Shown here: positions 1 through 64,000 of the stretch, piece after piece | How the letters are laid out: every line of letters starts with the position of its first letter | Numbering within the stretch: position 1 is the first letter of the stretch | Assembly: GCA_036362985.1 (NCBI GenBank) | Contig: JAYGXS010000001.1 | Span: 50,351,713-50,415,712, forward strand | Direction: 5' to 3' | Source of the DNA: Ligula intestinalis | Lineage: Eukaryota; Platyhelminthes; Cestoda; Diphyllobothriidea; Diphyllobothriidae | Length of the DNA stretch: 64,000 bases | Position numbers and translations under genes: made by a program | Notes under the pieces: generated by a model | Databases searched by the model: none | What the model was told of the DNA's origin: nothing | Seen by the model: only the letters and a program-made list of their open reading frames with translations

Positions 1-655
1 AAATTCACGAGTACAACTAGATTTTCCGAAGATCTTCTTTCTTTTCACTATAACTATGTGTTTATACTACTTGCAATGAGTAAGTAGTAATGTATATTCA
101 CTCTTTCCCACCAGTTAACGGCTGCTAACTTTTTGCCTGCAATCTTGTGAACAATCACAGCTCAAAGGCGTTCGCCTACCTTTCCCTCAATAAAACTGAA
201 CTGAATTGAAATGAAGTGAAAAAACAAGGGTTAGAAGTCTACAAGGTTCTTGCTACGCCAAAGTACGGCGTTCCAACTTTACAATTATTTCGGTAAAGGT
301 ATGCTTGATGGAGTAAGTTCCCTTCCACCCAGCAGCGAGCAGCACGCTCAATAAATACGTACAGTATTTCAAGCCAGGTCTACCTAACGTTTTGTGGAAG
401 GAGGTCCCTATATCGTTAGTCATAAAATTTGCGAGAATAAATCTGGTCATTCTGTGTGCTTTTGGTAAAATCAGGATGCAATACTTGGAAAGATTGCAAA
501 TCGCAGAGCAGGATGCTCATTGGTCAAAAGTCGTCAAATGACGTTGAGGGACCGGACTTGGGCATAGACAGAATGTGGGATTCTTCCCTCAAACTGGGAG
601 TTATTTCAAATTTAAGGATGAGATAAAATGTCTTACACAGGCGCAGCGGCCATAA
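1..655. other. Upstream DNA with a retroposon 3' end
   Basis: No supportable gene. The only structure I recognise is the retroposon tail at about 150-222, listed separately. The 65-codon minus-strand frame at 253-450 has no recognisable motif. Confidence 0.5.
150..222 (+). repeat. 3' end of a non-LTR retroposon with pentamer-like tail
   Basis: 'ggcgttcgcctacc' runs into 'tttccctcaataaaactgaa' and a degenerate TGAAC/TGAAT/TGAAA tail. The same order (GGCGTTC, TTTCCCTCAATAAA, then TGACC repeats) occurs on the minus strand at 59693-59760. An AATAAA followed by a short tandem tail is typical of LINE or SINE 3' ends. Confidence 0.6.
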
Positions 656-745
656 TTATAGACCGATGAAAATTACCGAAAAAAGTAAAGAAGACTGGAA
701 AATATCATTTTCATCTTCCTTGGAACTGCTGACTGCTGACTGGTA
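655..745 (-). repeat. Fragment of SINE-B body
   Basis: Shares 'tagac.gatgaa.attaccga.aaaa' and a CTGACTGCTGACTGG-like block with 840-905, so it is a second, truncated copy of the body of the neighbouring minus-strand SINE. Confidence 0.5.
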
Positions 746-839
746 GTGGAACGTTAATCGATCATGTTATTAGGCATAATCGTCGGGGTGTCTCGGAGCT
801 CACTATCGAGCCCCGCCAGCAGCCCCACAGCGGCTAGTA

Positions 840-1003
840 TAATAGACAGATGAACATTACCGACAAAAATAAGGGACACTGGAGTACCGTCAGTCAGCAG
901 TCAGCCATATCCAACCCCAGGAGTTACAAACCCTGAAATTTGAACCCGAAACCTGCTGGTGAGTAATTCAACGCCCTGCCCATTGAACTACGAGATCGTT
1001 GTC
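840..1003 (-). repeat. tRNA-derived SINE (SINE-B)
   Basis: On the minus strand a tRNA-like head has an A-box-like 'tagttcaatgggcagggcg' (about 968-988) and a B-box-like 'gggttcaaatt' (about 937-947). The body running down to about 840 is partly repeated at 655-745. The head lacks convincing tRNA stems, so this is a SINE rather than a tRNA gene. Confidence 0.55.
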
Positions 1004-1015
1004 CTGTTACAACCG

Positions 1016-4000
1016 GTGAGTCGTTAGTTTTAGCTGTCTCTCGGTTTTAGGCAACAGTGAAGATGTCAAGATTTTTCTATGGCATTAATATAGGTGTGCT
1101 AAAATCCACTTGATGACGGAGGATAATCGTTTTCAATGCGGCGAGTCCGTTATAAAAAAATATTTTTGCGACTTGAACTACGCGTTGACCTTTATATCAC
1201 AAGGAAGTGCTATACTAAAAACCCATAACCTATAAAAACATACTTATGAAGAGGTTCTGGTGGGTGTTTATAAACAATCCTCCAGACATTCGCGTTACGG
1301 CGGGGGGCATTGTTTCTGCTATTGGCATGTTGGTGCCAGTATAACAGATAAATGGGCTCTAATGAGAGGACGGGATCAACCAATATGTTAATTAGTGGGA
1401 TGAGGATGCCTTGCTCATGTATTTGTTTGTGATGAAGCGGCTATGCACCACGTTCATCGCACACGTTTTTCCCATATCCGCCGAGCTCCATTGCGAAGCA
1501 ATTATCAGGACGACTGGCTATGGACGTAGACGCAATGACGGGCAAAACTAAAAGGCATGTATAGACCCGGCGAACATGACCTAGCAAATAATCTCACAGA
1601 AATCAGTACACAAAAAAGTGAGGGCTTGCACCTTAGATGAGTGGGAGTGCTATGGAGTCTGCAGAAAGTAAGAGACATTGTAGTCTGCTCCAAAAAAATA
1701 ACTCATTTACATTTAAGGTCGAAACTTTCGAAAATAGGAGGGTCAGTGTATCTTGATGGTTTTAAACGGGCCAAACGTATTGTTGAAAGGAATGCTGGAG
1801 AAACTGGCACAAGGACTGACAGGCATGAAATTGCATTCATCTCATGCCGATGCAATCGAGGAGACCCACAACCACCCCAAAAGCCGGGTACATTCGCGAG
1901 TTTCATACAAAATACGCGCAGAGTTACCTAGGCCTGCTCTAGCTTTATTTTACTATGTAATTTTAAAACTCGCTGTATTTGCATGGATTTAAAGATTTGA
2001 GAAAGATCGGAATTGGGAATTAGTTCGGTGGTTGACAAAATACAGCCATCTTACGTGTATCGAACACAACTTGGTTCTCAACTCCACACAGAACCGGTTA
2101 TAGTCTGGGAGTCTCGGGTCTCACATGAACCGGATTCTCATAAAGATCGCTTCAATAAGAAGCTCTTACGTCTAATTTTGATTTATACTGCACGTTTCGG
2201 CTATTTAGTAACCTTTCAAGACATAACACACGGCATGTCGTGATACAGTCTCAAAGCGCATTTTATTTGTAGTTGGAATCTAGACGATGCACAGCAGCTG
2301 CGTCGATTTCACCTTTTCGTTCCTCGTCCATTAAACAGGCCTAGATTTGGAATCGGGCATACTTATATGGGTCCTACCGATAGCCTCAGGTATAGGAACC
2401 CTCCTTCCCGTAATGCAGGTGACCTGACGCTGAATTGCATAAATGTTAAATATCCTATGTCCGAACCCTAAAATTATGCAAACTAGACCATAAACATGAC
2501 CCTAATCTTAACGCTTTACCTCATTTCCCTGAAATTTAACGCAAATCCACCTACCTTACTGAATATTTCCTTTTCCTATCCCGCCGAGGAGCCCTATCAG
2601 ATGAAATGGACAATCAAGGTCGATGTGCGGAAACTCAACTTTAGTGAGACACTTGCTCCAAAAGAGGACCTAATTATCCCACTGACTGTCAAGCATACAA
2701 GCCACGACTAGTAACGCGCTGTGATATTTTCATGTATGTGATATCCTTTATACTGCTGAGTTCGCTAAATTGTCATAAGGAAGAGTATTGCAGTATGGGT
2801 CTCATTCATTGTTCACTCTCCCTGTTCGAGTCAGTCGAATTAGAATAAGGTCGTTTGCGAATCCAACCTCAGTTAAACGCTTGCAACAGACATTTACGGC
2901 AGTAGTCAAGGTCTAAGTCGACATTAGTGTGGCAATACAGATACATGCCATGAGACCACCTGGTTCTTTTTCTGATTGAAAATGATGGTATTACAGTCTA
3001 TTTTAGGCACAGTCGTCCGATGGTTTGACTGCCTCAGACAACAACATCCACCGTATGCTCCATGGAGTGGGCAAAACACCGGTAACTTTAGAGTTTATTC
3101 ATTTATAATGAGATGGATTTACACCGCATCTGCAGCATCTTCTTTCACACGCATTACTTAAATAAAGTTAGGATGACTGAATGTGGGCATTGGTGTATCG
3201 CAGGGGGTTATATAAGTTTAACCCTAGCAACTGCGATCTTCAGGCCCGGTTCTTTAGGAGAAGAGAAGTCATGGGAGACCACGAAACCCCCCTTCGCGCT
3301 GGTGTTTCACACCAATCCTAAGGATACATTAATTGGCTCGTGATATCATATAAAAACAGAACCACGCCCCCTCTCCAACTAACACACACACACAAGCTTT
3401 CCCAAGACCAGTTTCGCCCGGAGTAGCGTTGTTGTTGAACATTTGTTGTTCCCTTTTACAGAGTCAGGCAATTTGGCCAACTCCCTTCACTCTTGACGTT
3501 GTGTATCCATTGCTGAGGTTTGTGCATCGTTTATTCTTTAATATTACTGCTTAATAGTACCATACTACCTTGATAGTTGTTACCGTCGGGTTCGGACGCA
3601 CGTGTGACTGCTGGATACAGAGTATGAGAGGTCAAGAGGACGAACTAGCATGCTTGACCATCTGACTCTCTAACGCTGGTGTTAGACGACGCGTTGGCCG
3701 GTGCATTCCCCGAGTGAAGAATTGTTTTGGCCAAATTAAGCCGCATCACCGAATATGGATTGGGCTTGTCATTGCACTTGTTTGTAGACTGGGACCCGTG
3801 AACCATGACTCAAGTACCTCATGACTCACGTGATTGTCATCCCTCGTGAGCATGTCGGCTTCATCAAACTTGAATATGTGGCCGGGTCTCGTCGAATGAG
3901 CGGCTAGACGAGTAGCCGCGACAACTGGGTCAAGAAGGGGGGAAGGGGGGAGACGGACAACTGGCTCTCCACCAAAACGTCCCTTCACGGGATTTCATCT

Positions 4001-7000
4001 TCGGGAGTCGAAATGACTGTCTCTGGCATCAGCGAGAAGTCGATAGCATTGTGGGGACCGAACAGGGGGGGGAGGGACGTAGAGAATTCCAAACTTGTTC
4101 AGCCGGAAATAAAATGTGCAACACACCCAAGTCCACCACATGTGATAAAAGTTCAGCATATCATGATCCGCATGCCAGCCATCAAGGAAGTAGAGCGTAA
4201 AGTGGTCCTTATCTTTGATAGGGGAGACATAAACCGTCATAAGTATGCAGTAGCATAGTTAGTGTATCAGATAAATACTGCAACTTCTTGTGTAAAAATT
4301 ACTCATTTTTGCAATTGTCTCTGATGGTGGATCTGCGCTGGATTTCGAAATGTCGGAATCTAAAATAGAGGTATTCCAACAGCTACACACTAGTAAATAA
4401 TAACAAAGACGTTGGGAATTAAAAGCAGCATGCTTATTCAGCGTCTTATTCGAAGTTGTGTCAAGTTAATTACAAAGCATATTTAACTGAGCAAAACAAA
4501 AAGCTGTTAAATTTCGCCACGCTCCAATCCAAAAAAGCAAAAATGTTGATAAGGAGCAGGAATAAAATACTGAGGAAGCGCAATAAATGAAGACTATCTC
4601 ACCGTCACAATTGGGGGCAGCGATTCGCCACCTGTGAGTGAGATTCCAACGGCTACCGGAGCCATGCAGCTGAACCCGAGATAAGCAAGGTCCTGCAGAT
4701 GATCATCGAAGAATGGCGACACATACGAAACGTCTGCTCTAGAGTTGAACGCGCGTAGCCTGAACGATGGGAGAATATATTAACAAGTGGAGTTTAGAGA
4801 ACGCACAATAACAGATACGTAGGACAGATACGATAGATCATCTCTCTTCTATGTAGCGATCAACTGTCCAAGCCTGTTCAATAGATGATGCAGAGAATGG
4901 GCGCAATGCTTAACGAGGTGTGAAGTCTGCTTCTTGGCGTGCCAAGATACGAACCCACCCTTCTCGAGTACTGCAGTGGATATTGTCTCGAGCGGACCAA
5001 ACCAAACCCAAGTAACACGTGCTATAAGCCGTCCTGACACCCATTTTGATCCAGCGCAGCCCATCGTAGGCGTCATGACAACTGTGCCCTATCATGAGTG
5101 AGAATGGCTATTTCCATCAAAGTATGTTTCTGGCTTAGGTGGTGTGTGTGGGTATTTTTTGATCGGGGTTACGATGTGTGGTGAGATGCCTGGTGTTGGT
5201 GCTCGAGTGCTGTTACTGCTTACGGTGATGCTAGTAAGTAAGCAATCAGTGAGGGTGAATAGAATCGAGCCGAAGACCTAGCATGAGTGCGGACTCCACG
5301 AGTAAAATTGCGGTCGGTTGCGAGGGGGCAAGTGGTGCTTTGGGGCAATGTGTGTGAACTCAATTTTCGTAGCAGTCGCACGACATGCTCTATATTCTGT
5401 ACTCCAGGTTCGTGCAACAAACGAGATATGCAAGCCGGCCTGGCCAGCTCATTGGTAGGCCACGTACTTGCTCAAACCGGAAGGCTTCAACAATATGCAT
5501 CGGCGTAATTTGCACTTTGCTATTACGCTGAATGTATATGTTTCCTTTCCCAGACACAAGCCCACTGCCAAACTTGTCAACCAATCGGTTACGAGAGTGA
5601 GCCAGTGGCTGAAAAATGTACCAAGTCCTTCTGTGCGTGTATCCGGCTACATCGAACGACCTGTAAGTGAGACGTGTGGACCCTTACGGCCGGCGTTTGG
5701 CTTGCCCTATCGATAAGAGTAAAAGGCCATGTGCTTGCTGCAGAAAATAAGCATGGTGTCACCCGGTTTTCGGATGCACGTGCAGTAGAGGCGGTTTACA
5801 GAAAGTTTACTTGGGGATGGGGGTGGGGGTTTGGGTGTCCAGCCATGGTAATCAGTGTGTGGGTAACATAAGGTCCCATCACTTGCCTTGCAGATCTGGT
5901 AATTGCTCATGGCTGTCCTTAACGGAAATAAAATTATTACATATGGTTCTTTGAACATAGTCATTGCCTAGCCGCCTCACCGGTAACCACTTCTACTGGC
6001 GGTCTAAACCAGAAGAGAATATCCGGTGCGCCCTTTGTCCACACGCTCGGTACTTCTGCTATCCTTCCCTTTCCCTCCGCCTGCGCAATTTCAAAATTCA
6101 TCAAGAGAAGAAAGCCTGCCATCCCTTAAGCAGTCCAGGATAATTCAGGTCACCCCCCTTCTAAACGAACTGTGACCCATAGTGGAGTTTGCAGCCGTCT
6201 AGGATGTTTCGGCAGCCCTAGTTTTGGACAGCACTGCTTAAATCCTCGCGAACGACGGGGCTAGTAAAGGTGCCATAAGCAAACATTGGGATCACATCAC
6301 CTGCATGTCAACCGTGGCTGGCAGGTGCGCCGGTCGCAGTCGAAACAATTAAGCAAACAAGCCTCAACCTCGCAGGGTCCACCAACGATGCACCCAGCAA
6401 GTAAGCTAAATACATTTCTGTTAAACTCCCCTGCTCAATTTTGCTCACTTTCTTCAACAATCAGCTGCCCCTGCAACCGAAAGACCTATAGTGGCCAAAC
6501 TCCGAGTGAAACGCTCAATTTCTTGTTTCCCACGACTGCTTGCCCGTGCACACCAATTTCTGTCGACCATAATGCGGATTGGCTGACTTATACATGACCT
6601 AGCTGGAGAAGATGTGATGAATTCCGCGCTCTACCACATCAGGCGCTGCCCTCGTGGCTACACGCGCGCGTTTATCGTAGTGGCTTAAGTAAATAGGAAA
6701 AACTCTGCGACCTTTAGGTCCAGTTCTGTATGAAAAGAGAAGAAATGAGATAACAGTTTGAACTAATAGTTTATTCTGCACAGAACTAGTGGAGAAACGG
6801 TAGGAGGAAACGGACTGTCGGACAAGTGCATGCCCGGCCGCGAGGAGGCCGAGTCCGAAGCGTATGAGTGTGACACTCTTTACAGCGTCTACAAAGCGGT
6901 ATTTGTTTGAGTCAGCCTTGAAGGTGATCAGCTAGGCGTTTTGGATTCCGCCTACAAGTACGCATATGCTAACAGCCGCGAGTGGTAAGAAGTTGAGTTT

Positions 7001-7179
7001 TAGTGCAGCTGGTGGCAACTGTGATGGACCGTTCTACAGGCAGGCAAAGAGTTGCAATCACGTAACCTCATGCGTGACGTTGTGAAGAAGATGGAAGGCC
7101 CTATAGGTTTACTACACGCTCGTTTGGTTACCTACCTCCTCCAATTTATTCTTCCTGACTTCTGTTCAACATACAGTAT
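1016..7179. other. Intergenic or upstream DNA, no gene recognised
   Basis: Many short open frames overlap on both strands, but none shows codon structure, splice context or a family motif. At about 3236-3280 a short stretch ('ggcccggttctttaggagaa') matches the start of the dispersed repeat found at 31.4 and 36.3 kb. Otherwise unassigned. Confidence 0.5.
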
Positions 7180-8100
7180 TCCTCCCATCTGGAGTCCCAA
7201 TTTATCTTTTCCCACGCGGAAATGGGCTTGAATATCACAGCAATAAGGGTCTTCCTTATTGACCTAAGCCACTGCCATTGACCTGCCAGCTACAGAGGAC
7301 AATTATACCATGGAGCCGGGGTGGTGTCAACTACGGAATGTCATTTAGTCTACCACCATCGACCTCCTCTGACGCACACGCCGTCAACAACAGGACTGAT
7401 TTAGTGACAATGAAGCCGAATTCAGAAACTTACATGCAAGTGAGCACTTGAGATCAGCAAATGACTATTTGTATGTCCAATATGCTGAGGATATGATTCT
7501 TGGTCATCCTCTCCAGGTACTGGACTAGACTACCTCTCAGCATGCTCGTCAGCAAATGGTCTTTTACTAAATAATCGTAAATCACTTCAGTTCTTTTTCC
7601 GATTGTGACCCTTTCCCATTCTTAAATCCTTCGACATTCTGTCCAACGACGTATCATCTTTGAGGTATCTTGATGTTGCTCTGACATCCAAATTTTTATT
7701 TTTCCTGCATACTGAAATTATTCTTATTTAAATTCGTAAACCTTTTTATTATATCCGTCGTTTACGTTCCTTGTACAAACCTCAATGCCTAATCTGGCGA
7801 TTTATAGATGCATGCATTCTCCGCTTATCATTTTTATATCCCTGCTATTTTTCTATTTTTGCTTAAAATGAGTTGCTGACTGCTAAACGTAACCTTCTTA
7901 GGTCCTTTTCAGCTGCCCGTGTTTCTTGTGTTTTTTTATTTGTCATATAGCACAACGGTCCTTCACAAGGGTCAATCATTTCGCTGCTTTAATTCTGGAC
8001 GATGACTGCAAAGTCCTCTCGTAGCATACGCCGATGTTGTAAATCGGTATATCAGCGTTCCCTATTTCCATTTCTAGCATCCTACTTCTTGCATAAAGCG
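7180..8100 (+). pseudogene. Decayed LINE reverse transcriptase fragment
   Basis: Broken frames carry the order of a LINE RT C-terminal half. A YADD-box relic 'YVQYAEDMILG' lies at 7472-7504, then 'SACSSANGLLLNNRKSLQFF' (about 7538-7597, the 'NGL.LN..KS' motif). A thumb/connection-like stretch follows ('RKPFYYIRRLRSLYKPQ', 'IDACILRLSFLYPCYF'), and a final 'SIRRCCKSVYQR' at about 8020-8060. Several stops and frameshifts interrupt it. The layout differs from the LINE at 47-51 kb, so it is probably another family. Clade not assignable by eye. Confidence 0.65.
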
Positions 8101-11100
8101 AATGAAATACAGAAACTGGCATTGAAACTGTATTTATACTATGTGTGCATTTACGTTAACTATTTAATTGTTGCCTGTTTCACTAATGTATCCTCTGGGC
8201 TCAGTGAATGGAGTGGGTTTTCCTACCACAAACGAAGGAGTCAGAAAATCGCCTTGGACGTGGGCCTTAATGAAGTAAAACAGAAGCCGGTTAGTCTCAG
8301 ACAAAGATTGACTGATTTAATAAGTATATCCGTTTATTCTATGAAGCAGAACTACTCAAGTGAATGGAGCACAAGCAAAATGAACCGCCGGCTTCCGAAA
8401 ACCCACAGATTAAGGCGCATGTGGGGTTAAGCAGGTACTCAAGTATGCTTTTAATAGAACCCATGACACTGCAGACAGAGCATCAACGTTGATACAACCC
8501 CTAGGAAATCTTGGTGATTGTTCTTAACCATATGGTGATCCTTTACGGTAACTGGGGCCTGAATTTCAAACTATCCCACTGAATTAACCCCATATATTAC
8601 CATTCTCGAGGAAAAAGCTCAGTTATCCTTTATAGAAAAAGGACTCGAAGTGTAATGTTGGGGTAGCAAATGTCATTTTCCCACTCATCATAATGAATTA
8701 AGTCGAAACTTATGGGGGGATTTTGGAATCATGTGGGTACACAGTAAACTGAACGTACGCTGATTCACAGGCATTATTGGTCAAGATGAAACCCAAACGC
8801 AGACATAAGGTCCCGCGATTTGTCCTTAAATTAGGCTTTTAAAAGGACGCTTACGAGAGAACCCCGCCTTACCAATCTACGGGGTCTAGCCCAATGAAAG
8901 TTTACGCACTAAAATATGTGGTCAAATGCCGATATCAGTTGAAACAAAATGTTGCATTTTCGTTGCAAGCATTTTCTCAACAGAATCTCAGTAGATCTAC
9001 TTCTACTATCTTTAAAGTTTAGGGTTCATCCAAAGTTTGAGACTACCGGCAGGGGTATCGTCACGTCAAATGCATTGAAACCTGGGGTTATTTTACGAAA
9101 GTGCTGTCAGTGCGAACCTTAAGAAGTATGTACAGATTGATAGGACTGAGACGGCTGTAATCGGCTATCAGAAAGAATCATTCAATTGGCAAACATGAGC
9201 GTGGTCAGTAGTATGATAAAAGCATACTTATTTGCATCACCAAAGAATCCAGCAGTACCAGCTTGTAAAACGAAATCTCTGCACTACTCAAGCGTGTCAT
9301 CTGAGTGTTCTTCTTGTTGGCCATGGCAAAAGAAGTCAGCGGTTACGTGATAAAAGCAGAATTTATTATATATTCCATCCTCTAGGACATAAATTGATGT
9401 TTACCACAAAAGTTTCCTCGCCGCCGCTAAAACATGAAACCACGAAATTAGCCTCGTCTTCAGGAAATTCAAAAATTTTCGATTCTCTTGTGGAAAATTG
9501 AGTAGGCTCCCATGTTTTAATTAACCTTTTAACTGGACACTTTGTAATCCAACTACAATATTACTTAGACTGTTGTGCTATCACTTGAGGGCTCGGTAAC
9601 CCGAGACATCAACGCAAAGCTTTCATAGCAGTCTGTAATCATTATAAGTTAGTGTTACTTCCACGTCAGTCTATTTGTAGTCGTTGCTAACAGCTTATGA
9701 AACTGTGGCTCAACAGGCGGCATATTCTACTCGGTGGCCAAGTGAATCTAGACCCGAGGCATGGTTGGATATGGATAACGAGTACACTAGACACATCACT
9801 TTTGATGTAAGTTAGGTTGAAGTTGGGAAAGCTAGAACGTAAATCTGACTTCAATTCTGATCCGTTGAGGTCAATTCCACGTGGTGCTACTTACCTTTTA
9901 CTAAAGGGTGAGTTTAGCTCTCATTACATTTTCAGCGATAAATGCTATTGTAACTCTGATCATATATTCGTTTGGATTTTTTTCACAGCTCCTTGCCTAA
10001 GCACTGCATTGTTGACTCTTATTCCAAACTAAGCTTATGTGACCAGATTCCTGAGCTATAGTAAGGTTGCTCAAATTTATGCCCCCAAGCTGAATATAAA
10101 ATTACTTTTTGATTTTCTTTATCTGCTATAGGCTAACTCAAACCTGAAATAATACGTCTGTCAGTGTGTTATTCATTCATGCATGCACAAGAAGAGCTAA
10201 CCAAGTCATCTGGCATTATTCCCTTGGGTAAGGGACATTTTTACATGACAGTTTTAACATTAACAACTGATGATTTAGTCAGGGTTTTAAGAGAGTCATC
10301 TTAACTTTCAGGGCCTAGATAGTCATACTAAAAGTTTTATTTCCTTATTATATCTGTAACACGCTTTCAGAACGTGCAACATCTATTCATGTCATTTTTT
10401 ATAGTCTACTTCTGGAAATTCAAGCCTGACTTTAAAATTCCTAAATACTATAAGTGCAGTTCTAAGCTTCCCTAAAAACCATACTGCCAGCACAAAATAG
10501 TCAAGAAATGAACCAAAAAACGATTGATGCAATGTGGCTGTTTTTATTAGTATTTGGCCAAGAGCTTATAGTTATGATACCGAGTTAAATATATCATACC
10601 TAATTCTGAATTCGGCGCTAAGCCACATAGACAATCTCTGCTGATTTCCTGTGCATAAAATGTTGGTTAACGCGTCTGGTTACGCACCGTTTTGAGCCAT
10701 ATGCTTGTTTGCGCTTCCTGTGATCTGTTGCTAATGTAATCAAACCATGACAACAAGGATGCTTCGAGCCAACTAGCGTCCTGAACAGCAAAATGGCCAA
10801 GCACTCGACCTCTTACGATTTATGCTGAGGCAGAACGACGAGGCCTTCAAAAGATTGTTGTTGCATTTAGAAGAGGCCGACTGAAGACTCGGAAGAAATA
10901 ATTTTTGTGTGAAAGACCGTTCAAGGTACCTGAAAAGTTTGACATTTCTATGCATATTTATTTCCACTGGTCAACAATTAACAGATTTCCTGTTGATTAG
11001 CGTTCATTCCGATTTATTTAGCTGTGCTCTGTAAAAAGCATTGTGTTTGTGGATTATATGTATTAGATAATCCTAGATAATATATCCTGTGTTTGAGCGT

Positions 11101-11750
11101 CTTTGTAGTAATCGATAAATGCGCTTTTTTATCACAAAATTGATTGTACGTTCGAATTTTTATCTTGACTACACGTCGCGTAGGAAGTGTCAGCTTAACC
11201 CCTGGACGACATGCGTTCAGGCTAATGCCCTGCCTGTCTCACGTAACAACACTGCACTCATACCTCATTTTTTTGATGAAATATTCTCATTTCTTTACAA
11301 AATATTTTAAATGAATATTGAAGACATCTTTTCACCACAATTTTGGCTGATAAGCGTCTATGCCTTAATGAATTTGAACAGGAATAAAAACATTTAACGC
11401 CTTCTTCCTTTCTTCATCCTTGCTTGAGGCTTAAATAGCCCATAGGAACAGGGAAAGGGCTTGGTTTATGTAGTGAATGAGAACTACTCCGCAAGAAATC
11501 TGAGGAACAGTTTCATAACTTAGTACGGGAAGGGAATAATTTCCAACGGCGCAGGTCAAATCATCTCTTATCAATAAATGTCGACATTTTTAACTAAGAG
11601 TTCAATTCTAAAATCACAGAATGTTAAAATAATTTTGAAACGATAACCTTTCATGAATACAATATATGTTCCGTCATTTAAAAGAGCCATTAATAATGGA
11701 GGAATATGCTTCGCGAACGGAATTTGTTGCAAATATTAGAATATTTTTAG
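8101..11750. other. Upstream DNA, no gene recognised
   Basis: The longest frame (8002-8430) starts inside the decayed RT and has no coherent motif after it. No promoter or first exon of the CEP135-like gene could be pinned down here, although missing 5' exons might lie in this stretch. Confidence 0.45.
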
Positions 11751-11751
11751 A

Positions 11752-11875
11752 ATGTCCATGTCGAAGACGGAGCTTGAGGAGAAGATCAACCAGCTATTGA
11801 GGGAAAATTCAATCCTTTCAAAACACAACAAACTCTTGGAGTTTAAGCTCTCTCAGTTTCCAGGACGGACAACAT
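11752..11875 (+). CDS. cep135: CEP135-like exon 1 (first exon seen)
   Basis: Opens with ATG at 11752 and encodes 41 residues plus one base. The motif 'LEEKINQLLRENSILSKHNK' is coiled coil and ends at a good donor (T|gtaagc). The leftover T joins AT at the start of exon 2 to give Tyr, so the phase fits. An acceptor-like 'atatttttag' ends at 11750, one base before the AATG. The ATG could therefore be internal, with real 5' exons further upstream. The sequence faintly resembles the 'LENARLSRENNEL' region of human CEP135, which lies after the conserved N-terminal domain. That favours missing upstream exons. Confidence 0.6.
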
Positions 11876-14800
11876 GTAAGCTTCCCATCTTGCATTTTAA
11901 CAATAACAATCTTATTATTTGTGCGTTATCCTGTAAACGATATTGAGTGAACGTTTGAACCAAGGCTCTCTACCTTTACCAAAGTTTACGCATGGCACAT
12001 TTTTGTTTGTTTAACCCAGATACCAGTACAATACCAGTTCGCAGCAATGCTCGGAGTTTTAGTGCATCAAAACCTGACTTCTACCTCCCTGAGGGAAGAA
12101 CTCCATTTGTGGAGACGCACAGAGCCGTAATTGGAGCGGTTGACTCGTCTCTGGTCATCCAAAGGCTCGAGAAAGAATTGGATGCATTGAAAAAGGTGTG
12201 TTTTCACGGCATATGCTACCCGACACACATGCCATTCAACGTCTAATGCCTTTCCCATCTTGTCATGTTTCTTCATTCTCATCCATCTGGCGTTATTGCC
12301 TCCTCTCCTGACTTAGCACTAAACAGCGTCCTCATAAAGAACGAGGTTTTCAGGAGATGGCTTTAGTCCGTACAAATGGCAATCACACATCTTCGCTTTG
12401 GCAATCGCCCTTCCTCCCACATGCTCGCTCTTTGTTTTTTTGCCCCGAGGTTTAGTCCTTACTGGTGCAAGGCGGTCGCGTAGCTCATCTCTGCACAACC
12501 GAAGTTCCGATTACAGCATTCTCCCTCTGTTGACTTCTAGCAAATCTACAAACATCGGTTGTTGCATAATTAAGTATTCTTCGGTCAGCTGGAATTAAAA
12601 TGTACCTCTATTTCCTTGCATCAGCAGTACACGCATCCGAGGGCAAAAGCAAGCCCTCTTGTATCATACCCAGAGCTCACGCCCAGTTGTCCCTGTGTGG
12701 TTGAGGCAATGCTGCGTCGGTTCTTAGTCATCGGCGATGGGGCGGGGCGCTTAATATCCCGGCCGTAACTAGACCTATTTCCGGTTAAAAAACGTGTCAA
12801 GGCCTTTGCTGTTGGACGAGCAACGTAGCTGAATCTGCAGAGCGATTAAATCCTGGGCTCGTCCCGTTTATTGTGTACTTACTACTGCTGCTCTCGGGGA
12901 TGGGCGCGGTTATCAGGTAAAAGAACACTGATGTTATCGTCAGCCATCCTCTGGACAAATGAGCAGTGCACTTCGTCTCAGGTCCGACAAAAAGTTATCG
13001 TTCTTCCTAAGCTCAGACCGTAGAAACACTGGGACGCTTTTTGACACTGGTTTCATAATTAATTCTCCTGATGGTAGCCAGAACTAAAAGCCATTCATAG
13101 GAAATTAATAATTACGGGAAAAGGTTAGCTGTCTACAAGCCTCCAGACTGCGGAGAATGACAAAAACACGTACTTGTTTTCACAAGAGTTTGTTATTCAC
13201 CCATCTGCACCTAATAAACGCCGAACGTTACTACCTCTCTTGTAGTGTTCTTCACGTCTCTGGTATAGTAATTTCAACTGTATCACTTTCTGTGGTTTAT
13301 GTTTTGTTGGTTTTGCTTCTCAGTTAAATCATGGCTTAACATTTGCCTTACCAAAATGGACAGTGATTTCACCCTCGCCACAATTTTTTACGCAGTCTTC
13401 ATTCATTCACACTTGTACTCCGAGCTCTTTTTTCTAACTCAGCAAGTTTAATTTAAATTGGAGAATATCATGGTAATAGTGCATGCTGTTCACCGAGGGG
13501 CATAAAAACGAATGGGGTTGGAATCCAATTTGCCGAGCAACAGGGGTAGCTTGGAATTTTCATTATTTACATATCTTCTCAATTAGAATAGCAAATGGTG
13601 GTCAGCGAAACATTTCATCCTGACTTAAAATCAAGGTAAACATAGATCACGTGGCTTTAGTTGTCCTTGTAGGGTACTTTTCTCCCAAACTTGAGCATTT
13701 TATTCTTTACGCTCTTCACCATTCATTTGAAAGATGTTGTTGGCTAGGTGTAAACGTACACTTTAATGTAATTTGTTCTGTTTTAGAGATACTAGTTTGC
13801 CTAAGTCACGCTAGTGTTTTGCAAAAAAAGAAGGCATTTATATCGAGAGTGGTCTGTTAATCTGGCTTTTAATATCAGATCTAGCTTAAAAACATCGGTT
13901 TTCGCAGCAAAAACGCAAAAGCCTTAAGCATTGGCTCAAACTCTCGTGGATTGTTATAGTAAGAAACTGTTCCAGTACCTTTCCGCTAGCTCTCGGTGAA
14001 ACAATTTTTAGTAAAAGTATCGGCAATTATGATTGTGGGTAGTTGCGGTTGTCTGTAAGAAAGTGAAACTTCTAGGCCCCGCACGGCAGCTTGGCGGCTT
14101 TGCCGAATTTTATGGATTTTTTTCATAATGTTTAATGTAGTTTTAACTGTTATTAGACCAGGTTACGCAAAGCATCTGATTTCCACTCGCAATGGGGGAA
14201 GCAAAATATGATTTTGCTGGTGTGGGCTTAGAGGTCCAAAATTCTGGGCCAGCATAAGGAGCCCTGATGGAAGAAAGTGCACAGCAATAGCCTAAGCTGT
14301 GTCCGACAACGTGTTTGGATTAGGGCACGGAATAGGTACCCGATCTGAAAATTACCTGAATTTTATATGTATTATGAAGGTTGGAGTATTCCCTGTTCAT
14401 CCCTCCTGGGACGAGACCACATTAATGATTACCACCGATCTTGATTGTACCCGTATGAATACGCAATAACCTATAATTATCTTGTTTTAAAGATGCCTAA
14501 CTTTAGCATGAGCTAAACCAGGCGTGATTTCTGTCTGCCATTCCGACCATCATAATGTCGAAATAGCTGTCATGCAAGTCCCAATGTTTCTGCCGATAAT
14601 GCCTAGAGTAAACTTTTGCGTTCACTATTTTGTGGGTTGAAATTGTATGTGCCAATACGTATTTGCCATGCCCCGTAGCGCGTGTCTTAGTTTGCATGTT
14701 TTCTTAATTCATCAAGATTTCTTTGTTGCGCCTCATCAATCCATTAGACAAATAATTTGTTTACTTTCCGCAGCGTGCTTATTCGACAAAATTGTATGCG

Positions 14801-17800
14801 AAGGTAATTTCATTTTAGTATCGAACTAGAGGCTTTTCGACCGTTCATGGAAACCTTATCTATGAACGAGCTTTTAAGCATATCCGAAGACGGGCAGTGG
14901 CTGGTAGTCGCTGATAAGTAGCGCGTAACAAGCTAAATCATTTATACCATATGTACTGGCTCAACATCCTTCCCACAAAGGTCGGAAGTTTGCCAATATA
15001 TTTCACAAATTTATGCTGGCCATTGCGGCGTATTTGCACTAGACGTAAATCAAGTTTAACTATGCGTATAGGTCTTGGCAAATAAGCGTCGACCTCTTGG
15101 ATAGTCATCTGTTCTCTCGCCGTCATAGGCTTATCTCATTGGTCAAAAAAGTGCATATTTTATTGGCTGTCGTGCTCAGAGCCGAATTGCGGGGAATTAG
15201 TCATGTCAAGCCCTCCTCCGTCGCGATGGCAACGGTCAAGGAGGTAACCTAGACGCCGCAGACCCAACACTCGATCGCCTCTGGCAGGGGGGCAAAAATG
15301 CACATGACCATAGTAGTGTGACGTTGGAACCGCTAGTTAGAGCGAATGCCCCAGCTCATCTAGGAATTACTTGACGTATTTTTATTCTCGTTCCTTCTTT
15401 GGCACACCTGCGTATGTGGCCACCCAGTGTCAGATCACAGCGTAATGAATTTTCCGGGATGCCCGACTCATCTTCACAGGTGATTTCCAAAGTTTTTTAA
15501 GACCCTTCGTTCTGCTGACAATTGATTCTCGAATTTTCATTGCTTTTATAACCTCTTCAAAGATTTATGATTGGATCCTGGGAAATAATCGACTAAAGTT
15601 GTACTGCTCGTTCAGCTGCGTTCGGCTTAACTTCAACGTCCTCACTCTGTCCTATTTAACTGGTTATTAGATTGTTAAATTTAATTTAGGCAAAATGCAA
15701 ACGTCGGAGAAAAATGAGTCCCTGTAATTACTCACAACACAAACTGAGAAACCGCATCCCTTTGTTCAAAAATGTAATTATAGCATAGCTCTTCTGGGAG
15801 TCTATATTTACAAAAGGGACTGCGATGTTAAGCATATACGTATATCCTCTTCTTACGTGCACATTCACCTCCTTTATTGGTTATTATTGTGTAGAATAAA
15901 ATTAAATACGGAACGTAGCCTTCGGCGCTTAACTTTTGGAAATATGTTTAGAATTTGTTAAGGCTGGTTAAAATCAAAGTAAGAGATACGATCACTATAA
16001 GGACTAGGATTAAGTTACGGTTAAATTTTAGGAATATGGTTAAGGTTAAAGGTAGTGGTGAGACTGTTGTCGGCGTTGTGTTTAAGCTTGAAGCGAAGGC
16101 TAGGTTGGGATTTAGAGTTTTGATTGCGGTAAAGTATGATAGAGACAGATAAAGGGCTACAGGATAGTGTTAAATATTGGACCACAATTGCCGCTGCATT
16201 TAATGCTAGAATTGGGATTAGGTGTAGACTTGCAATTGGGTAAGTTAGAGAAGAAAGTCATGTGTGGTATTATTGAGCTAATCGAACTGAAAATACACTG
16301 TCCTTTAGCCAACTTTGCTTCTTACTTCTATGAATTTTCATTCTGGTTTTAAATGCAAGTTTTGAGGCTAGCTCAATTCTAAACTAAACCTAGCCAGTGT
16401 ATGAACTTATAGGGCCTGTTTGAACTCACTAAACAAAAGGCTCGGTAGGAATAAAAGTCTCTTAGTCGATTCTGACGCTAACCTTTCCGAATAATGTGAT
16501 CGTATTCATTCCCAGTTTTTAGGAAAGCTTCAGTGTAAATTATTTAATGTTATATGGACTTCTGATCCAAAATGGGTGTTCTGAAAGATATTATCAGGCC
16601 TTCCTAAACATTTGCAAGGAATTATAGTAGGATCTATGGCACACAGGGATGCCTTTTTTGGCTTATTAAATGAAGATTAACGAAATGCGTGGCTTCGGTG
16701 CAAAAGGAAAACAAGAACCCTCATAAACGGGCTATAAATATCTACACCAAAGCATTTGAGTGAACACTAACAAACTCCATCCGGCAAGTCTTAAAAGATT
16801 AGGTAGGAACTATGTACACCAATGTACCTGTTGTTTTATTATCCCACCAGTGAGTCGAATGTTAACTGTGTTGGGCCGATGGATGTGGTTTTAGTAGATG
16901 GACAAGCAGGTCCTTGATCGACCATTGAAAGTAAATGGTATGAAGTTTTACAAACTCTAAAATATTGAGTATTAAAGACAGGGCCGCACATAATTTTGGC
17001 GTATTTATATATGTAATTGGATCGAATGCAGAAACATTGAAGTTTGATTGAAGTTGGAGAACTAGCATGAGCCGCAACCCTCCTATTTAGCTTGCGAACT
17101 ATAACCACCTATCAGGCAACAAAACGATCTCCCAATAAAATATAAGAGATGAGGCTGACGATGTGGAGGGGAACCTGGTATAACTCGAGGCTCATTATAT
17201 CACTGATACTCCCGTCTGAGAACATTTGTCTAATATGGATGCTGTCTTTGCTACCACAAAGTATTGGCCTATTAGATAACTGCTCGAGAAGCGCTTGGAT
17301 ACGAATGAAATAATTGCTGCCTCAGTCGCCGAAGCTTTTTCAGCCCTTTACCTACTATACCGTACATAACAATTGGCATTATAGGATGCCAGTTATCTGT
17401 GTCCGCTACTTATTTTGACTAAATGCCGAAGAACAAAACCGGGTCGTAGGAGAATCATCAGTCCATGTCCTTGTTCTCTAGATTGTCCTTAGTCCGGATG
17501 TAGGGAGACAGGACTGAGGAGAATGAACTGCATTGTGGCAGCTAAGCTAGTTAGCTGATGAAGTGTCCAATCAAACGGTCTGCATAGGTCTGTAGCCTTC
17601 GTGACAGCGGACAAGGATAGGGGAGCATTTCAAAAGGGTATCGATGAGACCATTGACTATTCATCTCACAGGAAAGCTTCATGACAGCTGGAGATTTAGG
17701 TGCTGGGTTGCTTGTACAGCAGCGGATACTTGAATGTGACTGGGGTAGTCGTCTTGACGCCTATCGAAAATTTGTCGTGGAATGATTAACAAAAGCGAAT

Positions 17801-20800
17801 AGTGGTTGCAGTTTTTCGGTAGACACGTGCCAACTGCTCACAAGCGTCCAAAAACTTCCGAAGGAGATATGACATCAGCTGGTAGATTTTCCTATTGGAA
17901 GAAATCAGCATTCAAGAGCTTACCATTATTTGTGATAAGATAAGCAAATAAACTATGAAGGGGACGTATCAAAGACACTTGAGACATCCGAGCGCAAAAA
18001 TTAGAAATGAAAGGCACAAGCGGCGAGAAAGTCCTGAAACTAATGTGTTTTAAACGTTTTCAGTGCCTCACTTTCAGAGCAAGCGTTTGCTTACACCACA
18101 CCATTTGTTTCAGACTTATGAAACACCACCAAAAACAAGATTTCTTGTTCTGTCAGTATTTCTTTTGGAATACGGACTTTAAAAATTTTGTCGTATAAGC
18201 ATACAGTACGCTTTAAGTTAGAAAAGATCCTTTGTATTATTTAATAAGGCATTTATTACTTGGCGGACTATCACACATATTTTGCATTTTACGCACAGCA
18301 TAACTGAAAATTGTAAAGCTTTTTGACCCGTATCCACATTAAGGGGAAGGTAAATGAGTGTGGAAATTTAGGTTAGTTCTTCAGTGTCTTTTAATCAATC
18401 CTTCAAACCTTCCATCTACTTGAGCCACACTGTCTCGCACCAGTACCTTAATCAATGGGTCTTCATCGTAGTTCTAGGTAATTGACCAGATTTTCTTATT
18501 GGCCAAAATTTATTTATCCAGCAGGGACCGATTGACCTCAGTGACCTATATGAATAAATTACGTTCAACATTAGAGCCTCCAAAACCTGAGATTCGAGAT
18601 GGCTGGTTGAAGATTATTAAGTAATAAGTGGTCATCCCGACCTCCATTGTCTTCATGAAACTCCCTTAGCTGCATCTTATCTTCACTTACGAATGGATGC
18701 ACAGCGATTCATTAGCTTATATAAGCAAATAAGCTCCGTGTGGGTGTAATACGTTAGGAATATGCCAGGGCGACATCAGTGGCTGGTGGTAGATTTTTCC
18801 ATTTTGCATGCTTCGAGAAGATTATGTATATGTGTGCGCCCGTCTCTAAGAAAAAAATATCCGATCTACGACGATAGAGTGGCAAGTAGCGAGGCCCTGA
18901 TGAATTTCGGGTCAATGATGTTCCCCTGTGCTGGACCATAGGCACCATGCATATGCACGGGCGCGCATTTTTGTGTTTCCGGCTCCAAGTGGCGGTTGGG
19001 GTTAGGATTGACTGGATAAAGGCAAATATACCCGAAACCGGTCCATATCAGTCTACCCCGAAACACCCTCACGACTTATATATAAAGTATATGTGTCATC
19101 CCATGGAATTTTAACCTAGCTTCTAGAAATTTTATGGAATGGAAAATTATGCTTAGGTTGGGCTGTAATATTACATATCATGCAATATGTACTAAAGAAA
19201 AATGTGAGTATTAGACTTGACGATGTATGAACTAAAGTTATTCTGTATGAATAATCCCAACATATTTCAGTCAAGCCAGAATGTCAGCTTTTGAAGGAGC
19301 TTCCTTTCGGTCAACTGCAAAAACAACCTTAAGTAAAAAGTGGCCACGTAAATAGTATGCATTCTGCCATTTTCGTTCCGTGTCCTGATAAATTTGAATA
19401 TACTTATATAAAACATATACAAAATATTGTTTCTGGCGTTCATATAATAGCTTATTAAATCTTCCTTACATTCTTTACTTGAGCAAAAATTATCTTAAGG
19501 TTTTCAAAACCTTTTGAGCTTCCAAATAATTTTTAACTCGGTCTTCCGCTACTTTTTTTTCCGGAGTTTTAAAACTAAAGGCCGTACGCATATCGTACAG
19601 GGGGAAATTACGTTCTTCTTAACCTTATTAGAAATAAGTCATACAGTGCTCATCAAGTATTTTAGTAAATTTGAAGTACGTTAATTACTTTATAAGCTGC
19701 AGTAAATAATGGATAGATATAATACTGTATGAATAAATATTTCAGTCTTAAAAATCAGGTGTATTCCAAAATTCCATTGAAAAATTCCATAGATAATTTG
19801 GCAAGTGTACCTATATTTCCGATAAATTCTCGTCAGGCCTCCACATTTACATAAGTATGTGGGTTAGTAGAAAAAATCGTGAGGTTGTAAAGGTGGATGG
19901 AAATAAGTTGCGATCAGTAGTCTAATCAGCGTCAGAGGAATACTAGACGCCGCGAATGGTAATTGTCTGCAGGCGTCTGAATTAACGAAGTTCGGTCAAA
20001 GTAACTGCGGTGCCTTTGCGAAACTCTTTTGGATGCAAAAGATCAATTTGAGTAACCTAGCAGCTGGCAGCTGGAAAGAAGCTCGTTCGACCGCCGGTAT
20101 TTTGACATGACTGAGATATTCTTTCATTATGTTACATAACAAATAATATTAGGCCAACCTTAAGTAATCTTTTTCCATCAAAAACGTTTTTCAGAATTTC
20201 CGTTAATATTTCATAAGATAGCGCATCCACCGCGAATTATTTACCTTCCTCAAACAAAATTGCCAAAATAAGACCAGGCGGGTGTTTCATATTTATTTGC
20301 TGACATAACACCCTATTTAGCGAGTTCAGTTAGTAAGACAGTCTATAAGATTCCATAATTTAGATTCTGATAGTAATCTATTCATTAAATTGCGGTTTCT
20401 AAATTTGTCCGAAAGGACAACATGAAGCGGTCACATGTAAAATTGCGTTTCCAATTCATTTCGATGACTATCTTTAGCTATGGTCAATAGAAAAATCAAC
20501 TTTTCACGTCTTTAACTGTATTTATTAAACATTCCAACTACATGTTACCATATTCTTTGTCTTAAATTTGCGAAAATTCCCATTGAAAATTTCAGAAGAT
20601 GAATTGGCGAACATACGTTTGTTTTCGATAATTCTCATCAGGCCTTTACATTTATAGGGTAATTCCTTTTTTCTACTAACCCGCATAGTCCATTTACTTA
20701 ATTACCATATAAATGTAAAGGCCTGATGAGAATTATCGAAAACAAACGTATGTTCGCCAATTAATCTTCTGTATATTCTTTGTGCTTCATTTGCTCCAAA

Positions 20801-23800
20801 ATTTTAAAGGGAAAATAGCGGATTAACATCTCGATCAGGGACGACAGTTTTCGTTCCAGACTGTTCACGGGAAGCACCTGGCAGCATATTGGTCACTCAA
20901 ATTCATATTCAACCATAAAATATCTAGCGTGCAGAATGCAACACATAATTCACGAAGGAAGATTTGAGTTTAGCCTTGGTCGTAAATATGCTTTTGGTAG
21001 TAAGTTTTATACACTCAAACATTGAAACAGATTTATCACTAAATTTAGACATTGATTCCTGCACTGATTAAACAACATGATTTTGAATCTTATTAGGAAA
21101 ATGCTCGAGTGAATGAAGACCTTTCAGATAGTCGAAGAATGACACTAAGCGCGGAGCAGGATGCACAAGACCTGAGAAGCTTTCTTCTTAGGGCAGAGGA
21201 AGACAAAAAGCGACTCGCACAAAGAATTGAGAAATTAACGGCCAACGGTAACCGTTTGACCAATCGTCTTTTAAATTCTCAATTCTCTGATGGGAATGTT
21301 TGAAACCTTACTCGTCTTTTTCCTTATATGCCATCTTCTTTCTTCAGACTCTGCCGTCTTCTTTCAGGTTTTTGTTATCTCTAAAGAAAGCTTGGTGTGA
21401 TAAATATTTTTTACTGTCGGTATTTGAATGCGCCTACAATTAGGACTGGATGTTATCATCAACGACAGGACATTTTGGAACCTCGCCTACCATGGCCTTA
21501 GATATTTTATTATTATTGTAACATACAATTAATTTAAACGATCTAATGATATAATATCAAAAAAGACTGCTTTATAATTTTTTAAACAATATTTTCCACG
21601 AAAGCTTGTATTTATTACTCGACTGATCCTTATCTACGATGGAAGGTTTGGGTTATTCGAGCTGCGTGTATTATTATTTGCTTAATATAAAAAAATCTGA
21701 GGGAACTTGCCCTTGAGATTTAGAATGAACATTTTAAACCTGCTTCTTATAACCCGAAAACAGCAAAATGTAAGTCCTAGGCTGGAATTTTACAATTATC
21801 TCTTATAATTCTAAACCCAATTATAAACATAACATTGGAAATTTCGATCCATGACGGGAAAGGGTTGAATTCGCTAAGATAGGGAAAATGTTCACACAAC
21901 ATGTTTCTTACTAGCAAAATGCTTTTAAACAGCATGACTGTTCACTTTGGGTGGGCAGAACATCCTGTCAGAAACTTAAAATTATTTCAACCAATTTTCC
22001 CACCTTATTTGTAATATACACAGCTTCTCAAAAGCGTACGTATTTTTATACCCTAGTATGTACCAACTGGATTGCTTAGGGTGGATTTTAGAAACCAAAA
22101 ATGCCAAGTGGTAGACAAAAAATTTTGATTTCAAAGGAATTGCTTTTACACCGACAATGCGATTATGGAATACTGGTTGATTTGCATAAAATGAAACTCC
22201 TAAGTGCATTTGGTATGAAACGGAAATAAGAACTGCCTTATCTCTTGGGCCTTGCATTCATTTCCATCGCGAATATGGTAAATGTTAAGGCTTACTTTGC
22301 GGTTAGCTCAACATTTGAGGTTTGGGTAAGATTTAGGTTAGGGTTCCGATCGTGATTCAGTAATATTTACCATTCTTGAATTTGTGGGGAAATTCCCATT
22401 TCCTTATCTCACCGTAAAATCTAGAAACTTGCCAATTGTGTGACTTTCGTTTACCTTATTTCGAGGACTTCAATATGAAGAAAAAATGAGAGGCTAGATG
22501 CCAAATTAACACTGAGGTACCGAAAAGAGGACATTTCATTGGACAGAATGTCTATGCACGGACTTCTAGTCATTTATTTTGACAGCAAACTTTTTATTTT
22601 TAATCCTTAAAAATTTAGCACTCATGCGACCTCATTTTGGAAAACATATATTGCTTGAATATTATCCTCAAATATTTAATAATCATCAAAATCTAAAATA
22701 CGGGGTGAGTTTGACTTAGTTGATAGTCGTGAGCACTCCACCAATGACCGTCTAGAAATCCTCATATGTCTGCCGAAAGATTGTGGGCCTCAAGATCTCA
22801 ATTTCTGAACATGTTGCACGGGATTCAGTACTGGATTATAATCTCAGATCTATATGGATTGTGTAAGAATGTGGCTGGCTATCGACCTCGCAATAATTTA
22901 AATTCCTTCATTTGACAGCTACCTATAGGTATTCCAGCCTACGATGCCAGTGAACTTGGAACACCCTTAATCTATTCAGGTACGACCAGATCGAAGGTCA
23001 CGACTTCCGTGCAACACTGAGCAAAGTTATATTGACCGACTAAATGTGTATGCGGGAATCACTTACTGAGTTTGCATATCATTTACTAAGGTTAATATTC
23101 CACATTCTATGTGCAGGTGACTGAGATCTGCCAGCAGTCGAGGAACAACCCCCCAGTTTTATTTCTTTTGCAATACACTTCTGGAATTTTGTTTTTCTAT
23201 TTGCGTCCGCAGAACGTGCATTAGTGTTAGAAATTGAACGCCTCAAACGATTAACTGGTACACGCGGACAGAAAACGGCAGGGAAGAGAATCAGCCAACT
23301 AGATGAGCATATCGCAGGAATCGAACATGATCGTGATTACTGGCGGTCGCAGGTAGAACTACTCACGCATATGCTGGCCTGTTCCTCCCTCGTCGGAAAG
23401 AACGGCAATTCAAAAAACCTGTCCAAAAGTGCATCTGAGAAGGCACTTCGTTCAGGCTCGCTCACCTCCAAGACCAGAAGGGATACCCAAAAGTCCAAGG
23501 TGTTTCTTAATTTCCATACATCTTGCTTAGACATTAAATTATTACATAATAACGCATTTTATACTACTCGTCACTAGATTGCAGCTTGTGAATATTACGT
23601 GACATTCCCGTAGTCGATGAGGAACTTTGGCCCAAATATTCATATCTTATTTCGGTCATTACTTTTAGACATTTGAATGTACTGATTTACTCTGAGAGAG
23701 TAAATAATTCCTGAAACAATAAAATAACTTAAAGTGAAATTAGTCAAAATTTGTTTAACCTAACCCAAAAATTGAGCACGTTCTTATTTGTATTATCAAA

Positions 23801-26800
23801 TAGGGAAGACCTTGGAGCAGATGTAAATGGGATGAACATATGTATGCGAGACGCTCACTTTTGCGCATTCAACTAATTCAATTTTAAGGTTTGGATAACG
23901 ACGGTTACCATAATAAGGAGAGGAATTCGTTTTTGTTCAGTAGTTTAAAAAGCCGCTCAAATGAGCTTTAACGAAGGGTTATCGAAAACGCTCCGTCAAA
24001 AATAAACTAAGGGGCTTCGAGCCGCCGGCGACTGCCAAATTCCTATGTCAAACACGCTCTGCTGACGTTGCCAAGCCGCAATTCCAACTCTAATCGTGTT
24101 TTTTATTTCATTGTTTTCAGATAGAGGAGGAAATAAAACAGCTTAGGGCGGAACGAGATGCCCTTAAAAGTCACCTTGCCAGTCAGCGGCATCTCGCTGA
24201 CCATCGATCGGCAGGACTACCTCGAGCTCAGAGCCTCAACCGCATGAAGGTTTGTAGTCCTTTTTATTTTTCCGAAGTGTACGCCGTGTATGAAAGCATT
24301 AAATGCTGCCGTTATGGACCTGTGTTGGTCTACTTGTTGCTATTACAGACTGGAGTTGGATGCTTTTAATTCCTTTTTTCTTAGAACAAAAGGATCTTGG
24401 GCAAAATAAGTTTCAGTAGTGCAGGTTATATGCCCTTTTATTCCAGAATTTTGTCCTTCGGAAACGGCAGTTATAGAGTTTTCGGGGGTGAGGAAATAGG
24501 ATAGGCGAGGAAGGACTTTTTTAGAAGTAAGTGTATAGTGAAAAATGTAGTTAAATTTGTTTTCTGCGGCCACTGGGAGTAAGTTGTTCCGCAAATAAAT
24601 TGACGGTATGTGCGGTGCTTCGTGCCGCGGACTATGTTAATCTAACTCCATAGCGGTAAGTTTGAGCTCAGGCACGTTGAAGTAGACGACCTCCTTATCA
24701 CCATTTCTATGTTTCAGGAATTTCAAGAAACCTGCAAATTGATAATCGGGTTTTCCCGCAATACATTAAATGAAAATACATATAAGGAAAATCTAAAGAT
24801 ATAATAGGTAGATATAAATCAACAAAATTTAATAACATGCAATAAGAATGCCTATCGCAGTTATTAAAGTATATTCCACTGCATATCCTTATTCGCCATC
24901 CATAAAAACCTATAACCACCGATGTCTTAGAACATATTGCTCGTAATAGGAAATAGTGAGGTGTACTACATAAACTACTGTTGTCGGATCTTGTAACGAG
25001 AACACTTATAGAGTAGCCATTTGCTAAGGTACCATAACAAAATTTTGAAAATGCCAAGCGAGAAAACCATGTCTTCCTTTGAGCCAGTTGTGTAAAACTC
25101 AGTGGCAACAGCAAGAAGGTTTAAATGCAGCGAAGTAAATTTTCACAGATAGGTCGAAGGATTTATTTCAATCTGTTAACCCTTCCCCCATAAAAACTGT
25201 GACTTTTTAGCAGAAAGAGAGATCGGCGTAAGACTGGTGGGAGGTTTGAATACGAAGTAACTTTTTCAAGGTAGAATGGTCGCAGTACAATAGTCTAAAG
25301 CGTGCTATAATGCAAAAAGTCCATTCGCAAATCTTGTTTTCACGTTATCCAATCATCTTTGAAACAATTATGATAAATTTTTATTATCTTGGCTTGTGTG
25401 CATTTTGAATTTTTGTTTGATAATTGTACATGGCGGTTTTACTGGCTTCCTGACTCTCCTGATTTTTATCGTTTTAATTATTGAATCATCAAGTATGGAC
25501 CTATGTTATGATGTAATTTTAAGGCATTTTTCAAGCAATTATATCAACCGGTTTTAAAGCATCAGATCTCACATTTGAACTGTTTGACCAAACAAAACTT
25601 ATAACCACAATGTCCGCTGAATACCTACTGGACAGAAAGCTGTAACTCAGAAGTATTTGGCTCTATCTTAGTCTTACGCACCATTTAGTTTTGGGAATTT
25701 TTGAACCGGACGGCGCCCGTGAGGACGAATAAAGCGCTATGTCGTAAAGTCAGTTTCCTCGTTGCATATTCTTGCTGCAAGTGATGAGTAGAGTACCGGA
25801 AATTTTCCCACTTCCGGCTCAATAGATATATCAATGAACTTAGTTGGCTGCTTAGTCGATTCCCCAAGTTAGTAGACTGGTAAACAAACGGCAAACTCAC
25901 TTGCTAAAATGATGTCGTGGTTGCAAACAAAATTGTGTCCAGACTCTGTAAAGTAAAACTAGATTTATCTGGACTTGCGTTTTATGTAGACATAGTTAAC
26001 AGACAGAGGAGTCATTAAATATCGTTTTGTGTAACACAGTTCTCGATAACTAGGCACTTGAGCTGCACCTTGATAAACATCAAACAATTATTTTAAACCT
26101 ACAGCTAATTCCTTACGAGTTGCCGCATTTAAAAGAAGTGCGGCTTCATAAGCAGTGCCCGACAATATAAAATCGTGGTGAATACTTCTAGGTGTGTCCA
26201 AAAGACAACCAGGAGTTTTTCAGCTGTTTCATGAAGCTTTGCTTTTTGCTGTCAGCATTGGGAAGCCGTAGGTCTCAGACGCGTATCTTGGAAGCTCCTA
26301 AAATGTTTGCAGTGATTACCTCTCAAGCTTATGAAGATTGACCGATACCAGACTCTAGATAAATGCTCTTTTGCCTCATTGCCTAGGCGGGATCTAATGT
26401 CTTCTTTTATTCATTACAGTATTAGCAGCATATGTTTGATCCTGTATTTACGCCAAATAAAAGGTTTTTAGGGCAGACGGATGTGTCTTCTGAGCATCTT
26501 ATTATTGCATTTTGGGTCGGCAAGAGTCCCGCCGCATTTATGAGAAAGGCGCATTTTCGCAACGTCACTGGATCACCCGATGACGGTAGTCCTATTAACT
26601 GCCTACTTTATAATACTTTAAGTGCAAAAGTGTGAGGGAAGAAGGAGTCTATCTGGTAATCCTTACAAGAAATATTATTCCCAGGCAACTAAAATGCTTT
26701 AACTAGTAGTCGAAAACATGAGTATGAATTCGCAGTCCGAAACAATACAACGCCCTATATATTTAACATGCGACCAATTCACTCAAATTCTTTGGAAATT

Positions 26801-29800
26801 TCGAATCAAACAGGAACATAAGACGATTTTAAAGAAAAAATTGGATGTATCTTATTACGATTTACTACTGTTTTACTTTTTTAAATGAGTTATTTTTCAG
26901 ATTTGTTCGAAGGGACGGATGAGTGACCCTCGCAATTATCACTTTAAACATTTGAAATGTAGATTATGTTTCCAAAATATCTGAAAAATGTTTGATTAAT
27001 TTATTGATAAAAACATTTACTAATTCTATTTTATGTTTTTTTCTATGCATTTTCAGTCATGCGAAGAGTCTCACGAGAACCAAAAGCTCCGGCTGGAACG
27101 AGATGAATTGCAACTCATGCTTAATCGATTAGAAACAAGGGTCCAAGAGGTAGATGCATCGTGATTTCGTTTTCTGCATTTCAGATTTTTTGATTATTAA
27201 GTCTCATACATAAGGCATAGAAGTTCACCTGAAGTTTTTGTTCTAGTAATTAAAAATGCAGTCTTTTCGGTAGTTCATTTTTATAAACAACAACTTTACG
27301 TGATTTACGTACCCATTCTTCTCGCGTGTGCTCATATTATTCAAACCATATTAACAATAAGCGAGCTATCCGAACAAGGTAAACAATTGTGAAAGGTTTT
27401 TAAATCAGGATGTTAGTTGCAGTATTTAGTTTTGAATTTATCGTACCCTTCTCCTTCTTTAAAAAGTGGTATGACCTCACAAAGGGTATCAAACGGTATT
27501 TTGCTTTTCAGATCCAAACCAATGTTCAAAGTCTTACCAAAGAGCGTGACGATCTCCACCGTCTTTATAATGAGGCAAGTTCGTTTTTTCAAACGAAAAC
27601 ATTCGAATTTGCCTGATATTTCTGATTTTTGTTTACTTGAACATAAATCCTTCTAAAGGGCTAGGAATCCATTTCGGCAATTCCAGGTACTCTGATATCC
27701 AAAGAAAGCCTTGAGAGTTAGCCACTTTTCTTTGATCCTCACCGATTCTGACAACTTTGCACTAAATTCAAGGTGTTACAGAAAGTAAAGATATTTGGAA
27801 TGGTGAATTAAGCTTGTAATCGTATTGAGCAATTTGGTAAGGAGATGTAGATTGCAGCCATCTATAGTAAAGATGCTATTGAGTTTCTTTATTCTGATGT
27901 AAGCGTGTCAAATTTTCTTATTCAACAAGTTTTAGTTCCTCTAACTTATGAAAATATAACCTTCAGGCTTCGGCAGCATAAACAGTAAAGGCAAGCATGT
28001 TATACGACTACAGTAGTCGCCGCTTATTAAGCCTACGGTTTTTGCTAAGTAAAATTCCGTCCCAAACTGATTTGGGCTTAATACGCGGCTGGATCTATTA
28101 ACCTTGGGTTTAATAACCGGTGACTACTGTATTAAGCCCAACTCAGCTTGGGACGGAATTTTACATAGCAAAAACTGTGGGCTTAATAACCGGCAACTAC
28201 TGTATTTACGGATTTTTATATGTGACTTACTTGGAACTAACGGTCGGAACCTCATTTTTAAATGCTTTTAATAGTGGTCATAATACACTAAATTTTGTCC
28301 GCAGACACCGTTAACAGGCTTCTCAAAAAGTTAAGCTTCCATAAATTGAAAATAATTTTTCAACAAACATTTAATATGCTATCTAGCAAGAATATCAGAA
28401 AGACAGGTGATCAGCTAGCCCAAAAACTCGAAAATTTCGGGGCGCATACAATTTAGGAAAAGAGTAATGATCTAAGTTGAAGTTATTAAGCCTGCTCCTA
28501 AACGCCTCTGCTGACGCCACGTAGAATATATAACAATATGCATGCCAAGTTTTCCTATTTGGTTACATAGCTCGAAGTTCATGTAAAAAGTTAGTATTTT
28601 AATCTCACAATTAAGAATCGAAGGCTAAAGTTGTACGTCCTATTTACAACTGATTAGGAGCGGAAAATAATAAGACCATCTGATTTTTTCCATTTATCGT
28701 AAGTGACTGATCTCGACTTGTTCCAGATTAGCTTTTCAGATCAGAAGCGTTTACACTGTATTTTCTTTGTCACCAAAACGTTATCTTCTTCTCTTTTTTC
28801 CCTATTGACTGACATGAATCGCCAGATATAGGGTCTATCTTTAATAGTGTCCCGACAAGTTGGTTTCTTGAAGTGCTCTCCATTGGCAACCTTGGAATAT
28901 GGAATGCATCGGATACCTTTCCAAGATTAGTATTCTCTTATCTTACTTACTTTCGGCAAAGATGAAAAAATGAAAACCGGTAGGCCTGCGTTTACGGCAA
29001 TGGTATCCAGAAACCGAACTCTACAAAGTGTTCTTGATTCGAAACAAATTATTTGTAACAAGCTTGCTTAATTTCCTTATTAGTCATTTATTTACAATTC
29101 TATAGAGAGCGTTCTGGAAGAAACCCGTGTCGAATTCATCTTGTTTCCTCAAAAACCCTTTTCCCTTTTAGTTCTGTAAAGATAATCGGCTGATAGGAGA
29201 GATCTTATGATTTAAATTCACTCTAGCCTGTATATTGAATAAGATGCTTACTCCTGGCTAATCATCAAAGAATAGAGCTCTTTTGTGTTTTCCTATCAAT
29301 GTAGCATAACAAGGCTGAAAGTATTTCTTTTGGTTCTGATTGAATTTCTAGGCCAGAAATGAGATCCACCGCCTCCATCATGACCTCTATGACGCGCATA
29401 ACTGTGGTGACAGGACCTCCACTGCCCAGCAGGAACTCCTCAGCCGCTTGGAGAGCGGTAACGAACACGCTCAGGCAGAGATCAGCCGCCTGACGGCAGA
29501 ACGGGACAGTGTTGTTGCAAAGTACAAGGTAAGCACTCACACGCCAGACGTGACTTTATGTATGCACCCCTTGTGTTCCTGCCGGTTCGGCACAATCGCC
29601 CAGGAGTGGACATCCAATTGTGCATCCATTAAGTTTCCTCGTCATTGTGTTGTTGCCATTGCTATCAATGTCGTATGCATCTCACTTGCGCCGTGCACCA
29701 CTTGTCGAGCACCGCGGGAGACCGCTGCCACCGTCCCTGTGCCCTCCCTCACGGTCACCGTTCGCGGCTGTGCATTGCATATGCTTATGTCTGGATATGG

Positions 29801-32800
29801 GCAGGGGTGAGAGACACTCCGGAAAGCATATGGATGCCTAGTCATTGTCTGACCTTTGCAGAAGATCCTGGAGCTAGAGAATCAGGACAAGCTGCGCCAC
29901 AATAAACAGATGGACTACCTGGAGAAGGCTCTGAGCGAAGCTACCGCAGAAAGAGATGAGGTGATGGGTCGTGTGAACGGTCTGCGTCGGAAACTGGAGG
30001 ACCTGCAGTGTCACCAAGTTCAAATTGAGCAGAGACTGACAGAGAAACAGGAGAAGTTGAAAGTACGTTTTTTTAGAACCTTCGCATTTACTGCAAGATA
30101 CATGTGTTTGCAATCCTTATGAATTTGTGTCACTGGGCGTACATAACCTCTAACAGTGCATACTTTCTCCAAAAAATTAAAGCTTAGGGAGTTACATAAT
30201 ATCTGCGTTAAAGTTTCCGGTCCTTCGAATCTGTACTTACGTTATGAATGACTGATGATGGCAGGCAATTCAATCGTCATCATTACGGCCTGCTTTATAT
30301 TTTTCAGTAATATTTCTTGATGATCAGCTGTATTAAGGTTTCGGTTGGAGATATTGTTCGTTGGCAATTTGGAGCCCGCCATTGTCGCATTGGAAGCCAT
30401 TATTTTCTTGGTATCTCCCACAAACTTTGGAAATTAGCTTTAATTTTGGTCGAGAGTGGGCCTTGTGTATTTCAACGTCAGGTTTTGCTAATAATTTGTG
30501 TGAAAGCAACGAACAGTCTGGTATGGAATATAAAAAGTTGTCTCTCAGTGGCTTCTAATTGGTGATTTACCTTAAGCCCTCCGCCTCCCACAGGCATTAG
30601 GTAAGGCATCTGGAATTCAAATACTAAGAATTTGCACTTCTACCAGTAGTGAATCCTCTTTTCTGCCTTCAGATGTAGTTGATATTTACCAGTTGCCAGA
30701 ATATTACCACCTTTATACCCTGTTGGTGGACAACATATTTAAATGGAGGAAATGTTTAAAAAAGTATAAAGTCTGGGGTCTTTTGTAAGGTCCAATAGGA
30801 TTTTAATACAAAAACCTAAAAACTAAATTATTTGGAAAACGGTAGAGGATAACTGGACCTCAAGTTGAGTTTTTTCAGTTACATCTGTGAACCAGACGCG
30901 CACGACCAGTGAATGTGCCTATTTTGGACCTACTTTTATTTAGCAGCCGGATCCTTCTTATTTTGGGCAAAAAGTGGGCCAACTCACGTCGCTGATCATC
31001 GTTTCTGTATTTTAACTTTCTGCAAACTGACTAAAATTAAATGAATACGGAAAAAAGGCAGCACTTCTCACACATTTTCAAAGTCCATACATTTCTTAAT
31101 CGCTAAAAGATTTTTAAGTTGTTTTTCCCACCCTGTGTGAGGACTTGATATTAAGTGTGCATTCAGGGTGGCTCCCAGTTGCCAGATATCCTTATGGGAA
31201 CCTAGCTTACTTTGTGAAATACCATTGGCGGCTGAAGTTCCTCTTCCAAACTACATCAGCACCCATACTTTTTGCATAATAAACCTGTTTAATCAAGCAT
31301 CGGCAAGTGAGACCATCGCAAACTGTGATTTTTTCGGTGGTGACCCTCCTCCTATGTTTTTAACGTTATTATGATCGTTTTTAATTTGCAACGGCTGCAA
31401 CCTTCCAGGACCGGTTTCTTAAGAGATGGAAGAGGAGTCTTGGGAAGGCCAGAGTAGTAGGAACAATATATTGTGTACAGAATAGTTAGGAGGAATTTGC
31501 CATTCGGTTTGGCATGGCGTTCGCCGTGAGGGCCATGTCAGATCGTTGCGTCGTCGCACCCGGCTGACGACGCTGCCTGTGTCTGCCACCCTGACGGGCG
31601 GAATCCCGAGTGTCCATCAGCGAGGAAATTGTCCCACCGGCCGCAGAGTGAGGATTGTGTGAGTCAGCTTCAGGTTGCTGATTGGCTATACCTGTCTCCA
31701 GTGCGTGTGTGCACCCAGGACAAAGGTCGCGCCTCGTATGCGGACATGGGCCATTTCTCTGGGTCGAGCGCGACTGGGTGACCGAGTTTGTCACTACGAG
31801 ACTATGTCCGTGGCGTCAGGATTTAGGAGGGCGTCAGGTAGCAGTGACCACTACATACTCTCAGCAGTCAAACCACCTTTCCTCAATTCCATTTCAAAAG
31901 ATACAAGCAAAACGTTCTCTCGTTTGACGCAAACCTCTTACGCAGATAGTATAGAGAAAAGAATAAAATCCGCTATGGCTTCGGACCCCCTCTCATCCGC
32001 AGTGAAGGTTTCTTGTGTAAAGCTATTGACTTGCGAATCCTTACAAATAAAGGAAACTGCTATGTCTACCTAACGGTTATCTGAGAAATTTAGTAATCTA
32101 CTGACGCTTCAGAGAGCTTACTCGGCTCTCCATTGTCAAAGCGTTAACGGCAGATAATCAAACAGAATCGGCAGTGGCGTGCCAGGACACATTTGCCGAC
32201 CTCGGACTGATTGACTTTTTTTTCTGCCACGGCCCCGTGGAGAAGGTTCTTCGAGCGGCTTAACTGTGAGCGCTCTGAGTAACTCCCGCTGGAGAAGGGG
32301 GTGGGGAGCCATTGAGCCTCTAGTCCGGTTGCTTATTGTCTTCGTCGGGGGGCTATCTTTCAGGGATTGTGTCTGGGTGGCTTTCTTACGTTCTGTGTGC
32401 AGCCGTCTTGTCCTATGTTTCGTGTACGTAAAGACGCAAGAAGTTAAAAACCGCAGGAAGTTCGAGATGACTGTTGATGGAGTTGGCATCTGGACCTAAC
32501 AACGGTGACGAAGACTCAGCCTCCCCAGCCCCCATTCCTCCCCCATCGGGGGAATGTTTTGAAAACGCCCGCATTTATGCTATCCGAGAAACAATCTCCA
32601 CAGGGCTGAAGCAGAAAAAAATCGATCGGCCGGCGGTCGAAAAACTTGCCATGGCATTCCACTTCTGCTTTTCTTCCATTACCTGCAGTTGATGCTTTGG
32701 CAATGGAGAGCGCTGACCAAACACTCCAAACTGTCAGCATATTAATTAATGCGTTCCGGTGAGCCCACCTTATTTCTCGAATCATCAACCCGGATCTTTC

Positions 32801-35800
32801 AATTTCGCCAATCTGAATTAATAGTTAAGATAGCGGTTGATTGTACTATATACTCCCGATCAGCAATCGGCAGGGCAGCGGACTCGTGGCTCTATGGTTA
32901 GGACGTTTGCTCCTGACCGGCGAAACACGAGTTCGAAACTCCGGTGTGGCAGTAAGTTCAGCGGCTACACTAGAGTTGACTACCCGCACCTGACCACGGC
33001 CAAAAAGTCCGTAATAGCTATCCTACGGCTGCCATGTTTTGCCGGAATACTACTACTATAACATAACAGTGAAGATGTTTCAAATTGACCTGAGCACGTT
33101 TACAGGGGCCACAGACCAAGAAGTTCATGCTTAATGCACAAGGCCACTGCGAGGACTACGCGAATTGTGCCTCCAGGAGAATGTCAAAAGGGTGCACTAA
33201 GAGAGATTCATTGCAGCCTCGTATTCACTTCTGAGACGGACTAATTTATCGCGCCGGTTGACAGGTTTCCAAGCCACTGCTCTTAGTACATTGTCATAGA
33301 TTCAAGCGCGTTCGTTTATTGTGATGAGGCAGGCGCTGACTTGCCGTGGGGATGGATCTACCACCGAAGGTCTCTCTTTTTAGCGCTTCCTCCTCTCCTG
33401 CACCAGTTGAATGATCCAGCTGGTGGTGAAATGGAAATCAGCGGTTGGTTATGTTAAATAACCCCTCTACGCGCACCTCACGCGATCCGGTACCAATTCA
33501 TGTGTCATGTTTTGGAAAGGGGGCACATTGGGAAAAGTGCGGAAACATACACACACCATGCGATCTCATCTGTTTTAGCCTGCCAGTCAGTGACTATTGC
33601 CGATATGTGGTTGTCCTGTTGAGTACGTCTTCGTGAAGCCACAGATGGGAGCTGGGTGCCAGGGCGAGGCGGGACGGGGAGAGTTCTAAGTATCGACCAG
33701 GTGCACTATTCGTTTGACTTGGTACGACCATGCCCGTGCGTGACAATCGCAACAATTTACCTACGGAGGGCCATAATCGTAATGTGCGATATCCAGCCAA
33801 CCGCTTTGGCGTACCTGGTGTGACCGTACAGCTACAGTGTGGGTCTTCGTCCCCAACATTCCATACCTCTCGGAGATATCCGGTCGCATACAACTCACAC
33901 TGCACTTACGCCTGCCAAAGTGTCTATATCCCCACCCTGTTGTTGAGTCAAAGACAGATATTTGATTCATAAGATCACGCTCGGAGCCGTCCTGCAATGC
34001 GACTGTGAAATTTTGCTTGTGGGCATTAGTGACCTGATGAAGGTTAGTGCGTTTTATAACTGAGGTCTCCAGAGAATCCTGCGATTCCGACTCAGGTGAT
34101 AATTCAAGAACTCGAAACTCAACGGCGGATCGAGTTCGCCTTCTGCTGGTGTAACAGCTACAATTCATCATCTCAGGATATTCGATCCTGCACTTCATTC
34201 ACCTGGAAGGGAAACATTCGGCAATGTTTACGCGGCTAAGGTGAAATTGAATTTTAAAAGCGGAGAGGGCGCCGGTACTGACTATTTCTGTCGGGAAGAA
34301 TGAAATTCAATATCATGCCAATCGCAGAGGGTCTAGCTAACAGTCGCATGAGATTAACCCTACTGGTTTGTAACCCTGTGAACTCTAGAGACAGCTGAAC
34401 AAGTGCTGTTTCTGACGAATACAGGCACCAATAAGTAGGATGTCTTCTGAATGCCAGGCCCAACACCCGCTTGCTATCAACTTTGACCAGCAAACTCAAC
34501 AGCCCCTGGTAGGAGGGCTCAGTGATGTTGTCGGGCGGTCGGAGAGATCGTATCCTCCGCTGTCCATTGGCCTGACAATCAATAGGCTTAAGTGCAAGAA
34601 GGTTGTCCTTTGCATATTTTTTCTCTCCTGCCAACTGTTACTTACAACCTTACGGAAAGTCTTGCCTGCTGGCTGGCTGCCTATCAGTGGCATTTTCTCG
34701 GCTACTTTGAGTAACTGAGACGCGTTAAGTGTGCGCGCCCGAGACCTCATGTAGGTTATACCAGTCTGAACATCTCCTGTCTTGTAATTCCAGTAATTCA
34801 TTACCAACGCCATGCCAGCCGCTGCTGGATTATATCAGCGGTGGACGCCGGATTGACAAACGGAACGCTCACCAGTTCGCGCACCTGCCCGTCGACCCTC
34901 TGATGGCTGTCGGCCAGTCGTGACTCAGCAGGGCGCGGCTTAGGCACAGGTGTGATGAGGCGGAATGATACAGCGCGCCGAAAGTGCGCAGTCCGTGATT
35001 ACTCTCTCTCTCCTTACCTCCCTCATCTTTAGCCCCTCTTCCCGTCCCCTTCTCCGCCCTCTCCCAGGACGCGAGGATTACTGTTGCCTCACTCCAGTTA
35101 TGGTTATCAACCACACAGTCGTAGTTATCCTGTAATTAATCAGGAAATTGTCCCTCTGCTGCACGTAAAAATGGGGCGTCATAGGGTCTGGATATCTATT
35201 CTTTTAAATACATTTTATAATAATACAGTAGTCGTCGGTTTTTAAGCCCACGGTTAATAGGTTCAGCCGCCTATTAAGCCCAACTCAGCTTGGGACGGAA
35301 TTTTACATAGCAAAATCCGCCGGCTAATAAGCCCAGCCGCCGGCTAAAAAACCCAAATTGCCAACAGAATTGAGTGAGACTCTCATCTCTCTGCGTGCGC
35401 AACGCGGTCTACAGGCATCAGATTTCACAAAATTCGACGATTTCTGGTGCCTGGAGAAGGAAATCAAAGAGCACTTGCGAGTGAACTTTCCTATAAAACA
35501 ATTTACACTAGACCGCTTTTATTAAACGTGTCGTAAATCATTTTTTTGCTTTTGTTATTACGTAAAATACCGACAAACAGCATTCTTTTCTTGTACATAG
35601 CCAAGCTCTGCACATAATACAGTACGTATGTAATGTATAGTGCCTATCCTGCGTTTTCTAATCAAGAACTAGGACTCTCCGGTTATTACGCCCGCCGCTT
35701 ATTAAGCCCAATTTGGTCTGGCCACGAGGCGGGCTTAATAGCCGGCGACTACTGTACTTCCGTTCACAGAGTAGGCCTATGCCTGGGCCTTATTCTGAGA

Positions 35801-38800
35801 GACTGAAATATAACACTCAGTTCCTAGGAGTTTGGCAAATTTCAATAATTTGATTGAATCAGTTGTGAAAAATGCTCGACCTCGGTGGGAGTCGAACCCA
35901 CACAGCAGGAAAGGTTTTTGCGCAGCCAACGCTCTACCATTTAGCTGCAAGGCTCAGCGTGCGCCGCGAATTTAATCACAGTTGGATCGATTTGTTTGCC
36001 CAGTTTTACTGCACGTATGGAATCCACCAATGCGGCGCAGTAAGCTGACTGTTAGTCTGCATTTCCTAAGAAATCATCTAGGATCCATCGGATGGACTAC
36101 TAGACTAGCCTTGTTGTTAAGGTTTCGGCAGCTTTTAATAATTCGGCAAACAAAACAACCAAAGTGTGGCTAAATTTACGGCGCACGGTGAGCCTCGTAG
36201 CTCACAAGTGTACCACTACACTCCTCCATGACTCTATCGAGGTGCTTTAATGCGAATAAGGTTTAACCCAAACGGCTGTGATCATCCAGGCCCAGTTCCT
36301 TAGGAGAGGAGAGAAGTTTTGGGAGGGCAAAAGCGTTAGGAACAATATATTGTGTACAGAAGAGTTAGGAGGAAGTTGCCACTTGATCTGGCATGGCGTT
36401 CGATCGTGAGGGCCGTGTGAGAGTGTGGGGTCAACACTGCGGCCAAAAACGCTGCCTGCGTCCGCCCCGCTCGGGAACAAATCTGGAGTTAGGCCCAGTA
36501 GCAGTAGCCCCAGGCGGCCGCCGAAAGCTCTCTTTGTGTCGACAGCCCTGATGGTGCCTGGTTGGACCGCATGAAGTGGGCGCACCGGCGTGGGCGGTCC
36601 GTGTCTCGTGCGCAAGTTTGCCCTGAGTGACCTCTTCTGTGTTAAGAGGGCGTCGGGCAGCAGCGATCACTACATCACCCCACATGCGGAATTGTTTGTG
36701 GGAACGCATTTTGAATGAAACTTGCCCTGTCCACCCGTGTTGGTTCAAAGCACCTAGAAAGCGGCCTGTTTAGTGAGGCAAGAAGGTTTGACAAAAACAC
36801 TCAATTACCTACTATGTTTGGTTGAGATGGTCATGGAATCCGATATAGCTAACTGACAACGTCGAATAAGTCCGAAATGGCCTTTCGATTTACCCGAAGT
36901 TGTCGATAACTCTCCGGTTAAAACAAAACAGGACCCTCAATTTCTCCTTCCGCAGTTACATTGCCGGTGTTGAACAACTCCCTCGGAGGGGCGATATATA
37001 CAGTGGAAGGCTGAAACTAACACCAAAAGCTGGCCATGCACTCTGCACTTATAAAATTATCTATGAGATATTTATGAAAGATAGCTGACTACTTTTGTTA
37101 ACTCGGGAACAATGAATTTAACAGGATGTCGGAAAACAGATAGAAGTAAGGGCGTCGGCAGTGTGAGTTTCTTGCGCAGCTTGCTTTAGGGCTCGCCAGT
37201 TGTCTTAAAGTGCGCTCCATCGGGCAGTAGTTCCCTCTGTCTAAGTAATAACTTCAAGCTGACTCTCAAATTCTTTTAAATTTGGATAGCCAGTGAAATC
37301 GTACCCCTTGGTAGATGAATATCGATATGGAGAGAAGCATTTACCGGGCATCAAAATATTACCAGGGAAAATAGGTCAATGGGTAGGATAATTTTATGCC
37401 TGACAGTTATGAATCAGATGGTCTTCATATTTCGTGTGGTATTCAGTGTTGGATTAAAAATAATTTACATAAGCACGTTTATAACTGAAAATATCGGTCC
37501 GCCATCGAAAGGGAGAATTCGCCAACAGTCAAAACGTTCGGCTTACAAAACGCTGAGAGAAGTCTCAGTGTGTTAGCTCTCACAAACTGTAGACTCCTTT
37601 ACATTCTCTTATCTGAGGAACCTCAATTTTGTGTGAATACTTTAGCATACTTCAGAATATTCGCTAATTTTTTTAACCCTTAACTAAATGCTACCGTATT
37701 TGCCACCCACTGCTTGCTCATTTACATCGTCCGGCCCTCAGTATTCTAAAATAATATCATTCATTGATACTATGAATGCAGTAGTAGGACATTTGTTAGT
37801 AATTTAAATAGTCAACTCATAAAATAAAAAGATGCATGGGCAATAATAAGGCAAAAAAACCAAATACTGGCGGTGGGAGTTTCCTGGACGCTAATTTTTA
37901 TTGAGTCTTATAAGCTGTCCCCATTAAGTTACTCGGCCTGCTTACTCAGCATGTGCATATGTAAGGCTCTTTTAGAGTCAGGAAGATTACGAGGAGCCAA
38001 TAATTGTTCAAAGAACCTTAGGCTCTCACTGATTAACTACATTGACTGATATCTCCGCCAATTTTATAGTCTTTAGTCGTTTCTATTTGTATCTTTTGGG
38101 CTAAGACCAAAGTTTTACGGAAGGAAAAACTCGATAGATCGAAAATTATAAACAGACCCCAATGCAAACGGTGCAGCTAATTGTTCCCTTTTAATTTTTT
38201 TTCCAACTTGATTCTAGAATCCTTTTTTGCCTTCTTCTAAAGAGAGCCAATGAAGAGGTTGCTGATTTACGACAGGAATTGGAAGGGAAGCAACGACGAA
38301 TTGAGGAGGTGGAGGGTCGGATGAACACCTTAAAAATGCAGGTTGCGGAGATGGAAAATGCTTTTGGCAGATCCGAAACGAGGGTCGACGAAACTTCTCA
38401 GCGTCTGCAGATGGAACGTGAGGAGACTGCGCGACTGCAGTTCCAAATAGATTCGATGACGACTGAAAGAGATAAGTTACAGGCAAGAAGAACCCATTTC
38501 TAGTCCTTTTGTGAAACTTAAGTGTTCCCTTACAAAGGACCCTATAAGCTCTGCTCATCAGTGGACCTAGAGACTGAGATTTTTACCCGCCTTCCAGGTT
38601 AAAATGAAAATAAGCCGGAGATAATTACTGGGAACAAAGTGCCCATGTCAAGAAACTGCACAGGCGAAGCATTCAGAACTAACCCAACGTTTATTTCTAA
38701 AACCTCCAGCGTTTACATATTTGACTATGTTTAGAGGGAGATTTGGAAGGCTAGTTACTTGTTTTCATTGAGCTGTGGCAATGGGATTGCTTCTGACTCG

Positions 38801-41800
38801 CTAATGCAAAGCTGATTAATGATGCTATATCTCTTGACCTTTGTTAAGGTCAATGAACGTCTTAGGCAAATTTTAACGATTTATTTGATCCAGTTGTGAA
38901 AAACTCAGTGTTTCCCGGTGGAGCCTCGTAGCTCAGGTGGCTAGAGGGCTAGCAGTACTAAAGCTTCTTCCTTTATTTGTGTGAGTTCAAATCTCACTGA
39001 GACTGCTGAGTATTTCACAACTGGATCACATGAATACTTCAAATCTGCAAAAACTTCCATTAAGTTATTCCGCTCTGCCGGATTCTAGATGGATTGCCTG
39101 GGAAGGCCTGATAGAGCAATCCGCATATTGGGTCAGAAGTAGTGCATGCCTTCCTCTGCAGGAGGCTGACCACATAACCTGACCAAAGCGTGGTTAAATC
39201 CGCGCCTCCTTATAGGATCTCACAACTCAGGTGGCTAGAGTGTTGACTGTGCTACCCCCCCCCCGTTGCTGTCGTGAGTTCGAATCCCACCGAGGCCACC
39301 GATTTTATCACAAGTGGGTCAAATGAATGTGTTGGGATATTCAGACAGCAGTGTTCTGAGGTGAACCTAGCCAGGTTGCCGCAATTCATGTTTTAAACAA
39401 TGCTATGCAAATTGAACGTGACATGGAACTTTTCATGTTAGAGTGATTTAGGGGGGAAATATGAGGCTAAAACGAGGGATTAAAGGAAAGCGCAGTGATA
39501 TGTAGGACTTTGAACTCATTTACTGATGGAAGGGATCTTAAAGAGCACTAAGAGAGTTTATTTATAGTGGAGATTTGATTACCAGTAAACTATATATAAA
39601 ATGCGAAACAGGGTTTTACCGTATACTATAACCCTAACGGAGTGAGTAGACTCTAGAAAGAATAGTAATTGTCAGATTATAAACCCATGCAAAACCCTGA
39701 AGCCAACCATTTCACGAATTTATTAACAATACTTCAAGGAAACTCAAATTAATTCCGCTCGCCTTTCGATGCAGGGGTGTTCATAAATATAAATTCCCCG
39801 AGCACCTAACGTCAAGTCCCCCGATTGATAGTTATTAGTTTCATACATAAATTAGTAATCCATTTACTTCAAGAAAGCTTGATTGAATGCTAACCAGAGT
39901 TATTTTTTGGGGAAGGGAGCAGTCGGGAAGCAAGACGCAGGTGAATTGGAAGCAGAAGTGAACCAGAGCAATGCCATTTTTGGCAGCACAAGATCACCAG
40001 TCACCGGATTCTGGCGCGACACCGAGAACGCATCTGGTCTTTGCCTGCTACAGGCCACGGCGGAAAGACAATGCACGCTAGACAACTAGTCAGTGCGTTC
40101 AAACCCACTGCTTACATCGACTAACTACATGGGAGTGCACGCGCCCTCCCGTGCTTCCCGTGGCAGACAATTGTCCGTTGGGTGAAGTCAGATTTTAAAT
40201 GGCTGGGCTAGTTGCAGTCTCACTCTCTCCTCCCAGCCTCCTTAATTTTTAAAGCAGACATTGCTAAAGTGTCCTGGTACACTGATTGTGGACTCGAGTA
40301 TTTTCTTTTCTAAAAGGATAAATAGATTAAGCGGCAATAGGTGTCTGTTTTGAAGCACGATCTGTCTGTCTGTCTGCATGCATGCATGCCGGACCTGCAA
40401 ACTTTGTAAAACATACATCATTTTAATTTCTAACCTGCAGCAAGAGCTTGATGAGATTTTCCAAGCGAAAACAAACCTCCAAAAGCAGAACAAGTACTTG
40501 GAGAAAAAGTACCTTAGTGCTGTTTGCGAACGGGACGAGGCCGCAACTGACTGCTCAAAGTTAAACAGCGAACTTAAAGAGGTCGAAAAAAGGCTGCATG
40601 ACTTCGAGGTTGACGCGTCCTCCTGGGCCTCCAAGTATCAGGTATGGCGGATTTGTTGTAACGAGAATATTTAGACGAAAAAAGCACTACCCAACGTCGG
40701 TGAGGGCTCTGCAGTTTACCTATATATAAAATACCTCGTAGGGCGCAGCCCCCTCTTCGTTTTTACATGCTGCTTTGGTAGAAATTAAATTAATCAACCT
40801 GCCTTTAAGCTGCTCGTTCGAAAATAAGTCAATTTTTCCCGACTTAAAATAACTAACCCGCACTTCTTCCATCCTCAAGACGTGCATGGAGAAATATCCC
40901 CCCAGGCTAATAGAGAAGATCTGAGGTTCAAGTGTTACGCTTCCATTCTTATTGTAAAGTGGAACAACCATATGAAGCGTTACTACTGAATTTTCATTAA
41001 GGCGCCTCCTATTAAAAAAAATAAAGAACTCCTCAAGTCTGGTCGATGACATATGATACAGGCCAGACTTCCAGTGACTAAGATTTCTTCGACTCTGTAG
41101 TCTCGCAGAGTAAAATTCGTCAACGTATTACAATCTTCGAACACGTAACGATTGATATTATATCATTTAAACTGCAGCATATCCTAACTGCAAGTTAGCG
41201 CAACAAAGGTGGCCAAGACAGACTTTATAGGAGTAGTGCGTACGAGCGGCTGAAAGGGAGCACTATCTGAAGTTCTTGACCTTCGTGGGTTAGAGGCGGA
41301 GTCAGCCATTTGGCCTCTAGGCACGCCGACAGTAAGATGACGTGTTGACCTATCTGATCACCAATGAGTGTGGACGGGCCAGTCCGTGAGGTGTCGCCTT
41401 TGGGACACTGACGCTCTACATAGTAGTAGATTCTTAGTGAGCGTCACGGCTAAGGTCGAGTCCTATTTGTTGTGAACCAGATAATCATTGGAGTATAGCC
41501 ATCACGACCGGAGGTGTAAGAGGCTAAAAAACCCCAGCAGAAAGACTGCAGTCTGTGCAGAACCCCTTAGATTTTGACGTAACTAGTGGTGTGATTTGAG
41601 TCCAATCTTGCCTTCGGCCTTCCTGACCTTGCAAGAACATCAGGTATGGGCAGATGAGGGACGAGAGAGTGAAGCCAATACGAAGCAAGTCTGCTATCAC
41701 TTAAAACTAACTTACGCTCAAGTCACCGCGTTTGGATTTAGCCCGTTAAAGCAAGCGGTAGACGTAGTCAAACTCGACGGTTGAACTGTCGGTGTGAGTC

Positions 41801-44800
41801 GGTCACAGGCCGATGAGCGATGCAGCCAGAATTGCGCAGGTCAGTGGTTGCGGTACACGCATGTCAGTGTTGTCGGATAATTGATTGGCTGACAGGCGGA
41901 GGTTTTCTATTGGCTGTTTTGTTTTATGCCACCATGTGGCACTCGCCGGAAGCAAGGAGCTGAGACCTAAGTGATGCCTACCTTCTTAACAGGAGAAACG
42001 AACAGACACTTTCCATGGCACCCTTACTGATTTTGGCCATCCGGTACGCTAGCAATGTGAACGCCTAGCGCTAAAGAACACAAAATGTGACGGGCTATCG
42101 TTATGTGGAAACAAAATCAGGCTTCTTATGTCTAACTTCGGGTTCGTAGAGTCATCCTTCGCATGGAGGCCTACTGATGCGTACACAATGCGTTCTCCGG
42201 ATTTTAGAATTCGATAAGATAGATACAGCTTTAGCTTAGTCTAGTTGTCAGACAGGCCAACCTGACAGGGCGATATGTCCGGTCTGGTAGGGATAGAAGC
42301 AACATAATGCCAACATGTAATGGTAAGCGCGTAAGTTATGGTTTCGAGCAGGAGAGAATGTGACGAGCACGTAGGACTTCTCTAATTTTCTCCGCTTCTG
42401 ACTTGCTTTATGCGATAATGGTTCAAGGAAGCATAGAAAAAGCATACAAAATAGTAGATTTACCCTGGCTGTTTCCTATGTATGGTTGGGGTCATTTGTT
42501 GCTCGTCAGTCTACCACCAATTTGAAGGGTCCTAGTTCATGCTAGAGAGCAAAATATAACTCTTCTCTTCTTTCGTGTAACAAGCTCAAAGCGGTAAAAC
42601 CTTATGCATTCTAGGAATATTTCCGATTGCAGAAAGCAGCGTTTTGGTTTGTAGCCATTCGATAATGCATCGGCCTTCGACAAGGCCATAGCCCTGAATC
42701 ATATCTGAATGCTTGGCCTTCTAGAACAGATGCTGCAAATGACTCTTTAGGGGTTTCTGCTTTCGTCCATACGTCTCCTATAAGACTGAATATTCAGTAC
42801 AATGCCATTAGTCGCGAGGTTTCCACCCAAACCTTAGACAAACTGAAGCAAATGCGTTTAGTTTTGTAGTGGATCTCCATGTGATAGCGCTTTAACGCAT
42901 CTTTAAGCATCAGGAGACAGCGTGTGGTTCTGTACTTTTGAAATTGATTTTTTCGAATTATTTTACTGTGTATCCTGGTCCCCAGTAACATGATTTAGTT
43001 TTGACTTCCTATTAACTACCAATTTTACTTAGATTATGCTGAAATTTATTTGAAAAAAAATACTTTACCAAGTAAATAGGTCAAATTCTGTTTGAGAGAC
43101 TATATTCAGAAAGCTTTGCTTCGTTGACCCAGAGTTGCTGATCCTTGTGTATTCACCTGTTGAGCTTCATGTTAAGCTGGAAAAGGCTACAAACGAAACT
43201 CTCATGGAGCGCTGCAATATGACCGAGAGACGCCTGGAGTCTGCCGAAATGCGAGCCGAAAGCAATGCCGAGCAGTTGCGTAAATCTCAGGACGCCGCGC
43301 ACCAGCTGGAGTTACAACTTAAGTCGCAAATGGAACAGCTGGATTGGCTCAAGTCCAACGCCGATCGACTGACGCAAGAGAACACAAATCTCAGAGTTAG
43401 TAAATTTTGGTAGCGTTTTGATCTCTTAAACGACTGATTTAGATAGAAGGCATTGTTGGAAACACACCAGAACCCAGTTAATAACCGACAAATACAACTT
43501 GGACTTGGATGGTCATTTTGGTTGATTAGATGTCATTAGCCAGTTATATCCAAACTTAGATATGAATGGTCTTGGATTCTAACCTGATCTCCAGGGTCAA
43601 TAAGCGCTACTTCCCACAATCTACCTTTGAGCCACAGGTCTGTTGCCCACTCGGCCTCAGTGTTGAAAAAGCAATACCGTAGAACAGACGTTCATTGATC
43701 CGATTACTGGATATGTTTATGCACTTGCGCGTGGCGTCTCACTCTAGTTTCCTCATGGCAGTCGCCTAGCGATCAGTAATACAGTAGTCGCCGGTTATTA
43801 AGCCCACGGTTTTGCTATGGAAAATTCCATCCCAAGCTGATTTGGGCTTAATACGCCACTGGTCTTAATAGCCGACGACTACTGCATTAAGCTCAAATCA
43901 GTTTGGGACGGAATTTTACATAGCAAAAACCGTGAGCTATATAACCGATGACTACTGTATCTGCAGAATGACTACCAAAAAACGGTGCCAGATTTATTTA
44001 TAGTGATGACTGTTAAAGTGCCCTGGAGATAAGTTCCCAATTGTCGATCTCATTGTTTCTTCCCCCTCTGGTGCAGCAGGTGACAGTGGGAATACAGGTT
44101 CCTGTGACAAGATCACCTGAATGTTTATAACTATCCAATACGCTCACTTGAGTGTACATATCTTCCAAACACCTGGGTGGCTTGTGGACGGAGGAGTCAC
44201 ATTACCTTAGTCAGTTCGCTTGATTGCAACTCTAACAGTCATGATGGGCATTTACCACCGGTGTATGGAAAGGAAAGAAATCGGTTGGCTGCGCTCACTC
44301 TCCTTACACACTCTCTCTTTCTCTCTGACGTACTACGAAATTACCACCAGTTAAAAAGTCTTGCTGGTCTGAATTGGTAATGGATTTCAGATAAGATTCG
44401 GCTATTTTTTGTTGTAGTATAAGGCGTGCATAAAAACCGTTCTTTTCTTTCTTCACAGAGCACAGTGGAAGTGGCCAATAAAGATAAATTAAAACTGGAG
44501 TCCTGTATCGAAGAGCTTACTACCGCAAACCGCCAGCTGGCGCGAGATCGCGATGACCTCTCACACAGGCATTCCTTGTCCCGCGAGAGAGCAGCAGAAC
44601 TAGAGGCCGAGAATCGAGCTCTGGACGCCGAAGTAAAGAGGAATGCGGAATCTCTTCGAGTAAGCTCTCGAGGAAACCACTACTCTAATGCAGGCCACTG
44701 TTCAATTACTGGTTTATTTTATTCTGTCAGTCCTCTATAACTTAATATCCGGGTTGCAAAACTCGAGGTTTCAATCCAATTCTGTCAGGTTTCTTGCTTG

Positions 44801-47800
44801 CGGGCTGAACTTGACAAGCAATATTTTCCTGGAAAGTTTAGCAGTTTAATTGTAGAAAGTTTGCAAAATAAACTTGTGAAAACTGCATGTAAAATATAGA
44901 TCCCTCCGCAGGAATGCAGAGTTGAGAATGCAAAAAAGAGGCAATCATTTTTTCGGTGGATATCAACAGGTCTGTTTGTCGGGGTAGTGGAAGCTATTTG
45001 AACTGGGCTAAAACCTTTATCTGAATAGTATAGCGTGCGACTCAGTGATCTCCGTCTCTGGAAAATAAAAGACAACAACCGCAAGAATAAACTGAACAAT
45101 TCCGTCAGGTGAAACCACAAAGAAATAAAATACCTTTATCTGCGAACAGAACTTTGTAGGTCCTCACTGATTTGCACCATCATTCCCCTTTATTAAATTC
45201 ACCCTGTTTTATGATTTCATCAGACGGTTGTGGGATACGATGTGGTCCAGCCGGATGATAGACGGAATAAGGTATCCAAACGAATATAAACTAGTGAGAT
45301 AGGATACGGCTTGAATGGCCAGAGTGTTATGAATGATTTAATAAATTAAGAAGGAGTAGAATATGAGTAACATGCAAGTGACTCCCAGGCCAGTGCAGTC
45401 CAGCCATGAGTGGGCCGGAGTCCAAAGTCACATTCCGGCAAGTCGATCACGGGGTTTAGAGGTCTGAAACCGAACAGTGGGTAGTCCGGTCCGGGAGTGA
45501 CTGACCGTAAACAACTCCCCCTGCACTGGCCTTGCGAAGTGGGTGGCCAGTGAGCCAGACAGAGAATGACCTTGAGAGGTTTGTCCCCGTGGCATCCGAG
45601 GGAAGCATGGCTTAGAAATACAAGGTCGCTACACGGTGATCGCAATGCAGCTCAATGTATACGTTTTTAGTATCTTCAAACTTCCCCTTCCGATATTGAA
45701 CTGTTATCTTAGGGATACTATGTACGATTTGAATTTTGTTGAAAATTTTGCAGGCTTTCGTGCAAATCGGGTGCACTACTGCAGGCAAAATAAAACAGTT
45801 CTATCGGCTTTTGAAAATCCACTATCAGCAGCTGCTTCCGTAAAATCTTTATAATGCAACCATATTTATCTACAAATAAAGCAGTGCAAGGAAGGACATT
45901 ATTAAGAACTAATGAGCATTAACCATTTAATTAAATTCAGTGTATCAAATTATTATCCATAAAACAATTGATATAAACGTGCCCAATAAATAGAAACGGA
46001 GGCTAATGAATCGACCAGTGTATAACCGTGTGCGTGGAGAATGTATCACTATCAGTACCGGCTCGAATCTATACCGCCACTGCTGTTGGCCGTTGGGCTT
46101 CCTGGTGAATCAGCTTTTCATGCTAACCTAGTTCTCATGATTGTTTTAAGTAATTAACAGGCTCTCGTACGATGGCCGAGCATTCAACGCCTTCGGAAGT
46201 AATCGCGCATGCACGATTATTCCTGAAATTACATACACCTTATTTATTCCTTTGCACCCTCGTAGCACAAGAGGCTTCAATCGTCCAAAACGATTACGGG
46301 GTTTCCTTGTTTGCTAAGAGTCAATGAGAATAATAATAGTAGTAGACACCAGAAAGCGACATTCTAGTCTCTCTGGTCTCTGTTGGTACCCGTTCTCTGC
46401 AAATTGGACATTTTGTTTGAACCTTTTTCTCCTCCCCTCCCCTGTTTTTGAAGAATGAGCGTGGTACAAACGCGGACCTCCGCCAGCATTTCGAGAACAC
46501 CAAACAACGTTGTGAGTCGTTGGAGCGCGAGGTATCTGACCTGATGGCTAAACTGCGCGATGTAGAAGAACGCATGCGACAGGCTGAAACGCGTTGTGGC
46601 CAGCTGGAATGTGAACTCAGACTGGAGCATGATGATTACTTGCAGATACGGGCTAGAACTGAAGCAATTGAGGACCAACGAGATAGCCTTGAGGTGAGCA
46701 AAGGCACTTCCTATTGCATCTAGTTCACTAGAGTGTTTAGTTTGGCCTTACTAGCTACCAGCATTCAAGAACCACCATTTACCAAAGTTCTTTGTAATTA
46801 TATGCCTGCAGTGTAATCATGACGAAGTTATGAATCCTTGCATATACATTTTTCTTTGTCACTGAATCGAATTTTATTTTATCCTTTAGGCATATTTAGT
46901 GTTGTACTATGAACAATGATATATGTAGGGTTTCATCCATCTTTAATATGAAAAAAGGGGAGCTTGGTGTTTCAAACTCACTCACGAAGCACGTTTGTCG
47001 TGTGTTTGGACAAACTAGTTATATTCAGTCTTACCTGATCAGGCACTTCCTTCGACGAGTACGTCTTATGGCGAACCGAAATCCAACCATCAACCTCCCC
47101 GCCGGTGGTTCGTGCGCAACGTGGGGAAACTCACGGCGAACAGAGGGCAAAGGCAGGTAACACCGGGGACGTCATTTGTAATAAAATTCCCAAGAAACTT
47201 CGTGGACAATACGAATATCATGAATCTCAATACTGCTACGGCATCCCCGGGAAGCGACGCGCTCCGTGGTTGTCTGGTGCCCGGAATGACAAATATGCAA
47301 GTCAGTACTGTCAACCTGAAAAATGTTACGGCGTCCCCGGGAAGCGACGTGCTCCGTGGTCGCCTGATGCCCGGAATGTTAAATATGCAAGCCAGTACCC
47401 TATTTTTTGCGACACACTTTGAACATCGGTTGCTGAAATGTGCGGGCATTGCTTGATCCCGGCCGTCAAGCACTTCTAGCACGCACATTATGGGACTATA
47501 AAGAAGACGTTGCCTGTCTGTCAGAAGTTCGTCTCCCAGACGCTGGAACGAGAGAAATCAAAGTCCCACAAGAGGATGCTGAGTACGTGCTCCTCCACAG
47601 CGGAACGCAAGCAAACACAGGACTGCATGGGGTGGCAATAGCCATGACAAATAGGTGCATAACACTCTCTTAGCGTTTGAGCCTATCTCAGATCGGATGG
47701 CCACAGCCCTCTTTAAAGGCACCATTACAAATATGTCTGTGGTTGCCATTCATGCCCCAATATCGCAAGCGGATGGAGCAGTTGAGACGGAGTTCTATGA

Positions 47801-50800
47801 ACGCCTTCAAGCTACAGTGGCCAGGATACCCCCTAAAGACTTGCTCTTCGTCGCCGGAGACTGGAATGCCAGGACTGGCCCGTGCGATGAAACCTCGAGA
47901 CACGTCATCGGAAAATACGGATTGGGCCAACATTGCGACCGCGGAGAACGATTGGTTACATTTGCTGATTAAAACCATTTCTTCGTTATAAACACTCGTT
48001 TTCAACACCCCCATCGGCCGTTCCTAACATGGTATTTAAACGATGGTCGAAAGGCAAACTAGATAGACTACATCTTAGTTCGTGCAAGGTGGACCACCTC
48101 AGTATCCGACAGCCGATCGTTTCGTGGTGCGGAAGTTGGGTCGGATCACGTACTGTGCCCGCTTTAAGCTCCGTTTGTCGAATCGAAGTGGGAAACTGCC
48201 CCCAAAACGTGTCAACGTTATGGCACTATCACACACAGAAACTCGTGTAGCGTTCAACGAAAGTCTCACTGCACGGATCCCAGATCAATCCACTGTTTGC
48301 ATCGAGCCTCCAGATGACGTCGATAATGAAACTTCGCCCGATATTTAGTGGCCACACTTAAGAGACGCGCTACAAATTGCGATGAATTCGAGCTTGCAAC
48401 AACAGGTAGTACCGAGGAAGGACTGGATCTCCACAACCACCCTCCATCTATCGGCACAAGCTAGAATCGCTTGGTTGTCAAACTCAGAGAACTACCGCTC
48501 ATTGAGACGCCAAACTATGCGATCAGCAAATGCGACCGTCAGAACCATTGGACCGAGTTAGCTGGCTCTATGGAATCAGCTTCAAACTCTGGTAACTTCC
48601 ACCAGCTCTATTACCTTTTACGTAAAGCATCAGGCAAATATAAACCGCCTTGCACTACCGTTCGGGATAACTCGGGTCAAGTGATGACTGATATGGCTGG
48701 CAAAATCGATCGATGGCGAGAGCACTTCAGCAAGCTACTGGATCCGCCTACAGCTATCAACTGGAATTCCATACGGTAGTGACTGCGAGCCACCTATGAG
48801 ATTTGAAGTGGAATCGGTATTACAACGATTAAAAGTTCGAAAGGCAGCGCATGAAGATGGTATCCCAGCAGAAGCCTACAAAACTAATTGTCCTGATTTG
48901 ACGGAATCAGTACATGGACTGTACTCGACTATATGGACTACCGAAGTCATCCCGACTGACTGAAAAAAAAAAAAAAAAAAACCGGTACCGAAGCGCGATG
49001 ACAGGACATTATGCTCAAACTACCGCGGCATCAGCCTCATCGATATAGCCGCCAAATTGTTTGCGACCATCCTTCTCCGTAGATTTTCGACTGAGCGCAA
49101 TTTTCGTACTCGTCCTAACCAAGGAGGATTTCGTCCAGGTAGAGGATGTATTGACCAGATCTTCATACTACGCCGCAAACTAGAGCACAGACATCAAAAC
49201 CAACAGGTCACCACCACCTGTTTCATCGACTGCTTGACCGCCTTTGATTCTATCGACAGCGAAGCTTTATGGCAAGTCTTGCTTGCTAATGGTCTCCCAC
49301 CAAAGTTGCTCAATCTAATCAAAGCTTGCTATTGCACAACATCAGCTCGAGTAAGAACCCTTGGCGAAGAGTCAACTTCTTTCCCTCTGACTTGTGGAGT
49401 TCGACAAGGGTGCCCTCTTTCTCCAGTTCTCTTCAACTTCTTGATCGACTGGGTAATGCATCAGTCAATTCTACCTGACAGTGGATGTTAAATCGGCCTC
49501 GAATTCAGAGTACCGGACCTGGAATATGCCGATGACATTTTCGTGCTCGGTAAAACTCCTCAGTCACTACAGCCAACGCTAGACAGAATCACCAGCTTCG
49601 CTGCAACTGTTGGTCTGACAATTAATGTGCGCAAGACGAAGCTCCTGACTACGTATCTGGGCACAGCACAACCATTGTTTATCAGCGGTCAACCCGTTGA
49701 AGAAGTTAGCTGCTTCCGCTATTTGGGTTCGAATATGCTAGCCAATGGGCAGGTCAAAGACGAAATTAAGAACTTAATCGCGCAGGCTAGAAATGCATTT
49801 AGGCTGCTAGCCAGACCACTCAGATCTTGCTCAGACATCAGTTTACGCACTAAGCTGCTGATATATAAAGCATCAATCAGACCGGTGTTAGTATATGCCT
49901 GCGAAACATGGCCAGTGAGAAAGGCAGACATCCTATCGCTCGAAGTGCGAGCGAAAACTCGTATTCCAGGAATGTTTATTGGTAAAGGAGACATATGGTC
50001 GATAACTGGCAAAAAATGTATTTTTTTCTGAGCTTTCGACCTCTTACAAGAGCCCATCGTCAGAGATGGAGAAACAGTAACAAATGTGAAAGCTACTTGA
50101 GGCGTGTGTACAATAATTAAAATTGTGAACTAGCAGAAAATCAATAATTGTGTATGCTGCCGTCTTGCCACTGAGGGCTGTGCTAGCCTGATCCAGTAGG
50201 CAAGATCGACAAGTTGGGTGGAAATATTTACAGAAGTAGAGTCGTCAACAAAACAAGTAATAGTTATGGTGGGAGGGATGGACAATTAAAAAGGGCATAT
50301 AAGAAGAGAAGGAGGATGAGAAGAGAGGGATTATGTAGGCACGTTCAAAATTTTAATTATTGTACACACGCCCCAAGTAGCTTCCCCATTTGTTACTGTT
50401 TCTCCATCTCTCATGATGGGCTCTTGTAAGAGCTCGAAAGCTCAGGAAAAAATAAATTTTGTTCCAGTGATCGACCATATGTCTCCTTTGCCATCGCTCG
50501 AAGTCTTTGACCGTTGGTGTCTTCGACGCCTCTTAAGAGTATTCTGGCAGGATCGAATCTCCAATGTTGAGCTATACCACAGATGTTTCAAACTACCAAG
50601 TCTAACATCGTACATCCAGCATCGCCGATTGCAATGGTTTGGCCATGTTCTGCGCAAACCATCTATGGACCTCTGCAGATTGGTCGTGAACCCTTGTCGT
50701 AGTGCAAACTGGCGATACCGACAAGGCGGTCAACTGAAGACATGGCTCAGCACCGTTAAGTCGGACATTGAACGGATGGGCCTCGTAACCGTTTATGGCT

Positions 50801-53800
50801 TGCGACATTGGAACAAACAATGGGTTAACATCTGTGAAGAGCTCGCCTCTGACCGACGCCAATGGGCCGCCACTATTCGTGACATCCGTGAAGCCGATTC
50901 ATCCAACAACAGGAGCTAATCGGATCAAGTAAGTAAGTAAGTAAGTCTTATGGCAGTTTACCTTATCGACGCATCCAATCTCATTTATAATTCGGTGTAG
51001 GCTCTACAAAACGCAGAAACTGCAGAGACGCACAGTAATACCTTTAAGAATACGCTAGTTTTTTGGACGTCTGAAAAGTAAAATGTTTTTAATCTGCAAT
51101 ACGAAAACAATAAACTAATTATCCACTTACTGACTTAAAAATACGCTTGTACTTATCTACCATATACCTCAAACAATATAATTACCACATAAGCATAGGG
51201 CTGAATGTTCAGTTTGCTTCGGTAAATAAACGTATTTGGCTCACTGATCGGCATTTATTTGGATCCACTACTTATTTAACTGTCTAAACGCAAAATTCAA
51301 GAGTATGCAACAACGTGAAGCTACTCTGCTTAGCAGTACCACTCCGTTTTATTGGTGCTAAGGATGTCTTCACTTCGGATTTAGGGAGGCAAGAATCTAA
51401 ACATTATCTGAATTTTCCGATCGGGAGGTTATCTGCTTATCAGAAAGCTTGTTAAGTGTTTCGCATAGACATGAAGCTGAGGGCAGCATGGATGGATACA
51501 AAATTATTCCAGGTGGGATAGCTTAGGGACAAATGACTGCTAAAATGAATATCTGTACGACAGCCGACATCTTTAGGAGAGAAGAAAACAGGAACAATAA
51601 CCAACCACATCCTGCATATGTGGCATCTGTTATGGGTAGGGCTGCCTGTTGCTGGCGGTGGAGGAGAGAATGAGGTCGACCCTCGGCGCATTTTTTTCCT
51701 CACTATAAACAATCTGATGCGCTTGAAGCTATCGCGGTGCGCTCAAAGCCATGGCTTGGGGGATTGCCAACTGACAGGATAATTTGGACACCACAGTCAG
51801 TCCAATGTGTGACTTGTTGTGTGGAGTGGATTGCTGAGGGCTGAGAGTCAGGCTCAGTGGCTCCTTCTGAATGTAACCTTTATGGTGCTCCCAGGCGGGA
51901 GTCTACCTAGCGAGGTGTGCTGTTAGTACGCGTGTTGAGTGTTGGTCGCGCCAGCCGCCTGCGCCCCCCTCCAGCTCCGGTCATCTATACTTTGCCTTGA
52001 CATCGGGTTAAAGTGTGGGAGTGGGGAGAGAGTGGAGTAGATCCTCCATAAGTCTAGTTTCACTATAGTCCCGCGGGAGTCACCGCGCTGCTTCGGCCTG
52101 CTGAAGCGCGTGGTGGACATCATCGAGAGCGACGGTCGAATTGTCATGTATGGGTGCCCATTTCAAATAACGCCGACAGTGCTCTGACTTCGTTTCCGTT
52201 TGGTCCTACGCAGTTAATAGGTGGCCTGTGTTAGGAGCACACACGCAAGATGCTACGGAGAGATTGTATACCGGCATATAAAACCGCCCTATCGAAGCAT
52301 TCGACTGGTCTGAAAATAGGCGTGCAATAAGTTAGCCAGAAAAAGTGCAAAAGAAAACCTCTTAGGCACCCCTCTGGAATCCGACCAGCCATTCAGTCTT
52401 TCCAACACTGTGGCTCAAGTTGAATGAAATAATCCGAATCCTCTCGTTTATTCTTGCACACGCATAACAGTGCATAATAACAAGCTAGTAATGAGAGGTG
52501 CTGCGGCTGAATAATCCATTTGCCTTCTGTCCTGTTTTCTGAATGAAAGCTATGATTAAACTCGAAATAAGTCTGGTGACTAGGGTCAACTTGTTCATGC
52601 CAGACGGTGCATTTGCAGGTCATTTTCCATGATGCGCATGTGGATTTGCAGTTGCGTTTACCTAGTCTTCCCTTCGGACTTCCAATGTGCCTGCGCCTTC
52701 ATGTTCTCCAGTTTTCTTGTGCCCTAATAATGCCCCCATGTCCTGTCCTGCCCCACCCCTCAAGGCCAATCTGAAAGTGGTCAACCAACAGCTGGCTGAC
52801 CTTGAGCACGAGCGTTCTGCACAAACCAAGGAAGTGAAGGAGGCATTGGCGGCCAGCGAGGAGGCCGCACGCACGATCGCCCGAAAGGATGAACAGGTAC
52901 AGATGTTGCAGGCTGAACAGCAGTCCCTGCGCAGTGAGCTGGCCGCCGCTCAAAGCAGCCTGCGTGAGAGTCGGCGCGAGGCCGAGGCGGCGGACAGAGA
53001 GGTCTCCCGCTGTCGGGATGAGATCGCAGCCCTTAACCGTGATTTGCATCGTCTACAGTCGAGCCTACGGGTAGGTCAAAATTCTTCTTCTTCTGTTCAT
53101 CAAACCGAAGCATCGATTTGCTACAAACAAAACCAGTCGACCGCAAGGTCAAAGTTTAATGTTCGGATTTGTAACCTCACTATATGGACTCCTCGTTCTC
53201 TCCTATTGCAATCCAAGCATGTGTCCTCGATTTCGGGTGGCATGCAGTCTAGATTCACAAATACTTGATTAGTTAATCCACGTGATGAAGTAAAAGAAGG
53301 GTAATCCAGACAAATTTGCCTAAAAAAAGCTATAAATGTGCAGTTCGAATGTTTCAATGACGCGCTTGTGCTCCTGTCAGAAACTGTAGAGGATCGCGAC
53401 TGTATCCAGTCTGCTGTTTACTGACTCTTTTGCAGCTGTGTATTAGGGTGAATCCTGTCAAACATTAATGTTTGGCTCGATACCTCCCTACTCCGCTGTA
53501 TCCCGAAGATGCTGTGGGGGTGTTCTTCTTTGCTGACAGCTTGGAACAAGTCCAATTTGATAATTGTCTTTCGCTTATCGGTCCCAAAGTACTTATCAAA
53601 ATAAATGGTAAGCATACTGTTAAGCTGAAGGACTTACAAAAGTACTAAGCTGCAGTCCACGTGATTAGCCTTTAAAGGCCCAACCAGAAGAGTGCTGGAG
53701 ACTAGAACATAGGACAGACATAGCTCAAAACAACCATACCAACTGGTACAGTGTTAGGCTTGATTCAGCAGAGCAACCGCAACCCTTATCCAAAGTATGC

Positions 53801-56800
53801 CCAATCATTGGTAGGCGAAGGACCAAAACAACTCAATCTAGTGACTTCTCTTATTCTCAGTTGCATTCCCCCAGTACTTTTGCCCACCATTTCCTTCTCT
53901 GCACTTTAATTTCTGACTCAGTAGCCCATACTGTTAGGGAAGCCGGTTGAATACGGGAATAAGGACTCTTCCCCCTTACTTCAGGTGCCCTTAGGCTAAA
54001 GTCCAAGTGCATTTTCAAATGTAGCCCCAAAATTAACGCTCAATCTCTTAACCCTAGGCATAATGCTATCAGTAACCCACGGATTTTGGCTCAAGTCTAT
54101 CTGGAAAAGGTACTTTAAGTAGTGCGCCTCATATACCCCTAGTCCCTGCATTTTGTCTTACGGAAACGATGGTTATAAGGATTTTATGGGTGGGAAAATA
54201 GGATAGGCAGTGAAGGAAATTTGTAGAGGTCCTTGTCAAGTTGAAAAGTGTAGTTAAATTTGGTTCCCGCGGCCGCTGGGAGTAAGTTGTCCCGCATGTA
54301 AATTGAAGGTGTGCGCGGCGCTTTGCGCCATAGACTCTACTAATCTAAATCCAAAACGGTTAGTTCGACCTCAGGTATGGTGAAGTAGACGACATCCTAA
54401 CCACTATTTGTACTTTTTCGGGAATTCCAAAAAACCTGCATATTGATCCTCGGGTTTTCCCGACATACGGCTACCGATAATACAGATTACGAAACTCCAC
54501 ATATATGAATCAATAACATTTCTAAATACAATAAAATTAAAATGCATACGGCAGTTATTAACGTATGTTCTACTGCCTATCTTAATTCCCCACTCATAAA
54601 ACCCTACAGCAACCATTTACATAGGATAAATGCTAGGACTAGGGGTATATGAGGTGCACTACTTAAAAAACTGTTGCCGACTATCTGTCCGCTGGGCAGT
54701 ACTTGTAATCGTGCCGTACCACTGCCTTTACATGGGATATACTGAGGTATGGACACTCACCGATCGGTTCCAGGGCTCACTCGTCTTGCTCCGACTTGGT
54801 CCTCAATTACAAGCACCGCCAACAACTGCACAGCTGCCGGTATTATAGTCGAACAATAGTACGGACAAAGGCCAGAGAGACTCGAGTAGACAGTTCTGGT
54901 TTATTAGGCGTTAGCAAACAGCCATTAACAATCCCAGATATTGCATCACCCGAGGCTCAAGCCCACCACTTGTTCATAAGGAGCTCAACGCTCTTGTAAT
55001 GCCAAGAGCACGAACCCGTGGCTCATCGGTTAGAGCACTAGACATTTAATCAACAGGTCGCGGGGTCGAGCTTCGGATGGTACAGCACCCGGGTTTTGGT
55101 ATGACTGGCTGATGGCGACTAATAAGCCAGAAATGGCCATTGCAGTCTCCCTTGTCTTTGCCGATTATGTTCGCCTGCGGGTAGTACCGCTGCGGCCATT
55201 AATCCCAACATTTCCATTTCAAATAAGGACTGGCAGAGGGTAGTTAGTACTGATGATACACGTTGGTGATGAGATGCAAAACTTCAAAAAAATCCTCAAT
55301 TATGGGTGTTTAGTAAGGATATCCATTTAAACATTCAGGAAGTGAAGGTAGGCGAACGAACGGCTTACATTAATTCCTCATTAGGCAAATACAATAATAT
55401 ATTGGGAGGGTAGAGTTAACAAGTGTTTAAGCAACCAATCGGTAGTAATTAGGGGGAGATGTGTAAGGGGATAAGAGGGGGTCAGATTCCAGCCATAAGT
55501 AGGGACCAGAGAAGGGAAAGGGGAGGGAAGGAAGCAGTTGGACAATAAGTTCATGTCGTCCTGTCGTCCTTGCCTTGCATCTTGCTGAGAAGCTTGAGGA
55601 CGCAAGGTATCATCGTCTCGTGAGTGGCCTGGGGATGTTTGCTATCGTTAAATTATCGTATGTGCCTGATAATTAATTAAGGGAAAACTTTTGGTCGTCT
55701 AACTTGACTTTCTGAAAGTATTTGCTTGCATATCCAAACCAACTATTTTACCGGATGTCCCTGTATCCCTGTAAAGGAGACAATTGACGAACGCAATGAC
55801 CTGAAGCAAAGACTGGAGGAGTACCTGAACGAGATTGCCCGGCTGGAGCGCATTATGACCGAACGTGACAGGGAACGAGAACTACTGTCGGAGCAACTGC
55901 GCGCCGCCAACGAGGACGCTGAAATCTGGCGCTCACGCTGGGAGAAGTCGGAGGGCAGCATCTCGGCCATACGCGCGGAGTGTGAGGAGCGCGAGATCGA
56001 GGTGGCTCGCCAACGCGATGCTCTCGAGTCCAAGGAGCGGGAGCTGAGCCAGTGCCGCTCGGACCTCAATGCAGCCGAGGCGAGGGTAGGTTTACAAACC
56101 ACACTAACACGCACGCATTCCCTTACGTAATAATAGCAGATTCTACTTTAATCAAGCACGTGGATATAGACTATTGACTGCTAAGCATCGGGGTTGATTT
56201 TGCAAGGTTATTCGAATTGCAATTTTTGGCAAAACTGTCTTGTAGGGCCGCCTAAAGATATATTTTTTCGCGAATTGTCTTAGGTAATTTGTGGTTAAAT
56301 ATTTAATTCTTGATTAAAGAGAGTATATGAATATTTAATTGTGTTAGGTGTGATCAAAATCATTGAATTATATAGCCATATTTGTTTTAATATACTAAAC
56401 AGAATCAACTCCAGCAACATAAACTCCCAACTGAGTGAAATTCAATCTTATATTGGCGGAATTTAACGAAAAAGGGGAAGTCGGTTTACTGAAAATGTAT
56501 AAGTAGGTTATTGTTATAAGTCAAGCGCAAATAGGGCCTCTAAAGACAGTCCTACCCATTTTTTCAATTAAAAATTGGTGTGCAAATTTGGTAGAGGGGA
56601 AATATTTTGAGGGCTAAGGAAATAAAGGACTTGACATAATCGAAATTTTAACTATAAAAACTCCCGCTAAGACAGACTGTGTGAAAGAGGGAGCTTCCAC
56701 GATGGGCGCATACTTCTTCTGTGCGAAGGTCAGAATACAGGCAGGTTTCGACGATGGTGTGATAAATTTACCGATAACAAACGCAAAATAGGTTTTATTG

Positions 56801-59800
56801 TTTTTTTTAATTACGATCCCAATGAGTCGGTTGCACTCAAGACTAAAACCTTTCTCATACAAGTTATAAAAATAGGGGGTTATGTTCACACTTGAATTGC
56901 GGACATTCGTGCGTTAAGTGACCCTGTGAAGTCAGAATGCAGTTTGTTTCACTGGATAGAAACTTAAAAACCTGCGTATGCGGCCGCACATCAGAAAAGT
57001 GCCCAAAATATCTTGGCTAGCTAACGGAGTAACCCCGTTTGAACGTCTTTCTATCTCGGACAACGCCATTAAGGCAAAAAAGCCATGACCCGGAGTATAG
57101 CCTACCATCCGGCTACCAGTGTGGTGTTCAGTTTGTGCCCAGCGATGGAATAGTAACCCATTGTTTGATTTTACCTCCAAAATGTGCCTGCCAATTCTAA
57201 CCGATCGCGATTATGCTTCTGCTTGTGGTAAACAAACACGCAGATGGTTGCATACAAGAAGTGTTTTTGGAACCGCCTCTAAATGGGTCCTGTGCAGGCA
57301 AATACGCAACACTCAGATGGACGTTCTCATCTCAATTTCGCATACTCACATCGGAAGTAATGCCCATTTGCGTATCTTTTCGTCGGCATTCAAGTCAGCG
57401 TTAAATGCAACTAACTCTGGTTGCCTATTTCTCAAAACAATTCCACCCAGATGTGAGAATAAATACTTCCAGCACCGTTTTAATCTACATCTCCAGTCCT
57501 AATCCCTAGCCCTAAATCCCAAAATTTTATTGATCCTAGTTCGAAATTTCAGCAAAGCTATATTTCGATAAAAAAACTTTTATTCCTTCAATGATTATTC
57601 GATCATTGATTTTGATGGAGTCCACCATGTACATTAACAGGTTGGTACAGTGATGGTGATTGGGGCCAGGGGTTAGCTTTAAAGTGATAGCAGAAGTAGT
57701 TAGCGCCAACTGCACTCTACACCTTCAGCGTGGATCAAGAAGACCAGACTGTATCAGGCTTTGACCGCTTTCTCCAATGCAAGCCAGAAACACCGCCTAA
57801 CTTAGTTCCCACGCATAGTCTTTTGTCACGTAAAACTATCACACTACCTACCCTCACTCGCCTTCAGTGAGTGTCAAGACAGGCTCAAGGATGCCGAGAC
57901 TGATACGGCTACTACTATTTCTTCTACTACTAACTTGCAATGTAGCTGAGTGTTAGTAGCACTGGTAATATTTCTGACAGCGGTTTTAGTCAGAGATGAC
58001 ATAGATTAAAAATAACGCTGGGGTTTATACTCCCATGCTCTCAACTAGGAGTGAAAATCTGGGTTTAAGCTGTTCCGAGCAAATACATGTTTGAGTCCCT
58101 GAACACACAAGGGCTTGCCTTGGTTTCAGCTCTCTCAACTCTATCCATCAGGTTGTGTCCGTTTCGACTGGATTTGGATTACGAGAACTAGGATACTGCT
58201 GCTACAAGTACGTGCCTATGTTAAAGTGCTAATTCTAATAATTGGGTTTACTAAGACTTGTGAATAATATACTATAATACGGCCTTTTAGGAAGTCAGCA
58301 CCCAGTATACACTCCCAATGTGTATGAGATAAAATGGTTACCTTATGGGTTAAATACAGCGTTATTAAATAATAACACACGTTCTACCATGCCTTTATGT
58401 CGTAAAGTTGTGCCTTTTACCGTCTTAAGGCTAACTATAGACTTACTGCAGTATCTAAGCTTGAAATTTACAGAATATCTACTCATATCCCGTCGGTCCC
58501 AATAGGGAGCGTTAATCTGGGTTCATGCTATTCTGAGTAACTACATATTTGAGGCCCGGAGCACATCAAGGCTTTCTTTGCTCGCCACCCTCTCACCAGG
58601 CTTTGTCATCTTATTGGTTACCGAAACATTATTAAGTAACAGCTGAAGTTCTACCAGGCCATTATGTCGGATGGTGCCATTCGCCGTTTTCAGGCTAACT
58701 TTTTTGACTTATTGCAGTATCTTGAGGTTTCGGAGACATCTCCCGTCTAATGGGAGATCAGTCTGCTCTGTTAATCAACTAACATTGCTGTATTTTATAA
58801 CTGTGTCAGTAGCTGAGTTATAGGCAATAAGCAGAGCAGATGAGAATATGAGCTTATTCTTGTGCTCCTTTTTGCTTGAGGTGCCTTCTTAAGACATCCG
58901 GGTTTGCCGTTTCAGTGGTTTTGGTGATATGCCAATGTTACATTTTGCCTTTTTTGTATTTTTTACGTCAATGTAAGTTATTTTTCTGCCTGGGTGTCGT
59001 TTTCTCCCTGTAATCCGCACATGCCTTATGGTCTCCAACACCACCGGCCACAAACACCTCCGGATGTGCTTCAATAGGGGGACCAGATACGAAGAGTTTA
59101 CGCATGGTTGGTCAGAGGATGGAGAAAATACACATTTCTCTACCTCCTCGCGGAAACGCGCACAGGTGAAAACAAAGTCAAAAAGTGACAGTGCTCACAT
59201 GGGTGCTCAGGAAAACAACTATTATTTCAAGTGGGCTCTCGAATTAATCTACGTGGGAATTCCACGTCTACTTTTACCGTTTAAAAATTTCAACCCGGTC
59301 TCCGCTCCCCCTCCCCTTTCCCCTAAACTCTTCGTCCGACCAACACCTGCTCCTTCTGCAGTAAGCAGTCGTTACGCCGATTTTCGCGCAAACAAACATT
59401 CCTGTAGGGAAGGATGGCAGAGGTAAAGGGGTACAGTTTCTGAAGGATGAAATGAAGGCGAGAAATTGTGGGTATATTATTGTGTCCTCTTTCAGACTTC
59501 TTTCGTTTGCGTGTCCTTCCGTGAAGCAGAGGGTTGGACAGCCCAGCTTAGCTTTAATCAGTCATGTGTGTGTTTTCAGCCTCGAACGTCCGCCGGCTCT
59601 GGGAGGGGGGGAGGTGCTTGATGAAGGTTGTTACGTGAGCCCATGACCTCCGCCCGCAGTCCCATCGCACCTCATTACAATGTGGCTAGGGTAAGGTCAG
59701 GTCAGGTCAGGTTTATTGAGGGAAATATAGGTGAATGTTTTTGAACGCCTTACTGGTACAAGGCAGCTGTGAAATGCATTACTTCAGCTGGGTATTTCAA

Positions 59801-61787
59801 AAGAATTTTGATGACACTTAATGGAACTAAGTAAAAAGAGGAGACAGTAGAAAACTCCTAAGGGATTGTTTGGAAATTCTAGAGTTTTCAATGCCATTTG
59901 AGGGATTTTAAGAAAAAAAAAGCTGTTGTTCGTGGGGGGAAATGCATGTGCAATAGGATGCCTGTTGCTGAACGTGTTTGGAGCATGTCAAGGGGAGCCC
60001 ATCGCGATTTTTAATCACTGCCCTGAAGCTCGCCTGAGAAGAAGACCGCAGAAGTCACGAGAACATCACCGAAATATCGGATGCGCCCAGCATACGCCTT
60101 TGCTGATTACCGAATCTGCCGACCAGGTGACGAAAACAGAGGAGCCTGTCACGATCCTCAGCAGGCGGTTATGGATGGTCATTAACAAGAGCAAGGTGAA
60201 CAAATTTCAAATGATCTAAACCACGATAACCGCTGTCGCGGACCAGAACCAAAAAGAAGAATCAATCGAGTGCTCCATCTGGGAGCAAATCACACTTTCT
60301 TCCAGACTTGCGCCAAGGATACTCTTACGAATGTAATAAGCATTCGTCATTGACTTAGACAGACGGTTTCATTACAAGACCTCCTGGACGTTTAACAGTG
60401 TCGTGCAAACAATCCGTTTTTCGACATCGCTCCATATCTTTAACAGACATAGAAATTATGTCATTTTGTTTCTTATCCAATTTTTAAATCACTACCTTTA
60501 GCGTTAGCAAACCATGATTTAGTAGGAGAGTTTGGACAGACATGAATGATTCCTTTGACCCACTTGGGAAAAGTCGGCAGCCTCGGTGAAATACAAACCC
60601 AAACCAGCAAGAGGAAGAGTCAACACTCTAGCCAACTGAGTTACAAGACAACCGCTGGGTGCTGTGCATTCAATCACCCTTAAGCATGTTTACCCACCCA
60701 GCTTACTGCAACGCAAGGAATCCAAGAATTCTGATACAGTACATTGACTGTCCAAGCAGGATTTCCTAAGCAATCCATCCAGAATCCGCCAGATGACTAC
60801 CAGGCACACTTAAGTAGTTGGGGAATTCGGCAGATTTGACTAATTGTGAAAAACTCGGCATATAGCAGACCCGGTCCTGGTGATTAAACTTACCGCCTTA
60901 TTGTCATTTCCTTTCAGTCTCAAAGTAATGTCACAGATACCAACAATCCGACGCGAGGTAAATGCGGTTGGTGGGTGAGCCAAGACGGATTAAAGTATGT
61001 CATATAGTAACGGTGGTCTGCCCGATCTGAGGCCCAAGAAATATTTTGGGTGGAAAAGTTAGTTGTCCGTTTATTTTGGCGAACTGATGGACTTTGTGGA
61101 AGCGGAAGGGCAAGGGGTGAGGACTCTATCTGCGGCACTTTGGCGATCAACATAGGATTTTTCAGGCTTGCTCAGTAGAATTATGTATGTCACGTCCCCA
61201 TTACTTCACCGTCGGTTGCAGGACAGTAAACAGACCGAAATGGTCTGGACTTCTGTAGCCCCTCGACAAAATACTCCTCCCGTGCCTCTTATCCATAGAC
61301 AGCCCAGAAACAGCAAGTAGTTTATCGAGAGGTTGCAACCTGGTCTGATCTCCTAAATACGTCATGTTTGCACGGGCAGCAGGAATAATGACTTACAGAA
61401 GTTATTTCTACTACTGAGCTCTGTGAAATATCTCCTGAGCCTTTTCTCTCCCCCATGTAATTTTAGGCTGCCAGCACGTCAAAAGCGGCCTATGAGAGCA
61501 ATGAAAATGCTCGCCTGGCCCGCTCCGAAATTGACGCGTTGACGATGGAGATTTCGCGGCTGCGCGAGGCAGTCACTCGGGCTGAGGCGTCCAAGGCGGC
61601 TGCCGATCGTGAGTCCACACACTGTCAAATTGATGTGGAACAACTGCGCGCTCAGTTGGATGACAATGAGGCCGAACTCGCGCGGTTAAAGGATCAGCTG
61701 GCGACAGAAAGAGAAAACTCCCGGAACCTGCGCGTCCTTCTGCAATCTAGTAAGGAGAAGGAGCATGTTGTTGCGATGGATGCACAG
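11752..61787 (+). CDS. cep135: CEP135/TSGA10-family centriolar coiled-coil protein, 17 exons, 3' end beyond window
   Basis: Seventeen exons with splice sites join in frame into 3450 nt (1150 codons) of heptad-rich, Glu/Arg/Leu/Gln-rich coiled coil with no signal peptide or membrane segment. Family-diagnostic blocks occur in the order of vertebrate CEP135: 'IEHDRDYWRSQVELL' (exon 4), 'LTKERDDLHRLYNEA' (exons 7-8), 'EQLRAANEDAEIW' (exon 16, closest to TSGA10) and 'ATERENSRNLRVLLQSSKEKE' (exon 17). Known role of the family: CEP135 is a centriole cartwheel/wall scaffold that binds SAS-6 and microtubules, and TSGA10 is its sperm-tail paralogue. Invertebrates usually have one ancestral gene. Human CEP135 is about 1140 residues, so the stretch seen is long for the family even without its C-terminus. 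The initiation codon is uncertain. Assignment rests on motif recall, not on a search. Confidence 0.85.
12020..12195 (+). CDS. cep135: CEP135-like exon 2
   Basis: Acceptor 'ttaacccag' and donor 'AAG|gtgtgt'. It encodes a Ser/Pro-rich, non-helical linker ('TIPVRSNARSFSASKPDFY') followed by a return to helix ('VIQRLEKELDALKK'). It enters in phase 1 from exon 1 and leaves in phase 0. The linker may correspond to the unstructured segment between the N-terminal coils of CEP135, but that is inference. Confidence 0.6.
15955..16245 (+). repeat. Degenerate GGTTAGG-like low-complexity tract
   Basis: Repeated variants of GGATTAAG, GGTTAAGGTTAAAG, GGTTGGGATTTAG and GGGATTAGGTG on one strand, resembling decayed TTAGGG-type sequence. 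There are no exact hexamer arrays, so it could equally be a decayed satellite. A shorter similar stretch lies near 22320-22350. Confidence 0.35.
19795..19885 (-). ncRNA. Degenerate hammerhead-ribozyme-like motif (HHR family 1, copy 1)
   Basis: On the minus strand GGC-CTGACGA-GAATTTATC-GGAAAT...TT-GCC keeps the first core box (CUGANGA), a short stem II and the GGC/GCC stem I. The GAAA box carries an extra G, and stem III is not obvious. Both flanks ('ctactaaccc.cata' upstream, 'ttttcaatggaatttt' downstream) match the copy at 20.53-20.66 kb, so this is the same repeat family. Confidence 0.5.
20593..20664 (-). ncRNA. Hammerhead-ribozyme-like motif (HHR family 1, left arm)
   Basis: Reverse complement of the right arm with two mismatches, neither in the core. 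The minus-strand RNA would carry GGC-CUGAUGA, stem II GA/UC closed by AUUA, GAA, stem III AACA/UGUU, C17 and GCC. All hammerhead core positions are present, with short stems. Confidence 0.6.
20700..20771 (+). ncRNA. Hammerhead-ribozyme-like motif (HHR family 1, right arm)
   Basis: Plus strand: GGC, CTGATGA, GAATTATC (stem II GA/UC with AUUA loop), GAA, then AACA and TGTT pairing around AACGTA (stem III), C17 and GCC closing stem I. The core matches the hammerhead consensus C-U-G-A-N-G-A / G-A-A-A / U-H with a UUC cleavage triplet. The stems are short (3, 2 and 4 bp), as in the minimal hammerheads of animal retroelements. Activity is untested. Confidence 0.62.
21097..21247 (+). CDS. cep135: CEP135-like exon 3
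   Basis: Acceptor 'cttattag', then E-N-A-R-V-N-E-D and a strong heptad run ('AEEDKKRLAQRIEKLTAN'). The frame stays open to 21303, but a donor at AACG|gtaacc leaves one base. That base joins AA of exon 4 to give Glu and continue 'ERALVLEIERLKRL', so the earlier donor is preferred over read-through. This is the only non-phase-0 junction downstream of exon 2. It follows an 8.9 kb intron. Confidence 0.75.
21248..23212 (+). other. Intron 3 (2.0 kb)
   Basis: AT-rich intron with gtaacc donor and ccgcag acceptor. A short TTAGG-like stretch lies near 22320. No gene or clear repeat recognised. Confidence 0.6.
23213..23499 (+). CDS. cep135: CEP135-like exon 4, 'HDRDYWRSQVELL' block
   Basis: Acceptor 'tccgcag', donor 'AAG|gtgttt'. 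It encodes coiled coil, then the block 'LDEHIAGIEHDRDYWRSQ', which lines up with human CEP135 'LDTFLKGIEEERDFYKKEL' just before its serine-rich hinge. A Ser/Lys/Arg-rich hinge follows here too ('NLSKSASEKALRSGS'). This is one of the strongest family matches in the window. Confidence 0.85.
23500..24120 (+). other. Intron 4 (0.6 kb)
   Basis: Plain intron, gtgttt...ttttcag, nothing else seen. Confidence 0.7.
24121..24249 (+). CDS. cep135: CEP135-like exon 5
   Basis: Acceptor 'ttgttttcag', donor 'AAG|gtttgt', 43 codons, phase 0 at both ends. It starts 'IEEEIKQLRAERDALKSHLA', parallel to 'IHQITRERDELQRMLERF' in human CEP135. It ends in a short Arg/Ser/Pro patch before the next coil. Confidence 0.8.
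24250..27056 (+). other. Intron 5 (2.8 kb)
   Basis: Contains the MITE-like repeat at 24411-24974. The rest is AT-rich and unassigned. The 135-codon minus-strand frame at 24707-25114 lies mostly inside that repeat and has no motif. Confidence 0.65.
24411..24974. mobile_element. MITE-like repeat, family M1, copy 1
   Basis: About 560 bp, alignable along its whole length with 54114-54667 (shared 'ggataggc', 'tagttaaattt', 'gggagtaagttgt.ccgca', 'gtagacgac', 'cgggttttcccg', 'cagttatta'). The ends are inverted: 'agtagtgcaggttatatgccc' against 'gaggtgtactacataaa'. No coding capacity. Edges are approximate because weak similarity continues a little beyond both ends. Confidence 0.65.
27057..27149 (+). 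CDS. cep135: CEP135-like exon 6
   Basis: Acceptor 'gcattttcag', donor 'GAG|gtagat', 31 codons, phase 0. 'LRLERDELQLMLNRLETRVQ' resembles the 'RERDELQRMLERFEKYMEDI' segment that directly precedes the 'IQ.NVK.L.AERD' block of the family, and exon 7 supplies that block. Confidence 0.85.
27150..27511 (+). other. Intron 6 (362 bp)
   Basis: Plain intron, gtagat...cttttcag, nothing else seen. Confidence 0.75.
27512..27574 (+). CDS. cep135: CEP135-like exon 7, short exon with GC donor
   Basis: 21 codons between a good acceptor ('tgcttttcag') and a GC donor, GAG|gcaagt. It encodes 'IQTNVQSLTKERDDLHRLYN' plus Glu. This joins 'ARNEIHRLHHDL' of exon 8 to recreate the family signature 'LYNEAQEEL'. The signature spans the junction exactly, so the GC-AG boundary is well supported. 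Reading through the donor reaches a stop at about 27616. Confidence 0.88.
27575..29351 (+). other. Intron 7 (1.8 kb), GC-AG
   Basis: Begins gcaagt and ends tttctag. Contains the pogo-type MITE at 28011-28202. The rest is AT-rich and unassigned. Confidence 0.8.
28011..28202. mobile_element. pogo/Tigger-type MITE, copy 1
   Basis: Bounded by TA on both sides (28009-28010, 28203-28204). Starts CAGTAGTCGCCG and ends CGGCAACTACTG, inverted terminal repeats of the CAGT-type with TA duplication seen in pogo/Tigger elements. Most of the 192 bp is palindromic (TTATTAAGCC..., GGACGGAATTTTA). An extra internal end ('ccggtgactactgta', to 28132) makes it a composite of more than one terminal unit. Confidence 0.78.
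29352..29528 (+). CDS. cep135: CEP135-like exon 8
   Basis: Acceptor 'gaatttctag', donor 'AAG|gtaagc', 59 codons, phase 0. It completes the 'LYNEA' signature begun in exon 7 and ends with 'EISRLTAERDSVVAKYK', a repeat of the 'LTAERD' theme typical of this family. Confidence 0.88.
29529..29861 (+). other. Intron 8 (333 bp)
   Basis: Plain intron, gtaagc...ctttgcag. Overlapping short frames on both strands here have no motif. Confidence 0.75.
29862..30062 (+). CDS. cep135: CEP135-like exon 9
   Basis: Acceptor 'acctttgcag', donor 'AAA|gtacgt', 67 codons, phase 0. Continuous coiled coil ('YLEKALSEATAERDEVMGRV', 'IEQRLTEKQEKLK'). The intron before it is only 333 bp. The intron after it is 8.2 kb and packed with repeats. 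Confidence 0.88.
31402..31853. repeat. Dispersed repeat D1, copy 1
   Basis: Shares with 36282-36675, in the same orientation: 'gaacaatatattgtgtacag', 'gttaggagga', 'ggcatggcgttcg', 'cgctgcctg.gtc' and the end 'gagggcgtc.ggcagc/gtagcagtgaccactacat'. No terminal inverted repeats or coding frame seen. Class unknown. Confidence 0.65.
32877..33065 (+). repeat. tRNA-derived SINE (SINE-C)
   Basis: A-box-like 'tggctctatggttagga' (about 32887-32903) and B-box-like 'gagttcgaaactc' (about 32929-32941) at tRNA-like spacing, followed by a body ending in an ACTACTACTATAA microsatellite. No clean cloverleaf, so a SINE and not a tRNA gene. Confidence 0.6.
35226..35754. mobile_element. pogo/Tigger-type element, internally deleted, with transposase C-terminus
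   Basis: TA at 35224-35225 and 35755-35756 flank inverted ends CAGTAGTCGTCGG and CCGGCGACTACTG. The terminal ~100 bp match the MITEs at 28.0 and 43.8 kb ('gggacggaattttacatagc'). Unlike them it has about 330 bp of unique interior, including the C-terminal coding tail at 35340-35525. It links the MITEs to a pogo-type master element. Confidence 0.75.
35340..35525 (+). pseudogene. C-terminal remnant of a pogo/Tigger-like transposase with PIP box
   Basis: An open frame of about 61 codons inside the element ends at TAA 35523-35525. It starts 'PAKKPKLPTELS' and continues 'LRAQRGLQASDFTKFDDFW', then a charged stretch. Its last eight residues are QFTLDRFY, an exact fit to the PCNA-interacting consensus Q-x-x-[ILM]-x-x-[FY]-[FY]. 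Pogo transposase of Drosophila is known to carry a C-terminal PCNA-binding motif. No DDE catalytic domain is present, so this is a fragment. The transposase identity is inferred from position and motif. Confidence 0.55.
35870..36175 (-). repeat. tRNA-derived SINE (SINE-A), copy 1
   Basis: Minus strand. Body at about 36175-35960 ('gccgaatt...gatggatcctagatgatttcttaggaaatgc'), then a tRNA-like head with A-box-like 'tagctaaatggtagagcg' (35930-35950) and B-box-like 'gggttcgactccc' (35886-35900), then 'tttttcacaactg'. Body and tail match copies at 38.9 and 60.6 kb. Confidence 0.65.
36282..36675. repeat. Dispersed repeat D1, copy 2
   Basis: Direct-orientation partner of 31402-31853 with the same landmarks; see that entry. 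Somewhat shorter between the 'ctgcctg' and 'gagggcgtc' landmarks. Confidence 0.65.
38243..38482 (+). CDS. cep135: CEP135-like exon 10, second GC donor
   Basis: 80 codons, phase 0. It begins 'RANEEVADLRQELEGKQR' after a pyrimidine-rich acceptor (cttcttctaaag). The nearer 'ttctag' at 38217 would break the phase. It ends 'TTERDKLQ' at CAG|gcaaga, a GC donor. The only nearby GT, at 38476, gives the wrong phase for exon 11. Met/Glu-rich coiled coil throughout. Confidence 0.82.
38483..40440 (+). other. Intron 10 (2.0 kb), GC-AG
   Basis: Begins gcaaga and ends cctgcag. Contains a SINE-A copy with two tRNA-like heads (38.92-39.33 kb). The rest is unassigned. Confidence 0.75.
38883..39340 (+). repeat. 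SINE-A, copy 2, with two tRNA-like heads
   Basis: Head 1 at 38923-39008 (A-box-like 'tagctcaggtggctagagg', B-box-like 'gagttcaaatctc'). Then 'tttcacaactggatcacatg' and a body ('ggattctagatggattgcct'). Head 2 is at 39215-39300 (A-box-like 'aactcaggtggctagagtg', B-box-like 'gagttcgaatccc'), followed by 'tcacaagtgggtcaaatgaat'. A short inverted piece of the tail ('tttgatccagttgtgaaaaa') precedes head 1. A run of nine C's sits inside head 2. Confidence 0.7.
40441..40641 (+). CDS. cep135: CEP135-like exon 11
   Basis: Acceptor 'ctaacctgcag', donor 'CAG|gtatgg', 67 codons, phase 0. Coiled coil ('QELDEIFQAKTNLQKQNKYL') ending 'DASSWASKYQ'. A short CTGT/GCAT microsatellite (about 40363-40388) lies just upstream of the acceptor. 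Confidence 0.87.
40642..43164 (+). other. Intron 11 (2.5 kb)
   Basis: Donor gtatgg. A short stretch at about 41755-41800 ('gacgtagtcaaactcgacgg') resembles the end of repeat D2. The rest is unassigned. Confidence 0.65.
43165..43395 (+). CDS. cep135: CEP135-like exon 12
   Basis: Coiled coil ('TERRLESAEMRAESNAEQLR', 'LKSNADRLTQENTNLR') ending at AGA|gttagt in phase 0. The acceptor is uncertain: 'cacctgttgag' (exon starts 43165) or 'catgttaag' (starts 43177). Both are in frame and differ by four residues. Confidence 0.82.
43396..44458 (+). other. Intron 12 (1.1 kb)
   Basis: Contains the pogo-type MITE at 43782-43957. The rest is unassigned. Confidence 0.75.
43782..43957. mobile_element. pogo/Tigger-type MITE, copy 2
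   Basis: TA at 43780-43781 and 43958-43959. Starts CAGTAGTCGCCGG and ends CCGATGACTACTG. As in the 28.0 kb copy, an additional internal 'ccgacgactactg' end occurs about 75 bp before the right end. Both copies therefore descend from the same composite. Confidence 0.78.
44459..44659 (+). CDS. cep135: CEP135-like exon 13
   Basis: Acceptor 'tttctttcttcacag', donor 'CGA|gtaagc', 67 codons, phase 0. 'LKLESCIEELTTANRQLARD' and 'ELEAENRALDAEVKRNAESL' are classical heptads. The region matches the 'ENRRLQDDLATMARENQ' style of the family rather than a diagnostic block. Confidence 0.87.
44660..46453 (+). other. Intron 13 (1.8 kb)
   Basis: Nothing assignable. The GC-richer stretch at about 45360-45610 may be repeat-derived. 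Confidence 0.6.
46454..46693 (+). CDS. cep135: CEP135-like exon 14
   Basis: Acceptor 'cctgtttttgaag', donor 'GAG|gtgagc', 80 codons, phase 0. Long coiled coil ('SLEREVSDLMAKLRDVEERM', 'CELRLEHDDYLQIRARTEAI'). The following 6.1 kb intron contains the LINE insertion. Confidence 0.86.
47232..47411 (+). repeat. 90 bp tandem repeat in the LINE 5' region
   Basis: 'acggcatccccgggaagcga' at 47238 recurs as 'acggcgtccccgggaagcga' at 47328, followed in both by 'cg.gctccgtggt', 'gcccggaatg' and 'aaatatgcaag.cagtac'. Two units of 90 bp. Repeated 5' units are common in LINE 5' UTRs and may carry promoter function. Confidence 0.8.
47421..48170 (+). pseudogene. LINE endonuclease domain (AP-endonuclease/EEP type), broken
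   Basis: Starts 'LNIGC-stop-NVRALLDPGRQ' (TGA at 47434-47436 replaces the usual Trp). Then 'DVACLSEVRLPD' with the catalytic-type Glu, a frameshift near 47655-47670, 'GDWNARTG' at about 47860 (the conserved D-x-N motif), and stops at 47970 (TAA) and near 48048 (TAG). It closes with 'AEVGSDHVL' at about 48140, the Ser-Asp-His end of the fold. Known role: nicks target DNA for target-primed reverse transcription. Confidence 0.85.
50030..50063 (-). ncRNA. PLE-type minimal hammerhead-like motif, left arm
   Basis: Minus strand: CTGACGA, T, stem II GGGCTCTT/AAGAGGTC with a GT turn and one mismatch, GAAA, minimal stem III (GC), TC, then AG. The core boxes C-U-G-A-N-G-A and G-A-A-A are intact, and stem I is about 3 bp (UCU/AGA). 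A two-nucleotide stem III is the known hallmark of hammerheads in PLEs, which are thought to cleave as dimers. Confidence 0.55.
50410..50443 (+). ncRNA. PLE-type hammerhead-like motif, right arm, core mutated
   Basis: Plus strand counterpart of 50030-50063. Stem II here pairs fully (GGGCTCTT/AAGAGCTC, one G-U) and GAAA-GC-TC is kept. The first box reads CTCATGA instead of CTGATGA, losing the essential G5, so this copy is probably inactive. Confidence 0.5.
51600..52150. repeat. Dispersed repeat D2, copy 1
   Basis: About 550 bp in direct orientation with 62235-62775. Landmarks: 'gaccctcggcgcattt', 'tctgatgcgcttgaagcta', 'cagtcagtccaatgtgtg', 'gtgtggagtggct', 'ccttgacatcggg' and the end 'gtggtggacatc.tcga...cgacggtcgaa.tgtcat'. 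No terminal inverted repeats seen, class unknown. Confidence 0.7.
52765..53070 (+). CDS. cep135: CEP135-like exon 15
   Basis: Acceptor 'tgccccacccctcaag', donor 'CGG|gtaggt', 102 codons, phase 0. Ala/Glu/Arg-rich heptads ('VVNQQLADLEHERSAQTKEV', 'RDEIAALNRDLHRLQSSLR'). Exons 15-17 are visibly GC-richer than the surrounding introns. The open frame extends upstream of 52765, but the pyrimidine-rich tract and the phase favour this start. Confidence 0.85.
54114..54667. mobile_element. MITE-like repeat, family M1, copy 2
   Basis: Clear terminal inverted repeat of about 30 bp: 'tttaagtagtgcgcctcata' followed by 'tacccctagtcc' at the left, and its reverse complement at 54633-54667. The 490 bp between is non-coding and matches 24411-24974 in the same orientation. 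The superfamily is not clear, since the target-site duplication could not be read. Confidence 0.75.
55011..55185 (+). repeat. tRNA-derived SINE (SINE-D)
   Basis: A-box-like 'tggctcatcggttagagc' (55019-55036) and B-box-like 'ggggtcgagcttc' (about 55062-55074), then a body ('gcgactaataagccagaaat', 'cttgtctttgcc'). The B box lacks the usual TTC, suggesting an old copy. The body loosely resembles SINE-C. Confidence 0.5.
55777..56085 (+). CDS. cep135: CEP135-like exon 16, 'RAANEDAEIW' block
   Basis: Acceptor 'tatccctgtaaag', donor 'AGG|gtaggt', 103 codons, phase 0. 'YLNEIARLERIMTERDRERE' followed by 'EQLRAANEDAEIWRSRWEKS' lines up with 'YITEVSRWESLMAAKEKENQ...AEDWEVKAHQAEG' of CEP135 and with 'EQLRKANEDAENWENKARQS' of TSGA10. 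This is the strongest diagnostic segment for the family. Confidence 0.9.
58054..58770 (+). repeat. Decayed direct duplication
   Basis: 'atctgggttta.gct.ttc.gag' followed by 'acatgtttgag' at about 58054-58100 recurs at 58513-58555. 'gttctaccatgcc.ttatgtcg' at 58380 recurs as 'gttctaccaggccattatgtcg' at 58649, with 'aggctaact' and 'gcagtatct' after both. Two unequal copies of one unit, the first about 190 bp longer. Confidence 0.5.
59693..59760 (-). repeat. 3' end of a non-LTR retroposon with TGACC tail
   Basis: On the minus strand 'aaggcgttc', 'tttccctcaataaa' and then CTGAC repeats (plus strand AGGTCAGGTCAGGTCAGG at 59695-59712). Matches the tail at 150-222 and shows the pentamer in purer form. 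Confidence 0.6.
60578..60880 (-). repeat. SINE-A, copy 3
   Basis: Minus strand: 'gagtttttcacaattagtca', body 'ggcggattctggatggattg', then a tRNA-like head with A-box-like 'taactcagttggctagagtg' (60630-60650) and B-box-like 'gggtttgtattt' (about 60587-60598), then 'cccaagtgggtcaaaggaat'. The order tail-body-head-tail repeats that of the other copies, pointing to tandem units. Confidence 0.65.
61467..61787 (+). CDS. cep135: CEP135-like exon 17, last exon in window
   Basis: Acceptor 'catgtaattttag', donor 'CAG|gtagga', 107 codons, phase 0. It begins 'AASTSKAAYESNENARLARS', comparable to the 'AYESQISS' start of the family's C-terminal coil. It ends 'ATERENSRNLRVLLQSSKEK', comparable to 'NERHTVKNLESLLATNRDKE'. 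In CEP135 only about 70-80 residues remain after this point. I see no further exon before 64000. Confidence 0.88.
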
Positions 61788-62234
61788 GTAGGAAAACAAA
61801 TTTGGGGTTTTCAACTCCTTCATGATGCGGTATGGAAGTTGTCTGAAGAACTCGCAAACTTCGACACAAATTCGAGCCACTGTTTGAGCCATTTATAATA
61901 GGTGTCAAAACCCTATGAAAAATAGTATACCACTTGTGAGCGCCTCCAAAAATAAAAGACTATTCTGAATGGGCTGTTGTTTGAGTAGCTTATGGACTAG
62001 GACTGTCAACAACCTGGTCGTACAACCTGCTTTAGAACGATCACCTCCAGCTTGTTTCTTTTTTGACACTGCCAACTGACGCATTTACCGGACTCACCAT
62101 CAGCCCAGTGTGTGTTGTTTGGGAAATGGCTGATGAACTGACTGGGAGTCTGAAGGCAACGGCCCCTTCTAATTTCCTGGTGTGTGAGTCAAGGGGGGCA
62201 GGCCATATTGTGGGGCTCGCAGATGAGCCTGCCG

Positions 62235-62775
62235 TCCTGTCAGCCACTGCAACCATCGCCTATCTGTGGTGGCTTGGTGCTGATGGTGGGGGAGAAAGTG
62301 TGGTTGACCCTCGGCGCATTTCTTTCTTTACTATAAAAAATCTGATGCGCTTGAAGCTAGTGCGGTGCGCTAAAAGCCGTGGCTTGGAGGGGGCCAACTG
62401 ATGGGATAACTCGGACCACGCAGTCAGTCCAATGTGTGTCTTGGTGTGTGGAGTGGCTGAATGACGGACTGATGCTCAGGCTGCAATGGCTCCTTCGTAC
62501 TGTGGCTTAAATGGCAAACCCACGCAAGTGGGAGCCTAGTAAGGTGTTGTGGAATGATGGCCACGCCAACCATCTGCGCCATCCCCCATCTCCTGTGTTC
62601 CTGACTTTGTCTTGACACCGGATGCAGGTACGAGAGTGGGGAGAAAGTGGGATAGATTTTACGCGAGTCTGCTTTCACTGTAAACCAGTTGTAGTCACCA
62701 TGTCTGCCTTCATCTTGCTCGAGCTCGTGGTGGACATCGTCGAAATCGACGGTCGAACTGTCATAGAGTATGACA
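62235..62775. repeat. Dispersed repeat D2, copy 2
   Basis: Direct-orientation partner of 51600-52150 with the same landmarks. Short frames inside it (for example 62622-62843) are not conserved between the copies, so it is not coding. Confidence 0.7.
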
Positions 62776-63005
62776 CAATTCTATTTGGTGAAGTCATAAT
62801 CGACCCATTAAAACTTGACCGAAAACGTTCAACAGACTTTTAAAGTAACACACCATTTACATAAGGGTAACCGTAAAGCATTGCTATCCCACCCTTGTTA
62901 TTCTCGCCAACACTGTTGTTACTGTTATAGTGCTGAAAATTCGATTCCCGGGTGGTAGATCAGAAGAAAGAGGAGCGTTCACCGGGAGAGGTTTATTATA
63001 AGCCT

Positions 63006-63042
63006 GACGTTTCGGGTAGTGGTCTCGTCTACCCATCTTCAG
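63006..63042 (-). ncRNA. PLE-type minimal hammerhead-like motif, left arm
   Basis: Minus strand: CTGAAGA, T, stem II GGGTAG/CTACCC (6 bp, perfect) closing a 9 nt loop, GAAA, minimal stem III CG, TC, then AGG. The core is intact. Stem I is about 3 bp including a U-G pair. Confidence 0.6.
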
Positions 63043-63362
63043 AGAATGGGTACTCTGGCTCAAAGCCCTCGCACTTATGCCGTCCTTTCTTTCGTGTGCC
63101 TTTCGGGGGCCTGACACCAGTGTATGCGGCACTACCACGCGGTCAGCCGCCGCCGCCGCGGCCAACGCCAGTCATGGTGTCACAAAAGGCCACGGGACGA
63201 ACACACAAGAGGGCGACACGGTGACAGGCAGGGGATCAGGTGACAAGAAGACTGAGGACACAGCCAGAGACACACAGAGTGGCTCAAACGTGATTGGTCG
63301 AACAGGCACACGAAAGAGAGGACGGCATAAGTGCGAGGGTTTTGAGCCAGAGTACCCATTCT

Positions 63363-63399
63363 CTGAAGATGGGTTGACGAGACCACTACCCGAAACGTC
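63363..63399 (+). ncRNA. PLE-type minimal hammerhead-like motif, right arm
   Basis: Plus strand: CTGAAGA, T, stem II GGGTTG/CTACCC with one mismatch, GAAA, CG, TC. The core is intact and it is nearly identical to the left arm. Followed by 'aggctcataataaac', which includes an AATAA-type A-rich signal. Confidence 0.6.
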
Positions 63400-64000
63400 A
63401 GGCTCATAATAAACTTCTCCCGGTGAATGTTCCTCTTTCTTCTGAACTGTTGTTACTCATAGTTGTTGGGTAGTTAAGGTTGCTGTAATACAGTTTGTGT
63501 AGTTGATACTGGTCCTAGGTTTACGGTGGGCGTGAAAGTGTCTTCCTCTTATATGTAGATTGCCGTAACATTCTTATGTTTTTAACTTTCATGCTTGTCT
63601 GTAACTGGAAAATGATCTTACATACTTATTTTTCGACGTTTCCTGCATCTTACATGTCGACAAATATAACACTGACTGCATTCTAAGATGGGAATGGAGA
63701 AGAGCCATGTAGACTTCTGCTAGAGATTCTATTAATATACTGCGCTGGCTTGGTCGCAAACAGCAGTAACTTGTTGCTTTACCCGTAATTATTTCCTAGA
63801 TTTCCTCTTTACGGACTGCGTTCTTAGGTACTAATTAATTGCTCCTTTATTCGCCAAGTTCAGGTTCCTTGCCACTTGTCACACTATTACTAATCATTTG
63901 CTTGTTTTGGGAAATTCGCTGCTAAAATGTACCCAAAATTTTTTGGTAACACAGAAAATTGCGTTTGCCACTAAAACACCACGTTTTTATCTTAATCCGT

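Follow-up and report, generated by a model that had tools for sequence, protein, structure and literature searches.

The question raised by this locus is whether two oppositely oriented hammerhead-like motifs in a genomic stretch of the tapeworm Ligula intestinalis (the window; 64,000 nucleotides of contig JAYGXS010000001.1) serve the surrounding gene as an RNA switch, as the earlier note on this DNA proposed, or belong to something that inserted there. Alignment of the two arms, at 20593-20664 and 20700-20771 (72 nt each, 97% complementary, spacing 35 nt), bore out the claim of an inverted repeat with a complete core per strand: read on its own strand, each arm gives GGC-CUGAUGA-GAAUUAUC-GAA-AACAAACGUAUGUU-C-GCC (minus strand 20606-20644, plus strand 20720-20758), and the C3-A9, G12-A14 and C17 core between stems I and III is present in both. 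The two arm mismatches (20707 vs 20657; 20763 vs 20601) fall outside the core, as had also been stated, and the diverged relative said to lie nearby is indeed found, on the minus strand at 19768-19876. The pair is not a chance arrangement, since the region matches at least 88 places in its own genome (644 Mb), a figure that is a lower bound with 40 of 3199 candidates scored.

Both arms are common to 16 aligned copies, with about 30 extra bases on one arm. The insertion measures about 212 bp (about 20561-20772) and, by its letters, is two 5'-truncated copies of the 3' part of a Penelope-like element (PLE) pseudo-LTR, arranged head to head and flanked by an 11-bp direct repeat. The features are as follows, with loci elsewhere in the genome given as L numbers and R1 denoting a model from genome copies.

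19768-19876, minus strand: older diverged single PLE pseudo-LTR copy (70.6% to the L061 3' end; other copies 69-88% over parts)
19788-19848, minus strand: decayed hammerhead within the old PLE copy (R1 72.2 bits; G for A13; two broken stem III pairs)
20550-20560, no strand: left target-site duplication ATATTCTTTGT, an exact 11-nt direct repeat with 20773-20783 (edge +/- few nt)
20561-20664, minus strand: left PLE copy, antisense 3' part of the pseudo-LTR, with tail (98.1% to the L061 pseudo-LTRs over 108 nt, 20557-20664)
20561-20592, minus strand: tail, on the left arm only, equal to the ORF start in the parent element (16-copy alignment; L061 reading frame)
20606-20644, minus strand: putative minimal hammerhead motif of the left arm (core letters; R1 87.3 bits)
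between 20609 and 20608, minus strand: predicted cut of the left-arm motif (core position)
20610-20623, minus strand: stem III segment AACAAACGUAUGUU of the left arm (self-complementary, 6/7 pairs)
20663-20664, no strand: head-to-head junction with a 2-nt overlap (left copy ends at 20664, right copy starts at 20663, against L061)
20663-20772, plus strand: right PLE copy, sense 3' part of the pseudo-LTR, tail-less (93.1% to L061 over 116 nt, 20663-20777)
20720-20758, plus strand: putative minimal hammerhead motif of the right arm (core letters; R1 86.1 bits)
20741-20754, plus strand: stem III segment AACAAACGUAUGUU of the right arm (self-complementary, 6/7 pairs)
between 20755 and 20756, plus strand: predicted cut of the right-arm motif (core position)
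20773-20783, no strand: right target-site duplication ATATTCTTTGT, an exact 11-nt direct repeat with 20550-20560

In identity and anatomy, the window palindrome is with high probability a short insertion of the host's Penelope-like retroelement. This genome carries many such scars of an abundant dispersed element, and the present one looks recent, given identities to an element elsewhere of 98% for the left arm and 93% for the right. Next to the old PLE copy, the stretch 19853-20058 is also repeated elsewhere (L057, 70%) and is perhaps a further old repeat.

The parent element was recognised in longer copies. Between the arms of L033 lies an ORF of 502 aa that matches RVT_1 (ORFs were listed in two stretches, L033 and L027), while L027 has the 3' part of an L033-type ORF on both strands, which by itself gave no Pfam match; at L027:2014-4066 the palindrome is long enough to include inverted copies of this ORF 3' part. 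In L061, an 852-aa ORF lies between direct pseudo-LTRs that each contain the motif, 2658 bases apart, and its reading frame identifies the tail as the start of the ORF; L062 is alike, with an ORF of 870 aa. A genome search with the ORF returned at least 86 matches, the weakest at 1.3e-41 (85 scored of 47,902 candidates). The parent element has the telomerase-like reverse transcriptase (RT) of PLEs, and its pseudo-LTRs occur, as in PLEs, both in direct (L061, L062) and in inverted orientation; in 23 of 25 inverted pairs a single arm bears the tail. A putative GIY-YIG region is marked by invariant Y375, C379, C381, Y385, G387, T389, R396, H400 and E457 in 26 aligned sequences; the C-terminal region of the ORF gave no GIY-YIG match by Pfam or PDB profile, the predicted structure of the region by itself was a poor model (pLDDT 37.9), and no GIY-YIG chain was among the matches listed in the fold comparison, a list filled by the RT domain. 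No ORF relatives were confirmed in prokaryote and viral contigs.

The same architecture resides in Penelope/Poseidon-type PLEs (Adineta vaga Pen2/Pen2a, Anolis PAc, Drosophila virilis Penelope), for which the available text of PMC3846280 describes the same RT ORF with a C-terminal GIY-YIG-like motif (here a motif pattern only), the same pseudo-LTRs, head-to-head inverted pairs, an optional 31-bp tail on one copy and a 9-bp target duplication; the hammerhead at the ORF start is likewise shared (PMC11167929). The window copy differs in its size of about 212 bp, in that both halves end within the pseudo-LTR, and in its tapeworm host.

Inverted pairs were scored by script in 55 loci from the first 60 (the scan omitted L008, L010, L015, L019 and L041, which repeat others, and L061 upward), and 25 were found. 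By these scores the tail is on both arms in none of the 25 and on neither in two, all others carrying it on one arm (e.g. L001-L006, L022-L036); L014, scored as tail-less on both arms, shows an indel-bearing tail by eye in the copy alignment. The tail was part of the first query, which favours the presence of a tail in L001-L020 but does not disfavour a second one. Direct repeats at the edges measured at least 7 nt in 21 palindromes and at least 8 nt in 20 (range 0-14 nt; that of L038 may consist of element letters); shuffled pairing of left and right flanks gave repeats of at least 7 nt in 2.64 of 25 on average and in 7 of 25 at most. Short target-site duplications of this kind are given as 8-10 bp for PLEs in the available text of PMC3846280. 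Arm spacing and inner breakpoints differ between copies, the separation reaching about 2 kb among the 20 longer stretches fetched. Comparison of 27 palindromes, including that of the window, with L061 and L062 (L007, L012 and L018, which failed the mismatch limit of the scan, are in this set, L038 is left out, and L020 is in neither set) showed that the ORF is reached on at least one side in 11, and that the junction has an overlap of 1-6 nt in 15 and none in 12, the chance rate of overlaps being without a control.

The mechanism that we favour, with moderate confidence, is the head-to-head joining of two separately primed cDNAs, because each palindrome has one tail and the inner breakpoints are unequal. 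Element RNA would be reverse transcribed into the cut chromosome from both DNA ends, with two RT start points, one giving a tail and one not, and the two unfinished cDNAs would then be joined head to head to leave a palindrome. A PLE protein has been reported to cut and extend both DNA strands, the tail corresponding to what lies between two RT start sites, with no difference in start site between strands (PMC11167929). The same element could also have formed its palindromes by snap-back self-priming of one cDNA, a possible but rather unlikely route: self-priming on an antisense template is favoured in the available text of PMC3846280, and the short overlaps at 15 of the 27 junctions agree with it even if uncontrolled for chance, whereas an arm copied from the other arm should place the tail on both or on none, which is at odds with the one-sided tails, and nearly half of the junctions (12/27) have no overlap at all.

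Whether the motif itself is a ribozyme was addressed by model searches. The earlier note had held that the lack of a hammerhead model match would refute it, and literally this occurred: Rfam hammerhead models gave no match at gathering score in the whole window and none at E<=10 within 19600-21000. These models likewise fail to detect the motif in 17 element loci, having been run without a known PLE hammerhead as positive control, and the other Rfam matches around the hairpins and element loci (microRNA-like, snoRNA, sRNA and others) were all below gathering scores. A covariance model built from 20 genome copies of the first PLE group placed the motif in 20/20 chosen loci of that group (of 86 listed places; three partial, shortened or masked) and, in a second PLE lineage, in 18/20 chosen loci (of 74 listed) at E<0.001, the exceptions being L100 (E 0.14) and L089 (no match); this second lineage is an independent test because the model came from the first group. 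There the motif is placed after the ORF, and CUGANGA, GAA and GCC are in place at 15/20 loci, L094-L096 being without a core base and L100 without the 3' part. Across 113 motif matches in 74 loci searched (the masked L067 omitted), core columns were conserved at 95-100% except A13 (88%) and C17 (84%, most changes being C to T); conservation alone says little, because the other arm columns are mostly at 89-97% and the core is not clearly above them. Two close subfamilies share an identical core and differ in N7 and in loop II length. Each arm of the window palindrome contains the element's minimal type I hammerhead core, a putative ribozyme. In both L061 pseudo-LTRs (677-736, 3335-3394) and at L075:136-195, G12 is replaced by A, which should stop cleavage.

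The stems of a minimal PLE hammerhead are kept here by compensatory change, with weak support for stem II, which has 2 bp, is 71.4% paired and has its first pair broken in 4/7 second-lineage rows. Stem III includes the perfect palindromes AACAAUUGUU, AACGAUCGUU, AACAGCUGUU and AACAUAUGUU, and four families of the second lineage each have a perfectly palindromic 10-nt stem III of their own (L082:261-316, L098:324-380, L083:419-475, L095:342-397); the 11-mer of L084 pairs 5/5 around a middle base, the 14-mers of the window and L059 pair 6/7 each, and two further rows pair 4/5 and 3/5. In an alignment fitted to the model (A3, 73 distinct rows), 8 cells were changed on both sides, a count reached by 0/500 shuffles; sliding this alignment by +2 as a control gave 9 such cells, paired at only 16%. 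In a MAFFT alignment of seven rows (A6), stem III was 97.1% paired with a score of 0.276 (2/500 shuffles as high), while pairs with change on both sides, one of five measures and here judged on only 7 rows, were reached by 112/500 shuffles. The two adjacent middle bases of stem III form a standard pair in 7/7 A6 rows, with four pair types, and this points to a double hammerhead, because neighbouring bases are able to pair only across two molecules or motifs. Predicted dimer energy was no better than that of shuffles (134/300 as low; gain over two monomers, 80/300 as good), and it is the symmetry of the sequence that suggests a dimer-type reading of the motif. For minimal type I PLE hammerheads, cleavage in dimeric form has been reported (Lunse, Weinberg and Breaker 2017; Cervera and de la Pena 2014, as cited in the available text of reviews), and the minimal core, the weak or self-complementary stem III and the pseudo-LTR location are as described in available portions of PMC7761336 and PMC6155905. 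The window motifs differ in being oppositely oriented, so that one transcript cannot form a tandem double hammerhead, and they are known here from their letters. In the parent element, by contrast of arrangement, the direct pseudo-LTR hammerheads would most likely cut multi-unit RNA as a double hammerhead with a shared self-complementary stem III, judging from published work and symmetry.

In PMC11167929, hammerhead mutants of a PLE left in vitro insertion unchanged, cleavage required the protein, and RNA ends at the cut site were not found; hammerhead activity and role in vivo were called a mystery in 2020 in the available part of PMC7761336. In a doubtful, more specific scheme, target-primed reverse transcription proceeds from two ends and uses two fixed start points, tail-bearing and tail-less, once each per insertion, and the template RNAs would be held together by the self-complementary hammerhead stem III. 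If true, it would explain the one-arm tail, the differing inner breakpoints and the keeping of the stem III palindrome despite letter changes between lineages.

That the letters only resemble a hammerhead, the segment serving the ORF start or RT binding and nothing else, seems improbable. The motif does overlap the ORF start in the 5' pseudo-LTR, Rfam finds no hammerhead, and flanking arm columns are conserved about as well as the core, but the two close subfamilies have the same core and vary at N7 and in the length of loop II, and the stem III changes of the second lineage are compensated, including at the two adjacent middle bases.

Returning to the putative ribozymes as they stand in the window, the plus-strand transcript has a predicted hairpin of -113.5 kcal/mol vs -38.4 kcal/mol with ribozyme pairs enforced, and the minus-strand transcript -116.0 vs -39.5 kcal/mol; the energy model gives the hammerhead core no credit, and we infer that the gap of about 75 kcal/mol is far above what such credit could add. 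Since the hairpin beats the enforced fold by this much, a ribozyme in the scar should be masked: most likely each faces its own antisense in a near-perfect hairpin and would be silent, and the hairpin may be a source of dsRNA if the intron is transcribed. The alternative of two ribozymes in one RNA fails, as a transcript of either strand would contain one ribozyme and one antisense arm. A host-gene switch, with intron RNA alternating between a hairpin and ribozymes that cut themselves, could draw on the intact cores of both arms and on the apparent position of the insert between plus-strand coiled-coil ORFs of one gene; against it stand like palindromes at 26 other places compared, the single ribozyme per transcript, the predicted dominance of the hairpin and the apparent recency of the insert, and we consider it very improbable. 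What remains of the earlier proposal is the hammerhead-type core on each strand, common to the parent element and the second lineage, whereas its assignment to the host gene gives way to a dispersed element insertion. The gene's naming as CEP135-like was not confirmed: flanking ORFs match coiled-coil families below cut-offs only, and a PDB search with one ORF gave one weak match. Several coiled-coil ORFs at 23125-61898 (plus strand) could be exons of a single long coiled-coil gene. Finally, a DNA transposon or MITE bounded by inverted repeats of 72 bp, although it would account for inverted ends, direct repeats and many copies, was rejected as very improbable on account of the unequal ends, the tail on one arm only, the spacing and inner breakpoints that vary by copy, and the reverse transcriptase encoded inside.

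The insertion of the host's PLE is a known kind of retroelement scar bearing a known kind of minimal, putative ribozyme motif; inverted pseudo-LTRs, one-sided tails, target duplications of about 9 bp and putatively dimeric minimal hammerheads are all already published for PLEs, and a limited literature search found no publication on hammerheads in tapeworm PLEs. Metazoan retrozymes, which are non-LTR, are likewise small repeats with a type I hammerhead, but according to the available text of PMC7229834 they are direct tandem repeats of about 170-400 nt without RT, whereas the window pair is inverted and its ends are common to an RT-coding element. The single locus is ordinary. The genome preserves numerous natural insertion products of one element whose junctions, tails and target duplications can be read, as well as several hammerhead families with differing stem III. 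The way in which PLEs assemble head-to-head inserts and the purpose of the PLE hammerhead thereby become open to testing.

Two further features were observed in the window. A non-LTR type reverse transcriptase at 48964-50031 (plus strand) is split by a stop into two pieces (RVT_1 1.7e-24 and 1.9e-07), and a tRNA-like sequence at 35877-35954 (minus strand), which narrowly passes the gathering score (30.6 vs 29 bits, E 0.021), is the sole Rfam match in the window at that level.
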